A stretch of 64,000 bases of DNA, from the NCBI RefSeq assembly GCF_001767395.1, contig NZ_CP017014.1, positions 4,357,012-4,421,011 of the forward strand. Direction: 5' to 3'. A model generated the notes under the pieces. It worked only from the letters and a program-made list of their open reading frames with translations. It was not told the origin of the DNA and made no database searches. Source of the DNA: Rhodococcus sp. WMMA185 (lineage in GTDB: Bacteria; Actinomycetota; Actinomycetes; Mycobacteriales; Mycobacteriaceae). Position numbers and translations under genes: made by a program. Below are positions 1 through 64,000 of this stretch, piece by piece; the first letter of the stretch is position 1; each line of letters starts with the position of its first letter.

Positions 1-252
1 CATGTGCCACGTCAGCCGCAGTCCCCAGATCGCAACGAGCACGAAGATCAGCCACCGCCGGAGCCCATCGCCCTCGCCGAGGACGGCAGCGATGAGTGCC
101 ACCAAGACGAATCCGAGTCCCCAGGACACGTCGACGACGTTGTACCGTCTGATTCGCCTCCCGATCAGGTACGTCGCTGCTTGGAGGAGGGCGAGTACCA
201 GCAGACTCGCAAGGGATATAACGGCGAAGTTCGACCAGTCGAATCCGTTCAT
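1..252 (-). CDS. DUF1295 membrane protein, 3' part cut by the window
   Basis: The first 84 residues are visible; the rest lies beyond position 1. They begin MNGFDWSNFAVISL, then two hydrophobic stretches (about residues 9-28 and 48-62) around a charged RRIRRYNVVDVSWG segment, and a third hydrophobic stretch before LTWH. This is the usual start of DUF1295 (steroid 5-alpha-reductase-like) membrane proteins, which have several transmembrane segments and unknown substrates. The ATG overlaps the stop of the CFA-type methyltransferase by ATGA, so the two are translationally coupled. In Mycobacterium tuberculosis the gene at this place in the same gene order is Rv0446c. The family call rests on the N-terminal third plus gene order, so it is good but not certain. 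Confidence 0.75.
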   Translation of the reverse strand, partial: MNGFDWSNFAVISLASLLVLALLQAATYLIGRRIRRYNVVDVSWGLGFVLVALIAAVLGEGDGLRRWLIFVLVAIWGLRLTWHM

Positions 253-1589
253 CTGTTTGTTCCCGTTCTCTCGAGGACGAGTTGCGCGGCGTCGATGTAT
301 CCGGATCTGAACCCTGCTTCCGAGTAGCAGAGGTAGAAGTGCCACATTCGGCGGAATATCTCGTCGAACCCGAGCTCTTCTGCCCGCGAGCTGGCCGAGC
401 CGAATCGCTCCTTCCACAAACGCAGCGTCTCCGCATAGTGCCGGCCCATACTCGAGCGTTCCCGCACGCGCAGCGTCGTATGCTGCGCCGCGATGGACTC
501 GATGGCCTTGCTCGAAGGAAGGCACCCGCCCGGAAAGATGTACTTGTGCACCCAGGTGTAGGTGTTGCGGGTTTGCAGCATCCGATCGTGCGGCATCGTG
601 ATGGCTTGCAGCGCCACCTTCCCGCCAGGGGCGAGAAGTCGGTCGAGCACACTGAAGTACTTTGCCCAGTACTGATGTCCAACGGCTTCGATCATCTCCA
701 CTGACACGATCGCGTCGTACTCACCGTCGACTTCGCGATAGTCGAGAAGGTCTATCTGGACCGACTTCGAGTGGCCGGCCTCGGCAACACGCCTACGAGC
801 CAGGTGCTGCTGTTCGCGCGACAGTGTTACCGAACGGACCGTCGCGCCGCGCTGCGCCGCCCTGATGCACAGTTCTCCCCAACCGGTCCCTACCTCCAAC
901 AGGCGAGTACCGACGCCTACGCCGGCCAGGTCGAGCAGCCGATCGATCTTGTTGCGCTGGGAATCTGCGAGATCCTCCCACTTCGGCGCGCTCTGCGGGG
1001 TGGGTGCCTCCAAGACTGTGACGCCGCGTACCTCCCCGACCTGGGTGGGGGCCGAAGGGAACAGTGCACACGAGTACGTCATCGTCTCGTCGAGGAACGT
1101 CTCGAACAATTCGTTGGACAGATCGTAGTGACGGGAAATGTTCGAGCGGGCATTTCGTTCGGTATTGCGCTCTTGCTCTGGGTGTTTGGCGACATAGAGC
1201 GTGCGGAGCCGTTGCAGTGGACGCGGTATGAGCGCCGAGATCCGCGAGGCGAACACTGTCAGTACCGCTGCGAGGTCTGGTGACGTCCAGTCGCCGGCCA
1301 TGTACGACTCGCCGAAACCGATGAGCCCACTAGCCCCGACTCGTCTGGCGAACGCATCGGGGTTGCGGATGATCATGCGAGGCAGTATCTCCTTGCCGCG
1401 ACTCGCCCCCACCAGAGTGCCGTCGGGGTACTCGATTCGAACATCGAGTCCAGCCGCGGCACGTCGGAACAGTCGATCGGCGACCTTCGCCGACACGGAA
1501 GCTCGCAGGCCGGTAGGCACTTCGGCCAGCCCTGGCCAAGCTTGATTGTCGATCGGCCGGTCGAGGTCTGTTTCCTTCTTCGTTCTCAC
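249..1589 (-). CDS. ufaA1: CFA-synthase-like SAM-dependent fatty acyl methyltransferase
   Basis: Predicted cytosolic enzyme of 446 residues that transfers a methyl or methylene group from SAM to an unsaturated acyl chain of a phospholipid. The SAM-binding motif EVGTGWGE lies at about residues 232-239. The family segment with HYDLSNELF and TYSCALF lies at about 153-177, and a conserved VEMIEAVG follows near 310. The C-terminal CYSEAGFR block is also typical. I chose the GTG at 1589 because AAGGAG stands just upstream and the GTG overlaps the DUF1365 stop (GTGA); a longer reading would overlap that gene by 60 bases. It is third in the operon FAD protein - DUF1365 - this - DUF1295, matching M. 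tuberculosis ufaA1 (Rv0447c). Whether the product is cyclopropane, methyl-branched or furan fatty acid cannot be told from sequence. Confidence 0.88.
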   Translation of the reverse strand: MRTKKETDLDRPIDNQAWPGLAEVPTGLRASVSAKVADRLFRRAAAGLDVRIEYPDGTLVGASRGKEILPRMIIRNPDAFARRVGASGLIGFGESYMAGDWTSPDLAAVLTVFASRISALIPRPLQRLRTLYVAKHPEQERNTERNARSNISRHYDLSNELFETFLDETMTYSCALFPSAPTQVGEVRGVTVLEAPTPQSAPKWEDLADSQRNKIDRLLDLAGVGVGTRLLEVGTGWGELCIRAAQRGATVRSVTLSREQQHLARRRVAEAGHSKSVQIDLLDYREVDGEYDAIVSVEMIEAVGHQYWAKYFSVLDRLLAPGGKVALQAITMPHDRMLQTRNTYTWVHKYIFPGGCLPSSKAIESIAAQHTTLRVRERSSMGRHYAETLRLWKERFGSASSRAEELGFDEIFRRMWHFYLCYSEAGFRSGYIDAAQLVLERTGTNR

Positions 1590-2323
1590 TGGGCTTTCTC
1601 CTTCAAGTGACCGGGTCGAGCCATGACCGGGAGTCCGCGGGCCCACAAAGTGATTCCCTGGACGCGAATTCGAGCAGAGACTGCGAGAGGTGCAAGGGGG
1701 AAACGTAATTGAGTTCTCAGGATCGTCCGGAGGGTGACGGTCTGACGCTTCCCGCGTACCGAAGCGGTGAACGGAGCGTGACCGTCCCGGTGAAGAACCA
1801 CGGTCAGCGCGAGGGTGTCACTTGGCTCTGGCAGCCACATGTCGTACCGTCCGCTCACGTCATTGAACGGCGAGACATAGAACTGCTTGTCCGTTTGGGC
1901 CCAGGCGTTGGTATCGGGTTCGATCAGATAGCTGTGCCGTTGACCGTATGTGTTGTGTACCTCGGCGACTATGCATCGCAAGTTGCCGGCAGGGTCGTGG
2001 CACCAGTACACGCTCAGCGGATTGAAGACGTAGCCGAGAACTCGTGCGTTGAGCAGAGCCGTAACCCGGCCGCCTTCGAGGTTGATGCCGTGCGCCGTGA
2101 GGAATGCGTCGACCCTTCGCCGCAGCGTGTCCGGTCGGCTGTCGTCTCCGGGCTCGAAGTGGTCCTCAGCGAGGAAGCGTGCGAAGGGCCGCAGCCATGG
2201 AGACAATCGGGGTAGGGCGTCGAGATCGACGAACCAGTTGTAGCTCGTGTATTCGAAGCTGTTGCGGATGGGCTCGACGCGTGCGTGCCGAATTGTCGTC
2301 GCGTAGATCGCTGGGCTGGTCAC
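1586..2323 (-). CDS. DUF1365 protein
   Basis: A 245-residue protein of the DUF1365 family. The signature is the RVTALLNARVLGYVFNPLSVYW block near residues 85-110, followed by a VAEVHNTYGQRH segment and a KQFYVSPFNDVSGRY segment. The enzymatic role is not established; the family almost always sits between an FAD amine-oxidase-like protein and a CFA-type methyltransferase, so a role in making a modified membrane lipid is inferred. The start is the GTG at 2323, preceded by GGAGGAGG at ideal spacing and overlapping the stop of the upstream FAD gene (GTGA). An in-frame ATG further upstream would lie well inside the FAD gene and has no comparable ribosome site. Confidence 0.88.
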   Translation of the reverse strand: MTSPAIYATTIRHARVEPIRNSFEYTSYNWFVDLDALPRLSPWLRPFARFLAEDHFEPGDDSRPDTLRRRVDAFLTAHGINLEGGRVTALLNARVLGYVFNPLSVYWCHDPAGNLRCIVAEVHNTYGQRHSYLIEPDTNAWAQTDKQFYVSPFNDVSGRYDMWLPEPSDTLALTVVLHRDGHAPFTASVRGKRQTVTLRTILRTQLRFPLAPLAVSARIRVQGITLWARGLPVMARPGHLKEKAQ

Positions 2324-3654
2324 GATACCTCCTCCCGCTTGTGATCTTGCGCGATCGGGGTTTCCCATTCTCCGCCGATCCTCTCGGCTGCCCTCGAGCC
2401 CGATAGAGCTCCGTCCTCGTGAAACCCCCAACCTTGATATGCCCCAGCGAAAGCGACGGTATCGGTCGACAGTTCACCCATTCTGGATTGAGCAGCAACG
2501 GAATTAGGGGTATAGATGGGATGTTCATAGGTCATCTCGGCGATAACCTTGGCTGGATCGACGAGATGATCACCGCCGAGGGTGACCAGAAATCTCCTGT
2601 CTCGCACGGCATCCAGGCGCATCAAGCGTGTGATGTCGTAGGTGACAATTACTCCGGACGCATCCACGGCATCGGCCGGGGTCAGGTAGTTCCAGGATGC
2701 TCGCGCGTTCTTTGCTCGAGGCAGTAGCGATTCGTCCGTATGCAGTTGAGCACGATTCACCGTGTACGGCATACCGCCGAGCACCTCGGTCTCGAGTTTG
2801 GACGGCTTGCCGAGCATCGCGAGCGCCTGCCCTGGGTGCACTGCCACCACAGCAGCGTCGTAATAGCGGACGTCGCCTTTGCTGTCTACGATGCACGCGC
2901 CGTCGTCGTTGCGGTCCAATCGCTTCACCGACGTATCGAGAAGTATCTCGTCGATGTGTGTCGCTACCTTCTCGACATACCTGGCCGAACCGCCGGTCAC
3001 CGTTCTCCACGTGGGCGAACCGAAGACCGTCAGCATCCCGTGGTGATCGAGGAACGTGAACAGGTACCGCGCCGGGTAACGGGACGCCGAATCAGGATCG
3101 CACGACCACACTGCGGCGACCAATGGAGTCATGAAGTGTTCGACGAAGTACCGGTTGAAGCGGTTGCGGGCGAGGAAGTCGCCCAACGACTCTTGCGCGT
3201 CACGCTCGGTGGCGGGAGTGTCGAGCAGTGCGCGTGCGCGGCGGTGGAACCGGAGTATCTCACCGAGCATCCGCCAGTAACGAGGCTTCCTCAGGTTGGC
3301 TGTTGTCGGGAATAGCCCGCGAAGACCCTTCGCGCCCGCATACTCGAGTCCGTCGACGTCGGACCGAATCGACATCGACATGTCTGACTCCTGGGTGGCC
3401 ACGTCGAGCTCCGCGAACAGGCGGAGCAGCGTCGGGTAGGTGCGGTCGTTGTGCACGATGAAGCCCGTATCGACATCCACTTCGGCGCCGGAGTCGAGAG
3501 TCAGGTGATGGGTATGAGCGTGGCCGCCGAGTCGAGTGTCGGCCTCGTAGAGGGTGACACGATCACGGCGTGAGAGAACATAGGCAGCGGTCAGTCCTGC
3601 GACGCCGCTGCCGATCACGGCGACGTCTCTCCGCTGGGGGCGAGCTGTGTCCAT
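2320..3654 (-). CDS. FAD-dependent amine-oxidase-like oxidoreductase
   Basis: A 444-residue flavoprotein. The dinucleotide-binding motif GSGVAG is at residues 15-20, followed by the expected acidic end of strand 2 (LYEADTRLGGHA). The C-terminal FAD contact region GAYQGWGFHEDGALSG is near residue 410. It is the first gene of the operon and corresponds in order to M. tuberculosis Rv0449c. Substrate unknown; desaturation or oxidation of an acyl chain is an inference from its partners. The first in-frame ATG (3663) overlaps the promoter -10 box CCGAAT, so it cannot be in the mRNA. The ATG at 3654 sits about where transcription should begin, so the message is probably leaderless. Confidence 0.87.
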   Translation of the reverse strand: MDTARPQRRDVAVIGSGVAGLTAAYVLSRRDRVTLYEADTRLGGHAHTHHLTLDSGAEVDVDTGFIVHNDRTYPTLLRLFAELDVATQESDMSMSIRSDVDGLEYAGAKGLRGLFPTTANLRKPRYWRMLGEILRFHRRARALLDTPATERDAQESLGDFLARNRFNRYFVEHFMTPLVAAVWSCDPDSASRYPARYLFTFLDHHGMLTVFGSPTWRTVTGGSARYVEKVATHIDEILLDTSVKRLDRNDDGACIVDSKGDVRYYDAAVVAVHPGQALAMLGKPSKLETEVLGGMPYTVNRAQLHTDESLLPRAKNARASWNYLTPADAVDASGVIVTYDITRLMRLDAVRDRRFLVTLGGDHLVDPAKVIAEMTYEHPIYTPNSVAAQSRMGELSTDTVAFAGAYQGWGFHEDGALSGSRAAERIGGEWETPIAQDHKREEVS

Positions 3655-3661
3655 ATCAATC

Positions 3662-3688
3662 ATTCGGAGCTGGGGATGTGTCGGATGG
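3662..3688 (-). promoter_or_regulatory. SigK-type ECF promoter of the FAD/CFA operon
   Basis: Read on the minus strand: CCATCC (3688-3683), 15 bases, CCGAAT (3667-3662). From memory, the M. tuberculosis SigK consensus uses these same two boxes with a similar spacer. The start codon at 3654 is 8 nt after the -10 box, consistent with a leaderless transcript. The same architecture recurs at 4535-4561 and 4586-4612. Confidence 0.75.
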
Positions 3689-3744
3689 CCGAGGGGTGCG
3701 TCGGATGCTGGAGCCGGGGAAGGAATGTGGTGCTCATGTAGAAA

Positions 3745-3779
3745 CCCGGCGGTATCGCGCTGAGACCGATACCGCCGGG
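3745..3779 (-). terminator. Hairpin terminator of the fasciclin gene
   Basis: Perfect 13-bp inverted repeat CCCGGCGGTATCG / CGATACCGCCGGG with a 9-nt loop, followed on the minus strand by TTTC. It lies 54 bp after the fasciclin stop codon and before the next operon's promoter, so it separates the two units. Confidence 0.75.
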
Positions 3780-3833
3780 CGTACTACCGAGATCCGAGTA
3801 CCTGCTCGTGCAAGTACTTACTCGGGCATCTAC

Positions 3834-4487
3834 TTACTGGGGCATCAAGACGGTGTCCACGAGGTACACCGTGGCGTTGGCGGTCTGGATGCCGCCGCAG
3901 ATGACGCCCGCGTCGTTGACCATCAGGTTGTCACCCGAACCCGTGACGGTGACCGTGCCACCTTCGACGGTGGCGTGCTCGCCGACGATGTCACTCGGTG
4001 GGATCTGGCCGGGGACTACGTGATAGGTCAGGATCTGGGTGAGCAGCGCAGAATCGGTCGACAGAGTGTCGATCGTCGCCGGGTCGAGCTTGGCGAATGC
4101 GTCATCCACGGGGGCGAAGACCGTGAACTCCGATCCGTTGAGAGTGTCGACGAGGTTGACATCCGGGTTCAGCTGCCCGGAAACCGCTGCCGCGAGAGTG
4201 GTGAGTACGGGGCTGTTGGAAGCCGCGGTGGCGACGGGTTCGACCGCCATCGCATCGATCGAGCCGGGGCCGTCAGGCACCGACGCCGCGTAGTCCGCGC
4301 AACCCGGTCCGACCAGGTTCGCAGCCGGATCCGCGGTGGCAGGTGTCGTTGTCGCCTCAGCTGTCGTGGTCTCGGCTGCCGTCGTCGTGTTGTTCGCGGA
4401 GCCGTTGTCATCCGAGGAGCACGCTGCGCCCATCAGTGCCAGGGATGCGGTTGCTGCGACTGCCAGAACTCGGGTGGTGACCTTCAT
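3834..4487 (-). CDS. Fasciclin (FAS1) domain lipoprotein, MPT83/MPT70-like
   Basis: A 217-residue exported protein. Residues 1-23 form a signal peptide ending LALMGAAC, with Cys22 as the probable lipidation site although the lipobox is not textbook. A Thr/Ala-rich linker (about 24-58) leads to one FAS1 domain (about 80-217) with the conserved [14 protein letters not shown] and LTYHVVPGQ motifs and the late LVDTVLMPQ strand. It is close in plan to the mycobacterial MPT83/MPT70 antigens, whose genes belong to the SigK regulon. The start at 4487 follows GAGAGG and is the only one that gives a signal peptide. A SigK-type promoter lies 48-74 nt upstream. Function in adhesion or envelope organisation is inferred from the family. 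Confidence 0.9.
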
Positions 4488-4534
4488 TGTTTTGCCTCTC
4501 GCTGATGTGTGTGGATAAGTACCGTGCGACAGGA

Positions 4535-4561
4535 GTTCGGAGCGGTATCCGAATCGGATGG
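4535..4561 (-). promoter_or_regulatory. SigK-type ECF promoter of the fasciclin gene
   Basis: Minus strand: CCATCC (4561-4556), 15 bases, CCGAAC (4540-4535), one base off the CCGAAT box of the neighbouring operon. The -35 box lies in one arm of a perfect 14-bp inverted repeat (4550-4563 and 4584-4597) whose other arm holds the -35 box of the divergent lipocalin promoter. Confidence 0.7.
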
Positions 4562-4585
4562 GTGGATTTTTTCGACTTCTGCTAC

Positions 4586-4612
4586 CCATCCGATTCGCGA
4601 GGGGTTTCGAAT
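4586..4612 (+). promoter_or_regulatory. SigK-type ECF promoter of the lipocalin gene
   Basis: Plus strand: CCATCC (4586-4591), 15 bases, TCGAAT (4607-4612). It is the mirror image of the fasciclin promoter, so the two -35 boxes stand back to back about 24 bp apart. The leader before the lipocalin start would be about 75 nt. Confidence 0.65.
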
Positions 4613-4694
4613 GACTCTCGAGAGAGTCCCGTGGGGTGACTCGCTCTACGCTGCTTGCTTCTTATCGACTGCATGATTGTTGAAAGGACTCGAG

Positions 4695-5318
4695 ATGACC
4701 CGCCCTATGGTTCGTGGATTCATAACCGGAATGCTGGCCTCAGCTCTCGCTCTGGTGCTGTCCGCGGGCCCTGCACAGGCTCAGCCGCCAGGGCCGGAAG
4801 ACATACCGGGCGCGCTGGAACCGGTTCCTTCTCTTGATATTCAGAGATACCTCGGCACGTGGTATCAGTTGGCTGCCGTACCCCAGCCGTTCAACCTGAA
4901 CTGCGCGCGGGACACTTCGGCGACGTACGGATATGTCGATTCATCGAACATCAGCGTCGCCAACAGGTGCACGACCTGGACGGGAGGAACGAGCGGCGTC
5001 AACGGGAATGCGCGCGTCAACGATCCGGCCACCAACGCCCAACTGCACGTGAGCTTTACCGATGTGCCCTTCCAAGGTTCGCCGGACGGCCCCACCAACT
5101 ACGTGGTCACCTACATCGCCGATGACTACTCATGGGCGCTGGTCGGTGATCCGGCACGTTCGTCGGGATTCGTCCTCTCTCGTACGCCGGCGGTCGACGA
5201 TGCGGGGTGGACGCAGATCCGGCAGGTGGTGGAGTGGCGTGGCTACAACTCGTGCTTGTTGCTGACATCCCCGACCACCGGTGGACGAGAGGACATTGTG
5301 CCGCTGTGCACCGTCTGA
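4695..5318 (+). CDS. Secreted lipocalin (Blc-like)
   Basis: A 207-residue protein with a signal peptide of about 29 residues (hydrophobic core at 10-24, AQA cleavage motif). The lipocalin fold signature GTWYQLA is at residues 54-60. Conserved strands include YVVTYIADDYSWALVGDP and a SGFVLSRTP block, as in Blc/apolipoprotein D proteins that bind small hydrophobic ligands. Four cysteines in the mature part could form disulfides. There is no lipobox, so it is probably free or loosely wall-associated. The ATG at 4695 follows GAAAGGA; a TTG further upstream is less likely. The SigK-type promoter suggests it works with the modified lipids or envelope proteins of the neighbouring units. Its last 76 bases overlap the end of the opposite-strand SDR gene. 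Confidence 0.85.
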   Translation: MTRPMVRGFITGMLASALALVLSAGPAQAQPPGPEDIPGALEPVPSLDIQRYLGTWYQLAAVPQPFNLNCARDTSATYGYVDSSNISVANRCTTWTGGTSGVNGNARVNDPATNAQLHVSFTDVPFQGSPDGPTNYVVTYIADDYSWALVGDPARSSGFVLSRTPAVDDAGWTQIRQVVEWRGYNSCLLLTSPTTGGREDIVPLCTV

Positions 5319-6784
5319 CGGGCCGCGCAGCCGGTGATGTTCTCCAACATTCCTTTGAAGATGATTCCGTGGAACGGCAGGATGGAATACCAATAAATGC
5401 GTCCAGCTAGACCTTTGGGGAAGAATATCGCGCGTTGATCGAGGCGCGAGCGACCCGCACCAACCGCATGCACGCGCCATTCGAGCCACGCCGCGCCCGG
5501 TAGCCGCATCTCAGCGCGCAGGCGCAGCAAGGTTCCTCGGTCGATGCGCTCTACACGCCAAAAGTCCAACGGGTCACCGGTGTTGAGCTGCTTCTGGTTT
5601 CGGCGTCCTCGGGCAAGTCCGACACCCCCGACAACTCGATCCAGCCAGCCGCGAATGGACCATGCGAGAGGGGAGGAGTACCAACCGTTCTCGCCGCCGA
5701 TACTCTCGACCACACTCCATAGCGTTGCGGCGTCGGCGTCACACTCCTTCGTGTGTTCGTCGGTGTAGACGACTTCGCCGGCCCAGTGGGGGTCCGATGG
5801 AAGGGGCTGCGAGGGTGCGTCCACCGGAGATGCCCCGGCCCATGAGGTCTCCACATCACCGTTGTCCGTTCGCCACAGCGCCAATCGCACGGCTTCCCGA
5901 TACGCCGTCAGCCCCTCTTTCGGAGGCGGGATGATTTCGTCGATGTCGTGCTCCGAGGCAACGGCATCGTCGCGCAGTGATTCGATCAACGCTCGGCCGA
6001 GCGACGGGGGAATAGGGGTTACGAGTCCGATCCACAAGCCTGCAAGTTTCGGTGTCAGGACGGGTAGGACGAGAATGCGACGGCGCCCGAGACCGGCGAT
6101 CTCCGCGTAGATCTGCATCATCTCGCCGTACCTGATGACGTCGGGACCGCCGATGTCATAGGTGCGGCTACGCGGAAGTGGAGCCTCCGCCGCCTCCACG
6201 AGATAGTGCAGCACGTCTCGAACTGCGATCGGCTGGATCTTGTTGTTCACCCAACGCGGGGTGGTCATCACCGGCAATCGGTTGGTCAGATGCCGAATCA
6301 TCTCGAAGGACGCCGAGCCTGCTCCGATGACGACACCGGCCTGCAGAACCATTGTGGGAATACCGGATTCGATGAGGATCTGGCCGACTCGCGTTCGAGA
6401 ACGCAGGTGCGGGGAAAGATCTGCCGAGTCGGGATGCAGCCCGCTGAGGTAGACGATGCGGCTCACGCCACAATTTCGGGCTGCCTCCACGACGTTCTCC
6501 GCGCCGATACGTTCGGCCTCCTCGAATTCCTCCGCGCCGCCCATCGAATGTACGAGGTAGTAGACGACATCGACGTCTGTGAATGCGGCAGCGAGCGATG
6601 CGGGATCGCTCAGGTCACCGCGGGCTATCTCGACTTCGGAGGCCCAGGGAACGTCCGTCAGTTTGTCGGGCGAGCGTGCCAGCACGCGCACCTGGTAGCC
6701 GACTTCAACGAGCCGGGGGGCGAGGCGTCCGCCGATGTACCCGGTAGAACCCGTGACCAGCGCGCGTAGCTGCGCCATGTCCAC
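5243..6784 (-). CDS. SDR-type NAD(P)-binding protein with DUF2867 C-terminus
   Basis: A 513-residue two-part protein. The N-terminal half is an atypical SDR/NmrA-like Rossmann fold with TGSTGYIGG at residues 11-19 and YYLVHSMGG near 75, and it lacks an obvious YxxxK pair. The C-terminal part (about 330-490) looks like DUF2867, a START-like fold, with the DPLDFWRV and LRAEMRLPGAAWLEW strands and the closing YSILPFHGIIF segment. Its substrate is unknown. The GTG at 6784 is 6-7 nt after GGAGG and is preferred over the ATG two codons later. It is divergent from the TIGR01777 gene, a protein of related two-domain plan in the opposite order. The last 25 codons run antisense through the end of the lipocalin gene. 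Confidence 0.82.
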   Translation of the reverse strand: MDMAQLRALVTGSTGYIGGRLAPRLVEVGYQVRVLARSPDKLTDVPWASEVEIARGDLSDPASLAAAFTDVDVVYYLVHSMGGAEEFEEAERIGAENVVEAARNCGVSRIVYLSGLHPDSADLSPHLRSRTRVGQILIESGIPTMVLQAGVVIGAGSASFEMIRHLTNRLPVMTTPRWVNNKIQPIAVRDVLHYLVEAAEAPLPRSRTYDIGGPDVIRYGEMMQIYAEIAGLGRRRILVLPVLTPKLAGLWIGLVTPIPPSLGRALIESLRDDAVASEHDIDEIIPPPKEGLTAYREAVRLALWRTDNGDVETSWAGASPVDAPSQPLPSDPHWAGEVVYTDEHTKECDADAATLWSVVESIGGENGWYSSPLAWSIRGWLDRVVGGVGLARGRRNQKQLNTGDPLDFWRVERIDRGTLLRLRAEMRLPGAAWLEWRVHAVGAGRSRLDQRAIFFPKGLAGRIYWYSILPFHGIIFKGMLENITGCAARQTVHSGTMSSRPPVVGDVSNKHEL

Positions 6785-6837
6785 ACGTTACCTCCATTTG
6801 CCCGTGTTTCGGTTTGGTTCGCAGCTAGGGTCGGGGG

Positions 6838-8184
6838 ATGGGCATCGTGTACTCGAGTGTCATCGAAGCCCCACGGGACGAGTTGTTCGCCTGGCATACG
6901 AGGCCGGGGGCCTTCACCCGACTGTCACCGCCGTGGCAACCACTGACGTTGGCCAGGGAGTCCGATTCCTTGAAGTCGGGGAAGGCGGAACTACGGCTGC
7001 CCGGCGGTCTGCCATGGGTCGCACAACACGATCGGGACGAGTACGACCCGCCGCACCGGTTCGTCGACTACTCCTCGGCATTGCCGATGAGATTGCTCGT
7101 ACCGTGGCGGCATACACACACGTTCGACGCCCTGTCGGAGGGTTCGACCCGGGTAACCGATCATGTCGACACCCTTGTGCCGGCCAGGTTCCTTCGGTCG
7201 ACATTCGTCTACCGCCACCGCCAACTCGCGGACGACATCGCCCGGCACCAGTGGGCGTCCACGCTCCTGCCGGAGCCCCTCACGATCGCGGTGACGGGCA
7301 GTTCGGGTCTCGTCGGTTCGGCGCTGACCGCGTTCCTGAGCACGGGCGGGCACCGAGTGGTGCGCCTCGTGCGCCACTCCCCAGGTTCTCCTGACGAACG
7401 GCTATGGAACCCGTTCGACCCCGCCGGCGACCTTCTCGACGGGGTCGATGCGGTAATCCACCTTGCCGGTGCATCCATCGCGGGAAGGTTCACCGACACC
7501 CACCGTCGGGCGATCAGGGGCAGTCGCATCGAGCCAACGCGACGCCTGGCCGAGGCGGCTGCCGAGGGTGGGGCGAAGGTATTCGTCAGTGCTTCGGCGA
7601 TCGGGTACTACGGCCCACAGCGTGGTGATGCGATTCTCGACGAGCGCAGTGAGCGCGGTGACGGGTTCCTTGCCGACGTCGTGGCGGAGTGGGAAGAAGC
7701 ATCAAAGGTTGCCGCCGAGGCGGGGTTGCGGGTGGTGAATGTTCGAACCGGGATCGTGCAGTCGCCGAAGGGTGGTGTGCTGCGACTACAGAGGCCCCTC
7801 TTCGAGGCCGGTCTCGGCGGCCGGTTGGGGACGGGAACGCAGTGGTTGTCATGGATCGACATCGACGACCTCGTGGACGTGTACCACCGCGCCCTGGTCG
7901 ACTCGGAGTTGCGGGGAGCGGTCAACGCGGTGGCACCCAATCCCGTCCGCAACGAGGAATACACCGCCGTGCTCGCCTCTGTGCTCCGCCGCCCGGCATT
8001 TGTACCGGTACCCGATTTCGGGCCGAAGCTACTGCTCGGCGAGCAGGGCGCGCGTGAACTCGCCCTGGCCGATCAGCGGGTTACTCCGGGGCGCCTCCTC
8101 GAACGGGACCACTGCTTCCGGCGGCCCGACCTCGGCACGGCGCTGCGCCATCAGCTGGGGCGCTTCAAGACGGACGTGGGGTAG
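6838..8184 (+). CDS. TIGR01777 family epimerase with N-terminal START-like domain
   Basis: A 448-residue protein. Residues 1-140 look like an SRPBCC/START-like domain (VYSSVIEAPRDELFAWH). Residues 148-445 form an SDR epimerase-like domain with TGSSGLVGS at 153-161, IHLAGASIAGRF and SASAIGYYG, as in YfcH/TIGR01777 proteins. The small C-terminal DUF1731-like part follows (NEEYTAVLASVLRRPAFVPVP). The reaction is not established for the family. The ATG is the only start near the divergent gene, 53 bp away, so the two genes probably share a bidirectional promoter. The 3' end overlaps the MmcQ/YjbR gene on the opposite strand by 20 bp. Confidence 0.87.
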   Translation: MGIVYSSVIEAPRDELFAWHTRPGAFTRLSPPWQPLTLARESDSLKSGKAELRLPGGLPWVAQHDRDEYDPPHRFVDYSSALPMRLLVPWRHTHTFDALSEGSTRVTDHVDTLVPARFLRSTFVYRHRQLADDIARHQWASTLLPEPLTIAVTGSSGLVGSALTAFLSTGGHRVVRLVRHSPGSPDERLWNPFDPAGDLLDGVDAVIHLAGASIAGRFTDTHRRAIRGSRIEPTRRLAEAAAEGGAKVFVSASAIGYYGPQRGDAILDERSERGDGFLADVVAEWEEASKVAAEAGLRVVNVRTGIVQSPKGGVLRLQRPLFEAGLGGRLGTGTQWLSWIDIDDLVDVYHRALVDSELRGAVNAVAPNPVRNEEYTAVLASVLRRPAFVPVPDFGPKLLLGEQGARELALADQRVTPGRLLERDHCFRRPDLGTALRHQLGRFKTDVG

Positions 8185-8533
8185 AACGCCCAGCGTCGTA
8201 GGCGGCGACTAGGCGTTTCGGTGCGGTGAGGCGCCACGCCTCCTCGACCAATTCAGCCAGTTCTTCGGCATCGACGCGGTCCAAGACCACATCGGTCCAG
8301 CCGTGCCGTCCGAGGTACGGCGCTACCAGAAATGCCTCGGGATCCTCCTGGAGCAGCGCCGCCTGCGTTTCCACCGTCGCCTTGAGGCACGCCGTGGGTG
8401 CACCGTTGCCGACGATTCCGAAAATCTTGTTGCGCACACGAAATGTCGGTTGATCGCCCCAGTCGGCGACCACAACCTCCTCGGCTTCCGGTAGCGCGAG
8501 CATCATCGCACGTACGTCGTGTTCGGTAGGCAT
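8165..8533 (-). CDS. MmcQ/YjbR family protein
   Basis: A 122-residue protein of the MmcQ/YjbR fold, which resembles a CyaY-type DNA-binding module. Recognisable features are the ALPEAEEVVVADWGDQPTFRV start, the KATVETQAALLQEDPEAF middle and the VAPYLGRHGWTDVVLD core. Molecular function is unknown. The ATG at 8533 follows AGGAG at good spacing, and the family homology begins right after it; a longer in-frame reading adds 19 residues without support. It overlaps the convergent TIGR01777 gene by 20 bp and sits downstream of the aldo/keto reductase on the same strand. Confidence 0.83.
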   Translation of the reverse strand: MPTEHDVRAMMLALPEAEEVVVADWGDQPTFRVRNKIFGIVGNGAPTACLKATVETQAALLQEDPEAFLVAPYLGRHGWTDVVLDRVDAEELAELVEEAWRLTAPKRLVAAYDAGRSTPRPS

Positions 8534-8618
8534 AACAGCTCCTGTGGTCGGGGCGGCGGTTGGGCGAGTACCCGTTATACCTTCCGCCACCGACAGTCCG
8601 GACCGAGGTCGATGTCCT

Positions 8619-9644
8619 TCAGGAGGTACTGGGCTTGCGCCACAGGTCGACGCCGCCTTCGACGGCGCTCACATCGATCTCGGCGAGTTCTTCCGCCGAG
8701 AAGTCGAGGTTGTCGAGCGCGCCGAGGCTGTTCTCGAGCTGTGAGACGCTCGATGCACCGATCACCAAGGACGTCATGCGCGGATCGCGAAGGGCCCAAG
8801 CGATTGCCATTTGAGCCAGCGACTGTCCCCGGCGCTCGGCGATCGCGTTCAGCGCTCGGATGCGATCGAGATTCTCAGGTGTGAGCATGTCTCTCGTGAG
8901 CGAGGTTCCCTCGGTCATCCTCGATCCGGCCGGCACACCATCGAGGTACTTCGACGTCAACATCCCCTGGGCGAGGGGTGAGAAGGCGATGCAGCCGACG
9001 CCTGCGGGCTCGAGGGTGTCGAGCAGTCCTTCCTCGATCGTGCGGTTGAGCATCGAGTAGTTCGGCTGGTGGATGAGCAGTGGCGTGCCCATGGACTTCA
9101 GAATCGCGATGGCTTCGGTGGTTCGGGTCGGCGAATATGACGAGATGCCGGCGTACAGTGCACGCCCGGAGCGCACGGCCGTGTCGAGGGCCCCCATCGT
9201 CTCTTCGAGAGGCGTGCTGGGGTCGAACCGGTGCGAGTAGAAGACGTCGACGTATTCGACCTGCATCCGCTTCAGCGACTGGTCCAAGCTCGACAGCAGA
9301 TACTTGCGCGAACCCATGTCGCCGTACGGACCCGGCCACATGTCCCAGCCGGCCTTGGTCGAGAGGAACAACTCGTCCCGATACGGCCTGAAATCCTCGT
9401 TCAGAATCCGTCCGAAGTTGATTTCGGCCGACCCGTAGGGCGGCCCGTAGTTGTTGGCGAGATCGAAATGAGTGACACCGAGATCGAATGCTCTGCGCAA
9501 GATTTCGCGCTGCGTGGCGAGAGGGCGGTCGTCACCGAAGTTGTGCCACAGGCCCAGCGAAATAGCGGGCAACCTGATTCCGCTGCGCCCGCAGCGGCGG
9601 TAGCTCATCGACTCGTAGCGGTCTTCTGCGGCAAGGTAGGTCAT
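8619..9644 (-). CDS. Aldo/keto reductase, L-glyceraldehyde-3-phosphate reductase type
   Basis: A 341-residue NADPH-dependent aldehyde reductase of the YghZ/Gpr branch. The catalytic tetrad is visible as Asp61 (THFDLANNYG), Tyr66, Lys97 (FLSTKAG) and His138 (YSHRFD). The family marker YGPPYGSAEINFG and the IHQPNYSMLNR segment are present. It reduces small aldehydes, classically L-glyceraldehyde 3-phosphate or methylglyoxal, in the cytosol. The ATG at 9644 matches the usual start of the family (M-Y-x-A...RY); the ribosome site is weak, and a start 12 codons later is possible. No operon partner is obvious. Confidence 0.87.
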   Translation of the reverse strand: MTYLAAEDRYESMSYRRCGRSGIRLPAISLGLWHNFGDDRPLATQREILRRAFDLGVTHFDLANNYGPPYGSAEINFGRILNEDFRPYRDELFLSTKAGWDMWPGPYGDMGSRKYLLSSLDQSLKRMQVEYVDVFYSHRFDPSTPLEETMGALDTAVRSGRALYAGISSYSPTRTTEAIAILKSMGTPLLIHQPNYSMLNRTIEEGLLDTLEPAGVGCIAFSPLAQGMLTSKYLDGVPAGSRMTEGTSLTRDMLTPENLDRIRALNAIAERRGQSLAQMAIAWALRDPRMTSLVIGASSVSQLENSLGALDNLDFSAEELAEIDVSAVEGGVDLWRKPSTS

Positions 9645-9808
9645 CAGGCGTAGTTCTCTCAGTTGTGCGAAACGCGCGGTGACATTTACTCCATCACAGT
9701 AGGTGCGATTCGCACCCTGCGTCAACCGTCGCCAGAAGCGTTGACCACCCATCCGAGGCGATCTACAGTCGTCTGTAACACGATGGCTAATCGGACATTT
9801 CGAACACG

Positions 9809-10317
9809 GTGATGCTGTTGCATGTGTTGCCCGGTGGGGTCGACTTGCAGGCGGCAGCGCTTTTGGAACCGGCAGCCTGTGTCGCGGCCGCGTGTCTCGA
9901 GCTTGCAGCAGTGCCCGGCGAGCGTGTGGCCGTCGTGGGCGGAGGAAGTCTGGGTTTACTTGCAGTACATCTACTTTCGGCGGTATCTCCGGCCGCACTC
10001 GGGATCAACTCGCCGAATCTTGTGGCGCAACGATTGTCATCACGGCGGAGGAGGCCGAGCGCCACCTCGGGAAGTTCGACGCGGTACTCGAAGCGGCCGG
10101 CGCCTCGGGCGCGGCCAGTCTGGCTACTCGCCTTGCGCACACCGTCTTCGGTGCGCCATCTCGGGCTTGGATTCACGCGGTGTCGGCGTTCACCTCCGGT
10201 GTATTGGATCCGAAGCTGATCATCAGCCGTGACCTCGAGTTGAGCGAGGCGGCCGACGCGCTACGGATTCTCGAAGAGGGACCCCGGAGTACCGTGAAGA
10301 TTCTGCTGCATCCCTGA
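9809..10317 (+). pseudogene. Remnant of a zinc-type alcohol dehydrogenase, frameshifted
   Basis: Two reading frames together give pieces of one medium-chain dehydrogenase. Frame one (about 9809-10000) gives the start of the nucleotide-binding domain: an ALLEPAACV segment, then PGERVAVVGGGSLGLLAVHL. Frame two (about 10000-10317) continues with ESCGATIVITAEEA and FDAVLEAAGASGAASLATRLA. It then jumps to the family C-terminus, AVSAFTSGVLDPKLIISRDLEL followed by VKILLHP. The whole N-terminal catalytic domain with its zinc ligands (roughly 130 residues) is missing, and the stretch between the cofactor domain and the C-terminus is shortened. It cannot make an enzyme. It stands just before the SMP-30 gene, so the pair may once have acted on a sugar or polyol. 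Confidence 0.75.
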
Positions 10318-10388
10318 TCCACAAGTCCTGTCGACGAGGAGAAAAGAGGCTGTCTGATGATCTCCACCGAGCTGGGTGAGAAGACGCG

Positions 10389-11243
10389 ATGCCGGTAGCA
10401 GAGCAAGTAACCGACCCGTGCGCGCAGCATGGCGAAGGCCCGGTCTGGCACGACGGTTGGAGCGGGCTGCGTTGGGTAGACATGCTCGTCGGTGATGTCT
10501 TGATCATGGACTCTGTTTCGGGTGTGATCGACCGGCGTCACGTCGGGTCCGTCGCCGCTGCGCTTCGTCCGCGTAGTCGTGGCGGGGCGATCGTCGCCAT
10601 CGAGCGTGGGTTCGCTGTTGCGGATGACGACATCTCGGATGTGCGCCGCCTCGAGGAAATTTGGTCTGACCCGAATATCCGGATGAACGAGGGGAGCTGC
10701 GCGCCGGACGGCAGCTTTTTCTGCGGGTCGATGTCCTACGACGAGATCCCTCACGCCGGCTCCCTATACCGACTGGATCCCGAGGGAAACGTCACGGTCG
10801 TATTCAGCGATGTAACCGTCTCGAACGGTATGGGGTGGAGTCCCGATGGATCCACGGTGTACTACGTGGACACCCCGACCCAACGCATCGACGCCTTCGA
10901 CTACGCCGACGGCACCTTCTCGGGTCGGCGAACAGTGGTGCACGTGGATCCGAAGAAGGGCGCTCCGGACGGATTGGCGATCGATTCCGAAGGCGGGCTG
11001 TGGCTGGCGTTGTGGGGCGGTGGTGCCGTTCACCACTACACCCGCGAAGGAACACTCGCCGACGTCATCGAACTCCCGGTCCCGCGAGTTACCTCATGCG
11101 CGTTCGGGGGTCAGGCGCTCGATGAGCTCTACATCACGACCTCTCGCATCGGCACTGACCTTGACGCTCATCCCGAGGCGGGGGCCCTCTTTCGCGTGTC
11201 CGACGTGGTGCCGGGCATGCCTACGCTTCCCTACCTCGGGTAA
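10389..11243 (+). CDS. SMP-30/gluconolactonase/LRE family lactonase
   Basis: A 284-residue six-bladed beta-propeller hydrolase. The metal site is represented by Glu16 in QHGEGPVWH, the Asn and Glu of IRMNEGSCAPDG, the Asn of VSNGMGWSPDGS and the Asp of GAPDGLAID. Such enzymes open sugar lactones in the cytosol using a divalent metal. The ATG at 10389 is the only start that gives the full first blade. A 13-codon open frame (10357-10398) with a better ribosome site (GAGGAG) overlaps the start and may couple translation. Its 3' end overlaps the convergent transporter gene by 23 bp. The neighbouring dehydrogenase is broken, so the pathway is unclear. Confidence 0.86.
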   Translation: MPVAEQVTDPCAQHGEGPVWHDGWSGLRWVDMLVGDVLIMDSVSGVIDRRHVGSVAAALRPRSRGGAIVAIERGFAVADDDISDVRRLEEIWSDPNIRMNEGSCAPDGSFFCGSMSYDEIPHAGSLYRLDPEGNVTVVFSDVTVSNGMGWSPDGSTVYYVDTPTQRIDAFDYADGTFSGRRTVVHVDPKKGAPDGLAIDSEGGLWLALWGGGAVHHYTREGTLADVIELPVPRVTSCAFGGQALDELYITTSRIGTDLDAHPEAGALFRVSDVVPGMPTLPYLG

Positions 11244-12564
11244 TGGGGGCGGCCGAAGGAGGAAGCTCAGCGATTGTCCGGGACGACGAGATTGCGATTG
11301 CACCGAGCAGTCCCACCAGGGCGAATGCGTAGAAGCCCCACGGCACGGCGTAGCCGGCACCCAGCATCACGCCGCCCAGGACCGGACCACAGATCGCGCC
11401 GAGCCGGCCGACGCCCGCAGACCACCCGAGCGCGGTTGCGCGGATCTGCGGCGGGTGATTGGCGCTGGTGAACGCGTACACGAGGACCTGTGCGCTGAAG
11501 ACGAAGCAGCCTGCGAGGAATACGAGGATGTAGATCCCGAACGAGATCTTGACGCTCAGCAGCGCCAGGAAGACGGCGCCTCCAGCGAACCAGATGATCG
11601 CGGCCGTGCGTGGGCCGATCTTGTTGGCGACGCTGCCCGAAATCAGGAGGCCGACAACAGCACCCGCATTGAGAATCAGAAGGAATGTCAGCGACGCGCC
11701 GAGGTTGTAGCCGGCTTCGCGCATGATCGTCGGCAACCAGGTGTTGAGTCCGTAGACCAGCAGGAGCCCCATGAACGAGGTGACCCAGATGGCGATGCTG
11801 TTGCGGAGGAAGGGACGGGAGAACAGCGCGTGTACCGGATTGGCCGCCTCGGCGACGGAATGATGGGCGGTGTGCGGGTGCGCCTGCGCGGGCCGAATCC
11901 CGTGGCGTTTGGCGATCTGCTCGGCTTCGGCGTGCCTGCCCTGCCCGATCAGGTACGACGGGGATTCGGGGAGGTAGCGCAGCATCAGCGGGATCAGTAC
12001 CACGGCGGGCAGTGCGCCGGCGACGAACATCGAGCGCCAGCCGAAGGGTTCGATCAGGACGATCGCCAGCGCGGCGGTCGCCACAGCACCGACGTGGTAG
12101 CCGGTCATGAGCATCGTCGATGCGGATCCGCCGCCCGGTTTCCTGGAGAACTCGTTGACCAGAGCCAGCGCTGTTGGCAACGCGCCGCCCAGGCCGAATC
12201 CGGCCAGGAACCGGAACAGTCCGAACAGGAGGGGGCTCGGTGCCACCGCGCAGAGGAGTGTCAGGACCGAGAACGCCGTCACGGTGAACAGCAGCACTCG
12301 GCGGCGTCCGATCACGTCGGTGAGCGTGCCGATCGTCAGCGCGCCGATGGTCATGCCGACCAGGGTGAGCGTCGAGATGAACGTGAGCGTGCCGGTCGTC
12401 AGCCCCCACGCCTCGTACGTGCTCAGGGAGGGGATGACGGCGCCGAGAACGACCAGGTCGAAGCCGTCGAGGAGAACGATCACCCAGCAGAGAGAGGCCA
12501 CCCAGGTCGGAGCGGCTCGAGTTGGGGAGGAGTCTCGAGTTTCGCTCTGTAGTGACGTGGCCAT
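11221..12564 (-). CDS. MFS aromatic acid:H+ symporter (AAHS/PcaK type)
   Basis: A 447-residue inner-membrane protein with about twelve transmembrane segments. The AAHS signature is clear: the first segment carries DGFDLVVLGAVIPSL, whose DGFD acid pair is typical of PcaK/BenK. Loop 2-3 has GTLTDVIGRRRVLL, and the segment-4/5 region has FLAGFGLGGALPTA. A central cytoplasmic loop follows LPESPSYLI. It should import an aromatic acid, most likely 4-hydroxybenzoate because pobA and its IclR regulator are next door. The ATG at 12564 follows AGGGGG. The gene diverges from the regulator over a 199-bp region with two inverted repeats, so it is probably under IclR control. Confidence 0.88.
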   Translation of the reverse strand: MATSLQSETRDSSPTRAAPTWVASLCWVIVLLDGFDLVVLGAVIPSLSTYEAWGLTTGTLTFISTLTLVGMTIGALTIGTLTDVIGRRRVLLFTVTAFSVLTLLCAVAPSPLLFGLFRFLAGFGLGGALPTALALVNEFSRKPGGGSASTMLMTGYHVGAVATAALAIVLIEPFGWRSMFVAGALPAVVLIPLMLRYLPESPSYLIGQGRHAEAEQIAKRHGIRPAQAHPHTAHHSVAEAANPVHALFSRPFLRNSIAIWVTSFMGLLLVYGLNTWLPTIMREAGYNLGASLTFLLILNAGAVVGLLISGSVANKIGPRTAAIIWFAGGAVFLALLSVKISFGIYILVFLAGCFVFSAQVLVYAFTSANHPPQIRATALGWSAGVGRLGAICGPVLGGVMLGAGYAVPWGFYAFALVGLLGAIAISSSRTIAELPPSAAPITRGREA

Positions 12565-12594
12565 GGCGCCCCCTGACATTAGGTGTTCTTGATG

Positions 12595-12608
12595 CGAACG
12601 GCCGTTCG
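12595..12608. promoter_or_regulatory. Perfect 14-bp palindrome, candidate IclR operator
   Basis: CGAACGGCCGTTCG is its own reverse complement. It lies 31 bp before the transporter start and 155 bp before the IclR gene, and resembles the GTTCG/CGAAC half-sites of PcaU/PobR/PcaR-type operators. Function is inferred from position and symmetry. Confidence 0.6.
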
Positions 12609-12670
12609 TTCATGCTTGGGCGCCCATTGTGTGCCCCGTCACGCTCGGATGTCAACCAGGGCTTTCATCC

Positions 12671-12711
12671 AATGTCACACAGGTGTTGTCTGAGTAGACC
12701 GATGTGACATT
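12671..12711. promoter_or_regulatory. Second inverted repeat in the transporter/IclR promoter region
   Basis: Perfect 9-bp arms AATGTCACA and TGTGACATT separated by 23 bp. The spacing, about three helical turns centre to centre, would suit a dimer pair or a loop. It stands nearer the IclR gene and may serve autoregulation. Confidence 0.5.
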
Positions 12712-12763
12712 CGGTGCCGATACATGCTGGTCACCGGCTAGTGGTGGCCGGAATACTGTTCAC

Positions 12764-13498
12764 ATGTCCGACGAACGCAGCATGTTGGGGCGCGCCTTCC
12801 TGGTGCTGGGTTCGTTCACTTCGAGTCACCTGCGGTTGTCGCAGTCGGAACTGAGCCGGCGTACCGGGCTGCCGTTGCCCACAGTCCACCGGCTGTGCCG
12901 TCAGTTGGCGGACTGCGGCGCGCTCGAACGGGCCGCCGACGGGCGCTACGAAATCGGAGTGCGACTGTGGGAGTTGGGTGCTCTCGCCCCTCGTGCACAT
13001 GGGCTCAGGCAGGTGGCGCAGCCCTATCTCGAGGATCTGTACGAGGCGACCCGCGAAAACGCGCAGCTTGTGGTCCGCGAGGGTCTCGACGCGCTGTACC
13101 TCGAACGTCTGTCCGCTCGCGGCGCCGTCTCGGTTGTCGGACGAGCCGGGGGCCGACTGCCGTTGCACGCGTCGAGTGGCGGTCTCGTCCTGTTGGCGTT
13201 CGGTGGCAAAGAACTGCTCGACGAGGTTCTCGCCGCCGGCCTCGAGCGCTTCACGCCGTCGACCATCACCACCGAGCACCGCTTGCGCAGCACGCTCGAC
13301 GACATTCGGCGGACCGGTTGGGTGGTGTGCCGCGAACATCTCAATCTCGGGACCCTTGCCGTCGCCGCGCCGGTATCGCGGTCGACGGGCGAAGTGGTGG
13401 CGGCGGTGTCCGTGGTGGTACCGGCCGCCAAGGATCCGGCGGCGTTGATCCCCGCCGTTCGCGCCGCTGCCCGTGGCATATCCCGGCGTGTCGCCTAG
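12764..13498 (+). CDS. IclR family regulator (PobR/PcaR-like)
   Basis: A 244-residue transcription factor. The N-terminal winged helix (about residues 5-65) has the LSQSELSRRTGLPLPTVHRLCRQL recognition helix region. The C-terminal effector domain (about 80-240) has the ENAQLVVREGLDALYLERL strand and the closing VAAVSVVVPA segment. IclR proteins of this type usually control aromatic-acid catabolism and bind the substrate directly. The gene lies between the divergent AAHS transporter and the downstream pobA, which makes 4-hydroxybenzoate the likely signal. The ATG at 12764 fits the family length; the ribosome site is weak. Whether it activates or represses cannot be read from sequence. Confidence 0.86.
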   Translation: MSDERSMLGRAFLVLGSFTSSHLRLSQSELSRRTGLPLPTVHRLCRQLADCGALERAADGRYEIGVRLWELGALAPRAHGLRQVAQPYLEDLYEATRENAQLVVREGLDALYLERLSARGAVSVVGRAGGRLPLHASSGGLVLLAFGGKELLDEVLAAGLERFTPSTITTEHRLRSTLDDIRRTGWVVCREHLNLGTLAVAAPVSRSTGEVVAAVSVVVPAAKDPAALIPAVRAAARGISRRVA

Positions 13499-13517
13499 TT
13501 CGTCTTTCGCTCAGTGA

Positions 13518-14765
<1,248 letters not shown>

Positions 14766-14852
14766 GTCACCCGAAGTCGGCGCGGTCTCCGGTGATATCG
14801 TTCCGCCTCGTCGGTGCACGCAGCGTGCATCGAAAGGGGGAGGGGAGAATTC

Positions 14853-15161
14853 GTGCAGCCCGGCGTAGTGGTTCAAGTCGAGCCAGACAAGGTCAGGGAC
14901 CTCGCGGAACGTACTCGAAGGTCGGGCGACAGGGTCGGTGAACTGGCACCCGTTACCGACGGTGTGTCGCCCATTCCGGCAATGACCGGTTCCGCGTTCG
15001 CGGCCGCACTCGAGGACACGGCCCTGGCAGTGGACCGTGTCGTCGCGTACCACCGCGACGTGCTTCATGAATTCGCCGGGCAGGCAGAGCAGAACGCCAT
15101 TCGGTACGAGCAAACGGATAACGATAATGCGCTGTCGCTGAACGAAGTTAGCCTACGGTGA
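14853..15161 (+). CDS. Small EspC/ESX-like secretion-associated protein
   Basis: A 102-residue, mostly helical protein without signal peptide. The start VEPDKVRDLAERTRRSGDRVGEL and the late RVVAYHRDVLHEFAGQAEQNAI resemble the DUF2580/EspC type of type VII secretion partners. A YxxxD secretion motif (YEQTD) is at residues 85-89, close to the C-terminus as expected. The GTG at 14853 follows a strong GGGGGAGGGG purine run. Its stop overlaps the GTG of the next gene (GTGA), so the two products are probably made in equal amounts and may form a heterodimer for export. No ESX core genes are in the window, so the exporting machine is unknown. Confidence 0.65.
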   Translation: MQPGVVVQVEPDKVRDLAERTRRSGDRVGELAPVTDGVSPIPAMTGSAFAAALEDTALAVDRVVAYHRDVLHEFAGQAEQNAIRYEQTDNDNALSLNEVSLR

Positions 15162-16369
15162 GCGACGCGTATGGGGGCGGATACGTAGAGGCCTACGCCC
15201 TGCCGCAGATTCTGGGGTGGAATCTGGACAGTACTGACGAGATTGGCCGCAAGATGAGGTCGAAATCCGAGGACATCGAAGACGAGATCATCGCGGCGGG
15301 GAAGTCCATCGATAGCTCGTACGAATATTGGAACAGTCCTGCGGCTGAGACGGCTAGGGATCGCGCGGCCGAGAACAGATCTGACGGGGTTCGAACCGCC
15401 ATGGTGATGGAATCGGTGAGTACTGTCGTGGACCAGTACGCGTCGAACATCAGATCCCAAATCGCGTACATCAGAGACAAAGTCGCCGAGGTAGAAGAAT
15501 CCGAGTACCAGTTGTTCGTCGAGCCGGACGGAGGCGTCCGCTCGCGTCGCTCCAACGTCGACTGGATTGCGGAATGGGGGGTTCTCGGGCCGGCGAGGCT
15601 CGCGGCGAAAGAGGCTGAGGAGTTCTTCCTCGAGAACGAGATCCGAAAAACCCTGACCAGGATCCAGGAATTGGACAAGGAGGGCGCCGAACAGGTTGCT
15701 CGGTGCCTCGAGGGTTTGAGCGATGCGGTCAAGATTGGCGTGACCGCGGTGTCTACGGACCCGACCCTGAACGAGGTGCTCTTCAAGTACCAGACGGCAC
15801 CGTCGGAGGCAGGCGCGTCTTTATGGCCGTCGGGCGAGGTCTTGAATGCGATCAGGCTGGTATCGCCTAGCTATCAGCCCACGCTCATGACTCCAGAAGA
15901 AGTGAAAATGATGATGCTCCTCTTCCATGAGCACGGTCCCGCCGGACTCGTCGACCTGAATCGCATGAAGGGTGCCGCCGAGAGTGCTGCGCACGAGCAA
16001 TTCCCCGAGTCGACGGCTGACGGTCACGGGGACGCATTTCGGCACACCTACTGGAATGCGCTCATGACGAAGGAATTCGGCGGCGACTGGACCGCGGATT
16101 TCGCCACCGCACACGAGGGGACCGGTGCGAATTCACCGCACCGCGAGGCCATGGACCTCTACAACAACGAGCTCGGAAGAAGGCTCGCGTTGGAACATCC
16201 TGATGCCACACCGCAGGAGATGCAGCAGATCGTTCTCGACGCAATCAACGGCGGTGAGGCAATCGTCATGGACGGGTTCGGGCACATCGGCTGGAGCGAC
16301 GACGTGCCTGTTGGGGTATCGCAGCCACCTTCCTCGATAGATGTGCCGCTGCCGTCGGGAGGGAACTGA
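15158..16369 (+). CDS. Candidate type VII secretion effector with C-terminal DUF6973-like domain
   Basis: A 403-residue soluble protein without signal peptide. The N-terminal part (about 15-175) is predicted helical, with a WNS tripeptide (58-60) in a YEYWNSPAAETARDRA context that resembles the WxG turn of WXG100 proteins. The C-terminal part (about 240-380) has the conserved GHGDAFRHTYWNALM (289-303), AHEG (318-321) and MDLYNNELGRR (332-342) motifs. I associate these with DUF6973, found in actinobacterial and Bacteroidetes exported proteins. The Asp, His, Glu and Asn residues could form a metal or hydrolytic site, but no activity is established. It is coupled to the EspC-like gene before it and to a lipoprotein gene after it (TGATG). 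Confidence 0.6.
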   Translation: MSDAYGGGYVEAYALPQILGWNLDSTDEIGRKMRSKSEDIEDEIIAAGKSIDSSYEYWNSPAAETARDRAAENRSDGVRTAMVMESVSTVVDQYASNIRSQIAYIRDKVAEVEESEYQLFVEPDGGVRSRRSNVDWIAEWGVLGPARLAAKEAEEFFLENEIRKTLTRIQELDKEGAEQVARCLEGLSDAVKIGVTAVSTDPTLNEVLFKYQTAPSEAGASLWPSGEVLNAIRLVSPSYQPTLMTPEEVKMMMLLFHEHGPAGLVDLNRMKGAAESAAHEQFPESTADGHGDAFRHTYWNALMTKEFGGDWTADFATAHEGTGANSPHREAMDLYNNELGRRLALEHPDATPQEMQQIVLDAINGGEAIVMDGFGHIGWSDDVPVGVSQPPSSIDVPLPSGGN

Positions 16370-16905
16370 TGAAGTCGTCGTATCGGGTGCGGTTGTCCGC
16401 AGCGCTGATCTCGACCTCCCTCCTTGTGGGCGGTTGCGGGTTCTTGCCGATCGATCGCGATCCACCGGTCGCGTGCTCCGCTACGGTCGATGTCAGAACG
16501 CCCGCGTTCTCGCCGGCAGAGGATGAGTCCTTTTGGAATGCTGCTAGAGCCGCCGCCCGACAGTCGGGCACGGTTGCGATGGGGGATGTAGTTGCGGGGT
16601 CGGGGTGGCATGACGCCTGGGACGTGATGGTGTTGGCGAACGAGGGAATCAATCCGGACCGCCTGAACCGGCTGGGCGGTGCCGCCGACTTGTGCTGGTT
16701 CGGGTTGGGCTCAGTTGACTTCGACCGGTCGGTGTGGGGGCTGTACATCTTCTTCCGCGATGGCCAGCCGATCAGAGCGGTCCGGTGGGAACCGCACACG
16801 AAGTTGATCAGGATCCCAGGAACGGGCGACCCGGTCCTGCGTCCCGATACCGTGATGGCGCCAATGGCGAACCCTTATGGCGATCCTTGGCTTCAGCCGG
16901 CATGA
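16369..16905 (+). CDS. Putative lipoprotein, possible immunity partner of the upstream effector
   Basis: A 178-residue protein of no family I recognise. Residues 1-23 form a signal peptide ending STSLLVGGC, with Cys23 as a plausible lipidation site. The mature part is rich in Trp and Asp (WHDAWDVMVLANEG, LCWFGLGSVDF, RAVRWEPH) and looks like a small alpha/beta domain. The ATG overlaps the stop of the candidate effector gene (TGATG), so it is made with it. A membrane-anchored, exported protein encoded directly after a candidate secreted toxin would fit an immunity role; this is inference from layout only. A strong terminator follows. Confidence 0.7.
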   Translation: MKSSYRVRLSAALISTSLLVGGCGFLPIDRDPPVACSATVDVRTPAFSPAEDESFWNAARAAARQSGTVAMGDVVAGSGWHDAWDVMVLANEGINPDRLNRLGGAADLCWFGLGSVDFDRSVWGLYIFFRDGQPIRAVRWEPHTKLIRIPGTGDPVLRPDTVMAPMANPYGDPWLQPA

Positions 16906-16939
16906 GATTCCGGCTTGGACGCGACATATAGAGCGACCC

Positions 16940-16986
16940 GAACCTGACATCCTGACCAACTCCGTGCGGGGTCAGGATGTCAGGTT
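16940..16986. terminator. Strong bidirectional hairpin terminator
   Basis: Perfect 18-bp arms (16940-16957 and 16969-16986 region, GAACCTGACATCCTGACC and its complement) around a 12-nt loop. It lies between the convergent lipoprotein and cutinase genes and should stop both. Confidence 0.85.
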
Positions 16987-17002
16987 CTCTATAGCGGGCC
17001 GG

Positions 17003-18793
17003 CTATCCGACAGCAGTGGCGGTCGGCGTGGCCGATTCGCTCGCCACCGGCGACTGCGTGGTGGTGGGCGTTGACGTGACCGCGCTAGGTGAGGTGGTGA
17101 CCTCTTGCGAGGCCGCGTCGGTGCTGCCGCTCGGTGCCGCCGTGGTGGTAGGGGTGCTGCTGCCCGTCGTGGTCGTTGTAGTAGTCGGGCCGGTCTCGGC
17201 CGACGCCGCTGTGCTCGGCGACGGGGTTGCCGAGGGTGCCGCAGCCGAGGTAGGCGCTGTGGTCGAGGTAGGCGTTGTAGTGGAGCTGACCGAGGACGAC
17301 GCATTCGTCGATGTGTCCGATGATGCTGTCGACAGGTTTGCCGTGGTGGCCGCGACCTCGTCCAGCGCCTCCGACAGTTCGTCCGGGCTGAGCCTCTCCG
17401 CGGGGTCCAACCGCTCTCCGGCCTGAGCCTGCTCTGCGAGGTGGGTGAGCCATGCCGCCGCGTAGTCGGCGGAAGTGAGCGGCTTGCCGTTGTCGGGATC
17501 GGCGTCGCGCCAGTAGTCGAAGTGGTGCCCGACGTCGGGGCCGAGGGTCAAATTGTATGGGTCATTCATGACCACCGGAATGGTGTTCTGGTTCGTGACG
17601 ATCAGGCCGATGACCTCCTTGAACAGCTTCTCCGGCAGGTACGCGAGGGGCGACATCTCCTCCGCCTCGATCGAACCCAGCTCTGCCGAAACCGGAGTCA
17701 CACCCGCGATGTCCGAGGCGTCGGCCGGGTCCGAGGTCGGAGTCGGCTCCGTCGTGGCCGGTCCGGTGTACGACGGATCCGAAACTTTGAGCAGCACGTC
17801 CAGGAACGTCTCGTCGCTCTGCATCCAGTCGGGCTGCGACTTGATGTCCGCGAACGCGTCGATCGCGATCCGGGATACGACAGTCGCGACGTCGATGCCG
17901 GTGGCCGGGGTCAACTGTTCGGTCTCGAGTGCGTCGATGTCGAGCTGGCGTCCGACGTTGATGACCAGCTGCAGCAAGGAGATGTTCTCGGGAGCCGCGC
18001 ATGTGAGGTCGCCCTCGGAGCAGAACGAGGCAATCCGACCGTTCAGGTCGCCGAAGTCGCCGCTGGTATCCGGCAGCGCGCCTTGGCCGGAAACGGGGTT
18101 GTTGCCGTTCTGGTACTCGAGGTCGAATCCGTCCGGATTGGAGAAGGGGTTCTCCGCGCCGGGGAAGGGCCCCTCGCCGTCGCCGCGGCCCGCGTCGGCG
18201 AGGATGACGACACCGACGACGTCGCTCGGGTCCACGATCGAGTACTCGCCGTCCGGGCCTACTTCCTGGTGTCCGACGTTCATCGCGACACGACGGGCCA
18301 CATCGGCGCCCTCGCTGTATCCGACGATCGCGAACTGGGTGTCCGGGCATGAGAAGCGGATCGCCTGCATCACCTCTTGGGTGTTCGCGACACCGGTGTT
18401 CACCGCGTCTTCGTAGCTGGACATATCCGCCGGGTACGCGATGTACATTGCGGCGTACGAGTCTGGATCGACGGCGCCGAGCGGCGCGTTGGCCGCATGA
18501 TCGATCCACGGGCTCTCGTAGTCGTCCGCAGACGCCGCGGGCAGCTCGTTGCCGTTCTCATCGACGAGCATCCTCGTGGTGCCTGCCCGGGGAGTATCGC
18601 CACGGCCGGCGATCGAGACGGTGACCATGTCATGACATTCGGTCGTCGACGCCACCAAGGCGGCGTCCTCGGTGCGCGTCGAAGAAGGCCACAGGGTCCA
18701 TGTCAGCCCCACCAGCAGCACCACCCCCACCGCAACCCGGGTGAGCACCCGAGCTGCGATCCGATGTCTCACCAAGAAACCATCAGTAGTCAA
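17003..18793 (-). CDS. Cutinase-family serine esterase with N-terminal anchor and Ser/Thr-rich tail
   Basis: A 596-residue exported or membrane-anchored hydrolase. Residues 13-36 form one hydrophobic segment. The alpha/beta-hydrolase domain has the nucleophile motif GYSEG at 158-162 (Ser160; canonical cutinases have GYSQG) and a VVILADAGRGDG strand. A likely catalytic His lies in the GHHFDYW region near 420. From about residue 480 the protein is almost only Thr, Ser, Ala and Pro, a long wall-spanning or glycosylated tail. Substrates would be lipid or polyester esters. The TTG at 18793 follows GGGGAG at 6 nt; an internal GTG seven codons later is an alternative. It is divergent from the thioester reductase gene 151 bp away. 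Confidence 0.86.
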   Translation of the reverse strand: MTTDGFLVRHRIAARVLTRVAVGVVLLVGLTWTLWPSSTRTEDAALVASTTECHDMVTVSIAGRGDTPRAGTTRMLVDENGNELPAASADDYESPWIDHAANAPLGAVDPDSYAAMYIAYPADMSSYEDAVNTGVANTQEVMQAIRFSCPDTQFAIVGYSEGADVARRVAMNVGHQEVGPDGEYSIVDPSDVVGVVILADAGRGDGEGPFPGAENPFSNPDGFDLEYQNGNNPVSGQGALPDTSGDFGDLNGRIASFCSEGDLTCAAPENISLLQLVINVGRQLDIDALETEQLTPATGIDVATVVSRIAIDAFADIKSQPDWMQSDETFLDVLLKVSDPSYTGPATTEPTPTSDPADASDIAGVTPVSAELGSIEAEEMSPLAYLPEKLFKEVIGLIVTNQNTIPVVMNDPYNLTLGPDVGHHFDYWRDADPDNGKPLTSADYAAAWLTHLAEQAQAGERLDPAERLSPDELSEALDEVAATTANLSTASSDTSTNASSSVSSTTTPTSTTAPTSAAAPSATPSPSTAASAETGPTTTTTTTGSSTPTTTAAPSGSTDAASQEVTTSPSAVTSTPTTTQSPVASESATPTATAVG

Positions 18794-18944
18794 TGTCTAC
18801 TCCCCAAACGGACCAGCGGTTGGCGCGCGGACAGACCCGATACCGCGCGTAACGTCAAAGGGAGTGTCGTAGACAAGGCCCGTTGCGTTACATCGCGCGC
18901 CTGACCAGGTGATGTGAGAGGCCAGCGGCGTCAGGAGGACGCAC

Positions 18945-20294
18945 ATGACCACAGGCATTTCCGCAGATGCGCGGCCCACCTTCGAGTCGGTGCACGGCTG
19001 TGACGCGAACGTCGTCCGTGCCGCCGATCTCGCGCTCGGCAAGTTCATCGACGCCGCGACGCTGGCCGCCGCGCCCTCGCTGCCCGCGCCGCCCGGCCCC
19101 GTCCGGACCGTCCTGATGACAGGCGCGACCGGGTATCTCGGCCGCTTCCTGTGCCTGTCATGGCTCGAGCGCCTCGCACAGGTGGACGGAAAGCTGATCT
19201 GTATCGCGCGCGGCGACGACGCCGAGGCGGCCCGACGGCGTATCGAGGAAGCGCTCGACAGTGGCGATGCCGAACTGTCGCGACACTTCCGTGCCCTCGC
19301 AGACCCGCACCTCGAGGTGCTCGCTGGTGACCTGGCCGAGGCAGATCTGGGCCTCGACACCGGAACCTGGGATCGGCTCGCACAGTCGGTGGACTTGATC
19401 GTGCACTGCGCGGCACTCGTCAACCACGTGCTGCCGTACCGCCGGCTGTTCGGCCCCAATGTCGCCGGTACCGCCGAGATCGTCAAGCTAGCCCTTTCGA
19501 CGCGCCTCAAGCCGGTGAATTACCTCTCGACCTTCGCGGTCGCCGTGCTGCCCGGAGGCGGTTCGATGGGAGAGGACCAGGACGTTCGGCAGAAGATTCC
19601 GACTCGACCGCTTGATGATTCGTACGCCAACGGATACAGGACCAGCAAGTGGGCCGGGGAAGTCCTACTGCGCGAGACGCACGACCTGTGTGGACTACCG
19701 GTGGCGGTGTTCCGGCCCTCCATGATCCTTGCGCACGGCCGCTACGGTGGGCAGCTCAACGTGCACGACAGGCTCACCCGGCTGATCTTCAGCATCGTCG
19801 TGACGGGACTCGCGCCGCGCTCGTTCTATCGTCTCGACGCCGACGGCAACCGACAGCGCGCGCACTACGACGGCCTACCCGCCGATTTCGCGGCCGAGGC
19901 CATCACCGCGCTCGGCGCCGAGGCGACGGCCGGATACCACACCTACCACGTGCTCAACACACACGACGACGGTATCTCGATGGACCGGATCGTCGACTGG
20001 TTGATCGAGGCAGGGAACGACATCAAGCGGATCGACGACTACGACGAATGGTTGCGTCGATTCCGGTCGGCCATGGAATCGCTGTCAGACGAGCGCCGCA
20101 GGCGCTCCGTGCTCCGACTGCTGAACGCGTACACCGTTCCGGCGCCGCCGATTCCGAGTGGACAGGCGTCCGCGGAAGGGTTCCGCGCCGCAGTGAAGTC
20201 CGCCGGAATAGGCGAGACCGGAGACGTGCCGCACGTGACGCCGTCGCTGATCAACAAGTACGTCGCCGACCTGCGACATCTCGGCCGACTTTGA
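18945..20294 (+). CDS. Free-standing thioester reductase (R domain of a carboxylic acid reductase)
   Basis: A 449-residue extended-SDR protein. GATGYLGR at 60-67 binds NADPH, and a Tyr/Lys pair lies in [10 protein letters not shown] near 230. Residues 32-53 ([17 protein letters not shown]) match the linker that precedes the R domain in Nocardia-type carboxylic acid reductases. The adenylation domain and the phosphopantetheine-binding domain are absent. R domains reduce a carrier-bound acyl thioester to an aldehyde, so this protein would need a separate loaded carrier, none of which is nearby. The ATG follows CAGGAGGA. It could also be a decayed fragment, but the frame is intact and the domain complete. 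Confidence 0.83.
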
Positions 20295-20430
20295 GTCGCC
20301 ACGCAATCTGCACCTTGATTCCCTTGTTTTCCAACACCTTTCGCTCCCCTGCGTGACTGGGTGGCCCAGACGCGGACGGCATTGTCGTGGCGTCGCGGCT
20401 GACCAGATTCCGTCAGTCTCCCCTAGAGTA

Positions 20431-20470
20431 TTGCCACAACGGAATGTAGTACATATGCTACGAAACGTAG
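20431..20470 (+). promoter_or_regulatory. Promoter and small operator of the ABC exporter operon
   Basis: TTGCCA (20431-20436), 17 bases, TATGCT (20454-20459) forms a good sigma-70-type promoter. The inverted repeat CTACG-AAA-CGTAG (20458-20470) covers the end of the -10 box and the expected start site. It may be where the XRE protein encoded at the end of the operon binds; that link is inference. Confidence 0.55.
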
Positions 20471-20492
20471 AGTCACCACGATAGGGAGGGTC

Positions 20493-21422
20493 ATGAGTTC
20501 GAGAAGTGGGGTTGTGCTCGACGTCGACGGGTTGCGCATGCGCTACGGCGACAAGGATGTTCTGTGCGATGTGACGTTCCGCGCCCAGCGCGGCGAGGTG
20601 CTGGTCATGCTCGGGCCGAACGGGGCAGGCAAGACGACGACAGTCGAGATACTCGAGGGGTTCCGCAACCGTTCCGCAGGCCGTGTCAGCGTGCTCGGTG
20701 TCGATCCCGAGAACGGCGACGAACACTGGCGGGCGCAGATCGGCGTCGTCCTGCAATCCTGGCGCGACCATGCCAAGTGGCGCGTTCGTGACCTGCTTGC
20801 CCACCTCGCCGCCTTCTATCTCCCGTATTCCGCCGGCGATGGCCAGAAGGTCTGGAATACAGACGAACTCATCGACCTCGTCGGGCTCACCGAACAGGCA
20901 CGGGACAAGGTTGCGTCTCTCTCGGGTGGTCAGCGGCGCAGACTGGACGTGGCGATCGGAATCGTGGGACGGCCGAAGGTGCTGTTCATGGACGAACCCA
21001 CCGCCGGCTTCGATCCTGCGGCCCGCAGGGATTTTCATGACCTGGTGCACCGTCTGTCCGATCTCGAGGACACCACGGTGCTCCTGACCACCCATGACCT
21101 CGACGAGGCGGCGAAGATCGCCGACCGGATCCTGATCCTGGCCGGAGGACGCATCGTCGCCGACGGCTCGCCCGACGCGTTGGCTCGCGAGATCGCCGGT
21201 GAGGCCGAGGTGCGCTGGACTGTCGACGGCCAACGTTTCGTGCACACCGCCACCGAGTCGACGAAGTTCGTCCACGAATTGTTCAGGCAGCACGGTGATT
21301 CCATCGGCGAACTCGAGGTGCGCCGTGCCTCGCTGGAGGACACCTACATGGCGCTCGTCCGTCGTCACGAGTCCGATGACGCCCCTACCGGAGCACTCTC
21401 TCTTGCGGAGGTCGCACGATGA
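20493..21422 (+). CDS. ABC-2 type transporter ATP-binding protein
   Basis: A 309-residue ATPase of the DrrA/linearmycin-type export family. Walker A GPNGAGKTT is at 41-49, the signature LSGGQRRRLDV at 143-153 and Walker B VLFMDEPT at 163-170, followed by AGFDPAARRDFHDL and the switch His in LLTTHDLDEAAK. The C-terminal 80 residues form the usual regulatory extension of this family. The ATG follows GGGAGGG. The stop overlaps the permease start (ATGA). With the permease it should export a hydrophobic compound or handle a lipid; the substrate is unknown. Confidence 0.93.
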   Translation: MSSRSGVVLDVDGLRMRYGDKDVLCDVTFRAQRGEVLVMLGPNGAGKTTTVEILEGFRNRSAGRVSVLGVDPENGDEHWRAQIGVVLQSWRDHAKWRVRDLLAHLAAFYLPYSAGDGQKVWNTDELIDLVGLTEQARDKVASLSGGQRRRLDVAIGIVGRPKVLFMDEPTAGFDPAARRDFHDLVHRLSDLEDTTVLLTTHDLDEAAKIADRILILAGGRIVADGSPDALAREIAGEAEVRWTVDGQRFVHTATESTKFVHELFRQHGDSIGELEVRRASLEDTYMALVRRHESDDAPTGALSLAEVAR

Positions 21423-22270
21423 ACCCCACTGCCAACGCGGTCCGCACCGGCCTTTCTCGGGGATGGATCGAGCTACGTCAACTGTTCACCCACGGTCCCG
21501 ACCTCATCGGCCAGTTCATGACCCCGGCCATCGCGCTGATCGTGCTCTATCTGCTGCGCAATCGTGAGTACGACGGCAGCGACCTCTCGATCTCCGAACT
21601 CGCACTCCCGGGTCTCATCGGGTCGATCATCGTCTTCAACGGTCTGTTCGCGATCACCAACGTGCTTGTTTTGGATCGGGAGGATGGCACGTTGTTGCGG
21701 GCCAAGGCGGTGCCGGGAGGGATGACCGGCTACATGGTCGGCAAGATTGTATCGGCCGCAGGATCGGTGATCGTGCAGGTGACGGTGGTGCTGGCAGTGG
21801 GCATGGTGGTCATCGGAGGGGTATCTATGGACGGCCCCGGCGCGTGGGCGACCTTCGTCTGGGTTCTGCTGCTCAGCCTGCTCGCCGCGCTGCCCCTCGG
21901 TGCGATCCTGGGCGCCGTCCTCGACGGACCCCGCGCGACGTTCCTGCTGACGATGCCGCTCATGGGACTCGTCGCCATCTCGGGAATCTTCTACCCGATA
22001 ACGGCGCTGCCGGGGTGGCTGCAGGCCATCGGTCAGGCGTTCCCGATGTACTGGAGCGGACTCGGAATGCGATCGGCATTGCTTCCCTCCGACGCGGTGA
22101 CGGTCGAGATCGGTGAGTCCTGGCGCCACGCCGAGGCTGCGGCGGTGCTGGGCGCATGGGCGATCGCGGGACTGCTGGTCGCGCCGGTAGTGTTGCGGCG
22201 CATGGCGCGTCACGAATCGGGTTTGAGTATGGCTGCACGACGGGAGAGGGCGATGCAGCGTGCCTTCTGA
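21419..22270 (+). CDS. ABC-2 type transporter permease
   Basis: A 283-residue membrane protein with about six transmembrane segments. The ABC-2 features are a cytoplasmic start (RGWIELRQLFTHGPDLIGQF), a conserved LVLDREDGTLLRAKAVPGGM coupling region after segment 2, and the family GIFYPITALPGWLQAIGQAFPMYW loop before the last segment. The ATG overlaps the ATPase stop by 4 bases and its own end overlaps the XRE gene by 11 bases, so all three are one operon. One permease per ATPase means it would act as a homodimer. Confidence 0.91.
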   Translation: MNPTANAVRTGLSRGWIELRQLFTHGPDLIGQFMTPAIALIVLYLLRNREYDGSDLSISELALPGLIGSIIVFNGLFAITNVLVLDREDGTLLRAKAVPGGMTGYMVGKIVSAAGSVIVQVTVVLAVGMVVIGGVSMDGPGAWATFVWVLLLSLLAALPLGAILGAVLDGPRATFLLTMPLMGLVAISGIFYPITALPGWLQAIGQAFPMYWSGLGMRSALLPSDAVTVEIGESWRHAEAAAVLGAWAIAGLLVAPVVLRRMARHESGLSMAARRERAMQRAF

Positions 22271-22502
22271 GGCCATCTACAACCGCATCGCGATGCTGCG
22301 CGCCGAGCGAGGCATATCGCGGCGGGAGTTGGCCGAGGCCTTGGGCGTCCACTATCAGACCGTGGGCTACCTCGAGCGCGGTGAGTACAGCCCCAGCCTG
22401 CACCTGGCGCTGCGTATCGCCGCGTACTTCGAAGTATCGGTGGAGGTCGTGTTCTCCACCGAGCCGTTTCCGAGGCTGGGGTCGGGCGTCGAGTCCGCGT
22501 GA
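22260..22502 (+). CDS. XRE-family small transcriptional regulator
   Basis: An 80-residue helix-turn-helix protein. The HTH runs from about residue 8 to 62: IAMLRAERGISRRELAEALGVHYQTVGYLERGEYSPSL is a textbook Cro/XRE fold, followed by ALRIAAYFEVSVEVVFS. It is of the short YozG-type that often accompanies ABC-2 exporters. The GTG at 22260 lies inside the permease gene (11-bp overlap). It most likely controls the operon promoter near 20431-20470. Confidence 0.88.
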   Translation: MPSEAIYNRIAMLRAERGISRRELAEALGVHYQTVGYLERGEYSPSLHLALRIAAYFEVSVEVVFSTEPFPRLGSGVESA

Positions 22503-22598
22503 TTCGGCGCCGGGGAGCGGCGCACGCTCCGCACTCCGTGGCGGTGGTCGGGTCCTCGGACTCGGCCACCGCCACGGAGGTTCGTGCACGGCGGTGCG

Positions 22599-23360
22599 CT
22601 ACGTAATCTTCGCCAGGATTGACAAGGGCAGCAGCTTCATCGCCACAGACAGCGGCGCCCACGGCCACGCGGGGACGTACGCTTTGCTCGGTTCCTTCTC
22701 GATGGCCGCAGCCAGCGCACGGCAACCGGTTTCGGTGTCAACGATGAACGGCACGTTCTTCACCTTGTCGTTGATCTCCGAGCGGATGTATCCGGGGAAG
22801 ATGGTGCTGACGTCGATACCGGTCTTCGCCAGGTCGGCGCGCATACCTTCGCCGAGTGCCGCGAGTCCTGCCTTCGACGCCGCATAGGTCGTGATATTCC
22901 CAGACATACCACGCAACGCGCTCATCGACGAGATAAGCACGACGTGGCCGGCGTTGCGGGGACGGAACAGCTCGAGCGCCGCCTCGCTCTGCGCGAGCGC
23001 GCCGAGGAAGTTGGTGTTTGCCGTCTGCACGTTGGCATGGAAGTAGCCGGTGCCCAACGGCTGCCCCTTGCCGAGACCCGCGTTGACGATCACCCGGTCC
23101 AGGCCGCCGAGTTCCTCGTCGAGTTCGGTGAACACACGAAAGACCTCGTCGTGCATGTCGACGTCGAGCTTGCGGATCGCCACCGTGATCTGCGGGTTTG
23201 CGGCCAGCAGTTCGTCGCGCAGTTCTTCGAGGCGGTCTGTACGCCTGGCCGCCAATGCGAGATTACGCCCGCGCGAGGCAAATTCGCGAGCCATACCGCG
23301 ACCGAGGCCCGAGCTGGCGCCCGTGATGAGAATGTTCTTGCGTGTCGTGCGCTTGCTCAC
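22599..23360 (-). CDS. Short-chain dehydrogenase/reductase
   Basis: A 253-residue classical SDR. The cofactor motif TGASSGLG is near residues 12-19, NAG at about 92-94, and the catalytic Ser and YxxxK in SSMSALRGMSGNITTYAASKAG. Two Arg residues after the second strand (AARRTDR) favour NADP(H). The C-terminal stretch has a PWAPLSVAMKLLPLSI hydrophobic tail. The GTG at 23360 follows GGAGGG and overlaps the stop of the kinase gene (GTGA). It is the last gene of the acyl-CoA dehydrogenase operon and would oxidise or reduce a hydroxy/keto acyl intermediate; the exact substrate is unknown. Confidence 0.88.
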   Translation of the reverse strand: MSKRTTRKNILITGASSGLGRGMAREFASRGRNLALAARRTDRLEELRDELLAANPQITVAIRKLDVDMHDEVFRVFTELDEELGGLDRVIVNAGLGKGQPLGTGYFHANVQTANTNFLGALAQSEAALELFRPRNAGHVVLISSMSALRGMSGNITTYAASKAGLAALGEGMRADLAKTGIDVSTIFPGYIRSEINDKVKNVPFIVDTETGCRALAAAIEKEPSKAYVPAWPWAPLSVAMKLLPLSILAKIT

Positions 23361-24466
23361 GCGTTGCCCTCCGTTTTGGTGTCGGTGTCGTGGGTGTCGA
23401 GGCCGTCGATCAGCTGGTTGCACCGGGTATCCAGATATCCTACGGCGATCCAGAAGTGCTCGAAGGCCGGGTTGGTGGTCTGTCCGTGGTGGTACCGGTA
23501 GTAGATCTGTTGCGCGATCACCGCCAGCCGGAACAGCCCGAATACTTCGTAGAAGCGCCAGTTGTCGATCGGTAGTCCCGTGCGCTGACCGTAGTACTCG
23601 ACGATCTCGCGGCGGGTGAGCATGCCCGGCAGGTCCGAGGGCTGCCGCTTGGTGGCCTGCATCATCGGGTGATCATCCGCCTCCACCCAGTAGGCCAGGC
23701 TCGACCCCAGATCCATGAGTGGGTCACCGATCGTGGCCAGCTCCCAGTCCAGGACCGCACGCGGCTGCAGGTCGTCGCCGAGGACCACATTGTCGAGCCG
23801 GAAGTCGCCGTGGATCACCGCGGACGCGACATCGGCCGGCTGATTGTCCGCGAGCCAGGTCGTCACCCGTGCGAAGTCGGGCACGTTGTCGGTCCGGGCG
23901 GCAGCGTAGCGCTTCGTCCACCCAGCCACCTGTCGGGCGACATAGCCTGTGCCACGACCGAACTCGTCGAGTCCGGATGCCGCCGGGTCGACGCCGTGCA
24001 GTTCGATGAGCAGATCGATCACCCGCAGGCACAGCTGACGCGTGTTCTCGGGGGTGAGGCCGAACTCGGTCGGGGGAGCAGAACGCAAGATGCTGCCCTC
24101 GACGCGTTCCATGACGTAGAAGTCGCTGCCCAGCACCGACGGATCTGTGCACAGCCCCACCATCGTCGGTACGTGCGGGTACACCGGTGCGAGCAGAGAC
24201 TGGATCCGGAACTCTCTGACCATGTCGTGTCCGGACGACGGCTTGGCCCCCGCCGGGGGTCGGCGCAGCACGAGGTCGCGATCCGGGTAGCGCAACAGGT
24301 AGGTGAGGTTCGATGCACCCCCGGAGAACTGGCGCACATCGGGGGTCGCGGTCAGTTCACCGGACCCGTTCTCGCGCAGCCAGTTCGCCACAGCCTCCAC
24401 ATCGAACGCATCCTCATCACGGACGCTGCGGGCGTTGTCCGGCAGCCCTGACATCTTCGCGGTCAC
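23357..24466 (-). CDS. APH-family phosphotransferase (acyl-CoA dehydrogenase partner)
   Basis: A 369-residue kinase-fold protein of the aminoglycoside phosphotransferase superfamily. The loop FSGGASNLTYLLR near residue 47 binds ATP, the catalytic motif VIHGDFRLDNVVL lies near 217-229, and the metal motif AVLDWELATIGDPLMDLGSS near 237-254. It is not an antibiotic resistance enzyme by context. The same kinase-plus-dehydrogenase pair is fused in animal ACAD10/ACAD11, which process 4-hydroxy acids by phosphorylation. A similar role on a hydroxyacyl-CoA is the best inference here. The GTG follows GGAAGG and overlaps the dehydrogenase stop (GTGA). Confidence 0.87.
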   Translation of the reverse strand: MTAKMSGLPDNARSVRDEDAFDVEAVANWLRENGSGELTATPDVRQFSGGASNLTYLLRYPDRDLVLRRPPAGAKPSSGHDMVREFRIQSLLAPVYPHVPTMVGLCTDPSVLGSDFYVMERVEGSILRSAPPTEFGLTPENTRQLCLRVIDLLIELHGVDPAASGLDEFGRGTGYVARQVAGWTKRYAAARTDNVPDFARVTTWLADNQPADVASAVIHGDFRLDNVVLGDDLQPRAVLDWELATIGDPLMDLGSSLAYWVEADDHPMMQATKRQPSDLPGMLTRREIVEYYGQRTGLPIDNWRFYEVFGLFRLAVIAQQIYYRYHHGQTTNPAFEHFWIAVGYLDTRCNQLIDGLDTHDTDTKTEGNA

Positions 24467-25695
24467 TTGTACCTTCCCAACTCGAAACGGGCCACCAGGC
24501 CCTGGTGTACCTCATCGGGGCCGTCCGCGAGCCGTATCGCCCGCGCCGCCGTCCACGCGCCGGCGAGAGGGAAGTCGTCGGACAGCCCTGCACCGCCGTG
24601 GATTTGGATCGCGAAGTCGATCACTTGCTGTGCCACCCGAGGCGCGGCGACCTTGATCTCCGATACCGCGGAGCGCGCTCCGGCGATGCCCTCCGTGTCG
24701 AGCAGCCACGCGGCGTTGAGCACCAGCAGCCGCAGCTGGTTGATCGCGATACGGGCATCCGCGATGCGTTCCCGATTGCCGCCGAGGTTGATGAGCGGCT
24801 TTCCGAACGCGACACGCTCGGTGCCGCGGCGGATCGCGAGTTCGAGCGCGGCCTCAGCGAGGCCGACCAGCCGCATGCAGTGGTGCACCCGGCCCGGGCC
24901 GAGCCGACCCTGCGCGATCTCGAATCCCCTTCCGGGACCGGCGATGATCGCGTCGAGCGGCAGCCGCACATTCGTGAACGACACCTCGCCGTGGCCGCCG
25001 GGCTCGTCATAGAAGCCCATCGTCGAGAGCATCCGCTCGACCTTGACGCCGGGTGCGTCCATCGGCACCAGAACCATCGAGTGTCTCTGGTACCTGTGCG
25101 CTTCCGGATCGGTGAGGCCCATGAAGATGAGGAGCTTGCAATCCGGGCTGCCGATGCCGGTGCTCCACCACTTGCGGCCGTTGAGCACCACCTCGTCACC
25201 CTCGACGACGGCGGTCGCGGCCATGTTGGTGGCGTCGGACGACGCGACGTCGGGCTCGGTCATGCAGAACGCGGAGCGGATCTCGCCGTCGAGCAGCGGC
25301 TGCAGCCAACGCTCCTTCTGCTCGGTGCTGCCGTAGTGGAAGAGCACCTCCATGTTGCCGGTGTCGGGGGCGTCGCAGTTGAAGACCGAGGACGCGAGAA
25401 AGGAGCGACCCATCTCCTCGGCGAGCGGCGCGTACTCGACGTTGGTCAGGCCGGCGCCGAGTTCGGCGTCGGGCAGGAAGAGGTTCCACAGTCCCTGCGC
25501 GCGGGCCTTGGACTGGAGGTGCCGGAACTCGTCGGACACCTGCCACATCGCGGCGCCGGAGACATCGGAACGCTGCGCGAACGGTTCCACCCGTTCGGCC
25601 CGCAGGCGCACCTCGACGGGGGCGACCTCCGTATTGATGAACGCACGTAACCGGTCGAGGTACTCCTTCGACCGCGCGCTTTGAGCGAAATCCAT
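24463..25695 (-). CDS. Acyl-CoA dehydrogenase
   Basis: A 410-residue flavoenzyme. The FAD/substrate motif AFCMTEPDVASSDATN is near 140-155, the central WWSTGIGSPDCKLLIFMG strand near 175, and the C-terminal QIHGGAGLSDDFPLA near 362-378 is the usual FAD-contact helix. It belongs to the ACAD10/11-like branch (long QSARSKEYLDRLRAFI start). The ATG at 25695 follows GGAGGAAGG. It is the first gene of the operon ACAD - APH kinase - SDR and faces the TetR gene over a 92-bp region with a 21-bp operator, so it is probably repressed by that TetR until an acyl ligand appears. Confidence 0.92.
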   Translation of the reverse strand: MDFAQSARSKEYLDRLRAFINTEVAPVEVRLRAERVEPFAQRSDVSGAAMWQVSDEFRHLQSKARAQGLWNLFLPDAELGAGLTNVEYAPLAEEMGRSFLASSVFNCDAPDTGNMEVLFHYGSTEQKERWLQPLLDGEIRSAFCMTEPDVASSDATNMAATAVVEGDEVVLNGRKWWSTGIGSPDCKLLIFMGLTDPEAHRYQRHSMVLVPMDAPGVKVERMLSTMGFYDEPGGHGEVSFTNVRLPLDAIIAGPGRGFEIAQGRLGPGRVHHCMRLVGLAEAALELAIRRGTERVAFGKPLINLGGNRERIADARIAINQLRLLVLNAAWLLDTEGIAGARSAVSEIKVAAPRVAQQVIDFAIQIHGGAGLSDDFPLAGAWTAARAIRLADGPDEVHQGLVARFELGRYK

Positions 25696-25718
25696 GCCTT
25701 CCTCCATGACGCCGCAGC

Positions 25719-25739
25719 TAACTAAGCATTGCTCAGTTA
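25719..25739. promoter_or_regulatory. TetR-type operator between the acyl-CoA dehydrogenase and tetR genes
   Basis: A 21-bp near-perfect palindrome, TAACTAAGCA-T-TGCTCAGTTA, with nine of ten pairs complementary around the central base. It lies 24 bp before the dehydrogenase start and 49 bp before tetR, the expected place for an autoregulating TetR repressor. Confidence 0.75.
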
Positions 25740-25787
25740 ACCTAAACGTAGACTTGCCCGGCAATCAAATCTGGAGGGTGTCCTCTC

Positions 25788-26411
25788 GTGTCGACCGAAA
25801 CCTCACTACCCGGTGCAGCCACCAACCGGCGGCGGCTCCCACCGGAGGAGCGCAAGCGGCAACTCGTCGCGATCGGCCTGCAGGAGCTGGCAACCCGGCC
25901 CATCCACGCGTTGTCCATCGACCAGGTGGCTGAGAAGGCGGGGATCTCTCGCGGATTGCTGTTCCGCTACTTCCCGACCAAGCAGGACTACTACGTGGCC
26001 GTCGTTGGCGCGGCCGCTCGGCGCCTGCTACGCGCGGCGAACGCAGATCCCGACGACGCAACAGGCGAGCCGTTGCGGGCCGTGGTCCGCGCGTTCGTCT
26101 CCTTCATCGACCGTCACGGCGCGAACTATCAGTCGTTCTTCCACGGTGGCTTCGGCGCTGATGAGCAGATCCACGAAATCCGCACGAACCTGCAGAACAC
26201 CATGGTCGAGCGCACCCTCGATGCCACTGGCACCGAATCGTCGCCCTCCAGCCGGGTACTGCTGCGGGCATGGTGGGCAATGGTCGAATCCCTCGCCATC
26301 GACCGTACCGTCGATCCCGTCTTCACCGTCGACGACGTGGTCGACCGTGCGATCGAAGCGCTCCCGATCACTGGTACTGTCTGCGACATGACTCGGCAGA
26401 AAGGCGCATGA
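25788..26411 (+). CDS. TetR family regulator
   Basis: A 207-residue repressor. The N-terminal HTH (about residues 18-65) includes RKRQLVAIGLQELATR and the recognition region IDQVAEKAGISRGLLFRYFPTKQDYYVAVV. The C-terminal ligand domain is helical with a SFIDRHGANYQSFFHGGFG segment. The start is the GTG at 25788. The gene diverges from the ACAD operon across a 21-bp palindrome, so that operon is the probable target. Its stop overlaps the ATG of an unrecognised gene (ATGA), which would make that gene co-regulated. Confidence 0.88.
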   Translation: MSTETSLPGAATNRRRLPPEERKRQLVAIGLQELATRPIHALSIDQVAEKAGISRGLLFRYFPTKQDYYVAVVGAAARRLLRAANADPDDATGEPLRAVVRAFVSFIDRHGANYQSFFHGGFGADEQIHEIRTNLQNTMVERTLDATGTESSPSSRVLLRAWWAMVESLAIDRTVDPVFTVDDVVDRAIEALPITGTVCDMTRQKGA

Positions 26412-27736
26412 GCGCCGATTCTCAGCGCAGATTCCTGCGCCCCCGCAGTGTCTTCTTCTCTTCCGGCTATGTGTGGGTACTCGATGAGACCCAGCCGGTC
26501 GCGGCATTGTTCGATCCGTATACGGAGCGGTTCGCACGCCTGGTGTCGTGGACCGATCTTCCTCCACCCCCGCAGGGTGCGGGGCACCCGCAGATCCAGG
26601 CCGATGCCGATGGTGTGTGGGTGCAGAACCACCGAGACGGGCCGCTGGTGCGGGTCGGTATCGACGGCATAGTCCATGCCGAGTACACCCAAGGCCACAG
26701 ACTGATCTGCGCCGGGTCGGCCGGGGCATGGTGCTTCAGCAGTGTGCGGCGGCGTCGCGACATTGCACCCGCACCCGACACTCCGCCAATCCGCTCGCTA
26801 CGGCCACCGATGCTGCTGGTTGCACTGCCCGAGGGTGGTGCCCGCCGCGTTGGCATTGACGGTGTGGCCGTGGTGTCGGTGGAGTTCGACGAGTCGTCGC
26901 TGTTCGTCGGGGTCGAACACGATCCGTGGGAGCGGGTTCCGACGTCGGCGAGAACAAGGGTTGAGAGGGCTGGCTTCGAGGTTCGGTACAGCTCTTCGGT
27001 GCTGCAGGTGCCGCTGGACGGGCCGATCCCGGAGCGAATCGGACCCGACACGCATCCATGCCGGCAGGACCGCGAGGTCGAGCACACCAGCGAGTACTCC
27101 GACACCTCGTACAACGAGGCACACCGACGCAAACGTGCCCTGGACGCTGCGCTTCGTTGGCACTGGGGCACCGACCTGGCTCAACCTGGCACGACGATCG
27201 TGCGGGCGTACCGGCCCGACACGTCGGCGCTGGCGACGGAAATCAAGTTCTCCGGGATGCGAGTGACCGACGGCGCGGCTGCGGCCGGACGGCTGTGGAT
27301 AGTCACCACTCCAGAAATCCGCACGGGGTCGGGACGCGCTGTGTTCACCATAGGAGCGGACGGAGAGTTGCGTCCGCTGCGAGTCGAGGGCATAGACATC
27401 ACCGGTCGGTGTCGACCGCTGGGACCGCAACCGCTCGACCATGATTCGTACGTGGCGTACTGCCTGCGCGGGCTGGATGGGGTGCGGTTCGCGAAGGAGG
27501 TCGACGACGTGTCCGCCACCTACGTCGGACGGTGGCCCCACGGTCGGGTCCATGTCCGGTTCCGTCACATCGACTATCCCGGCCTGACCATGGTGGCACG
27601 TCTGAATCTCTACGACGAGCGAGGCGCCCGGCTGGACAAATTCCTTACCTACGTGCGGACGGAACTGATGGAACAGGCAGGCGCCCAAGCTTATCCGCCG
27701 GCGTCGGATGCCGTCGACGGAGCGCTGTACATCTAA
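26408..27736 (+). CDS. Unrecognised 442-residue protein
   Basis: I do not recognise a family. The protein has no signal peptide or membrane segment. It contains repeated short beta-strand patterns (VWVLDETQPVAALFDPYTERF, VWVQNHRDGPLVRVGIDG, AGSAGAWCFSS, RLWIVTTPEIRTGSG) spaced 35-60 residues apart, which suggests a beta-propeller-like fold in the first 360 residues. A separate alpha/beta part follows near the end (VRFRHIDYPGLTMVARLNLYD). The ATG overlaps the tetR stop (ATGA), so it is translated with the regulator. The next gene, also unrecognised, follows after 58 bp. It may be a sensor or binding protein; no function is claimed. Confidence 0.75.
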   Translation: MSADSQRRFLRPRSVFFSSGYVWVLDETQPVAALFDPYTERFARLVSWTDLPPPPQGAGHPQIQADADGVWVQNHRDGPLVRVGIDGIVHAEYTQGHRLICAGSAGAWCFSSVRRRRDIAPAPDTPPIRSLRPPMLLVALPEGGARRVGIDGVAVVSVEFDESSLFVGVEHDPWERVPTSARTRVERAGFEVRYSSSVLQVPLDGPIPERIGPDTHPCRQDREVEHTSEYSDTSYNEAHRRKRALDAALRWHWGTDLAQPGTTIVRAYRPDTSALATEIKFSGMRVTDGAAAAGRLWIVTTPEIRTGSGRAVFTIGADGELRPLRVEGIDITGRCRPLGPQPLDHDSYVAYCLRGLDGVRFAKEVDDVSATYVGRWPHGRVHVRFRHIDYPGLTMVARLNLYDERGARLDKFLTYVRTELMEQAGAQAYPPASDAVDGALYI

Positions 27737-27794
27737 GCCCCTTGCATACACGGGTCGATGGGTACCCGAAAACGAACACGAACCGGAGGCATCA

Positions 27795-28469
27795 ATGACC
27801 GAATGGATGCAGATGTTGGTGGGAATGGCGGACGGGCCGACCGAACCAGTCCACGGCACCGTCATTCCGTACCGGAACTCCGACAAGCCATTCCACTTCT
27901 ACTACGCGACCTCTGCGGAGGAAGCAGTCTTCGTGCCGATTGGCCGCGAAGGGGTGCGCTTGTACCGGTGGGGGCGTCGATCCCGAATCGAATCGATCGA
28001 CGGGGAAGTCCTGTTCGTCAGTGACGGAACCACGGCGTGGGACTTCACGTGCGACTCGGACCGGCCGCGTTGCACCGAGTTGCATCGCGTGAAGTCTGCA
28101 GGCCCGGGCCGTCATTTGGTCATTACTCCACCGGTTACCCACTGGGTCGGTCACCACCATGCCCGACCAACCGGACCGGTGACCGATCTCGAGTTTCTAG
28201 ATCGCCGCTGCTGGTCGGTGAATCTGGCCGCACGTGAGAGTCGCAACCTACCGAAACCGTCACTGCGTCTGATCGTCGACGCCGGCAGCGGTGCCGTCCT
28301 CGGACAGCATTCCGGTGACGGTATCAGCGGCGCCGCCTACACGGACGTAACCGTGGGTGAGCCTCTGGATCCGGCATTCTTCACCTGGGACGGGCCAGTT
28401 GTCACTGACGACGAATCCCGTGCCCGCGCTGGACACGGAGATACGCCCGATATGGAGGGGGTGATGTAG
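27795..28469 (+). CDS. Unrecognised 224-residue protein, LolA-like C-terminal pattern
   Basis: No confident family. The second half shows WSVNLAARESRNLPKPSLRLIVDAGSGAVLGQHS followed by YTDVTVGEPLDPAFFTWDGP. That pattern (a remembered-coefficient strand, then vGEPLDPalFtWdGP) recurs in actinobacterial LolA/LppX-like lipid-binding beta-barrels, so a soluble LolA-like fold is a weak inference. There is no signal peptide. GGAGG precedes the ATG at 27795. It probably belongs to the tetR transcription unit. The frame stops at an amber codon but stays open for 68 more codons afterwards. Confidence 0.72.
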   Translation: MTEWMQMLVGMADGPTEPVHGTVIPYRNSDKPFHFYYATSAEEAVFVPIGREGVRLYRWGRRSRIESIDGEVLFVSDGTTAWDFTCDSDRPRCTELHRVKSAGPGRHLVITPPVTHWVGHHHARPTGPVTDLEFLDRRCWSVNLAARESRNLPKPSLRLIVDAGSGAVLGQHSGDGISGAAYTDVTVGEPLDPAFFTWDGPVVTDDESRARAGHGDTPDMEGVM

Positions 28470-28779
28470 TGGTTCCGCTCGATCGAACCGTGGGCTGTCA
28501 AGACCTTTGGAAACCAAATCGCTTGGTCTGCAAGAAGATTTGACTGGGCATGCCATATTCACGGCCGAGGCACGCTGGATGCCGCGGGGATCTCGGCCTT
28601 GCAGCAGCAACTCCACCCCGGTGAACCGGCTATGGGCACACCACAACTCGTCTTCGGCGGTTCAGACGGACCTTGAGTATTAGAAGACGAATCATCAACC
28701 CGGATTTGGATTTTCACGCAACTTGAACGTTGTCTGCCCGATTGCGTCCGGCCTCCTTCGGCGCCTGGACGCTCTAATT
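28470..28779 (+). other. Non-coding stretch with an in-frame open extension of the upstream gene
   Basis: After the amber codon of the preceding gene the same frame stays open for 68 codons to a TGA at 28674-28676. It has protein-like composition (WFRSIEPWAVKTFGNQIAWS, then SALQQQLHPGEPAMGTPQLVFGG) but no usual start codon near its beginning. It may be the lost C-terminus of the upstream protein or readthrough sequence. From 28677 to the phosphonoacetate hydrolase gene end I see nothing recognisable. Confidence 0.4.
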
Positions 28780-30009
28780 CTAGGAACCGACGTGGTTCAG
28801 GACGAGGTCGTGGATGTCGCGGCTACGCAGGATGCCGGCCTCGAAAGCCTCGGCGAGTGAACCGTCCACCTTCCCGCTCAGGATCAGCGGAACCGGCTGC
28901 TCGTGTCGGCCGCCGTGCGAGCGGAGGGGCCCGTGCAGCTGGCTCAGGTCGTGGTCGGCGGCGCCGCTTCCGAGCGCGGTGTCGGCCGAGGCCGTCACGG
29001 CCAGGTCTCCGATCCGGTCGCGGGGCAGCTCGTACACGGTGGCCGCATCCTCGCGGTCCCAGATCTCCTCGATGCCGGGTAACGCGCTCAGCACGCGGCG
29101 AGCGGCGTCGCGGTGCTCGGCAGGCAGATGGAGCCAGGCGAACGAGCCCAGAGCGCCATGGTGTTTCACGTACGGATCGGTAATCGGCAACACGACCTCC
29201 TCGACCGGGATGCCTGCCGCCGCGAGCACGTCCTTCAGGTAGATGACGCGGGGCTCGCCGTTCTCGTCGTGCTTTGCGTTCATGCCGTGGTCGGCGGTGA
29301 CGGCCACCGTGCAGCCGGCGTCGAGGTACTCGCCGAGCAGCGTATCGAACTCGGTGAAGAACAGGTCGGAGACATCCTCGCCCGGTGCGTGTGCGTGCTG
29401 GACACGGTCGGTCAGCGACACGTAAAGCAACCGGATCTGAGGGGCCGCGCGCAGGGCATGCAGGCCGATTCGCATGGCGTAGTGGCTGGCCAGCGGGTCG
29501 TAGACTCCCGGCGCCGGCTCGCCGACCAGCGCCTCGATCGACTCGATGCCGTACTCGGGGATGCCCATCCCGGCTGCCCGCTCGACACTGACGCTGGGGA
29601 CGCCGCCGTTGCCGAGTAGCTGACGCAGCTTGTCCTTGGTCGTCACCATCAGGGTCGGCACGCCGGCCTCCTCGAACCGCGCGTGGATGCTGGGTGCGCG
29701 CAGATACTTGGCATCGTTGAGGAGCACCAGCCCGTCCTCAGGGGTCCGGCAGTAGTTGCCGGGAATCCCGTGGATGGCGGGTGGGACGCCGGTGACGATC
29801 GAGATGTTGTTGGGGTTCGTGAGGCTCGGGACCTCGGAGGCCCCCACGCTGAAGACGCCGCCCTCGTCGAGCATCTGCTGCAAACGGGGCATGATGCCCC
29901 GGGAGAGTCCGTCGTGGAAATAGGCGGGGTCGCCGCCGTCGACGGTGATGACCACTACGGAGTGATCCGGAGCCCGATATGTGCGGTTGTTTGCCATGAC
30001 GGTGGTCAT
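28780..30009 (-). CDS. phnA: Phosphonoacetate hydrolase
   Basis: A 409-residue zinc-dependent enzyme of the alkaline phosphatase superfamily that splits the C-P bond of phosphonoacetate to acetate and phosphate. Visible metal and nucleophile residues are Asp24 in VVVITVDGGDPAYF, the Thr in SLTNPNNISIVTGVPP (near 64), Asp and His in VTADHGMNAKHD (near 240) and the C-terminal RSHGGRHEQPVPL His. It is the last gene of the phnD-phnC-phnE-lysR-phnA operon. The ATG at 30009 follows GAAGGAAGG and overlaps the regulator stop (ATGA). In Pseudomonas fluorescens phnA is likewise next to a LysR gene and induced by phosphonoacetate rather than phosphate starvation. Confidence 0.93.
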   Translation of the reverse strand: MTTVMANNRTYRAPDHSVVVITVDGGDPAYFHDGLSRGIMPRLQQMLDEGGVFSVGASEVPSLTNPNNISIVTGVPPAIHGIPGNYCRTPEDGLVLLNDAKYLRAPSIHARFEEAGVPTLMVTTKDKLRQLLGNGGVPSVSVERAAGMGIPEYGIESIEALVGEPAPGVYDPLASHYAMRIGLHALRAAPQIRLLYVSLTDRVQHAHAPGEDVSDLFFTEFDTLLGEYLDAGCTVAVTADHGMNAKHDENGEPRVIYLKDVLAAAGIPVEEVVLPITDPYVKHHGALGSFAWLHLPAEHRDAARRVLSALPGIEEIWDREDAATVYELPRDRIGDLAVTASADTALGSGAADHDLSQLHGPLRSHGGRHEQPVPLILSGKVDGSLAEAFEAGILRSRDIHDLVLNHVGS

Positions 30010-30908
30010 TGGATGCCTTCCTTCTCTCGAACGTGTTCGAGAAAGAGCTCTTCGATAAGGGTCAGTGGCCGATCCGCGAGCCGGACGAGGTTGATCGGGC
30101 GATGAGGTAGGGCCGGGTCGAGATGGATCTCGCCGATGCGTCCCAGCTCGAGTGCGTCTTCGGTGCAATTTCGAGGGAGGCAGGCGATGCCGAGCCCGTG
30201 GGCAACTGCGCCGATGATGGCGCCGTTACTTGCGATGGTGCTGGTGTGAGTATTCGGGATCTGCCACTTTTTCAGCAGGTCGAGTTGGTATCGGCGGCTT
30301 GCCGATCCTTCTTCACGCAGGAGGATGCGGCTACCGCGCAGCCGGTGGGGACTTGCTTGCCGTCCTGCGAGTGGGTGGTCGCTCGCGACGATCATCGTTT
30401 GTGGTTCGCTCGCGACCCGGCTCGATTCGAGTGAGGGCTTGTCGGTTTCGGCGGCGACGAGGGCAATCGGTACTCGACCCTCGGTGACTGCTAGTACCGC
30501 AGCTGCCGAGTTGTCGACGTGCAAGTCAATCTCGATGCCGGGGTATCTGCAGGCGAACGACGTGACCAGCCGCGGCAATAGCTTCTGCGCAACCGTCTCT
30601 GTGCCGCCCACTGCCAGCACTCCCGAAACAGGGGCCTTGCGGAGCCGCGTCACCCGATCGGCCGCCTCTCCGGCAAGAGAGAGTAGCGTGCGGGCATGGT
30701 CGATGAGGGCCTCCCCCGCATCGGTGAGCCGGGAAGCGCGGCCGGATCGGTCGACGAGGACTACGCCCAGTTCGCGCTCGAGCAGTTGCAGATTGCCCGA
30801 CACGGTGGACTGTGCGATGCCGAGTGCGCGAGCTGCGGCGGACAGTCCACCGTGATCTGCGACAGCGACGAAGGTCTCGAGACGCTGCAGGCTGATCTTG
30901 GGAGCCAT
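30006..30908 (-). CDS. LysR family regulator of the phosphonoacetate operon
   Basis: A 300-residue LysR protein. The HTH (about residues 4-62) reads ISLQRLETFVAVADHGGLSAAARALGIAQSTVSGNLQLLE; the usual final HTH Ser-x-Gln is replaced by SGNLQ, which is common. The effector domain has the GVLAVGGTETVAQKLLPRLV start and the late GLGIACLPRNC strand. It sits inside the operon between permease and hydrolase, with TGATG and ATGA overlaps on both sides. It is the likely phosphonoacetate-responsive activator (PhnR role). Being inside its target operon gives positive feedback. Confidence 0.88.
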   Translation of the reverse strand: MAPKISLQRLETFVAVADHGGLSAAARALGIAQSTVSGNLQLLERELGVVLVDRSGRASRLTDAGEALIDHARTLLSLAGEAADRVTRLRKAPVSGVLAVGGTETVAQKLLPRLVTSFACRYPGIEIDLHVDNSAAAVLAVTEGRVPIALVAAETDKPSLESSRVASEPQTMIVASDHPLAGRQASPHRLRGSRILLREEGSASRRYQLDLLKKWQIPNTHTSTIASNGAIIGAVAHGLGIACLPRNCTEDALELGRIGEIHLDPALPHRPINLVRLADRPLTLIEELFLEHVREKEGIQ

Positions 30909-31747
30909 CAAATGATCCGTGCACGGATGCGAGACGAGATGAAGTCGATCGTCGCGACCGTGACGATGATGACGATGAGGATCGCCGAGACCTTGTGGTA
31001 CTGGAACAGTCTCATCGCTACCGTCAGCTCGAAGCCGAGCCCACCTGCGCCGACCATGCCGAGCACGAACGCGTGGCGCACGTTCGATTCGAGGCGGTAG
31101 AGGCTGTAGGTGATCACCTCGGGAAGGATCTGCGGGATGACGGACCACCGCAGAGTCGTGAGCATACCCGCGCCTGTCGACTCCAGAGCTTCGCGTGGGC
31201 CCGGATCGATGTTCTCGACCGCCTCCGCGTAGAGCTTGCTCAGCTCGCCACACGAGTACACGGTCAGCGCGAGGACGCCCGGGAAGGGGCCGAGCCCGAC
31301 CGCCGAGACGAAGATCAGCGCCCAGATCAAGTCGGGTAGCGAGCGCAGAACACTCAGGATGGCCCGCGATGTCGCGTACACCAACGGGTTGCGACCGAGC
31401 AGGTTCTTCGCCGCGCCCATCGCGAGAAAGGTGCTGATGATCATCGCGAGCAGCGTGCCCCAGAGCGCCACCGCCACCGTTGTGAGAATCGCGTCCCACA
31501 GACTGGGGATGACCGACAGGTCGGGCGGGAGCATTCGGACCAGGAATTCGACAAGTCGGGGGACGCCCTGGATGAACCGACCGGGGCTGAGACCGAGGTC
31601 ATTTGCACTCCAGCCGAGGAAGGTGAGTACTGCCAAGACCACGACGATGTTCCGCACCCACAGGATGTTGCGTCGCATGCCCGACTCGGCAGGCGGAGAT
31701 GGTGGCTTCGGCGAAATCGCGGTAGGAGCTTGGGAATCCAGAGACAT
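30908..31747 (-). CDS. phnE: Phosphonate ABC transporter permease
   Basis: A 279-residue inner-membrane protein with about six transmembrane segments of the PhnE type. The cytoplasmic coupling loop reads EALESTGAGMLTTLRWSVIPQILPEVITY, and the end has GGLGFELTVAMRLFQYHKVSAILIVIIVTV as in PhnE. A Pro-rich cytoplasmic head of about 40 residues precedes the first segment. The ATG at 31747 is one base from the ATPase stop. Only one permease gene is present, so it should act as a homodimer. Confidence 0.9.
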   Translation of the reverse strand: MSLDSQAPTAISPKPPSPPAESGMRRNILWVRNIVVVLAVLTFLGWSANDLGLSPGRFIQGVPRLVEFLVRMLPPDLSVIPSLWDAILTTVAVALWGTLLAMIISTFLAMGAAKNLLGRNPLVYATSRAILSVLRSLPDLIWALIFVSAVGLGPFPGVLALTVYSCGELSKLYAEAVENIDPGPREALESTGAGMLTTLRWSVIPQILPEVITYSLYRLESNVRHAFVLGMVGAGGLGFELTVAMRLFQYHKVSAILIVIIVTVATIDFISSRIRARII

Positions 31748-31748
31748 G

Positions 31749-32522
31749 TCAAGCCGCCTTCTCTGCACCCTGGCCGTAGATTCGACTGACCTCGTCTTCC
31801 GAGAGTCCGGTGGGAGTGGTATCGATGGCGATCCGGCCGTCGAGGAGCGCGACAATCCGCTCGCCATGGCTGCGCGCGAAACCTAGCTGATGAAGGCTCA
31901 AGATGACCGTGATGCCGTCGCGTTCGTTGATTCCCTTGAGCAGATCGAGAATCTCGCCCGCGGTCACCGGGTCGAGGCTCGCAATCGGCTCGTCCGCAAG
32001 GATTACCTTGGGGTTCTGCGCGAGCGCTCGGGCAATTCCCACGCGCTGCTTCTGCCCGCCACTGAGCTGGTCGGCGCGTTGGTCGGCGAAGCCCGCGAGC
32101 CCAACGGTCTCGAGGATCGACAGCGCCTGTTCACGCTCCGCCTGCGTGAAGATTCCGGGGAGAGATCGGTAGGCGGGTATATCCGGCAGAATGCCTGCCA
32201 ATACGTTCTGCAGCACGGTGATCCGGTTGACGAGGTTGTAGCCCTGGAAGATCATGCCGACCTTGCGGCGGATACCGCGCAGCGCGTTGCGGTCGGCGGC
32301 GTGTACCTGCTCATCGGCCACTGTTACCGTGCCTTGGTAAGGGGCTACGAGACCGTTTATGCACCGCAGCAACGTCGACTTCCCTGTGCCGCTGCGCCCC
32401 AACAAGATACAGAAGTCTGACGCCGGAATCTCGAGATCGACCCCACGCAGGACCGCCTCTTCCTTCCGCTTGTATGTGAGGTGGACGTCGGAGAAGCTGA
32501 CGGCCTCACCTGCGCCGGTCAC
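31749..32522 (-). CDS. phnC: Phosphonate ABC transporter ATP-binding protein
   Basis: A 257-residue ATPase. Walker A GRSGTGKST is near 42-50, the signature LSGGQKQRVGIARAL near 155-169 and Walker B VILADEPIASLDP near 175-187, with the switch His in VILSLHQLGFA. The MIFQGYNLVNRITVLQNVLAG Q-loop region is typical of PhnC. The GTG start overlaps the binding-protein stop (GTGA), so both are translated together. It powers phosphonate uptake with PhnE. Confidence 0.93.
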   Translation of the reverse strand: MTGAGEAVSFSDVHLTYKRKEEAVLRGVDLEIPASDFCILLGRSGTGKSTLLRCINGLVAPYQGTVTVADEQVHAADRNALRGIRRKVGMIFQGYNLVNRITVLQNVLAGILPDIPAYRSLPGIFTQAEREQALSILETVGLAGFADQRADQLSGGQKQRVGIARALAQNPKVILADEPIASLDPVTAGEILDLLKGINERDGITVILSLHQLGFARSHGERIVALLDGRIAIDTTPTGLSEDEVSRIYGQGAEKAA

Positions 32523-33412
32523 AGCTCGGGCTCCAGTCCCGTTACCTCGTAGGCGGTACGGACGATGTCGTAGTCGGAATCGCGGGCCTCTCCGAAGTGG
32601 CTGAAGCCGGTTCCCTCGAGGGCCGCCGCCAGTGCGGGGGTCTGATCGAGGAACGCGTGTCGGAGCAGATCCTTCTTGTCCTGGGGAAGGTCGGCACGGT
32701 AGGTAATCGGGTCGGCAGGAATCTCGGGTGATTCGAACACCGTCTTGATCTCATCGCGGCCGGCGACTCCGCTGTCGATGAACCCGGGGATCTTGCGACT
32801 CGAGATTGCTGCGACGTCGACCCGCCCGTTCAGGAGCGAGAGCAGGGACGCATCGTGGCTGCCCGAGTAGACGATCTGCGAGAACAGGCTGTCGACGTCA
32901 TAACCTGCTTCGGTGAGTGCGTACTGGCCGAAAATGTGTCCAGATGTCGATGCGGGGTCGGTGAAGGCGACGACCTTGCCTTGGAAGTCTGCGGGCCCAT
33001 TGATGCCCGAGTCGGTTCGCACGATGAAGCTCGAACGGTACGGCACGGTGTCGTCGGACTGGATCGCCGATGCGAACGGCTCGACGCCGCCGTTGACTCG
33101 CTCGCTGGCTAGCACGTACTCCGAGGGGCCGAACCAGGCCAGGTCGAGGTGGCCAGAGTTGAGTGCCTCGATAACTGCTGTGTAGTCGGCTCCGACGTAA
33201 GGCTCGACTCTCAATCCGGTGGCTTCGCTCAGGTAGTCGACGAGCGGTTCATATCTGGCGAGCACCGCGGCCGAATCTTCGTCGGGGGAGAGACCCAACC
33301 GAATGGTATTGTCCGAATTTGTGCCGGACGCGCCGCACGCCACGAGCGTCAGCGCCATCAGGGCAATCAACCCGGCAAGCACTCGGCTGCACCGAAAGTT
33401 ACGGATTCTCAT
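32519..33412 (-). CDS. phnD: Phosphonate ABC transporter substrate-binding lipoprotein
   Basis: A 297-residue exported binding protein of the PhnD/PtxB family. The signal peptide (residues 1-25) ends LMALTLVAC, with Cys26 the lipidation site. Family features are IRLGLSPDEDSAAVLARYEPLVDYL, LDLAWFGPSEYVLA, the phosphonate-contact region FTDPASTSGHIFGQYAL and the PADPITYRADLPQD segment. It is the first gene of the phn operon. The ATG has a GAAGGG purine run a little far upstream. The ligand is most likely phosphonoacetate because the only C-P bond enzyme encoded with it is PhnA. Confidence 0.91.
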   Translation of the reverse strand: MRIRNFRCSRVLAGLIALMALTLVACGASGTNSDNTIRLGLSPDEDSAAVLARYEPLVDYLSEATGLRVEPYVGADYTAVIEALNSGHLDLAWFGPSEYVLASERVNGGVEPFASAIQSDDTVPYRSSFIVRTDSGINGPADFQGKVVAFTDPASTSGHIFGQYALTEAGYDVDSLFSQIVYSGSHDASLLSLLNGRVDVAAISSRKIPGFIDSGVAGRDEIKTVFESPEIPADPITYRADLPQDKKDLLRHAFLDQTPALAAALEGTGFSHFGEARDSDYDIVRTAYEVTGLEPEL

Positions 33413-33548
33413 AAGGAGTCACCCTTCTCCGCGCCCGTGACGCGGCAAAGCCTGCACGTTGCAGCGCAGACGCTACGAAACGCAACCCAGCCCTGCATGT
33501 CGGCTAGGAGTCGCGGCAGAGAACGAAAGGTAAACAGAACGGGTGAGC

Positions 33549-33565
33549 CCGATAGCACCTATCGG
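33549..33565. promoter_or_regulatory. Short inverted repeat between phnD and the M13 peptidase gene
   Basis: CCGATAG-CAC-CTATCGG, perfect 7-bp arms with a 3-bp centre, in the 279-bp divergent region. It could be an operator for either gene. I see no other feature in that region. Confidence 0.35.
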
Positions 33566-33691
33566 CAACCTCGATGGGGGAGCTGTAACGGGTGGTGAGG
33601 TCACGGGGCTGGAGATTCAGCCCGGGCTTGACCACTGCATCGTCGCGTACGTTGGAGTAGATGCAACCGCAAGACGAAGGAAGAGAAAACG

Positions 33692-35755
33692 GTGCAGATC
33701 GGGCGTAGACGGTGGATTGCAACAGTGGCGGCTGGTTCGGCCCTGGTAATCGGTGTCGCGAGTTGTTCGTCAACGGAGGTCGCCACGAGTTCCGCTTTCG
33801 ATACGTCCGAATTGGACTTGGGGATCAACCCCTGTGACGACCTCAACGCGTTCGTGAATGGCCAATGGAGTGCGCAGACGCAGATTCCCGCCGACGAGTC
33901 GTCTTATGGCGTCTTCAACCAACTGCGGGACGAGAGCCTCGACATTCAGCGGGGAATAGCCGATAGGGCGGCCGCGGATCTCGGGAGCGCGGATGAGACG
34001 TCCGATCGCACCAAGATCGGGTTGCTGTTCGAGTCGGCCATGGACGAAAATTCGATAGACGAGGCCGGATTCTCGCCCATCGAGCCCGAACTGGCTCAGG
34101 TCGACGCGATTGCGTCGCAGGAAGACATCGCAGCGTTCCTTCGAGAAGACGCCCAGGATGGCGGGGCCATTCTGTTCAGCCTCGGATCCGGCGCCGACTT
34201 TCAAGATGCAACCAGGCAAATCGGATTCGTCGGGCCGACCGGAATCACTTTGCCGTCCAAGGACTACTACACCGATCCGCAGTACGCGCCCATTCTCGAC
34301 GCGTACCGCAGCTACCTGCAGACCTCTTTGGAACTGACCGGAATCGGTGACGCCGAGGCCTCGGCCCAGGCAGATCAGGCCCTCGATTTCGAGACGGCGT
34401 TGGCAGCGGCATCGCTGTCTCCCGCAGAAGCACGTGATCCGGCGACCCAGTACAGGCTGGTTACAGTTGACGAGGCGAACGCGATTACCCCGGCGTTTGA
34501 TTGGCGACAGTATTTAGAGGCGCAGAACGTATCGCCCGACGAAGCGTTCTCGCTGGCTGACACTGCATACTTCACTCAGGTAGAACAACTACTCGCCCAA
34601 GCGCCGATTGACCAGTGGAAATCGTACTTGCGTGCGCAAGTGGTAAATCGATCGGCGGATAGGCTTTCGAAGCCTTTCCGGGACAACAAATTCGAATTCG
34701 AACAGCAAATAACGGGCACTGCCGAACAGAGCGATCGGTGGAAGATCGCCATCGGCGACGTGAACTCAGCCATGGGTGAGGCGATGGGAAGGCTGTACGT
34801 CGAGGAGGCGTTCGACCCGTCGGCGAGGGAACATGCGGAGCAGCTTGTCCAAAATGTTCTCGATGCCCTGAGAGTGCGTATCGAGAACGTCGATTGGATG
34901 AGTCCGGAGACCAAGCAACAGGCTCTGGACAAGTGGTCGCAGATGGTGCCCAAGATCGGATACCCGGACAACTGGCGCGATTGGTCCGGGTTGCAGATAA
35001 CTCAGGGTGACTACTTCGGCAACCTCGCAGCCGCCGACAGGTTCAACCATGCCTACGATCTGGAGAAGATCGGCAAGCCATCCGACCGGTCCGAGTGGGT
35101 GATGACGCCGCAGACGGTCAACGCCTACTACAGCCCCACTGACAACACGATCAACTTCCCCGCAGCCATCTTGCAAGCCCCGTTCTTCGACCCGAACGCT
35201 GACGACGCCCTCAACTACGGAGGAATCGGGTCTGTGATCGGCCATGAGGCGACACACGCGTTCGACGATCAGGGCAGCCAGTTCGACGGCCAAGGAAATC
35301 ACGTGAACTGGTGGACACCTGAGGACAGGGCGCAGTTCGACAGCAGGACAGCCAAGTTGGTGGAACAGTACGACGCCTACACGCCGATCCCCAGCATGCC
35401 GGACGTTCATGTCAATGGCGAGTTGACCCTCGGCGAGAACATCGCAGATCTGGGTGGTGTCAATACTTCGTACGACGCGTTGAAGACCGTACTCGACTCC
35501 GAACCCGGGGCCGCGACCACGGAGATTGACGGCTACACACCGAATCAGCGCTTCTTCCTCAACTACGCGCGTGTGTGGCGTGACAAGACGCGCGACGAAG
35601 CTCTTCTCACCCGGATCAACAGCGATCCACATTCGCCGGCGTCTCTTCGTGTCAACGGTGTCGTGGCAAACGTCCCCGGATTCGCGGAGGCGTTCGAGTG
35701 CGCGCCAGGCTCTCCCGAAGCGCACGTTGGTGACCAGCTAGTGACTATCTGGTGA
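33692..35755 (+). CDS. M13 family zinc metallopeptidase lipoprotein
   Basis: A 687-residue exported peptidase of the neprilysin (M13) type. The signal peptide ends VIGVASC, with Cys25 as probable lipid anchor. The N-terminal M13 domain starts with DLGINPCDDLNAFVNGQW. The catalytic HEATH motif is at 518-522 and the third zinc ligand plus the conserved Asp in ENIADLGG at about 582-589. Family residues NAYYSPTDNTINFPAAIL precede the zinc site. It would cut peptides at the outer face of the membrane. The GTG at 33692 follows GGAAGAG and gives a complete signal peptide. It ends 13 bp from the convergent TY-Chap gene. Confidence 0.92.
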   Translation: MQIGRRRWIATVAAGSALVIGVASCSSTEVATSSAFDTSELDLGINPCDDLNAFVNGQWSAQTQIPADESSYGVFNQLRDESLDIQRGIADRAAADLGSADETSDRTKIGLLFESAMDENSIDEAGFSPIEPELAQVDAIASQEDIAAFLREDAQDGGAILFSLGSGADFQDATRQIGFVGPTGITLPSKDYYTDPQYAPILDAYRSYLQTSLELTGIGDAEASAQADQALDFETALAAASLSPAEARDPATQYRLVTVDEANAITPAFDWRQYLEAQNVSPDEAFSLADTAYFTQVEQLLAQAPIDQWKSYLRAQVVNRSADRLSKPFRDNKFEFEQQITGTAEQSDRWKIAIGDVNSAMGEAMGRLYVEEAFDPSAREHAEQLVQNVLDALRVRIENVDWMSPETKQQALDKWSQMVPKIGYPDNWRDWSGLQITQGDYFGNLAAADRFNHAYDLEKIGKPSDRSEWVMTPQTVNAYYSPTDNTINFPAAILQAPFFDPNADDALNYGGIGSVIGHEATHAFDDQGSQFDGQGNHVNWWTPEDRAQFDSRTAKLVEQYDAYTPIPSMPDVHVNGELTLGENIADLGGVNTSYDALKTVLDSEPGAATTEIDGYTPNQRFFLNYARVWRDKTRDEALLTRINSDPHSPASLRVNGVVANVPGFAEAFECAPGSPEAHVGDQLVTIW

Positions 35756-35768
35756 TCCGAGCCACCGC

Positions 35769-37202
35769 TCAAGAATCGGGCTTGTTCGCGGCCGGCGCCG
35801 CACGTGTGGGGTGCGGGAGTGCAATCACCCGTAGCGCCGATCGCAGCGATTCATAAGTCTTCGCCCAAGCCCGCGCCTCATGGTCGCATGTCGCTGCCTC
35901 CTCCGGATCACCCTCGCCCCGAGCTGTTTCCGCGAACTCACGCCAGCTGATCTCCTGTTCCTGTGCGATCGTCAGGTACTCGAGGATCGCGTCGCGGTCG
36001 TTGCCACACACAGCTGCGACTTCGTCTCCGCTCAGCGACCCGGACCCGTTGGGATCTAGGTGGAGCATCGTCAACAGGGCGGGTGGAAGATCTTCGTCGT
36101 CATCATCGTCATCGGTTGATGCGCTCGACGGAACGTTGTCGCCGCAGCTGCGGCGAGGGCCGTCGGCGAACCGGGAGCCGTCGAAACGTGCAGCGAACTG
36201 GGCGTCGACTGAAGGCACGAATGCGCTGAACCGGTTGAGTGCATCGACGAGGTGGCGGGGGACGAACGGATTCGCGGAGACGTCGATCGACGCGTTCAGC
36301 CGGTCCTCGTCGAGGGTGAACCGGATACCGGGCCAGCGTCTGGTGAGGTCGCAGACATTCTCGGCCGCCCGGGTGCGGCCGGCGATCCCGTACAAGAGGG
36401 GCACCCACACCCGTACCAGCGGTTGGCTCGGGTGCGCGATGACCAGCACTGACTGGTCGTCCAGTTTCAGGATTACGTCGCTGTCCTCATCGACGTCGGG
36501 TCGGAAACCAAGGGCCTGTTCGACGGTGCGAGCGACGAGGTTCCGGAGCTGATCTGGATCTTCGGGAACGACGGCGGTGGTGTCGTCGAGACCGATGGGG
36601 TCAGGTCTCGACTCGGCCGCGTGCGAGTCGATATCGGAATTGGCTCCCTCGAGTGTGCCTGCGATCTCGGTAAGGATGAAGCTGGGATGCGGTACGTTCC
36701 AGATCTCGCGCAGCGTGGTTACGGTCATCGCAGCGAGTTGGTCGGCCCATCTGCGCTCTTTGTCGACGAAGAACGCGGGTGATCCCTCGTCGGGTTCATC
36801 GTCGACCAGTCGTGTCGGGCGATCCCACCCCAGCTCTACCAAGCGCTGCTGGGTCTCGGGTGCGAGTGCGTAGCGGGGCGCGAGGTACGCGTTCGAGGGC
36901 ACCTCGGCGCGCACGTATTCGTCCCCCCAGATCAGGAATTGGACGTACGGTGTGAAGCCGTCGACGGTGCTCTCCTCGATCCATTCGAGGATTAGGGTGT
37001 CGTCGTTCTGCATCGCGGAGAGGTGGTCGGCGAGTTTGCGCTGGAACATGATCCAGGACTGGTCGATGGCTTCGTCGAAGCTGGTGCTATCGAACAAGTT
37101 GCCCCCTTCTCTGTCGGGCTCGTACACCAGGACTTGCTGCTGGCCGATGCGTTCGAGCCGTGCCGGTTTCAACGTAACGCGCCGGGCCGACAATTTCGGC
37201 AA
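35769..37202 (-). CDS. TY-Chap domain protein with EF-hand-like loop
   Basis: A 477-residue cytosolic protein with the appearance of two or three T3SS-chaperone/YbjN-like (TY-Chap) domains. The first (about 30-180) holds a DTLILEWIEESTVDGFTPYVQFLIWGDEYVRAEV strand set. The second (about 220-340) holds DVILKLDDQSVLVIAHPSQPLVRVWVPLLYGI. An acidic run of six Asp at about 365-372 is followed by a canonical EF-hand loop, D383-P-N-G-S-G-S-L-S-G-D-E394, with one helix on each side. TY-Chap domains are thought to bind peptides or partner proteins; the role here is unknown. The TTG at 37202 is the outermost start; the ribosome site is weak. It is divergent from the macro-domain gene 131 bp away. Confidence 0.65.
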   Translation of the reverse strand: MPKLSARRVTLKPARLERIGQQQVLVYEPDREGGNLFDSTSFDEAIDQSWIMFQRKLADHLSAMQNDDTLILEWIEESTVDGFTPYVQFLIWGDEYVRAEVPSNAYLAPRYALAPETQQRLVELGWDRPTRLVDDEPDEGSPAFFVDKERRWADQLAAMTVTTLREIWNVPHPSFILTEIAGTLEGANSDIDSHAAESRPDPIGLDDTTAVVPEDPDQLRNLVARTVEQALGFRPDVDEDSDVILKLDDQSVLVIAHPSQPLVRVWVPLLYGIAGRTRAAENVCDLTRRWPGIRFTLDEDRLNASIDVSANPFVPRHLVDALNRFSAFVPSVDAQFAARFDGSRFADGPRRSCGDNVPSSASTDDDDDDEDLPPALLTMLHLDPNGSGSLSGDEVAAVCGNDRDAILEYLTIAQEQEISWREFAETARGEGDPEEAATCDHEARAWAKTYESLRSALRVIALPHPTRAAPAANKPDS

Positions 37203-37333
37203 CGGCAGGCCGGTATGAGGACGGCCAATCCAAGATCGTCCTGGCGGCGTCGGTAGGCACTTCGAGACGTGGTTGTCGCGGGACGCCCGCGGCTGCGACG
37301 GTGGAAGATTGCTACTACAGCGAAGGAGCGTGT

Positions 37334-37843
37334 ATGCCCATCATCGACATTGTCCAGGGAGACATCACTACGCAGCGCGTAGACGCCATCGTCAACGCGG
37401 CCAACTCCTCACTTCTCGGCGGTGGCGGGGTGGACGGTGCGATCCACAGGCGGGGCGGCCCGGCGGTCCTCGCGGCGTGCCGGGCGCTGCGCGACACGAC
37501 ACTGCCGGACGGACTGGCGGAGGGGGCAGCCGTCGCGACGACGGCAGGGGAGTTGCCCGCGAAATGGGTGATTCACACGGTCGGACCGCGCTACTCGCGG
37601 CGCGACGACCGCAGTCACGTGTTGCGGTCGTGCTACCGCCGCAGCCTCGAGGTCGCGGACGGGCTCGGCGCCGCTACGGTCGCGTTCCCGCTCATCTCGT
37701 CGGGTGCGTTCGGGTGGCCGCAGGACGACGCTGTGCTGCAGGCCGTCGAAGCGGTCGGAAGGACTCGAACGAACGTTGACGTCGTCACGTTTGTGGCATT
37801 CGATCAGCTTGTCGCCGACCTTCTGCGTAGCGCGGTCCGATAG
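37334..37843 (+). CDS. Macro domain protein (O-acetyl-ADP-ribose deacetylase type)
   Basis: A 169-residue single macro domain. The ADP-ribose pocket motifs are IVQGDITTQRVDAIVNAANS (catalytic Asn24) and the GGGGVDGAIHRRGG loop at 29-42, followed by VIHTVGPRY and the SSGAFGWP phosphate loop near 118. Such enzymes remove ADP-ribose or the acetyl group from O-acetyl-ADP-ribose in the cytosol. The ATG at 37334 follows GAAGGAG. It faces the TY-Chap gene, and a functional link in NAD-metabolite signalling is possible but not shown. Confidence 0.93.
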   Translation: MPIIDIVQGDITTQRVDAIVNAANSSLLGGGGVDGAIHRRGGPAVLAACRALRDTTLPDGLAEGAAVATTAGELPAKWVIHTVGPRYSRRDDRSHVLRSCYRRSLEVADGLGAATVAFPLISSGAFGWPQDDAVLQAVEAVGRTRTNVDVVTFVAFDQLVADLLRSAVR

Positions 37844-37879
37844 CCGCGCTACTACGCCGTGGTCGGGCGGAAATGTGTT

Positions 37880-38581
37880 CTAGTGGATCCCGTTTCGATG
37901 CAGGGCATCACGGAGTCCGGTCGGACGTTCCGCCAGAGGGAGTGGTTCGACGAGCGCGAAGGCGCAGCCCAGCTTTCGTGCGGCTCCGTCAGCTTTCTCG
38001 CTGTCCCCGACCATCAGAGTGCGCGAGGGATCGGCGCCGAGTTCGGCGAGCGCGATCTCGAAGATTCTCGGATCGGGTTTCACCGCGCCTACCTCGAACG
38101 ACAGCACGAACTGGTCGATGAGGTGCTCTACCCCCAAAGCGGCGAACGTGGCACGGATATCGAATGCGATGTTACTGAGCACCCCGACCTTGATGCCGTG
38201 GCCGTTCAGCGTCGCGAGCACCTCGGCTGTGTCGGGGTACGCGCTCCAACTTCCTGGATCGAGCGACCGCTCGTACAGCCGTACGGCCTGGTCTTCCCGC
38301 GCGACCCCGGACTTTCGCAGCACGGTGAGGTAGGCCTGGCGGTGTAGACGCGGGTCGAGGTCTCGATTCGTCCAGGCGTGGTGTTCTGCGGCATTCATCT
38401 CGACGGGCTGGCCTACGGGTGCCGTCATGCGTCGCATCAACTCGGCCTGGTGGTGGACGTCCAACGGTTCGCCATTGTGATCGATGAGACCGGACATCCA
38501 GCTCTCGTCTTCTTCCAACCGGAAGAGTGTGCCGGAGAAATCGAAGAGCACGGCATCGAAGCTGACGGGTTTTGAGGACAC
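37880..38581 (-). CDS. HAD family hydrolase
   Basis: A 233-residue HAD with an inserted helical cap (about 25-110). Motif I is FDFSGTLF with nucleophile Asp14; the second Asp of the usual DxD is Ser16, so the general acid of phosphatases is missing in that place. Motif II is GVLSNIAFD, motif III Lys is in VGAVKPDPRIFE and motif IV is MVGDSEKADG. The DFSGT variant is common in actinobacterial HADs of unknown substrate. The GTG start has no strong ribosome site. It is convergent with the macro-domain gene. Confidence 0.88.
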   Translation of the reverse strand: MSSKPVSFDAVLFDFSGTLFRLEEDESWMSGLIDHNGEPLDVHHQAELMRRMTAPVGQPVEMNAAEHHAWTNRDLDPRLHRQAYLTVLRKSGVAREDQAVRLYERSLDPGSWSAYPDTAEVLATLNGHGIKVGVLSNIAFDIRATFAALGVEHLIDQFVLSFEVGAVKPDPRIFEIALAELGADPSRTLMVGDSEKADGAARKLGCAFALVEPLPLAERPTGLRDALHRNGIH

Positions 38582-38810
38582 GTTGCCAGGTTACGGATAT
38601 CGACCTCTTCTTGCCTGCGGCGCTGGACGAGGTCGGACGCGAGATGTAGGAGCGTGACCGCCCTCCGGGTACCGATTGGTAGAACTCGACAGTAGGAAAT
38701 GGCTTCGAAGGATTGCTTGCCGAAGCGCGTATACTGCTGGTGAAGAGCAACTTTGGGATTGATATCGATTCGATGACGAACGCGGCCTGTTCGTGATCTG
38801 GTGTGGTGTG

Positions 38811-39155
38811 ATGGGCGTACCCGTGAACGACAACGCCGCGTGGCGACACCTCAGAGGCGGAATCTTGACGATCGAAGCTCGTGGCGAGACCCGTGCTATG
38901 CGGCACCTGTCCGCGCTGGATGCGGCGATTGAGATCCTGGCTGTGGCGCGTGGGAAAGCCTATAGCGCCGATCAGGCGTTCGATGAACTTCTCGACACCT
39001 CGATGCGTCATCAAGTCGATCTCGGAGATCTTGCGGAGGCCCTGGCAGACATCGCGCTGAATGTGCCGGCTGCCGCCGGCGACCGTCGCCGCGCCCGTGA
39101 CGTGGCCACGCAAGAGTGGGGAGAACTGCTGCAAAGCGGTTCGTTGCCTGGCTGA
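38811..39155 (+). CDS. ANTAR-like small protein
   Basis: A 114-residue protein. The C-terminal part shows LDAAIEILAVARGKAYSADQAFDELLDTSMRHQVDLGDLAEALADI, the three-helix pattern of ANTAR domains (an AKG-like turn, an AF pair and a final RDLA-like helix). ANTAR proteins bind RNA hairpins and prevent termination. No receiver or GAF domain is attached, so the signal would come from elsewhere. The ATG at 38811 is chosen; a GTG four codons later is equally possible. It runs in the same direction as the alcohol dehydrogenase 65 bp downstream, whose expression it might influence. Confidence 0.65.
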   Translation: MGVPVNDNAAWRHLRGGILTIEARGETRAMRHLSALDAAIEILAVARGKAYSADQAFDELLDTSMRHQVDLGDLAEALADIALNVPAAAGDRRRARDVATQEWGELLQSGSLPG

Positions 39156-39220
39156 TCAGCTCCTTCACAATCAATTGCCTTCACAACGCACTGGTGAGTG
39201 TCAGTCAACGAGGAGAAGGC

Positions 39221-40327
39221 ATGAAGACCAAAGCAGCCGTGCTGTTCGAAGCGCACAAGCCGTTCGAAATCATCGAGCTCGATCTGGATGGGCCGGGTCC
39301 CGGCGAAGTTCTCATCAAATATGCCGCCGCAGGACTGTGCCATTCCGATTTTCATCTGATCGACGGCGCCCTGGTACCGCGGTTCCCGATCGTCGGTGGC
39401 CATGAGGGTTCCGGAATCATCGAAGAAGTCGGCCTCGGGGTCACCAAGGTCAAGCCCGGCGATCACGTGGTCTGCAGCTACATCCCGAACTGCGGCACCT
39501 GTCGCTACTGCTCCACTGGCCGGCAGAACCTGTGCGATCTGGGCGCGATGATCCCCGAGGGTTCGATGCCCGACGGCTCGTTCCGGTTCCACGCGGGCAA
39601 GGAAGACTTCGGCGGCATGTGCATGCTCGGTACTTTCTCTGAGCGAGCCACCATCTCGCAGCATTCCGTGGTGAAGGTGGACGATTGGCTTCCGCTGGAG
39701 ACGGCTGTGCTCGTAGGCTGCGGCGTACCAGCCGGTTGGGGCACGGCGGTGTACGCGGGAGGTGTCCGTGTGGGCGACACCGTCGTCATCTACGGCATCG
39801 GGGGACTCGGAATCAACGCTGTGCAGGGTGCGGTAAGTTCCGGCGCCAAGTATGTAGTGGTCGTGGACCCAGTGGCGATGAAGCGGGAAACCGCGTTGAA
39901 GTTCGGTGCCACCCACGCCTTCGCCGACGCGGCCGAGGCCGCACAGAAGGTCCACGAGCTGACCTGGGGTCAGGGCGCCGATCAGGCCCTCATTCTGGTC
40001 GGGACCGTCGACGAAGAGGTGGTCCAGAACGCGACCGCCATCATCGGAAAGGGCGGCACGGTGGTCATCACCGGTCTCGCGGACCCCACCAAGCTGACGG
40101 TTCACGTCTCGGGTGCCGACCTCACCGAGAACCAGAAGACGATCAAGGGCTCACTGTTCGGCTCGGCCAACCCGCAGTACGACATCGTCCGATTGCTGCG
40201 CCTCTACGATGCCGGACAACTCGAACTCGACGAGTTGATCACCACCAAGTACACGCTCGAGCAGGTGAACGAGGGTTACCAAGATCTGATGGACGGCAAG
40301 AACATTCGTGGTGTGATTGTCTACTGA
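39221..40327 (+). CDS. NDMA-dependent (mycofactocin-type) alcohol dehydrogenase
   Basis: A 368-residue zinc-dependent medium-chain dehydrogenase. The catalytic zinc site is in [13 protein letters not shown] with GGHEGSG, and the structural zinc site is the [15 protein letters not shown] cysteine set near 90-104. The cofactor motif is [17 protein letters not shown] near 185. The [17 protein letters not shown] and [12 protein letters not shown] segments are typical of Rhodococcus nicotinoprotein dehydrogenases, which keep NADH bound and pass electrons to mycofactocin (or the dye NDMA in vitro). The ATG at 39221 follows GAGGAG. It overlaps the convergent luciferase-like gene by 7 bp. Confidence 0.9.
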
Positions 40328-41328
40328 CCACTCACTTTCGCCGCGTGCCACACGTCCGCGATCAGATCGTAGGACCGCAGCCAGGATTCGCTGTCTTCGG
40401 TATAGGAGGCGATGATCAGTTCGTCTGCCTGTGCGTGTTCGGCGAACTCTTCGAGGTAGGCCTTCACCTCGTACGGAGTCCCGGCCGCCGAGTACCGCCA
40501 CCTCTGCTTCATCTGCTGACCGGCTGGGGACGACATGATCAGGTCGACCTCCTCGGGGCTGAATGTTTGCCCGTGCCCGACCAACTGCACTACTCGCCGC
40601 CGAACTGCCGACTCGAACTGCCGGTGTGCTTCGGCGGTGGTGTCCGAAGCGATGGCGTTGACACCGGCAATCACGTACGGCTCGGACAGCTGCTCGGATG
40701 GCTCGAAACGCTCCCGGTAGAGCGTGACGGCGTCGACCAGCGCGTCCGGTGAGAAGTGGGATGCGTAGGCATAGGGGAGTCCGAGTTTGGCGGCTAGCTG
40801 TGCACCGAACAGTGAGGACCCGAGAATATATAGCGGGACGTTCGTGCCCTTGCCGGGAATGGCTTCGACGCCGGGCACACGCGACTTTCCCGCGAGGTAT
40901 GCCTGAAGTTCCAGAACGTCCTGTGGGAACCGATCGGCCGAGGCAGGGTCGCGACGCAGGGCGTACATGGTCTTCTGATCGGTTCCGGGTGCCCGTCCGA
41001 GTCCGAGGTCGATCCGACCGGGATGCAGGGTTTCGAGTGTGCCGAACTGCTCGGCAATCGTCAGCGGCGCGTGGTTGGGCAGCATGATTCCGCCGGAACC
41101 GAGTCGGATGCTCTGGGTGTGTGCCGCGACGTGGGCGATGAGGACGCTCGTCGCCGACGAGCCGATTGATGCCATGTTGTGGTGTTCGGCGTACCAGATT
41201 CGGCGGTAGTCACGGGACTCCGCGAGTTGCGCCAGCGCAACGCTGGCATCGAAGCTGTTTCGTGCCGCGCCGCCTTCGGGGATGTAGGCCAGATCCAGAA
41301 TCGACAGCACTGTACTCACGGACATCAT
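40321..41328 (-). CDS. Luciferase-like flavin-dependent monooxygenase (YhbW type)
   Basis: A 335-residue TIM-barrel protein of the LLM superfamily, FMN-dependent branch. The start [30 protein letters not shown] and the [26 protein letters not shown] block are the MsnO8/YhbW signature. [42 protein letters not shown] follows and is the flavin-phosphate region. It is different in type from the seven F420 paralogues next door. Two ATGs stand in tandem (41328 and 41325); the second has the better distance from AAAGGGA. Substrate unknown; oxidation of an aldehyde or similar small compound is possible. Confidence 0.88.
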
Positions 41329-41428
41329 TCCCTTTCGTCACCGAGCAGACGCGACTCATCAGAGGCTCACGCGTCACCCCGCATTACAACCGGCGCGCGA
41401 CTACCGGTATTCCGGGACGCGCAAGCGG

Positions 41429-42412
41429 TCACATATCGACTAGGGGCCGAAACGATCGGCCCGCCAGTTCGACGATGCCGGGCTCGTGGCCGTTGCACGA
41501 GAGGTTGAGGATGATGCCGTCGACGCCCTTGTCCACAACGCGGGTCTGCAGTTGTTCGGCGACCTCGTCGGGGTCGCCGCAGAACATTCGAGCGGTGGCC
41601 GCGGCGCGTTCGGTGTCCGAGGCCGTGGACAGGTCGACACCGAGGCTGAGCAGGAAGTCGTGCTGGAGCTTCCGGGCGCGATCGCCGTTCTCGTCGATGA
41701 TGACGAACGCCAGGTAACTCGTCTCCAGGGTCGAGCGGTCGCGGCCGATCTCTTCGCACCGTTTCTCGAGGGCGTCGAGTTTGCGTGGCAGCTCGCTCTG
41801 GCCGCAGGTGATGTTGAGGTGGTCGGCGAAGCGGGCGGCGAGGGCGAAGGTCTTCTTCTCGCCGGCTCCGCCGAGCATGATCGGCAGGTCGTCGCGGATT
41901 CGTGGTTCGTTGATCGCGGTTTCGACGTGGTACCACTTGCCGTCCACAGTGGGTCGTTCGCCGTGGAGCATCGGCGCGATGATCTGCAGGGCCTCGTCGA
42001 GGCGTTCGAATCGGTCGGTGACCGTGCCGAACTCGTAGCCGTACTGCACGTGCTCGAGTTCGAACCAGCCCGCGCCGATGCCCAGGACGGCCCGTCCGCC
42101 GCTCGCGACGTCGAGGGTGGACACGCACTTCGCGAGCATGGCTGGGTTGCGAAAGGTGTTACTGGTGACCAGCGCGCCCAGCTGGATCGTCTCGGTGGCC
42201 GTGGCTAGCGCACCGAGCGCGGTGTAGGCCTCGAACCTCGGTTCCTCGGGTACACCGAATGTCGGCGTTTGATAGAAGTGATCCGCCACGAACGCGGCAT
42301 CGAAGCCCGCAGACTCGGCTTCTCGGGCTTGGGCGGCGATGGTGGGAAGAAGGTCGGCAGCGGGGATGTGGTAGTTGATATTGGGTATCTGGTAGCCGAG
42401 GCGAATGGTCAT
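41429..42412 (-). CDS. F420-dependent LLM oxidoreductase, copy A
   Basis: A 327-residue TIM-barrel enzyme of the F420-dependent LLM type (Rv1855c/TIGR03560-like). Conserved features are RLGYQIPNINYHIPAADLLP, the AFVADHFYQTP segment, the phosphate-binding loop in GGRAVLGIGAGWFELEH and HLNITCGQSELPRK. It is the last copy of the array and the most diverged at its start (NYHIPAADLLPTIAAQ against YSTPVADLFPTVIAQ in others). It begins with ATG and lacks the TAnnnT box at the standard place; a TACGGT lies at 42473-42478 further upstream. Substrate unknown; these enzymes move hydride between F420 and an organic substrate. Confidence 0.9.
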   Translation of the reverse strand: MTIRLGYQIPNINYHIPAADLLPTIAAQAREAESAGFDAAFVADHFYQTPTFGVPEEPRFEAYTALGALATATETIQLGALVTSNTFRNPAMLAKCVSTLDVASGGRAVLGIGAGWFELEHVQYGYEFGTVTDRFERLDEALQIIAPMLHGERPTVDGKWYHVETAINEPRIRDDLPIMLGGAGEKKTFALAARFADHLNITCGQSELPRKLDALEKRCEEIGRDRSTLETSYLAFVIIDENGDRARKLQHDFLLSLGVDLSTASDTERAAATARMFCGDPDEVAEQLQTRVVDKGVDGIILNLSCNGHEPGIVELAGRSFRPLVDM

Positions 42413-42478
42413 GTCACCGACCGGTCCGTTGTCGGAATTGTGCGAATCGCATCTGCCGCGCGCGGGTTCGACCGTACG

Positions 42479-43462
42479 TCATGCGCTGACCAGCGGGTGC
42501 AGCGTGCGGCCGGTCAGTTCGACAACTCCAGGCTCGTGGCCGTTGGCGACGAGGTTGAGGATGATGCCGTCGATGCCCCTGTCCAGGATGCGTGTCTGGA
42601 CCTGTTCGGCCACCTCGTCAGGGGCACCGCAGAACATCCGGTCGGTGGCGGCGGCGCGCTCGGCATCCGAGACTTTGGACAGGTCGACACCCTGTCGGAG
42701 CAGGAGGTCGTGCTGGAGCTGGCGGGCACGATCGCCGTTCTCGTCGATGATGACGAAGGTCAGGTAACTGGTTTCCAGCGTGGACCGGTCGCGGCCGATC
42801 TCCTCGCACCGCTTCTCGAGGGCCTCGAGCTTGCGTGGCAATTCGCTCGCATTGCAGATGATGTTGAGGTGGTCGGCGAAGCGGGCGGCGAGGGCGAAGG
42901 TCTTCTTCTCACCGGAACCGCCGAGCATGATCGGCAGATCGTTGCGGATTCGTGGTTCGTTGATCGCGTTCTCGACGTGGTACCACTTGCCGTCGAAAGT
43001 CGGACGCTCGCCGCGGAGCATCGGCGCGATGATCTGCAGGGCCTCGTCGAGGCGTTCGAATCGGTCGGTGAACGTGCCGAACTCGTAGCCGTACTGCTTG
43101 TGCTCGAGTTCGTACCAACCCGCGCCGATACCGAGGATGGCGCGGCCCCCGCTGGCGACGTCGAGGGTGGACACGCACTTCGCGAGCATCGGCGGGTTGC
43201 GGTAGGTGTTCCCGGTGACCAGCGCGGACAGTTGGATCTTCTCCGTGGCCGTGGCCAGTGCACCGAGAGCGGTGTAGGCCTCGAGCATCGGTTCGTCGGG
43301 CGCACCGATACCGGGCAGCTGATAGAAGTGATCCATTACGAAGGCGGTGTCGAAACCCGCGGACTCGGCTTCTCGGGCCTGGGCGATGACGGTCGGGAAC
43401 AGGTCCGCAACGGGGGTGGAGTAACTGAAGTTCGGCATCTGATAACCAAGTCGAATAGTCAC
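42479..43462 (-). CDS. F420-dependent LLM oxidoreductase, copy B
   Basis: Same length and plan as the other copies. It reads RLGYQMPNFSYSTPVADLFP, then FVMDHFYQLPGIGAPDEP in the variable region and HLNIICNASELPRK near residue 190. The C-terminus is GVVELTGRTLHPLVSA. The GTG at 43462 aligns with the other copies; a longer open frame upstream is only the continuation of copy C in another frame. TACGGT stands 7 nt before the GTG and there is no ribosome site, so a leaderless message is likely. The FYQLP motif is shared by typical single-copy actinobacterial relatives, so B may be nearest to the ancestral gene. Confidence 0.92.
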   Translation of the reverse strand: MTIRLGYQMPNFSYSTPVADLFPTVIAQAREAESAGFDTAFVMDHFYQLPGIGAPDEPMLEAYTALGALATATEKIQLSALVTGNTYRNPPMLAKCVSTLDVASGGRAILGIGAGWYELEHKQYGYEFGTFTDRFERLDEALQIIAPMLRGERPTFDGKWYHVENAINEPRIRNDLPIMLGGSGEKKTFALAARFADHLNIICNASELPRKLEALEKRCEEIGRDRSTLETSYLTFVIIDENGDRARQLQHDLLLRQGVDLSKVSDAERAAATDRMFCGAPDEVAEQVQTRILDRGIDGIILNLVANGHEPGVVELTGRTLHPLVSA

Positions 43463-43469
43463 GTATTCA

Positions 43470-43475
43470 ACCGTA
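43470..43475 (-). promoter_or_regulatory. Leaderless -10 box of copy B
   Basis: TACGGT on the minus strand, seven bases (TGAATAC) before the GTG. Part of the shared element GAGTACSGTYGA seen before copies B-G. Confidence 0.6.
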
Positions 43476-43520
43476 CTCGTCTTCGGGCATACGCGAATCG
43501 CATCTGTCGTGTGTGGGTTG

Positions 43521-44504
43521 TTACCCGCAGACCAGCGGGCGCACCGTTCTGCCGGCCAACTCCACGACGCCGGGTTCGTGGCCGTTAGCGACGAGGTTGA
43601 CGACGATGCCGTCGACGCCCTTGTCGAGAACGCGGGTCTGCAGTTGTTCGGCGACTTCGTCGGGGTCGCCGCAGAACATTCGGTCGGTGACTGTCGCGCG
43701 CTCGGTGTCCGAAACGGTGGACAGGTCGACGCCTCGGCCGAGCAGGAAGTCGCGCTGGAGTTTCCGGGCGCGGTCGCCGTTCTCGTCGATGAAGAGGTAC
43801 GCCAGGTAGCTGACTTCGAGTGTGGATCGGTCGCGGCCGATCTCCGCACACCGCGCGTCGACGGCGTCGAGCTTGCGGGGCAACAAGCCCCCTCTGCAAT
43901 GAATGTTGAGGTGGTCGGCGAATCGGGCGGCGAGGGCGAAGGTCTTCTTCTCGCCGGAACCGCCGAGCATGATCGGCAGGTCATCGCGGATTCGCGGTTC
44001 GTTGATCGCGGTTTCGACGTGGTACCACTTGCCGTCGAATGTCGGACGCTCGCCGCGGAGCATGGGCGTGATGATCTGGAGGGCTTCGTCGAGGCGTTCG
44101 AATCGGTCGGTGAGCGTGCCGAACTCGTAGCCGTACTGTTGGTGTTCGAGTTCGTACCAGCCCGCACCGATGCCGAGGACGGCGCGCCCCCCGCTGGCCA
44201 CGTCGAGTGTGGACACGCACTTCGCCAGCATCGGCGGGTTGCGGTAGGTATTGCCGGAGACCAGCGCGCCCAACTGGATCTTCTCGGTGGCCGTGGCCAG
44301 AGCGCCGAGCGCGGTGTAGGCCTCTACTACCGGTTCGTCTATTTCACCGACATTGGACGCTTGATAGAAGTGGTCAATGATGAACGCGGCATCGAAGCCT
44401 GCGGACTCGGCTTCCCGGACCTGCGCGATGACAGTCGGGAACAAGTCCGCGACGGGGGCCGAGTAACTGAGGTTCGGCATCTGGTAGCCGAGTCGAATAC
44501 TCAC
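43521..44504 (-). CDS. F420-dependent LLM oxidoreductase, copy C
   Basis: A 327-residue paralogue: RLGYQMPNLSYSAPVADLFP, FIIDHFYQASNVGEIDEP in the variable region and HLNIHCRGGLLPRKLDAVDARCAEIGRD near 190-215. The DARCAE segment and LLPRK are shared with copy E, which suggests sequence exchange between sub-arrays. The GTG start at 44504 has TACGGT 7 nt upstream. It shows the same core blocks and so the same cofactor, but the pocket-lining variable region differs, which suggests a different substrate. Confidence 0.92.
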   Translation of the reverse strand: MSIRLGYQMPNLSYSAPVADLFPTVIAQVREAESAGFDAAFIIDHFYQASNVGEIDEPVVEAYTALGALATATEKIQLGALVSGNTYRNPPMLAKCVSTLDVASGGRAVLGIGAGWYELEHQQYGYEFGTLTDRFERLDEALQIITPMLRGERPTFDGKWYHVETAINEPRIRDDLPIMLGGSGEKKTFALAARFADHLNIHCRGGLLPRKLDAVDARCAEIGRDRSTLEVSYLAYLFIDENGDRARKLQRDFLLGRGVDLSTVSDTERATVTDRMFCGDPDEVAEQLQTRVLDKGVDGIVVNLVANGHEPGVVELAGRTVRPLVCG

Positions 44505-44511
44505 TGGACCG

Positions 44512-44517
44512 ACCGTA
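44512..44517 (-). promoter_or_regulatory. Leaderless -10 box of copy C
   Basis: TACGGT, then seven bases (CGGTCCA), then GTG on the minus strand. Confidence 0.6.
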
Positions 44518-44579
44518 CTCAGATCGGCCGTAGTCGGGCTTGGTGCACGTCGTGGCGGTCGCGCGGGTTCACCGGTGGG

Positions 44580-45563
44580 TTATCCGTGGACCAGCGGGCT
44601 CAATGTTCGGCCGGCCAGTTCGACAATGCCGGGCTCGTGGCCGTTGACGACGAGGTTGAGGATGATGCCGTCGACGCCCTTGTCGAGAAATCGGGTCTGC
44701 AGTTGTTCGGCGACTTCGTCGGGGTCGCCGCAGATCATCTCGTCGGTGGCTGCGGGGCGCTTGGCGTCCGAGGTCGTGGACAGGTCGACGCCCCGGCTGA
44801 GCAGGAAATCGTGCTGGAGCCTTCGGGCACGGTCGCCGCTCTCGTCGATGATGACGAACGCCTGGAAGCTGGTTTCCAGGGTCGAGCGGTCGCGGCCGAT
44901 CTCTTCGCACCTTTTCTCGAGGGCGTCGAGTTTGCGTGGCAGTTCGCTTTGGCTGCAGGTGATGTTGAGGTGGTCGGCGAAGCGGGCAGCGAGGGCGAAG
45001 GTTTTCTTTTCTCCGCCACCGCCGAGCATGATCGGCAGATCGTCGCGGATTCGTGGTTCGTTGATCGCGTTCTCGACGTGGTACCACTTGCCGTCGAGGG
45101 TGGGCCTGTCGCCGCGGAGCATGGGCGTGATGATCTGGAGGGCTTCGTCGAGGCGTTCGAATCGGTCGGTGAGCGTGCCGAACTCGTAGCCGTATTGCGA
45201 GTGCTCGGGTTCGAACCAGCCCGCGCCGATGCCCAGGACAGCACGACCGCCGCTGGCCACATCCAACGTGCTCACCGCTTTGGCCAGCATCGGCGGGTTG
45301 CGGAAGGTGTTGCTGGTGACCAGCGCTCCCAACTGGATCTTCTTCGTGGCTGTCGCGAGCGCACCGAGCGTGGTGTAGGCCTCGGGCATCGGCTCGTCGA
45401 GTGCACCGAGTACCGGCGCCTGGAGGAAGTGGTCCATGATGAATGCCGCATCGAAGCCAGCGGATTCGGCTTCTCGCGCCTGGGCGATGACGGTGGGGAA
45501 CAGCTCTCCGATTGGAGTGGAATAGCTGAATTTCGTCATCTGGTAGCCGAGGCGAACAGTCAC
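44580..45563 (-). CDS. F420-dependent LLM oxidoreductase, copy D
   Basis: A 327-residue paralogue: RLGYQMTKFSYSTPIGELFP, FIMDHFLQAPVLGALDEP and GGRAVLGIGAGWFEPEHSQYGYEFG. It has Pro in place of the common Leu in FEPEH, as does copy G, and uses AKAVSTLDVASGG where A, B, C and E have AKCVSTLDVASGG. It is the first gene of the left sub-array, just downstream of the winged-helix regulator. GTG at 45563 with TACGGT 7 nt upstream. The regulator gene 64 bp upstream on the same strand may read into it. Confidence 0.92.
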   Translation of the reverse strand: MTVRLGYQMTKFSYSTPIGELFPTVIAQAREAESAGFDAAFIMDHFLQAPVLGALDEPMPEAYTTLGALATATKKIQLGALVTSNTFRNPPMLAKAVSTLDVASGGRAVLGIGAGWFEPEHSQYGYEFGTLTDRFERLDEALQIITPMLRGDRPTLDGKWYHVENAINEPRIRDDLPIMLGGGGEKKTFALAARFADHLNITCSQSELPRKLDALEKRCEEIGRDRSTLETSFQAFVIIDESGDRARRLQHDFLLSRGVDLSTTSDAKRPAATDEMICGDPDEVAEQLQTRFLDKGVDGIILNLVVNGHEPGIVELAGRTLSPLVHG

Positions 45564-45570
45564 CTGATCG

Positions 45571-45576
45571 ACCGTA
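45571..45576 (-). promoter_or_regulatory. Leaderless -10 box of copy D
   Basis: TACGGT, then CGATCAG, then GTG on the minus strand; identical in layout to copy G. Confidence 0.6.
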
Positions 45577-45627
45577 CTCGTCCTTCCCTGAGTGCGACCC
45601 GGGAGAACGCCGCTGGCGGGACGCGAC

Positions 45628-45915
45628 CTACTCTTCGCCCGGCTTGTCTTGCAGTACGGCGAGAATCTCGCCGATGGCGTGGTCGCGCTCGAGGGGATGC
45701 CGCAGCGGCAGGGTCGGATCGAGTTGGTACCGATTGCGCCTGCCGACCTTCTCTCGCTTCAAGTAGCCCGCATCCACGAGATCGGTGACGATGCGCTGCG
45801 CTGCGCGTTCGGTGATGCCTACTCTTTCGGCGAGGTCGCGGTGCCGAATCCCGGGATCGTGAGCGACGCACAGCAAGACATGTGCGTGATTGGTCAGAAA
45901 GGTCCACGACGCCAT
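45628..45915 (-). CDS. Winged-helix regulator inside the LLM array
   Basis: A 95-residue MarR/ArsR-like DNA-binding protein. The helices are ASWTFLTNHAHVLLCVAHDP, then IRHRDLAERVGITERAAQRIVTDLVDAGYLKRE as helix-turn-helix and wing, then GRRNRYQLDPTLPLRHPLE. No effector domain is present, so it may sense through the dimer interface or only through partner proteins. The ATG at 45915 or a GTG one codon earlier could be the start; there is no clear ribosome site. It faces the CBS-BON gene over an AT-rich 111-bp region with two inverted repeats and lies just upstream of copy D. Confidence 0.83.
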   Translation of the reverse strand: MASWTFLTNHAHVLLCVAHDPGIRHRDLAERVGITERAAQRIVTDLVDAGYLKREKVGRRNRYQLDPTLPLRHPLERDHAIGEILAVLQDKPGEE

Positions 45916-45954
45916 CACCGCAGGCTACAACACTCATTCAAGAATCATTATTGA

Positions 45955-45993
45955 CGAAATATAATTCGGTATTTATTATTCGTGATATACGAA
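45955..45993. promoter_or_regulatory. AT-rich divergent promoter/operator region
   Basis: Two inverted repeats lie close together: CGAA-ATATAA-TTCG (45955-45968) and TTCGT-GATAT-ACGAA (45979-45993). The region is strikingly AT-rich against its surroundings, as expected for a divergent promoter with operators for the winged-helix protein. Confidence 0.55.
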
Positions 45994-46026
45994 ATCGAGT
46001 GAGGTCCCTCGGAGGCGCAGAAGATC

Positions 46027-46629
46027 ATGCGAGTTCACGACGTGATGCAGCGGCCAGTGACCACCGTGCTGCAGTCCAGTGGCGCCCGGCAGGCGGCTGT
46101 CTTGCTCGCCGAACACGGTTGGGCGGCGCTACCGGTGACCGATGGTGACGGTCACCTCGTAGGAATGCTGACCAGTGGCGACCTACTCCGTGCGGGGACT
46201 CCCTCGCCGCCCGACATCACAGTCGGTGCCGCGATGACCTCCCCAGCGGTGGCGATCGCAACGTACCAAGACCTCGCCGAGGCCACGAAAATTCTTCTCC
46301 AACACGGTTTGCGGAGTTTGCCCGTGGTTGATGACGACGGGCAGGTAACCGGAATCCTCAGCCGCGGCGACCTGATTCGGCTGATGCTCAAGCCCGACGA
46401 AGCGATCGCCGTAAGCGCTCAAACACGCCTCGACGATTACACCGGCACGCGTCGCTGGCACGTGAGTGTCTCCGAGGGAAGCGTCACCGTCGCAGGTTCC
46501 TTCGTCGACGACTCTGAACGGCGCATCGCCATCGCCCTCGCCAACACCGTTCCGGGCGCACGCTCGGTAACCACTGCCGGTCACCCGCCAGGTATCGAGC
46601 AGCGAGAGCGACTCAGGAGGCCACCTTGA
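46027..46629 (+). CDS. CBS-pair protein with C-terminal BON domain
   Basis: A 200-residue cytosolic protein. Two CBS motifs fill residues 1-122: [37 protein letters not shown] with [13 protein letters not shown], then [37 protein letters not shown] with [17 protein letters not shown]. Residues about 130-190 look like a BON domain ([40 protein letters not shown]). CBS pairs bind adenine nucleotides; CBS-BON proteins are common stress proteins in actinobacteria. GGAGG stands rather far (13 nt) upstream. It points the opposite way to the array and ends 5 bp from copy E. Confidence 0.88.
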
Positions 46630-46634
46630 GTGGG

Positions 46635-47618
46635 TTACGCCTCGACCAGCGGGCGCACCGTGTGCCCTGCCAACTCCACGATCCCGGGTTGGTGGCCGTT
46701 GGCGAGAAGGTTGAGGACGATGCCATCTATACCCTTGTCGAGAACACGGGTCTCGAGCTGTTCGGCCACTTCGTCGGGTGCGCCGCAGAACATCCTGTCG
46801 GTGGCCGCGGCGCGTTCGGCCTCCGAGGCTGTGGACAGGTCGACACCCAGGTCGAGTAGGAATTCGCGTTGGAGTTTCCGGGCGCGGTCGCCGTTTTCGT
46901 CGATGAAGACGAACGCCAGGTAGCTGGTTTCGAGTGTGGACCGGTCGCGGCCGACCTCAGCACACCGCGCGTCGAGGGCGTCGAGCTTGCGGGGCAACAA
47001 GCTTGTATTGCAGTTGATGTTCAGGTGGTCGGCGAAGCGGGCGGCGAGGGCGAACGTCTTCTTCTCGCCGGAACCGCCGAGCAGGATGGGCAGGTCGTTG
47101 CGGATTCGTGGTTCGTTGATCGCGTTCTCGACGTGGTACCACTTACCGTCGAGGGTGGGCCTTTCGCCGCGGAGCATGGCCGTGATGATCTGCAGGGCCT
47201 CGTCGAGGCGTTCGAATCGGTCGGTGAGCGTGCCGAATTCGTAGCCGTACTGCCGGTGTTCGAGTTCGAACCAGCCCGCGCCGATACCGAGGACGGCGCG
47301 ACCCCCGCTGGCGACGTCGAGGGTGGACACGCACTTCGCGAGCATCGGTGGGTTGCGGAAGGTGTTGCCGGTACACAGTACGGAGAGCTGGATCTTCTCC
47401 GTTGCCGTCGCCAACGCCCCGAGGGCGGTGTAGGACTCGAGCATCGGTCTGTCGGGCTCGCCGAGTGTGGAAGTTTGATAGAAGTGATCCACCGCGAACG
47501 CGGCATCGAAGCCCGCGGATTCGGCTTCACGTACCTGGGCGATGACGGTCGGGAACAGGTCTGTGACGGGGGTGGAGTACCTGAAGTTCGGCATCTGGTA
47601 ACCGAGGCGAATTGTCAC
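46635..47618 (-). CDS. F420-dependent LLM oxidoreductase, copy E
   Basis: A 327-residue paralogue: RLGYQMPNFRYSTPVTDLFP, FAVDHFYQTSTLGEPDRP and HLNINCNTSLLPRKLDALDARCAEVGRD. A 226-bp block (46771-46996) differs at only three bases from the same positions of copy G, with abrupt loss of identity on both sides. GTG at 47618 with TACCGT 7 nt upstream. It is the last gene of the right sub-array. The upstream frame stays open for another 78 codons, but that is the shadow of copy F. Confidence 0.92.
   Translation of the reverse strand: MTIRLGYQMPNFRYSTPVTDLFPTVIAQVREAESAGFDAAFAVDHFYQTSTLGEPDRPMLESYTALGALATATEKIQLSVLCTGNTFRNPPMLAKCVSTLDVASGGRAVLGIGAGWFELEHRQYGYEFGTLTDRFERLDEALQIITAMLRGERPTLDGKWYHVENAINEPRIRNDLPILLGGSGEKKTFALAARFADHLNINCNTSLLPRKLDALDARCAEVGRDRSTLETSYLAFVFIDENGDRARKLQREFLLDLGVDLSTASEAERAAATDRMFCGAPDEVAEQLETRVLDKGIDGIVLNLLANGHQPGIVELAGHTVRPLVEA
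46771..46996. repeat. Gene-conversion block, partner of 48865-49090
   Basis: 226 bp, three mismatches to the block in copy G, at exactly the same place in the gene (offset 2094 bp). Flanking sequence is clearly less similar, so local exchange is likelier than recent whole-gene duplication. Confidence 0.75.
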
Positions 47619-47625
47619 TCGATCG

Positions 47626-47631
47626 ACGGTA
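47626..47631 (-). promoter_or_regulatory. Leaderless -10 box of copy E
   Basis: TACCGT, then CGATCGA, then GTG on the minus strand. Confidence 0.6.
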
Positions 47632-47673
47632 CTTCTCTCTGTGCCCGTTTTACCCGTGTTTGCCGAGGGTCGG

Positions 47674-48657
47674 TTACGGGGCGACCAGAGGTCGCACTGT
47701 GCGGCCGGCCAACTCCACGATTCCGGGCTGGTGGCCGTTGGCGACGAGGTTGACGATGATGCCGTCGATGCCCTTGTCGAGAACGCGGGTCTGCAGTTGT
47801 TCGGCGACCTCGTCGGGGGTACCGCAGACTTGCTGTGCGGTAGCCCATGCACGTTCGGCGTCCGAGGCCTCGGCCAGGTCTACGCCGAGGTCGAGTAGGA
47901 AGTCGTGCTGGAGCTTTCGGGCGCGATCGCCGTTCTCGTCGATGAAGACGAACGCCAGATAGCTGGTTTCGAGTGTGGACCGGTCGCGGCCGACCTCAGC
48001 ACACCGCGCGTCGAGGGCGTCGAGCTTGCGCGGTAAGTCACTTATGGCGCAGATGATGTTCAGGTGGTCGGCGAAGCGGGCGGCGAGTGCGAACGTCTTT
48101 TTCTCTCCGCCACCACCGAGCATGATGGGCAGATCGACACGAATTCGCGGTTCGTTAATCGCGCTTTCGACGCGATACCACTTGCCTTCGAAGGTGGGCC
48201 TGTCGCCGCGGAGCATCGGCGCGATGATTTGCAGAGCCTCTTCGAGGCGTTCGAAGCGTTCGGCAAACGTACCGAATTCGTAGCCGTACTGCTGATGTTC
48301 GAGTTCGTACCAGCCAGCGCCGATACCGAGGACGGCGCGACCCCCGCTGACCACGTCCAAAGTACTTACCGCCTTTGCGAGCAGGGCCGGATTGCGGAAC
48401 GTATTGCTGGTGACCAGTGCAGCGAGTCCGATCTTCTCCGTGGCGGTGGCCAGCGCGCCGAGGGTGGTGTAGGCCTCGGGTCTCGGTCCTCCTGCCGGAC
48501 CGAGCGCGGGCGTCTGAAAGAAGTGATCCGCCACGAAGGCGCAGTCGAAGCCCGCGGACTCGGCTTCGCGCGCCTGGGCGATCATGGTCGGAAACAGGTC
48601 CGCGGCAGTGGCCGAATATGTGAACTTCGGCATCTGGCAACCAAGGCGGATGGCCAC
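47674..48657 (-). CDS. F420-dependent LLM oxidoreductase, copy F
   Basis: A 327-residue paralogue: RLGCQMPKFTYSATAADLFP (Cys where all others have Tyr), FVADHFFQTPALGPAGGP and HLNIICAISDLPRKLDALDARCAEVGRD. It has ASDAERAWATAQQVCGTPDEVAEQ where most copies have a DRMFCG segment, so its late pocket region is the most changed. It begins GTG-GCC at 48657 with TATCGT 7 nt upstream. The TLDVVSGG and TEKIGLAALVTSN changes also set it apart. Confidence 0.92.
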   Translation of the reverse strand: MAIRLGCQMPKFTYSATAADLFPTMIAQAREAESAGFDCAFVADHFFQTPALGPAGGPRPEAYTTLGALATATEKIGLAALVTSNTFRNPALLAKAVSTLDVVSGGRAVLGIGAGWYELEHQQYGYEFGTFAERFERLEEALQIIAPMLRGDRPTFEGKWYRVESAINEPRIRVDLPIMLGGGGEKKTFALAARFADHLNIICAISDLPRKLDALDARCAEVGRDRSTLETSYLAFVFIDENGDRARKLQHDFLLDLGVDLAEASDAERAWATAQQVCGTPDEVAEQLQTRVLDKGIDGIIVNLVANGHQPGIVELAGRTVRPLVAP

Positions 48658-48664
48658 GTGATCG

Positions 48665-48670
48665 ACGATA
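48665..48670 (-). promoter_or_regulatory. Leaderless -10 box of copy F
   Basis: TATCGT, then CGATCAC, then GTG on the minus strand; the closest of the six to a consensus actinobacterial -10. Confidence 0.6.
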
Positions 48671-48728
48671 CTCGTCTGACGTGCACGTCAGGGCGGTAGT
48701 TGTCGAGGTGCAGGGCGTCGAGAGTGGG

Positions 48729-49712
48729 TTAGGCCTCGACCAGCGTGCGCAACGTGCGACCGGTCAACTCGACGATTTCGGGCTGGCGGGCGTTGGCACC
48801 GAGGTTGAGGACGATGCCGTCGATGCCCGGTTCGAGGACACGGGTGTCGATCTGTTCGGCGATTTCGTCGGGTGCGCCGCAGAACATCCTGTCGGTGGCC
48901 GCGGCGCGTTCGGCCTCCGAGGCTGTGGACAGGTCGACACCCAGGTCGAGTAGGAATTCGTGCTGGAGTTTCCGGGCGCGGTCGCCGTTTTCGTCGATGA
49001 AGACGAACGCCAGGTAGCTGGTTTCGAGTGTGGACCGGTCGCGGCCGACCTCAGCACACCGCGCATCGAGGGCGTCGAGCTTGCGGGGCAGCTCGCTCTG
49101 GCCGCAGGTGATATTCAGATGGTCGGCGAAGCGGGCGGCGAGTGCGAACGTCTTCTTCTCGCCGGAACCGCCGAGCAGGATGGGCAGATCGTCACGGATC
49201 CGTGGTTCGTTGATCGCGTTCTCGACGTGGTACCACTTGCCGTCGAGGGTGGGCCTGTCGCCGCGGAGCATCGGGGTGATGATCCGGAGGGCCTCGTCGA
49301 GGCGTTCGAATCGGTCGGTGAGTGTGCCGAACTCGTAGCCGTACTGCGTGTGCTCGGGTTCGAACCAGCCCGCGCCGATGCCGAGCACGGCGCGGGCCCC
49401 GCTGGCCACGTCCAAGGTGCTCACAGCTTTGGCGAGCAGAGCCGGATTGCGGAAATTGTTGCAGGTAACCAACGCGGAGAGTTGGATCTTTTTCGTGGGG
49501 GTGGCCAGCGCGCCGAGGGTGGTGTAGACCTCCGGCATCGATCTGCTGGGCTCGCTGAGCGTGGGCACTTGAAAGAAGTGATCAGCCAAAAAGACGCAGT
49601 CGAAGCCGGCGGACTCTGCTTCACGTGACTGGGCGACGATCGTGGGGAACATGTTCTCGGCAGGAGCCGAATATGCGAACTTCGGCATCTGATAGCCGAG
49701 GCGGATGGTCAC
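48729..49712 (-). CDS. F420-dependent LLM oxidoreductase, copy G
   Basis: A 327-residue paralogue and the first gene of the array in transcription order: RLGYQMPKFAYSAPAENMFP, FLADHFFQVPTLSEPSRS and HLNITCGQSELPRKLDALDARCAEVGRD. It is a mosaic: the HLNITCGQSELPRK region equals copies A and D (TCSQ in D), while the following 226 bp equal copy E. It has the variant ASGARAVLGIG where other copies have ASGGRAVLGIG. GTG at 49712 with TACCGT 7 nt upstream. The stretch upstream (49713-49862) carries only this promoter. Confidence 0.92.
   Translation of the reverse strand: MTIRLGYQMPKFAYSAPAENMFPTIVAQSREAESAGFDCVFLADHFFQVPTLSEPSRSMPEVYTTLGALATPTKKIQLSALVTCNNFRNPALLAKAVSTLDVASGARAVLGIGAGWFEPEHTQYGYEFGTLTDRFERLDEALRIITPMLRGDRPTLDGKWYHVENAINEPRIRDDLPILLGGSGEKKTFALAARFADHLNITCGQSELPRKLDALDARCAEVGRDRSTLETSYLAFVFIDENGDRARKLQHEFLLDLGVDLSTASEAERAAATDRMFCGAPDEIAEQIDTRVLEPGIDGIVLNLGANARQPEIVELTGRTLRTLVEA
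48865..49090. repeat. Gene-conversion block, partner of 46771-46996
   Basis: 226 bp with three mismatches to the block in copy E; see that entry. Confidence 0.75.
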
Positions 49713-49719
49713 CTGATCG

Positions 49720-49725
49720 ACGGTA
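49720..49725 (-). promoter_or_regulatory. Leaderless -10 box of copy G
   Basis: TACCGT, then CGATCAG, then GTG on the minus strand, within the shared ACGAGTACCGTCGATCAG element. Confidence 0.6.
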
Positions 49726-49862
49726 CTCGTCTGCGCCCAGGTATAGAGCCCTGGCAAATCCTGCTCGTCTACCGGACCGCTGGCGGCGATTCCCGAGTTC
49801 GATCTCTACCCCAAATGATTGTGGTAGAACGGGTATCAGTTTTTTTGGGGGATGGACGAAGG

Positions 49863-50354
49863 GTGAACGTAGTGGATCTCGAGGCCGTCGCCGCGATCAG
49901 CCGGCTCAAGTACACGTACCTTCGCGCACTCGACACGAAGTGTTGGGACGAGTTCGCAGACACATTGCTCCCCGACGTGACGGCAAGCTACGGCGAAGAC
50001 CTCGCCTTTGACTCGCGGGACGCGCTCGTCGAGTTCATGAAATCAAGCCTGGGACCGCAAACCATCACCGAGCATCATTGCGGCCACCCCGAGATCGACG
50101 TGGAGGGCGACACGGCGACGGGGCGGTGGTATCTGTCCGACACCGTCTTGATCCCGGAACGCGGTATTGCGCTGTGCGGTGCCGCGTTCTACTCCGATCG
50201 GTACACCCGTGGCACGGACGGGCGGTGGCGCATCGCGCACACGGGTTACGAGCGCACGTACGAGGCGATGATGTCGCTGTCGGATATGCCCAGTTTTCGG
50301 TTGACATCCAATCGTATGGCGGCGGAATCGGATTCAGGCAACGGAGCCGTGTGA
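49863..50354 (+). CDS. NTF2/SnoaL-like protein
   Basis: A 163-residue protein with the cone-shaped NTF2-like fold: AAISRLKYTYLRALDTKCWDEFADTLLPDVTASY at the start, then EHHCGHPEIDVEGDTATGRWYL and FYSDRYTRGTDGRWRIAHTGYER. The LDTKCWDEFADTL pattern is that of SnoaL-like dehydratases or isomerases that act on steroids and polyketides. The catalytic residues cannot be fixed. The GTG at 49863 follows GGATGG; a GTG three codons later is equally supported. Its stop overlaps the SDR start (TGATG), so the two probably work on the same compound. Confidence 0.82.
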   Translation: MNVVDLEAVAAISRLKYTYLRALDTKCWDEFADTLLPDVTASYGEDLAFDSRDALVEFMKSSLGPQTITEHHCGHPEIDVEGDTATGRWYLSDTVLIPERGIALCGAAFYSDRYTRGTDGRWRIAHTGYERTYEAMMSLSDMPSFRLTSNRMAAESDSGNGAV

Positions 50355-51115
50355 TGGGGACACTGGACGGCAAGGTCGCGCTGATCACGGGGGCAGGTCA
50401 GGGTGTTGGGGCGGGGATGGCGTTTGCGCTGGCCAAGGAGGGTGCCCGGATCGCGATCGTCGGGCGGACAGAGGCGAAACTCGTCGACACGTGTTCTGCC
50501 ATTGCGGGGTTCGGGGGCGATGCCGAACCGATCGTCTGCGACATCAGCAAACGTGAGCAGTTGGCACCGATGGTCGAGCGCGTCGTGGACCGGTTCGGTG
50601 GACTCGACATCTTGATCAACAACGCAAACGCCAGCGCGCTCGGGCCACTCCTCGAGATCACGCCGAAACTCCTCGACCGCGCGATGGCCGTGGGCCCCGT
50701 GGCGACCCTGTTCCTCATGCAACTGTGCCATCCACATCTCAAGGCGCGTGGCGGCGGGTCGATCATCAACCTCGTGAGTTCCTCGGCCGTTCGGTGGGAC
50801 ACCAGCGGGTACGGGCTGTACGCGGCCACCAAGGAGGCAATGCGCTCGCTCACCCGGACGGCAGCCAGCGAATGGGGACCTGACGGCATTCGCGTCAATG
50901 CGGTTGCACCGCACGCGTTGTCCCCTGGCCTGAAGTGGTGGACGGAGAACTATCCGGACGAGGCCGAGGAGTTCGTGAAGTCCATCCCGCTCGGCCGAAT
51001 CGGGGACTGCGAACAGGACATCGGGCGCGCCGTCGTCTTCCTAGTCGGATCTGACGCCGGATATCTCTCAGGGGCGACCATTCCGCTCGATGGCGGGCAG
51101 GCTCGCTGGAGTTGA
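50354..51115 (+). CDS. Short-chain dehydrogenase/reductase
   Basis: A 253-residue classical SDR. The cofactor motif [10 protein letters not shown] is near residues 13-22, NNA at about 88-90, the catalytic Ser in [13 protein letters not shown] and the YxxxK in [10 protein letters not shown] near 152. The C-terminus has the family [16 protein letters not shown]. It is of the beta-ketoacyl/steroid dehydrogenase-like kind. The ATG overlaps the NTF2-like gene stop (TGATG). Substrate unknown; the pair fits a steroid- or terpenoid-like compound by inference only. Confidence 0.9.
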
Positions 51116-51185
51116 TTCGCCCCCGAGGTGGTGCCAGGAGAATTCACCCGGCGAGCAACTTCCACCGCGACTACCATCAGGGGTC

Positions 51186-52721
51186 GTGACTTCGGCATCG
51201 GAGATCTCGCGTCGCAAGTTCCTCGCCTCCGCAGCGGCGGCGGGTGGTGCCGCATTCCTCAGTTCGTGGGCGGGCCCGGTCATCGACCGTGCCTATGCGT
51301 ATGACCCGGGTGGTACCGGGTCGCTCGGCGACATCGAGCACTTCGTGCTTCTCATGCAAGAGAATCGTTCGTTCGACCACTATTACGGCACCCTGTCGGG
51401 AGTGCGAGGCTTCGACGACCCGTCGCCGGCGTGGAACCAGTATGGATATGCGCCGGGGGAGGGGCCGACTCCCGACGGTTACATCAATCCGTTCCGGTTG
51501 GACACCAATCAGGGCCCGCACCTCGACGGTGAGTGCATCAACGATCCGACCCACACGTGGGGCTCGCAGCACGATGTCTGGAACGGCGGTGCAATGGACC
51601 AGTGGTTGCCGGTCCACATCGCGAATGCGGGGCCGCTCAACGGCCCTGCGACAATGGGCTATTACACCCGTGCCGATATTCCCGTCCACTACGACCTCGC
51701 CGACGCGTTCACGATCTGCGACCACTACTTCTGCTCGGTGCTCGGTCCCACCGACCCGAACAGGTTGTACTGGGTCAGCGCGACGATCGACCCCGACGGT
51801 CGAGCCGGCGGCCCGCTCGTCGAGACGCCGACGCTGATTCCCAAGCTCGTCTACTCCTGGCGCACCTACCCGGAGAACCTGCAGGAAGCAGGAGTCAGTT
51901 GGAAGGTGTACGCGAACAAGGATGTCGGCCCGGTGTCGAGCGTCTTGCTCGACGGGATGCTGGGCTCGTTCACGCAATACGGCGACCCGACGTCCGATCT
52001 CGTGCGTCGCGGCATCGATCCGATCTACCCCAACGACTTCCGCGCCGATGTCGAGGGCGGTACCTTGCCGTCGGTGTCCTGGATCGTCCCGAGCGTCTTC
52101 ACGTGCGAGCACCCGGCGTTGCCTCCGGCCGGGGGAGCGGTCGGGATCGTCGAGGTGCTCGACATTCTCACTTCGAACCCCGAGATCTGGGAGAAGACGG
52201 CGCTGATCATCAGCTACGACGAGAACGGTGGGTTCTTCGACCACGTCCCGCCACCCACGGCACCCCCAGGCACACCGGGGGAGTTTCTCACCGTGCCGCT
52301 CGACTCGGTCTCGGAGAGCGACGGCAACCCGGGGCCGATCGGCCTCGGGTTCCGAGTGCCTGCGCTGATCATCTCGCCCTACAGCCGGGGCGGCCTGGTC
52401 GCATCCGACACCTTCGATCACACGTCGCAACTGCGGCTACTCGAGACGCGGTTCGGCGTCCCGGTCCCCAATCTGACCGAATGGCGCCGCGGAGTCACCG
52501 GCGACATGACGTCGGCGTTCGACTTCGGTTCTGCGCCTGACGTCGGTGTGCCCGCGATGACCGACCCCGGGCCTCGGCTGCAGGCTGCCATCGCGCAGTG
52601 CGGTGTCAATGTTGTCGCCGGAACGTTGAACGTTGGTGCGCCGTATCCCGTTCCGCCGAACTCGATGCCGGTGCAGGAACAATCACCGCTAAGGCGACGC
52701 CCCAGCGGGCTGGTCATGTAG
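51186..52721 (+). CDS. Tat-exported phospholipase C / phosphoesterase
   Basis: A 511-residue exported hydrolase of the bacterial phospholipase C family (alkaline phosphatase superfamily). Residues 1-36 are a twin-arginine signal ([25 protein letters not shown] cleavage). The active-site motif [28 protein letters not shown] is at about 50-77, with the catalytic Thr replaced by Asn as usual in the family. A second metal motif is in [18 protein letters not shown] and a third in [15 protein letters not shown]. It would cut phospholipids or other phosphoesters outside the cell. The GTG at 51186 follows CAGGGG. It overlaps the convergent permease by 33 bp. Confidence 0.9.
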
Positions 52722-54098
52722 CGAGGTATCAGGCTCCCCAGTGGAAGTTCCGTTTCGGTGACGGTGGACCCCGAGTCCGACCACGACGATGGCGAGCGCC
52801 AGCGACACGTACATCTGACTCCTGGTGTCGGGAATGACGATCATCCCGACGCAGAGGACGATGATGGCGGCGATCGTGGCCCAGGTGAGGTACGGGAACA
52901 GCCACATCTTCAGCTTCAGTTCCCTCCCCTCACTATCGAACTGACGTCGCATTCGCAGTTGCGAAACACAGATCGTCAGCCATACAAACAGCGCGATCGC
53001 GCCCGACGAGTTGACGAGGAACAGGAACACCGTGTCCGGATACAGATAGTTGAGGACGACGGTGAGGAACCCCACGATCGTAGAGACGAGGACGGCCGTG
53101 CGCGGAACGCCGGAGGAACTGATCCTACCCAGTGCGGGTGGGGCATCCCCGCGGCGTGAGAGCGAGAAGATCATGCGGCTTGCCGTGTAGAGGCCGGAGT
53201 TGAGGCAGGACAGAACCGAGGTGAGGACGATGAAGTCCATGATGTTGCCCGCCGCCGGAATGCCGAACGAGTCCATGACTGCGACATACGGGCTCAGTGC
53301 GACCGATGCGTCGTCCCACGGGAGAAGCGTGACGACGATAGCGATCGAACCGATGTAGAAGATCAGAATGCGCCACACCACGGAGCGCACCGCACTGCGC
53401 ACCGCTGCGACCGGGTTCGCGGATTCGCCCGCAGCGATGGTCGCGATCTCGGCGCCGAAGAACGAGAACACGACCACGAGAATCGCGGCGAACAACGCAC
53501 CGGAACCGTTGGGGAACAGCCCGCCGTGACCGGTGAGGTTGGTGAATCCGGGAGCTTCGACGCCGGGCAGGAAGCCGAATATGGCCAGAACGCCGAGGAC
53601 GATGAAGATGGAGATGGCTGCGACCTTGATCGATGCGAACCAGAATTCGAATTCGCCAAAGGACTTCACAGAAGCGATATTCGTCAGGGTGAGCACGATC
53701 ATCATGATCAGCGCCCAACTCCACTGCGGGACTTCAGGGATCCAACGGTGCATGATGAGCGCGCCCGCCGTCGCTTCGATGCCGAGTACCAGAATCCAGA
53801 ACCATGCGTAGAGCCAGCCGATACTGAATCCGGCCCACGGCCCGATCGCCCGGTCGGCATAGGCCGAGAACGATCCGGTGTCGGGATTCGCGGTTGACAT
53901 CTCGCCGAGCATCCGCATCACCAGGATGACCACGAGGCCGGCAAGTGCGTACGCGAACACCACGCCGGGCCCGGTCTCGCGAATCGCGGCGCCGGATCCG
54001 ACGAAGAGGCCAGCCCCGATCACCCCGGCGATAGCAATCATCGAGAGGTGGCGCTTTTTCAGTGTGTGTTGAAGTTGTGGATCCGCGGTGCCGGACAT
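52689..54098 (-). CDS. Amino acid permease (APC family)
   Basis: A 469-residue inner-membrane transporter with about twelve transmembrane segments. The start [36 protein letters not shown] is the classic AnsP/GabP/CycA signature including the GAGLF substrate loop. [19 protein letters not shown] in segment 6 and [24 protein letters not shown] are the other family blocks. It takes up an amino acid such as GABA, asparagine or phenylalanine with a proton; the specific one cannot be told. The gene stands alone, convergent with phospholipase C. Confidence 0.92.
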
Positions 54099-54315
54099 TG
54101 CTCACTCCCTCCGGGCTCACTCTCCTCGGCGCAACATCAGGTCGGATGTGAGTCGCGCATCTCGAGGAGTGTATGCCCGCGTCGGCGGTTGACGGAACCC
54201 ACATTTCGGTGAAATTTCGGCCTCTGAAATGGACAAATGGCCTATCTCGCCCCCACCGCACCGCCCTGCAGGGGACGATGATTGTCAGAGGAGTTACGCG
54301 ACGGGAGGACCTCTC

Positions 54316-55392
54316 ATGAGACGGCGACTCTTGGCGGTCGCGGCGGTGCTTGCGGTGGTGGGATCTGCGGGATGCCAGTCGGACGGGAATTCGCAGGCGT
54401 CGTCGACCACTGGGGCAGCGGCCGTTGCCGACCCCACCGTGATCGCGGAAGACCTCGAAGTGCCGTGGGGGATAGCATTCCTTCCCGACGGGACGGCACT
54501 GATTGCCGAGCGCAACAGCGGCAAGATCCTCCAACTGCAGGCGAACGGGGAAGTGTCTGATGTCGGGACCGTGCCCCGAGTAGCAGCACGGGGCGAATCG
54601 GGACTGCTCGGCCTTGCCATCTCACCCACTTACGACACAGACCGGACGATCTACGCGTACCTCACCACCGCCGATGACAACCGGGTGGTGGCGCTCCGGT
54701 TCGACGAAGACGGACTCGGAGCACCCGATCCGATCCTGACGGGCATCCCCGCCGGGACCATCCATGACGGTGGCAGGATCGCCTTCGGACCCGACGGAGC
54801 GCTGTACGTCACCACCGGCGAAGCCGGCGACAAGCCCCTCGCGCAGGACCCCGACTCGCTCGGCGGCAAGATCCTGCGGATAGGCGCCGATGGATCGATC
54901 CCCCAGGACAACCCCACACCGGGGTCCCCGGTGTGGTCACTCGGGCACCGCAATGTACAGGGGTTGGCTTGGGACGACGCCGGTCGACTGTGGGCGACGG
55001 AGTTCGGGGCAGATACCTGGGACGAGCTCAACCTGATCGAACCTGGGAACAACTACGGATGGCCCGATGTGGAGGGCATTGCGGGTATCGACGGCTTCAC
55101 CGACCCGGTGCTGCAGTGGCGCCCCAGCGAAGCGTCACCGTCCGGGCTGGCTTTCGTCGACGGCTCGTTGTGGGTAGCGGCGCTGCGCGGCGAACGACTG
55201 TGGCAGATCCCGGTGGGCGTCGACGGTTCGCTCGGCGAGCCGCAGTCGCTCTTCGAGGGCGAGTACGGGCGACTACGCACAGTCGTCGCTACCCCGGACG
55301 GCTCACTGTGGTTCACCACGAGCAACCGCGACGGTCGCGGCACGCCCGCAGATACAGACGACCGCATTCTCGAAATCTGGCCGGCTCGGTGA
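54316..55392 (+). CDS. PQQ-dependent sugar dehydrogenase-like lipoprotein
   Basis: A 358-residue exported protein. The signal peptide (1-20) ends VLAVVGSAGC, with Cys20 as lipid anchor. The rest is a six-bladed beta-propeller of the soluble glucose/aldose sugar dehydrogenase family: LEVPWGIAFLPDGTALIAER, ARGESGLLGLAISPTY, IHDGGRIAFGPDGALYVTTGE with the catalytic His in GRIAFGPDG context, SLGHRNVQGLAWD and PGNNYGWPDVEG. It should oxidise a sugar at the outer face using PQQ; no PQQ synthesis genes are in the window. The ATG at 54316 follows GGGAGGA. Confidence 0.89.
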   Translation: MRRRLLAVAAVLAVVGSAGCQSDGNSQASSTTGAAAVADPTVIAEDLEVPWGIAFLPDGTALIAERNSGKILQLQANGEVSDVGTVPRVAARGESGLLGLAISPTYDTDRTIYAYLTTADDNRVVALRFDEDGLGAPDPILTGIPAGTIHDGGRIAFGPDGALYVTTGEAGDKPLAQDPDSLGGKILRIGADGSIPQDNPTPGSPVWSLGHRNVQGLAWDDAGRLWATEFGADTWDELNLIEPGNNYGWPDVEGIAGIDGFTDPVLQWRPSEASPSGLAFVDGSLWVAALRGERLWQIPVGVDGSLGEPQSLFEGEYGRLRTVVATPDGSLWFTTSNRDGRGTPADTDDRILEIWPAR

Positions 55393-55399
55393 TCGGTGG

Positions 55400-55726
55400 T
55401 CAGGACCAAGGCTGGACCGGCGGTTTCGCCCACATGATTTTCTCGTCGAGGTGAGCGGGAGTCGCAGCGGGATGGTCGGGGTGTCGAGCCGCCCACCCCG
55501 ACTTCTGCGCGAGCATCTCGGCAACGATGTTCCAGGTCTCCATGGTGCTCGGCGGGTTGATTTCTGCCGCGCGGGCAAGCTTTCGCCGTGCGCTGTCGGT
55601 GAGGTCGAGTAGTTCCTCCCCGCTGATCCCCCTGTCCCAGACGTACTTAGCCAGACCGATCGCTTTCTCCCGTCGCCTCCGCGCTGCGCCGTCCGTGTGT
55701 GCGAAATCAACTTCCTGAGGTTCCAT
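55400..55726 (-). CDS. Small actinobacterial protein of unknown function
   Basis: A 108-residue protein that I do not assign to a family. It is charged and helical at first (AARRRREKAIGLAKYVWDRGISGEELLDLTDSARRKLARAAEIN). A Trp-rich second half then follows (STMETWNIVAEMLAQKSGWAARHPDHPAATPAHLDEKIMWAKPPVQPW). No signal or membrane segment. The ATG has GAGGAG nearby upstream. It is convergent with the PQQ dehydrogenase gene, 7 bp away. Upstream there is a small broken-looking frame that may belong to the same unit. Confidence 0.7.
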   Translation of the reverse strand: MEPQEVDFAHTDGAARRRREKAIGLAKYVWDRGISGEELLDLTDSARRKLARAAEINPPSTMETWNIVAEMLAQKSGWAARHPDHPAATPAHLDEKIMWAKPPVQPWS

Positions 55727-55978
55727 GCTGTCTCCTCGTGCGCGTCAACGGATCCGCCCGGGGTTGCTGCCCCGGGCCAGGGGTCTGGAGCGGCAACAAG
55801 GTGTGAATCAGGTCGATCACAACCGGATCGTCGGAATTATCGCCGATGACCGGAATCCATCGCCACTCGTGTCGCACCTTCGAAACGGCCATCCGGTAAG
55901 GCGCAGCACAGGGGCGATAAGTTCGGCCACCTCGACGCCGTCAGCCACCGTGCATACGCCCGGCCCGTCGATCTTCAT
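55707..55978 (-). pseudogene. Possible frameshifted small gene
   Basis: One frame opens at the ATG at 55978 with KIDGPGVCTVADGVEVAELI and soon loses sense. A second frame then reads VSKVRHEWRWIPVIGDN followed by DPVVIDLIHTLLPLQ. Together they would form one protein of about 90 residues if a frameshift near 55890 is assumed. It could also be two unrelated chance frames. Family not recognised. Confidence 0.3.
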
Positions 55979-56462
55979 GTCCGATTCGGTCCAGTGTTCG
56001 TGCACTCTAAGAAATGAGTTGCGTTGAATGCAAAGAAAATTGCGCTTCGGCTCACTCCTGTTAGCTTCGGATACGATCATTGTCCACCGCCGACGGGCTC
56101 TGCGTCAGCATCGCTGAGTTATGGGCAGACCGAGTTCCGAAGCACATACCGAGTTGCCGGGAATAGCGACGAATCAGCTTGTAGGCCAATGATTTCTGCC
56201 CGTATCGATTCGATCGACATCCTCGTGTTCGAGGGTAGATTTCCTTGCCGGCGCGATAGTGGCCTGCGAAATCGAACCCCTTGGAATGACCGCAAGAATT
56301 CCCGCTCAGCGGACGCTGAATCGACCCGTTGACGATGAACTATACCGATGCTAAACAGGAGTGGGTCAAAGCACAATCCTTATCGCACATAGCGCATCTC
56401 ATCTCTTGAGACCTCAGTTCGGCGCGGTTCGGGGGCGGTGGGAGCACTAGAACGGACCCAGC
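55979..56462. other. Intergenic stretch without recognised gene
   Basis: About 480 bp with lower GC than its surroundings. Short open frames on both strands have no convincing protein character and no family I know. The promoter of the first lyase gene should lie near its right end. Confidence 0.5.
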
Positions 56463-57656
56463 ATGACTATTACTCAAACTCGGGCGTTGGAGCCGGTGCG
56501 GCATTTCCACCACCTTGATCCCGAAACGCATAAGCGGCTGTTTCTGCGCTCCCCGGAAGCGCTCGGTCCGGACGAGGACCGGACGGTACTCGCCGTTGCC
56601 TTGGGGGCCACGTTGTACGTTCCTGCCACGAGGCCAGATCTCGCGGAGACCATCCTCCGCAGGTCCGGGGACGGCGTGTGCTCGATGATCATCGACCTCG
56701 AGGATGCTCTCGCCGACCGCGATGTGGAGGCCGGGCTTCTCAATGCCGTCGAGGCGCTCGATCGGATCGCGATACTCGGGGGTGCGCGCATGCAGCTATT
56801 CGTGCGAGTTCGGGTGGCCGAAGATATTCGCCGCATCTGCAGCCTCTTGACCGACGGTACGCAGGTGCTGTCGGGGTTCGTGATTCCCAAGTTCGGTAGC
56901 GCCACAGCGGTGGGGTTTCTCGACGAATTGGTTTCGATGTCGGAACGCCTGGGCAAGCGGTTGTACGCAATGCCCGTGCTCGAGTCGACAGAGCTGATCA
57001 ATCGCGAGACCCGCCACGACGAACTCGTCAGGATCTCCGCGTTGGTCGACGAACACCGTGCCCGGATTCTCGCCGTGCGCATCGGGGCCACCGATATGTG
57101 CGGTGCGTTCGGCATCCGTCGCGACCGCGATCTGACGATCTACGAGGTCCGGGTGGTTGCGGATGTCATCGCCGAGATCGTCAATCTCCTCGGTCGTGCA
57201 GACGGCACCGGTCACGTGATCACCGGACCGGTGTGGGAGTACTTCGCCGATCGCGAGCGGCTGTTCCGGCCCACTCTTCGCACCGCCCCCTTCGAGAAAC
57301 ACGACATGGTGCACTTTCGTCAGCAGTTGGTCAGCAGCGACATGGACGGGTTGTTGCGCGAAATCGCACTCGACCGTGCCAACGGTATTCAGGGAAAGAC
57401 GGTCATCCATCCGACGCATGTCGCTGCCGTCCATGCGTTGTCGGCCGTTACACATGAGGAGTACCAGGATGCTCTCGACATCCGTGGCGGTGAGAGCCGC
57501 GGGGGCGTTCGACCGTCGAAGTATCGCAACAAGATGAATGAAATACGACCGCACCTGGCGTGGGCCGAGAGAACACTCATCCGAGCGCGAGTGTTCGGCG
57601 TCACCAATGAGGGAGTGACGTTCGTGGACCTGTTGACCGCATCGGGTGTCCAATGA
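56463..57656 (+). CDS. Ter-associated C-C bond lyase (HpcH/CitE-like), copy 1
   Basis: A 397-residue TIM-barrel lyase of the Ter-locus family (C-C_Bond_Lyase, related to HpcH/HpaI and CitE). Typical parts are ALGATLYVPATRPDLAETI, the metal/acid motif MIIDLEDALADRD near 78-90, MQLFVRVR, FVIPKFGSA, RLYAMPVLES and VRIGATDMCGAFGIRRDRDLTIY. The end has GKTVIHPTHVAAVHALS. It is thought to help make a nucleoside-like metabolite in Ter stress systems. The ATG has only a weak ribosome site. The stop overlaps an ATG (ATGA) that opens a 13-14 codon remnant of a phosphoribosyltransferase start, then a truncated RidA. Confidence 0.88.
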   Translation: MTITQTRALEPVRHFHHLDPETHKRLFLRSPEALGPDEDRTVLAVALGATLYVPATRPDLAETILRRSGDGVCSMIIDLEDALADRDVEAGLLNAVEALDRIAILGGARMQLFVRVRVAEDIRRICSLLTDGTQVLSGFVIPKFGSATAVGFLDELVSMSERLGKRLYAMPVLESTELINRETRHDELVRISALVDEHRARILAVRIGATDMCGAFGIRRDRDLTIYEVRVVADVIAEIVNLLGRADGTGHVITGPVWEYFADRERLFRPTLRTAPFEKHDMVHFRQQLVSSDMDGLLREIALDRANGIQGKTVIHPTHVAAVHALSAVTHEEYQDALDIRGGESRGGVRPSKYRNKMNEIRPHLAWAERTLIRARVFGVTNEGVTFVDLLTASGVQ

Positions 57657-57684
57657 CCTCGTATGCCTCGGTGCGTGAAATAAG

Positions 57685-57999
57685 TTGGGGCGCAATGTCT
57701 CTCTCGACCCCGCCACCAACAGGTACGTCGCTCGAGGCGACGTTCGTGGGCAGACCCACCGCACCCTGGCGAATGTGAAGGCGATCCTCGAAGCCGGCGG
57801 CGCAACAGTGGGGGACGTGCTGATGTTCCGCGTCTATCTCACCACGCGAGACGACTTCGCCACGATGAACGATGTGTACGACGAGTTCATAAAGGAAAAT
57901 GTGCCGAGCGGCCAGTTGCCGTGTCGAACCACCGTGTTCGTCGGACTCCCTCACGAGGACATGCTGGTCGAGATCGACGCATTGGCCGTCATGGGGTAG
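57685..57999 (+). CDS. RidA-like protein, N-terminally truncated
   Basis: About 104 residues, against 125-135 for normal RidA. It begins in the middle of the family pattern (VSLDPATNRYVARGDVRGQTHRTLANVKAILEAGGATVGDVL), so the usual first 20-25 residues with GPYSQAV are gone. The catalytic Arg (GQLPCRTTVFV) and the late IDALAVM strand remain. RidA proteins hydrolyse reactive enamines/imines. The only start is a TTG with no ribosome site. With the remnant before it this looks like a deletion product; it may be inactive or made poorly. The end is 76 bp before the PPOX gene. Confidence 0.65.
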   Translation: MGRNVSLDPATNRYVARGDVRGQTHRTLANVKAILEAGGATVGDVLMFRVYLTTRDDFATMNDVYDEFIKENVPSGQLPCRTTVFVGLPHEDMLVEIDALAVMG

Positions 58000-58075
58000 A
58001 AGCGAGCGCGGCGTTCGGCGTAGCAAGGTGTTTCAGAAGCGGGACACCGGTTCGGTACATGTGGTTGGGTGAATC

Positions 58076-58522
58076 ATGAGCCTCGATGTGAATGAAGCGC
58101 AGCGTCCGTTGCTCGACCTGGTCGCCTCACACAATCGCGGGGTCCTGGTCACGATCAAACGTGACGGACGGCCACAGTTGTCGAACGTGGCCTATACCTG
58201 GGACTCCGACACGTGCACGGCACGGGTGTCGGTGACGGCGGATCGAGCCAAGACCCGCAACGCCGCACGCGACCCGCGCGTGTCGTTATACGTCACCACC
58301 GCCGATTTCTGGAGCTACGTGGTGGTAGACGGTGATGCGGAACTGAGTGCGGTCGCGACCGATCCGCACGACGCTGCAGCCGACGAACTCGTCGAGGTGT
58401 ACCGGATCGTCTCGGGCGGTGAGCACGACGACTGGGACGAGTTCCGTCGTGCGATGGTCTCCGATCGGCGACAGGTCCTCCGACTCCGTGCGACGCACGT
58501 CTACGGCACCCAGATGTCCTGA
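58076..58522 (+). CDS. PPOX-class F420-dependent oxidoreductase
   Basis: A 148-residue split-barrel flavin/F420-binding protein. The start reads QRPLLDLVASHNRGVLVTIKRDGRPQLSNVAYTWD, then the phosphate-contact VTADRAKTRNAARDPRVSLYV and the YVVVDGDAELSAV strand, ending with DRRQVLRLRATHVYG. Members reduce biliverdin, quinones or other substrates with F420H2. The ATG follows TGGGTGA. It lies between the truncated RidA and the DUF475 gene (convergent), and a role in the Ter locus is not evident. Confidence 0.89.
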   Translation: MSLDVNEAQRPLLDLVASHNRGVLVTIKRDGRPQLSNVAYTWDSDTCTARVSVTADRAKTRNAARDPRVSLYVTTADFWSYVVVDGDAELSAVATDPHDAAADELVEVYRIVSGGEHDDWDEFRRAMVSDRRQVLRLRATHVYGTQMS

Positions 58523-58619
58523 GTGTCTGCTCCGTCTGACCGGTGACGGTCACAGAGCCGGCGGCAGTGCGTGATCGTGCCACGAGCACTGCCGCCGGGA
58601 GTGAGTGCGAGCCTGAGAC

Positions 58620-59753
58620 TCAGCCGACGCTGACCGGCTTCTGCTCGTCGACGTCCACATCGTCGGTGCTCGCGATCGCGGCAGCCTTGCGGTTGCGCAT
58701 GATGCTCGAGATGAAGGCGGCGCCGATGAGGGCGACGCCGACGAGTCCCGTGACCATCTCGTTGACGTGGAAGCCGATGGAGACGAGCAGGATCGCTGCG
58801 AGTGCGCCGATGGCCCAGTGGGCACCGTGCTCGAGGTACACGTATTCCGAAAGGGTGCCCTTGCGCACCAGGAACACGGTGATCGAGCGGACGAACATCG
58901 CGCCGACGAATCCGAGGCCGAGGGCGATGATGATCGGGTCGGAGGTGATCGCGAAAGCGCCGATCACACCGTCGAACGAGAAGGACGCGTCGAGGACCTC
59001 GAGGTAGAGGAACAGGAAGAACCCGGCCTTGCCGGTGGCCTTGGCCAGCTGGGTGGGGCCGCCGCGAGTTCCCTCGCCCACCTCGCCTTCCTCGGGAGTG
59101 TTGAATAGCTCACCCAATCCGTTGACGGCGATGTAGGAGATCATGCCGAGCACGCCGGCGGTCATCACTGTGGCGACTTTGTCGGCTGGAGCGATGAATG
59201 TGGCGGTGATCAGCAGCAGTACGCCGGCAACGACGACGGCGAGCTGATCGAGCTTGCCGATCCGTGCGAGCGGCTTCTCCAACCAAGACAGCCAAGTGAT
59301 TTCGCGCTCCTCGAGGATGAAGCCGAGGAACAGCATCAACAGGAACATTCCGCCGAAGGCCGCGATCTGGGGGTGCGCATCCGTGAGGAGAGTCTCATAG
59401 CTGGGGCTTCCGTCGGGGAAGTACGCGGCGCCGTCCGCAGGCGGATTGAGGGCGAGATCGATGGCGGCAACGGGGCCGAGGCCGGAGGCGAGCCAGACGA
59501 TGACGAGAGGGAAGACCAGGCGCATGCCGAACACCGCGATGACGATGCCGATGGTGAGGAAGATCTTCTGCCAGAACTCGCTCATCCGCCTTAGGACGGT
59601 GGCGTTGATCACGGCGTTGTCGAAGGACAGGGAGATCTCGAGGATGGAGAGGATCGCCACGAGTACGACGGCCTCTGGGCCGCCGTACAGCGCGGCGATG
59701 ATCAGGGAGATCACCGTCACAGCGAAGGAGAGACCGAATATTCGCAGAACCAC
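58620..59753 (-). CDS. DUF475/TerC-type integral membrane protein
   Basis: A 377-residue membrane protein with about nine transmembrane segments. The TerC-type acidic motif EISLSFDNAVINATVLRRM is near residues 38-56, and a second copy, EVLDASFSFDGVIGAFAI, near 255-272; paired FDN/FDG motifs are the family signature for metal-ion handling. A cytoplasmic loop with acidic FNTPEEGEVGEG lies between them. It is probably a metal (manganese or similar) exporter that works with TerD at the membrane. The GTG at 59753 has AGAAAGG upstream; a TTG nine codons earlier has no ribosome site. It follows terD on the same strand with a hairpin between. Confidence 0.85.
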   Translation of the reverse strand: MVLRIFGLSFAVTVISLIIAALYGGPEAVVLVAILSILEISLSFDNAVINATVLRRMSEFWQKIFLTIGIVIAVFGMRLVFPLVIVWLASGLGPVAAIDLALNPPADGAAYFPDGSPSYETLLTDAHPQIAAFGGMFLLMLFLGFILEEREITWLSWLEKPLARIGKLDQLAVVVAGVLLLITATFIAPADKVATVMTAGVLGMISYIAVNGLGELFNTPEEGEVGEGTRGGPTQLAKATGKAGFFLFLYLEVLDASFSFDGVIGAFAITSDPIIIALGLGFVGAMFVRSITVFLVRKGTLSEYVYLEHGAHWAIGALAAILLVSIGFHVNEMVTGLVGVALIGAAFISSIMRNRKAAAIASTDDVDVDEQKPVSVG

Positions 59754-59812
59754 GAAGCGTGGCCTTTCTCTGATGGGCAATGCCAGGTGGCTACCGCTGG
59801 TGTGTAGATACG

Positions 59813-59849
59813 GGAGAGGGTTTCACGCCGGAGCCGTGAAACCCTCTCC
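59813..59849 (-). terminator. Hairpin between terD and the DUF475 gene
   Basis: Perfect 15-bp arms GGAGAGGGTTTCACG / CGTGAAACCCTCTCC with a 7-nt loop. There is no U-run after it on the minus strand, so it may only weaken readthrough or protect the terD message. Confidence 0.65.
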
Positions 59850-59869
59850 TACAGGAGAACGAAGAATTG

Positions 59870-60445
59870 TCAGGTGTTGACGCCGTAGTCGCGGGCGATT
59901 CCGGCCAGCCCGGATGCATATCCTTGGCCGATCGCACGGAACTTCCAGTCCGCACCATTGCGGTACAACTCACCGAAGACCATCGCCGTCTCGGTGGACG
60001 CGTCCTCGGACAGGTCGTAGCGGGCAAGCTCGGCCCCGTTGGACTTGTCTACGACGCGGATGTAGGCGTTGCGTACCTGGCCGAAAGACTGCGCACGCGC
60101 GTCCGCATCGTAGATCGAGACGGGGAACACAATGCTCTCGATGTTGGCCGGGACGGCCGCGAGGTCGACGTTGATCACTTCGTCGTCTCCCTCACCAGCG
60201 CCGGTGGTGTTGTCGCCGGCGTGTTCGATCGAGCCGTCGGGCGAACGGAGATTGTTGAAGAAGACGAAGTACTGGTCTGACACAACCTTCTTGTCTGCAC
60301 CCGCGCCGATGGCGCTCGCGTCGAGGTCGAAATCGGTGCCGGTGGTCGAGCGGGCATCCCATCCGAGGCCGACGGCCACCGCAGTCAGGTTCGGCGCCTC
60401 TTTCGTGAGGGAAACGTTGCCGCCCTTGGTCAAGCTGACACCCAT
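59870..60445 (-). CDS. terD: Tellurium resistance/stress protein TerD
   Basis: A 191-residue TerD-domain protein. Family blocks are [41 protein letters not shown] (calcium-binding acidic loop), [26 protein letters not shown] and the [13 protein letters not shown] strand, ending [20 protein letters not shown]. It is soluble, binds calcium and is thought to work with TerC at the membrane in metal, phage and colicin stress. The ATG at 60445 follows AAAGGA at the right spacing. It is divergent from the second lyase gene over 282 bp. Confidence 0.95.
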
Positions 60446-60727
60446 TCGCGGGTCCTTTCGGGATGAGGTGAGTGAACCCTCGACCACTGCCGAAGCTCCG
60501 GGTTCGTCGTGCAGCATCACGATAGTGAATGATGTTCGCAGTGTTTCCCGAGATCGACAACCGCTAGAGCATGTCAGGGCCCAGATTGTGCAGAACGCCA
60601 CTCGTTCGCCTACCCTGCCGTGTCCCGGGAGTTGGGCGCTCCCGGTTTCGGCGGACCATGTTCACCACCAAGCCGTGGTGGACCGCGAGACGAGAAAGCG
60701 AACAGTAGAACCTTGGCACGGGGGACG

Positions 60728-61939
60728 ATGAGCGTCGGCGAAGAGATCACAATGTCGGGTGTCGAACTGGCGGCACCGGTACGCCACTTCCACCACCTCG
60801 ATCCCGAAACCCACGGGCGGCTGTTCCTGCATCCGCCGCAGGATCTGTGGCCGGACGAGGATCGGTCGGTACTGGCGGTGGCGTTGGGGGCCACGCTGTA
60901 CGTACCTGCGACGAGGCCGAACCTGGCGGAGACCATTCTGCGCAGGTCGAGCGACGGGGTGTGCTCGATGGTCCTGGATCTCGAGGATGCCGTCGCCGAT
61001 CACCAGGTGGAATCGGCACTGCTCAACGCCGTTGATGCGCTCGACCGGATCGCGGCAGTCGGTGGCGCCCGGATGCAGCTGTTCGTGCGGGTTCGGGAGG
61101 CCGCTGACATTCGCCGCATCTCCGGCTCGCTGACCACCGGCACCGAAGTGCTGTCGGGGTTCGTCCTTCCCAAGTTCGGCAGCGCGACCGGGGGCGCGTT
61201 TCTCGACGAGTTGGCCACCGCGTCCGAGCAACTCGGCAAACGCTTGTATGCGATGCCCGTGCTCGAGTCGTCGAGGGTGGTGCACCTCGAGACCCGCGAC
61301 GACGAACTCGCGAAGATCGCGCTATTGCTCGACGAACATCGTGCCAACATCCTTGCGGTGCGGATCGGGGCCACCGATATGTGCGGCACGTTCGGCATCC
61401 GGCGTGATCGCGATCTCACCATCTACGACGTCCGTGTGGTCGCGGACGCGATCGCCGCAATCGTCAATATCCTCGGCCGCACCGACGGCACCGGGCATGT
61501 GATCACCGGACCCGTGTGGGAGTACTTCGCTGACCACGAGAGGATGTTCCGGCCCACTTTGCGCGCCACGCCCTTCGAAGAGCACGACAAGGTGCGCTTT
61601 CGCCAGCAGTTGGTGAGCAGGGACATGGACGGTCTCTTGCGGGAGATCGCTCTCGACCGCGCAAACGGTATCCAGGGGAAGACGGTCATCCACCCGACGC
61701 ATGTCGTTGCCGTCCATGCGCTCTCCGCTGTCACGCACGAGGAGTACCACGATGCGCTCGACATTCTCGGGAGTGGTGGCGCCGGTGGTGTCCAGGCGTC
61801 GGGGTATCGCAACAAGATGAATGAAATGCGCCCCCACCGAAGTTGGGCCGAGAAGACACTCGTCCGAGCGAAAGTGTTCGGCGTCACACATGAGGGAGTC
61901 ACGTTCGTGGACCTATTGACCGCATCGGCCGTCCAGTGA
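60728..61939 (+). CDS. Ter-associated C-C bond lyase (HpcH/CitE-like), copy 2
   Basis: A 403-residue paralogue of the gene at 56463, nearly collinear along the whole length: VRHFHHLDPETHGRLFL, VLDLEDAVADHQ, FVLPKFGSA, VRIGATDMCGTFGIRRDRDLTIY, GKTVIHPTHVVAVHALS and FVDLLTASAVQ. The ATG at 60728 follows GGGGG closely; an ATG at 60752 matches the start of copy 1 better and may be the true one. Its stop overlaps the phosphoribosyltransferase GTG, so this copy heads the intact operon lyase - phosphoribosyltransferase - StiP-like. It diverges from terD, so both are probably induced together by stress. Confidence 0.9.
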   Translation: MSVGEEITMSGVELAAPVRHFHHLDPETHGRLFLHPPQDLWPDEDRSVLAVALGATLYVPATRPNLAETILRRSSDGVCSMVLDLEDAVADHQVESALLNAVDALDRIAAVGGARMQLFVRVREAADIRRISGSLTTGTEVLSGFVLPKFGSATGGAFLDELATASEQLGKRLYAMPVLESSRVVHLETRDDELAKIALLLDEHRANILAVRIGATDMCGTFGIRRDRDLTIYDVRVVADAIAAIVNILGRTDGTGHVITGPVWEYFADHERMFRPTLRATPFEEHDKVRFRQQLVSRDMDGLLREIALDRANGIQGKTVIHPTHVVAVHALSAVTHEEYHDALDILGSGGAGGVQASGYRNKMNEMRPHRSWAEKTLVRAKVFGVTHEGVTFVDLLTASAVQ

Positions 61940-63219
61940 CCCTGCATGCATCGTATCCTGAAGTGCACTGGGCCACAGAGTATCTGGGGTTAGAATTTAC
62001 CCACATCGGTTCGGGTGTCGGGATGACCATCTCGGATCTGGTCATGCCGGGACTGCGGCGTAACCCTCGCCGCGCGCATCTACTCGTCTCGACGGTCCTC
62101 GGCAAGCACGTGCCCACCGATCCGGACATCGTGATCGGCGCGGGTGAGCGCCTCGCCGATCAGGTGACCAACGTCCTCGGGGCGGACGCAGATCCGGTGG
62201 TATTCGGATTCGCCGAGACCGCCACCGGTCTGGGTCATTGCGTCGCCACCCGGTTGAACGCCAGGTGTTACCTGCATTCAACGCGCCGGGATGTGCCCCA
62301 GATCGGGACGCTCGCCGGGTTCGAGGAGGGGCACTCGCACGCCACCAGCCATCAACTGCAGCCCACGTCGGCCGATTTGTTTGCCAATGACCATCCTCTC
62401 GTGCTGGTGGATGACGAGATCTCGACAGGCGCCACGGCCGTTGACGCGATACGCGCTCTGCACGAACACAGTCCCCGTGGGCGATACGTCATTGCATCGC
62501 TGGTCGATATGCGTGCGCAGGAGCATCGGGACGCCGTCGATATTGCGGCCGCCGAACTCGGTGTACAGATCGACAGTGTGAGCCTGGCGGAGGGGCACAC
62601 CGTCCTTCCGGACGGGCTCGTCGAGTCGGTCGGCGCCCTTCCGGACCCGGTGCTCAACCCGGTCGGGACGCGGATCGGAGGCGTTGAGCGTCTCGATATC
62701 GACTGGCCTGCAGCAGTTCCGGAGGGCGGTCGGCACGGGTTCCTGCGAGAAAACACCGAGGAGTTCGATGCGGCGATTCGTGAGTCGGCAAGGACGCTCG
62801 GAGCACGTCTAGACCACCAGCGCCCAGTGATCGTGGTCGGGCACGAAGAGTTGATGTACCTCCCGTTGCGGATCGCCCGAGCCCTGTCGGACTCCGGGTA
62901 CCGCGTTCGATTCCAGACGACGACACGGTCACCGGCCTACGTGCTCGATCGGCCGGGGTACCCGCTGCGGCGAGGATTCCGCTTCATCGCGCCGGAGAAC
63001 GGTGAAGACCAGCCACGATTCGTCTACAACGCGCAATGGTCGAACGAGGACCCCCTCGTGGTGGCGGTGATCGACGAGGCGGCTGACACCGATCGGCTCA
63101 CCGCACGCGACGGTCTGCTCGACGTTCTCACCGCGTCTGGAACCGATGTGCTCCTCGCCGTGGTGTCCGGCGCAGACCCGCTGTCTCTGAGAGCCGCACG
63201 CCTGGGAGCGTCGGCGTGA
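61936..63219 (+). CDS. Ter-associated phosphoribosyltransferase with C-terminal TRSP-like domain
   Basis: A 427-residue protein. The N-terminal part is an orotate-type phosphoribosyltransferase: GIGSGVGMT-like start (THIGSGVGMTISDLV), FGFAETATGLGH and the PRPP loop PLVLVDDEISTGATAVDAI near 155-173. The C-terminal part (about 265-427) is a second alpha/beta domain with PVIVVGHEELMYLPLRIARAL, YVLDRPGYPLRRGF and VVAVIDEAADTD, which fits the TRSP domain. It should attach ribose phosphate to a base-like compound in the Ter metabolite pathway. The GTG overlaps the lyase stop and its own stop overlaps the next GTG, so all are coupled. Confidence 0.88.
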   Translation: MTLHASYPEVHWATEYLGLEFTHIGSGVGMTISDLVMPGLRRNPRRAHLLVSTVLGKHVPTDPDIVIGAGERLADQVTNVLGADADPVVFGFAETATGLGHCVATRLNARCYLHSTRRDVPQIGTLAGFEEGHSHATSHQLQPTSADLFANDHPLVLVDDEISTGATAVDAIRALHEHSPRGRYVIASLVDMRAQEHRDAVDIAAAELGVQIDSVSLAEGHTVLPDGLVESVGALPDPVLNPVGTRIGGVERLDIDWPAAVPEGGRHGFLRENTEEFDAAIRESARTLGARLDHQRPVIVVGHEELMYLPLRIARALSDSGYRVRFQTTTRSPAYVLDRPGYPLRRGFRFIAPENGEDQPRFVYNAQWSNEDPLVVAVIDEAADTDRLTARDGLLDVLTASGTDVLLAVVSGADPLSLRAARLGASA

Positions 63220-64000
63220 CGGCGCCGCTTGTCGGCCCGGGCTTCGGCTCCTACACAGCCGACGAAGTGGGCTGGCTCCTGAAGGATCTGTCACATCTGA
63301 ACCTCGAAGCCGATGTCGCCGAACGGGAGCGCCGCATCCAGTCCGGTGATGCTCACTACGCCGAGACGCTGCCCATCGAGTACCAACCCGATGAGCGGTA
63401 CCGCGAACTGTTCGAGAAGGTGTTGCAGGACAGTTCCATCCGGCTGGCGCGCGCAGTAGGCTCGCTCACCGACCTCGTGCTGGCCGAACGGGGCCGCGAC
63501 ATCACACTGGCTTCACTCGCCCGCGCGGGTACGCCGGTCGGTGTGCTGATGCGGCGCTGGGCACGTGAGGTCCACGGGTTGGACCTGCCGCATTACGCCG
63601 TCTCGATCGTCCGGGACCGGGGAATCGATTCCGTGGCTCTCGATTACCTGGCGCGACATCATGATCCGAAGAACGTGGTCTTCGTCGACGGCTGGACGGG
63701 CAAGGGTGCTATCACACGCGAGTTGTCGCAGGCGCTCGCCGCCCATCATGATGCCGGTGGTGCGGAGTTCAACGACGATCTGGCAGTCCTGGCCGACCCG
63801 GGGCACTGCGTCCGTACGTTCGGTACCCGCGACGACTTCCTGATCGCCTCGGCGTGTCTGAACTCCACCGTCTCCGGGCTGGTGTCACGCACTGTCCTGA
63901 ACGACACGTTGATCGGCCCCAGTGACTTCCACGGCGCCAAGTTCTACGCGCACCTCGCGGGCGACGACGTATCCAACCACCTCCTGGACACGGTCAGTGC
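63216..64000 (+). CDS. StiP-like Ter-locus protein, 3' part cut by the window
   Basis: The first 261 residues are visible of a family of about 370. They match the Ter-associated protein annotated as cysteine protease StiP: GSYTADEVGWLLKDLSHLNLEADVAERERRIQSG, HYAETLPIEYQPDERYRELFEKVL, TLASLARAGTPVGVLMRRW and VVFVDGWTGKGAITRELSQAL. DLAVLADPGHCVRTFGTRDDFLIASACLNSTVSGLVSRTVLN follows, with a Cys in a conserved place. A phosphoribosyltransferase-like fold is also plausible (VDGWTGKGAIT resembles a PRPP loop), so peptidase activity is uncertain. GTG overlaps the previous stop (GTGA). Confidence 0.85.
   Translation, partial: MTAPLVGPGFGSYTADEVGWLLKDLSHLNLEADVAERERRIQSGDAHYAETLPIEYQPDERYRELFEKVLQDSSIRLARAVGSLTDLVLAERGRDITLASLARAGTPVGVLMRRWAREVHGLDLPHYAVSIVRDRGIDSVALDYLARHHDPKNVVFVDGWTGKGAITRELSQALAAHHDAGGAEFNDDLAVLADPGHCVRTFGTRDDFLIASACLNSTVSGLVSRTVLNDTLIGPSDFHGAKFYAHLAGDDVSNHLLDTVS

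Follow-up and report, generated by a model that had tools for sequence, protein, structure and literature searches.

A predicted SigK-RskA regulon with three matching promoters in Rhodococcus sp. WMMA185, and its possible role in defence against membrane lipid oxidation

Introduction

What does the ECF sigma factor SigK respond to, and what purpose do the lipid genes in its operon serve? In mycobacteria, major antigens are under its control, but its trigger is obscure, and excerpts of a study of M. kansasii in light state that its environmental stimuli "remain obscure" (PMC9861118). SigK control of the operon treated here and of mpt83-type genes has already been published, as has conservation of the site beyond mycobacteria (PMC7509140). 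In M. tuberculosis, SigK is autoregulated through the operon promoter (PMC7509140) and SigK-dependent promoters are reported for mpt83, mpt70 and dipZ (PMC9861118), and a mpt83-sigK-rskA cassette with a SigK site is conserved even in Yersinia (Veyrier 2008, cited in PMC7509140). No role for the SigK lipid operon was found in the literature searched, as far as excerpts of the papers go. The searches, which left subscription journals largely outside, also turned up no paper that ties SigK to the Ufa genes discussed below and none that describes a lipocalin as a recurrent SigK target.

We analysed a stretch of 64,000 nucleotides (64 kb) from Rhodococcus sp. WMMA185, called the window throughout, in which the operon can be matched by gene family and order to a Rhodobacter pathway of known chemistry whose partners are under a singlet-oxygen sigma factor. 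This match makes the question directly testable in rhodococci: does SigK respond to membrane-lipid oxidation, and does a furan or methyl-diene fatty acid arise from these genes?

Results and discussion

Three promoter-like boxes lie at the positions and in the directions given in the earlier note. The first (3662..3688, minus strand; -35 CCATCC at 3688-3683, spacer of 15, -10 CCGAAT at 3667-3662) precedes an operon of FAD, DUF1365, CFA, DUF1295, sigK and rskA genes, the second (4535..4561, minus strand; -35 CCATCC at 4561-4556, spacer of 15, -10 CCGAAC at 4540-4535) a fasciclin gene and the third (4586..4612, plus strand; -35 CCATCC at 4586-4591, spacer of 15, -10 TCGAAT at 4607-4612) a lipocalin gene, each being oriented into its own gene. 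That these are SigK-type promoters of an ECF regulon, as the earlier note had proposed, is supported by the end of the same operon, which holds sigK, whose product passes the SigK model, and rskA. The antigen-type gene that the note had placed beside the lipid operon is indeed there, an MPT70-type fasciclin gene directly upstream of it. Read from its sequence, the locus would thus encode a small autoregulated SigK-RskA regulon with three CCATCC-N15-YCGAAY promoters, to which we give a probability of roughly 85%. RskA would keep SigK at the membrane, and released SigK would start transcription at the three promoters, yielding first a leaderless FAD-DUF1365-CFA-DUF1295-sigK-rskA mRNA, that is, positive autoregulation together with its own brake, second the fasciclin protein and third, divergently, the lipocalin. 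The first three operon genes may then make methylated, perhaps furan, fatty acids, with fasciclin and lipocalin acting outside the membrane.

All six operon genes lie on the minus strand, in an order (FAD, DUF1365, CFA, DUF1295, sigK, rskA) that we take to be that of Rv0449c-Rv0444c in M. tuberculosis, the FAD gene presumably corresponding to Rv0449c. This gene (2320..3654) encodes a FAD-dependent oxidoreductase of the amine-oxidase type (PF01593, PF13450) that matches UfaD/RSP_1091 by its place in the trio. It is followed by a DUF1365 gene (1586..2431 as ORF bounds; PF07103, E 4e-68) of the family of UfaO/RSP_1090 and by a gene for a SAM methyltransferase of the CMAS/CFA type (249..1646), a candidate UfaM by family and gene order. 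The window holds the 5' part of the DUF1295 gene (1..252), which runs off to L025:6464; L025 is the window's own locus, and adding 4349999 to its positions gives those on the genome contig, G000:C1. Outside the window, sigK (L025:5790 to about 6386) follows DUF1295, and rskA (L025:5012-5797) is the last gene of the operon. The locus resembles the M. tuberculosis SigK-RskA regulon in its SigK and RskA orthologues, its MPT70-type fasciclin target and its operon order, and departs from it in having the fasciclin gene immediately ahead of the operon and, in addition, a lipocalin gene with its own SigK box in divergent orientation. The mpt83-sigK-rskA cassette, which excerpts describe in Rhodococcus and other actinobacteria as well as in Yersinia, likewise has fasciclin and sigK-rskA genes with a conserved SigK site; in the window's locus, fasciclin and sigK are separated by the lipid operon, and the lipocalin gene is again an addition. 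In four R. opacus-type loci (L053-L056), the operon opens with an additional gene of ~215 codons, which Pfam identifies in L053 as an alpha/beta hydrolase, and contains a further CMAS methyltransferase match; neither is found in the window's operon.

What the first three genes make can be approached through R. sphaeroides, in which UfaM, UfaD and UfaO, the last carrying a DUF1365 domain, suffice for production of a methylated furan fatty acid (PMC7380195). A FAD amine-oxidase-like gene, a DUF1365 gene and a CMAS methyltransferase gene are present together in the window's operon, and FAD-DUF1365-CFA match ufaD-ufaO-ufaM by family and gene order. The RpoE regulon of R. sphaeroides comprises RSP_1091, RSP_1090, cfaS (RSP_2144 = UfaM) and the fasciclin gene RSP_1409 (PMC7074977, Table 1), and full activation of RpoE requires RSP_1090/91 and CfaS (PMC7074977). 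At the level of families and gene order, the window shares with the RpoE-ChrR regulon UfaD, UfaO, cfaS/UfaM and fasciclin (PMC7074977, PMC7380195). The likeness is confined to these effector genes, however, as the window's ECF type differs and its anti-sigma factor is RskA and not of the ChrR type, whereas R. sphaeroides ChrR has a cupin domain; a lipocalin is also not named among the members of that regulon in excerpts of the two papers (PMC7074977, PMC7380195). R. capsulatus RpoE is reported to be nearer SigK (34%) than R. sphaeroides RpoE (24%) (PMC7074977).

The same effector genes recur in Pseudomonadota, where we sampled 21 DUF1365 loci of 39 matches. All 21 have an adjoining FAD gene and a CFA match, and FAD-DUF1365-CFA follow one another in the same order on the same strand in 19; the exceptions are L236, with a divergent CFA gene, and L237, with a weak and divergent CFA match. 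An ECF sigma gene was present in 8 of the 21, DUF1295 in 5, lipocalin in 3 and fasciclin in 2, and 8 loci contain a pair of rpoE- and chrR-like genes. Most complete is L227, with sigma, ChrR, lipocalin, a second CMAS, DUF1295, CFA, DUF1365, FAD and fasciclin genes in one stretch, its ChrR scoring 180 bits against a cut-off of 124.5 for TIGR02451 and its sigma factor being nearest R. sphaeroides RpoE. Together, L227 and the other Pseudomonadota loci place the same effector set under two different switches in two phyla, and it is from this that we infer a service of SigK in membrane oxidation defence. It is thus appealing to regard protection or repair of oxidised membrane lipid as the likeliest function of the SigK regulon, at about even odds and with less confidence than the regulon itself. 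A more detailed scenario, tentative and slightly short of an even chance, is that one portable set of UfaD-UfaO-UfaM, DUF1295, fasciclin and lipocalin genes answers to two different ECF switches, to SigK-RskA in Actinomycetota and to RpoE-ChrR in Pseudomonadota, and that the SigK regulon is a defence against singlet oxygen or lipid oxidation by way of protective furan-type fatty acids, with the lipocalin carrying or clearing oxidised lipid.

Several reports touch on such a stimulus. Singlet oxygen induces CFA1, CFA2, a DUF1365 gene and a fasciclin-like gene in Chlamydomonas, and this induction is attenuated in sak1 (PMC4067076). In M. kansasii, the fasciclins mpk83 and mpk70 go up in light along with a photolyase locus, but the sigK operon is absent from the induced loci named in the excerpted passage, and dipZ was unresponsive (PMC9861118). 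UV lowers RskA in a soil actinobacterium (PMC8965627), and nitric oxide enriches the SigK regulon in M. tuberculosis with sigK itself unchanged (PMC11439070). The light, UV and nitric oxide papers leave the odds of an oxidation function where they were, the light study being partly against it since the sigK operon is unlisted.

It is possible, with a chance below even, that the SigK regulon is as described and that its lipid operon makes a tuberculostearic-like branched or a cyclopropane acid for envelope remodelling, unrelated to oxidised lipids. The methyltransferase does belong to the CMAS family, and the regulation is indifferent to the product. Actinobacteria of this group contain 10-methyl branched acids, and UfaA1/Rv0447c has been linked to tuberculostearic acid. 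However, the window's methyltransferase falls short of the NCBIfam cut-offs both for canonical Cfa (234 of 400 bits) and for mycolic cyclopropane synthases (143 of 390), it is accompanied by DUF1365, the oxygen-inserting UfaO family, in 40 of 40 actinobacterial loci, and the conserved order on one strand in Pseudomonadota argues in the same direction. The methyltransferase could still have another methylated acid as its product.

The second question is which sigma factor reads the boxes. The one encoded in the operon is of the SigK (ECF19) kind: it passes the NCBIfam SigK model NF007228 with 296 bits against a cut-off of 226, its nearest solved structure is M. tuberculosis SigK (4nqw, E 1e-60; the next is 2q1z, E 3e-18), and both residues of the redox-switch cysteine pair of M. 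tuberculosis SigK, C133 and C183, whose roles are described in PMC7509140, are aligned with cysteines. The anti-sigma factor has both RskA domains (PF22618 at 69 bits, PF10099 at 87 bits) and matches 4nqw_B at E 1.5e-12. A second SigK-like sigma factor was not found in this genome at E 1e-5, the next best being 28% identical. It would be conceivable that the boxes, though genuine ECF promoters, serve a different ECF sigma factor and that SigK is a bystander, as the genome has fifteen further Sigma70_r2 matches, of which two, with identical scores, are probably contig-end copies. This is very unlikely. The boxed operon has sigK as its penultimate gene, the box is also found ahead of fasciclin-sigK or of sigK itself where the stretch has no lipid operon (for example, L165, L166, L168, L171 and L176), and recognition of the M. 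tuberculosis mpt70 promoter by orthologues of SigK has been reported (PMC7509140). SigK would accordingly be the factor that recognises the three boxes. The first and last 16 kb (L246, L247) of the 4.44-Mb contig G000:C1 repeat each other in the same orientation, with 75 of 90 sampled 60-mers from the first 18 kb found at the end at a drifting offset, which is probably an untrimmed overlap of a circular chromosome. Four genomes of the R. opacus/jostii type contain a second SigK-like sigma factor that is 62-63% identical to the window's, and in the one such stretch read, from R. jostii (L171), an N15 box lies 28 nt before a possible ATG of the gene for this sigma factor.

How widely the box is kept was assessed upstream of FAD genes, in the 750 bp before the gene at 40 loci from 39 genomes (of 80 matches) drawn across the family. 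A strict N15 box precedes 15 of the 40, and a relaxed one (NCGAAN) 20, against no strict or relaxed N15 box downstream of the FAD starts in 358,400 strand-bases (both strands of 179,200 bp). This downstream DNA is largely coding and stands in only imperfectly for intergenic sequence, and the spacer control matters for that reason: with spacers of 10-21, N15 gave 15 matches, N16 one and the others none upstream of FAD. The relaxed box occurs in 10 of 14 FAD loci with sigK downstream and in 10 of 26 without, and is thus also kept where sigK is not downstream in the FAD stretch read. Of the 20 loci that do not have even a relaxed N15 box, 4 have sigK downstream, among them L220 with a near match at a spacer of 16. 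SigK itself was followed through a search for SigK-like sigma factors given 48 of 58 actinobacterial lipocalin loci (47 genomes; a match in 45), and 20 sigK stretches were chosen for spread from genomes of named loci. A fasciclin gene and sigK-rskA with a SigK box are also found in R. erythropolis (L166) and R. globerulus (L168). Adding GCT ahead of CCGAAT gives an extended motif with 40 occurrences, spread over 22 of 28 same-genus genomes, and none for its reversed control; in the window's genome the extended motif fits the FAD promoter only, one of the three sites. The earlier note had also held that promoter and target genes are conserved outside mycobacteria, and this stands insofar as the box precedes the same genes in other genera, but the outline was already in print. 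We assume, as the note has it, that M. tuberculosis SigK uses boxes of the same letters before Rv0449c-Rv0444c and mpt83/mpt70. These letters were not found in the excerpts of PMC7509140, where CCATCC appears once, within a primer. In Gordonia malaquae (L167:7648-7674), a box lies 7 nt before the start of a DipZ-like membrane protein with DsbD_TM and thioredoxin-like domains, divergent from the fasciclin gene.

The position of the box bears on where transcription would begin. Taken naively, the FAD ORF starts at ATG 3663, which falls within the -10 box, and the gene likely starts at ATG 3654 instead, 7 nt past the box. The same spacing is found at 15 of the 20 FAD loci with a strict or relaxed box, where an ORF of 120 codons or more begins exactly 7 nt past the -10; in 4 of these 15 (L185, L195, L199, L205) this ORF is another gene ahead of FAD. 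Besides the window, L053-L056, Gordonia malaquae and L170 display it as well. Given this spacing, transcription would begin on the A of the start codon, and the operon mRNA is probably leaderless, with its predicted start at the A of ATG 3654. If the spacing of the FAD loci applies to the other two promoters, the fasciclin transcript is predicted to start near 4527, with a leader of ~40 nt, and the lipocalin transcript near 4620, with a leader of ~75 nt.

The fasciclin gene (3834..4487, minus strand; PF02469) encodes a protein of the MPT70/MPT83 type with MPT70 itself (1nyo, E 2e-61) as its closest PDB match and, by eye, a lipoprotein-like N-terminus; no paralogue was found in this genome at E 1e-5. 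The lipocalin gene (4695..5318, plus strand; PF08212 at E 2e-42, 8wb2 at E 4e-20, Blc entries) is of the bacterial Blc and plant temperature-induced lipocalin type, and its product looks exported, again by eye. Between the two genes lies a perfect 14-bp inverted repeat (4550..4597; arms 4550-4563 and 4584-4597, loop of 20) that spans the two opposed -35 regions, and one might ask if the divergent boxes are not two promoters but together form a palindromic operator at which a repressor or activator binds. In four close relatives, however, the symmetry has shrunk to the CCATCC core and a few neighbouring bases, mostly on the box's other side, and both -10 boxes are kept, which makes a separate operator improbable, and the FAD promoter has the same box without an opposed partner. 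The operator reading is hardly credible on these grounds, and we treat the divergent boxes as two predicted promoters. Beside the lipocalin gene, positions 5243-8184 of the window encode a DUF2867/NmrA protein and a TIGR01777 protein, neither with a box of its own in the window; at least one of the two is found again in 14 of the 40 family stretches around FAD genes.

The box of the lipocalin gene was sought elsewhere in a scan of L025 and 58 of 80 loci, with 22 non-actinobacterial ones left out. In a count over 69 lipocalin loci, 10 have an N15 box no more than 350 bp ahead of the gene (9 of 68 besides the window's), against one match in 334,384 strand-bases downstream; an N16 box in L057, found in the scan, stands outside these counts. 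Five of the ten boxed loci (L025, L053-L056) share the window's arrangement, in L209 the boxed lipocalin gene is divergent from the FAD operon, and in L059, L066, L068 and L098 no sigK or FAD gene was found within 8 kb. Two genomes of the same genus (G001, G002) carry the boxed lipocalin gene 13-15 kb from the boxed lipid operon, a distance at which it is not wholly unlinked. Ten of the 40 family loci have lipocalin and FAD genes together in one 11-kb stretch, and in L212 and L213 the lipocalin gene is placed within the operon, between DUF1295 and sigK. Since 59 of the 69 lipocalin loci have no box, the link between SigK and lipocalin is recurrent and not universal. Among distant bacteria, the lipocalin-scan loci L111-L132 gave no FAD, DUF1365 or CFA match at E 1e-8, and the association of lipocalin with the trio emerged there only from the search based on DUF1365.

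How specific the motif is remains to be considered, the earlier note having conceded that its proposal would fall if the motif were as frequent at random sites. The window has exactly three matches to CCATCC-N14..17-YCGAAY, all N15 and all inside 951 bp; 0.34 were expected, and at least three were reached in none of 100 shuffles. The whole genome has 24, that is, 21 besides those in the window, and the expectation is also ~24, an extrapolation obtained by scaling up the shuffle rate of the window (0.34 x 69.4 = 23.6), the only sequence shuffled. Seventeen of the 21 others fall within ORFs that have 80 codons or more and a GC3 above 0.72, a crude criterion under which the fasciclin promoter (L023) is also flagged, since an in-frame ATG precedes the true start of the fasciclin gene. 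Being at chance frequency, the bare pattern is thus unspecific and no evidence by itself, and to this extent the concession was warranted; the three sites are nevertheless separated from it by a matrix from other genera. Trained on 17 such sites, this matrix scores them at 25.1, 24.2 and 19.6, with 12.7 as the next best in the window and 15.3 as the best place in 21 three-kb loci around the other exact genome matches. A matrix from 44 sites outside the genome, including fasciclin promoters of close relatives, gives 34.1, 33.8 and 28.9, with 4.5 for the next best place in the window. The training sites were picked by consensus, so that the hexamer positions are saturated by construction and new discrimination lies in the flanking bases, with C preceding and G following CCATCC and with GCT preceding CCGAAT. 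What makes the three sites convincing is their cluster beside sigK, their orientation, the fixed spacer, the extended motif and conservation. That they are chance matches to a loose 12-base consensus is a negligible prospect, for all that the genome count equals the extrapolated expectation, as three oriented N15 sites within 951 bp are conserved across genera.

Could the regulon be wider? All 21 other exact matches were inspected, and those with a spacer of 15 were scored with the 44-site matrix. The highest-scoring (L009, 20.5) overlaps a long ORF, presumably a NAD kinase by its look, in antisense at the 3' end, and was rejected. L002, which scores 11.8 and has an ATG 23 nt past the box that opens 142 codons, lies outside the GC3-rich ORFs, as do L006 and L013, both N16 matches. 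The three sites in the window are the only convincing SigK promoters found in this genome. In relatives, a membrane molybdopterin oxidoreductase (PF00174) is preceded by a CCATCC-N16-CCGAAT site, seen in four same-genus loci (L277-L280) and present in 10 of 28 same-genus genomes, and L250 and L263 have N15 sites. The window's genome has the gene (G000:C1:2585119-2586684, L281; 81% identical), but its promoter, which keeps the -10 GGCTCCGAAT, has an unrecognisable -35, and we did not count it as a fourth target. Perhaps it is a SigK target that has decayed.
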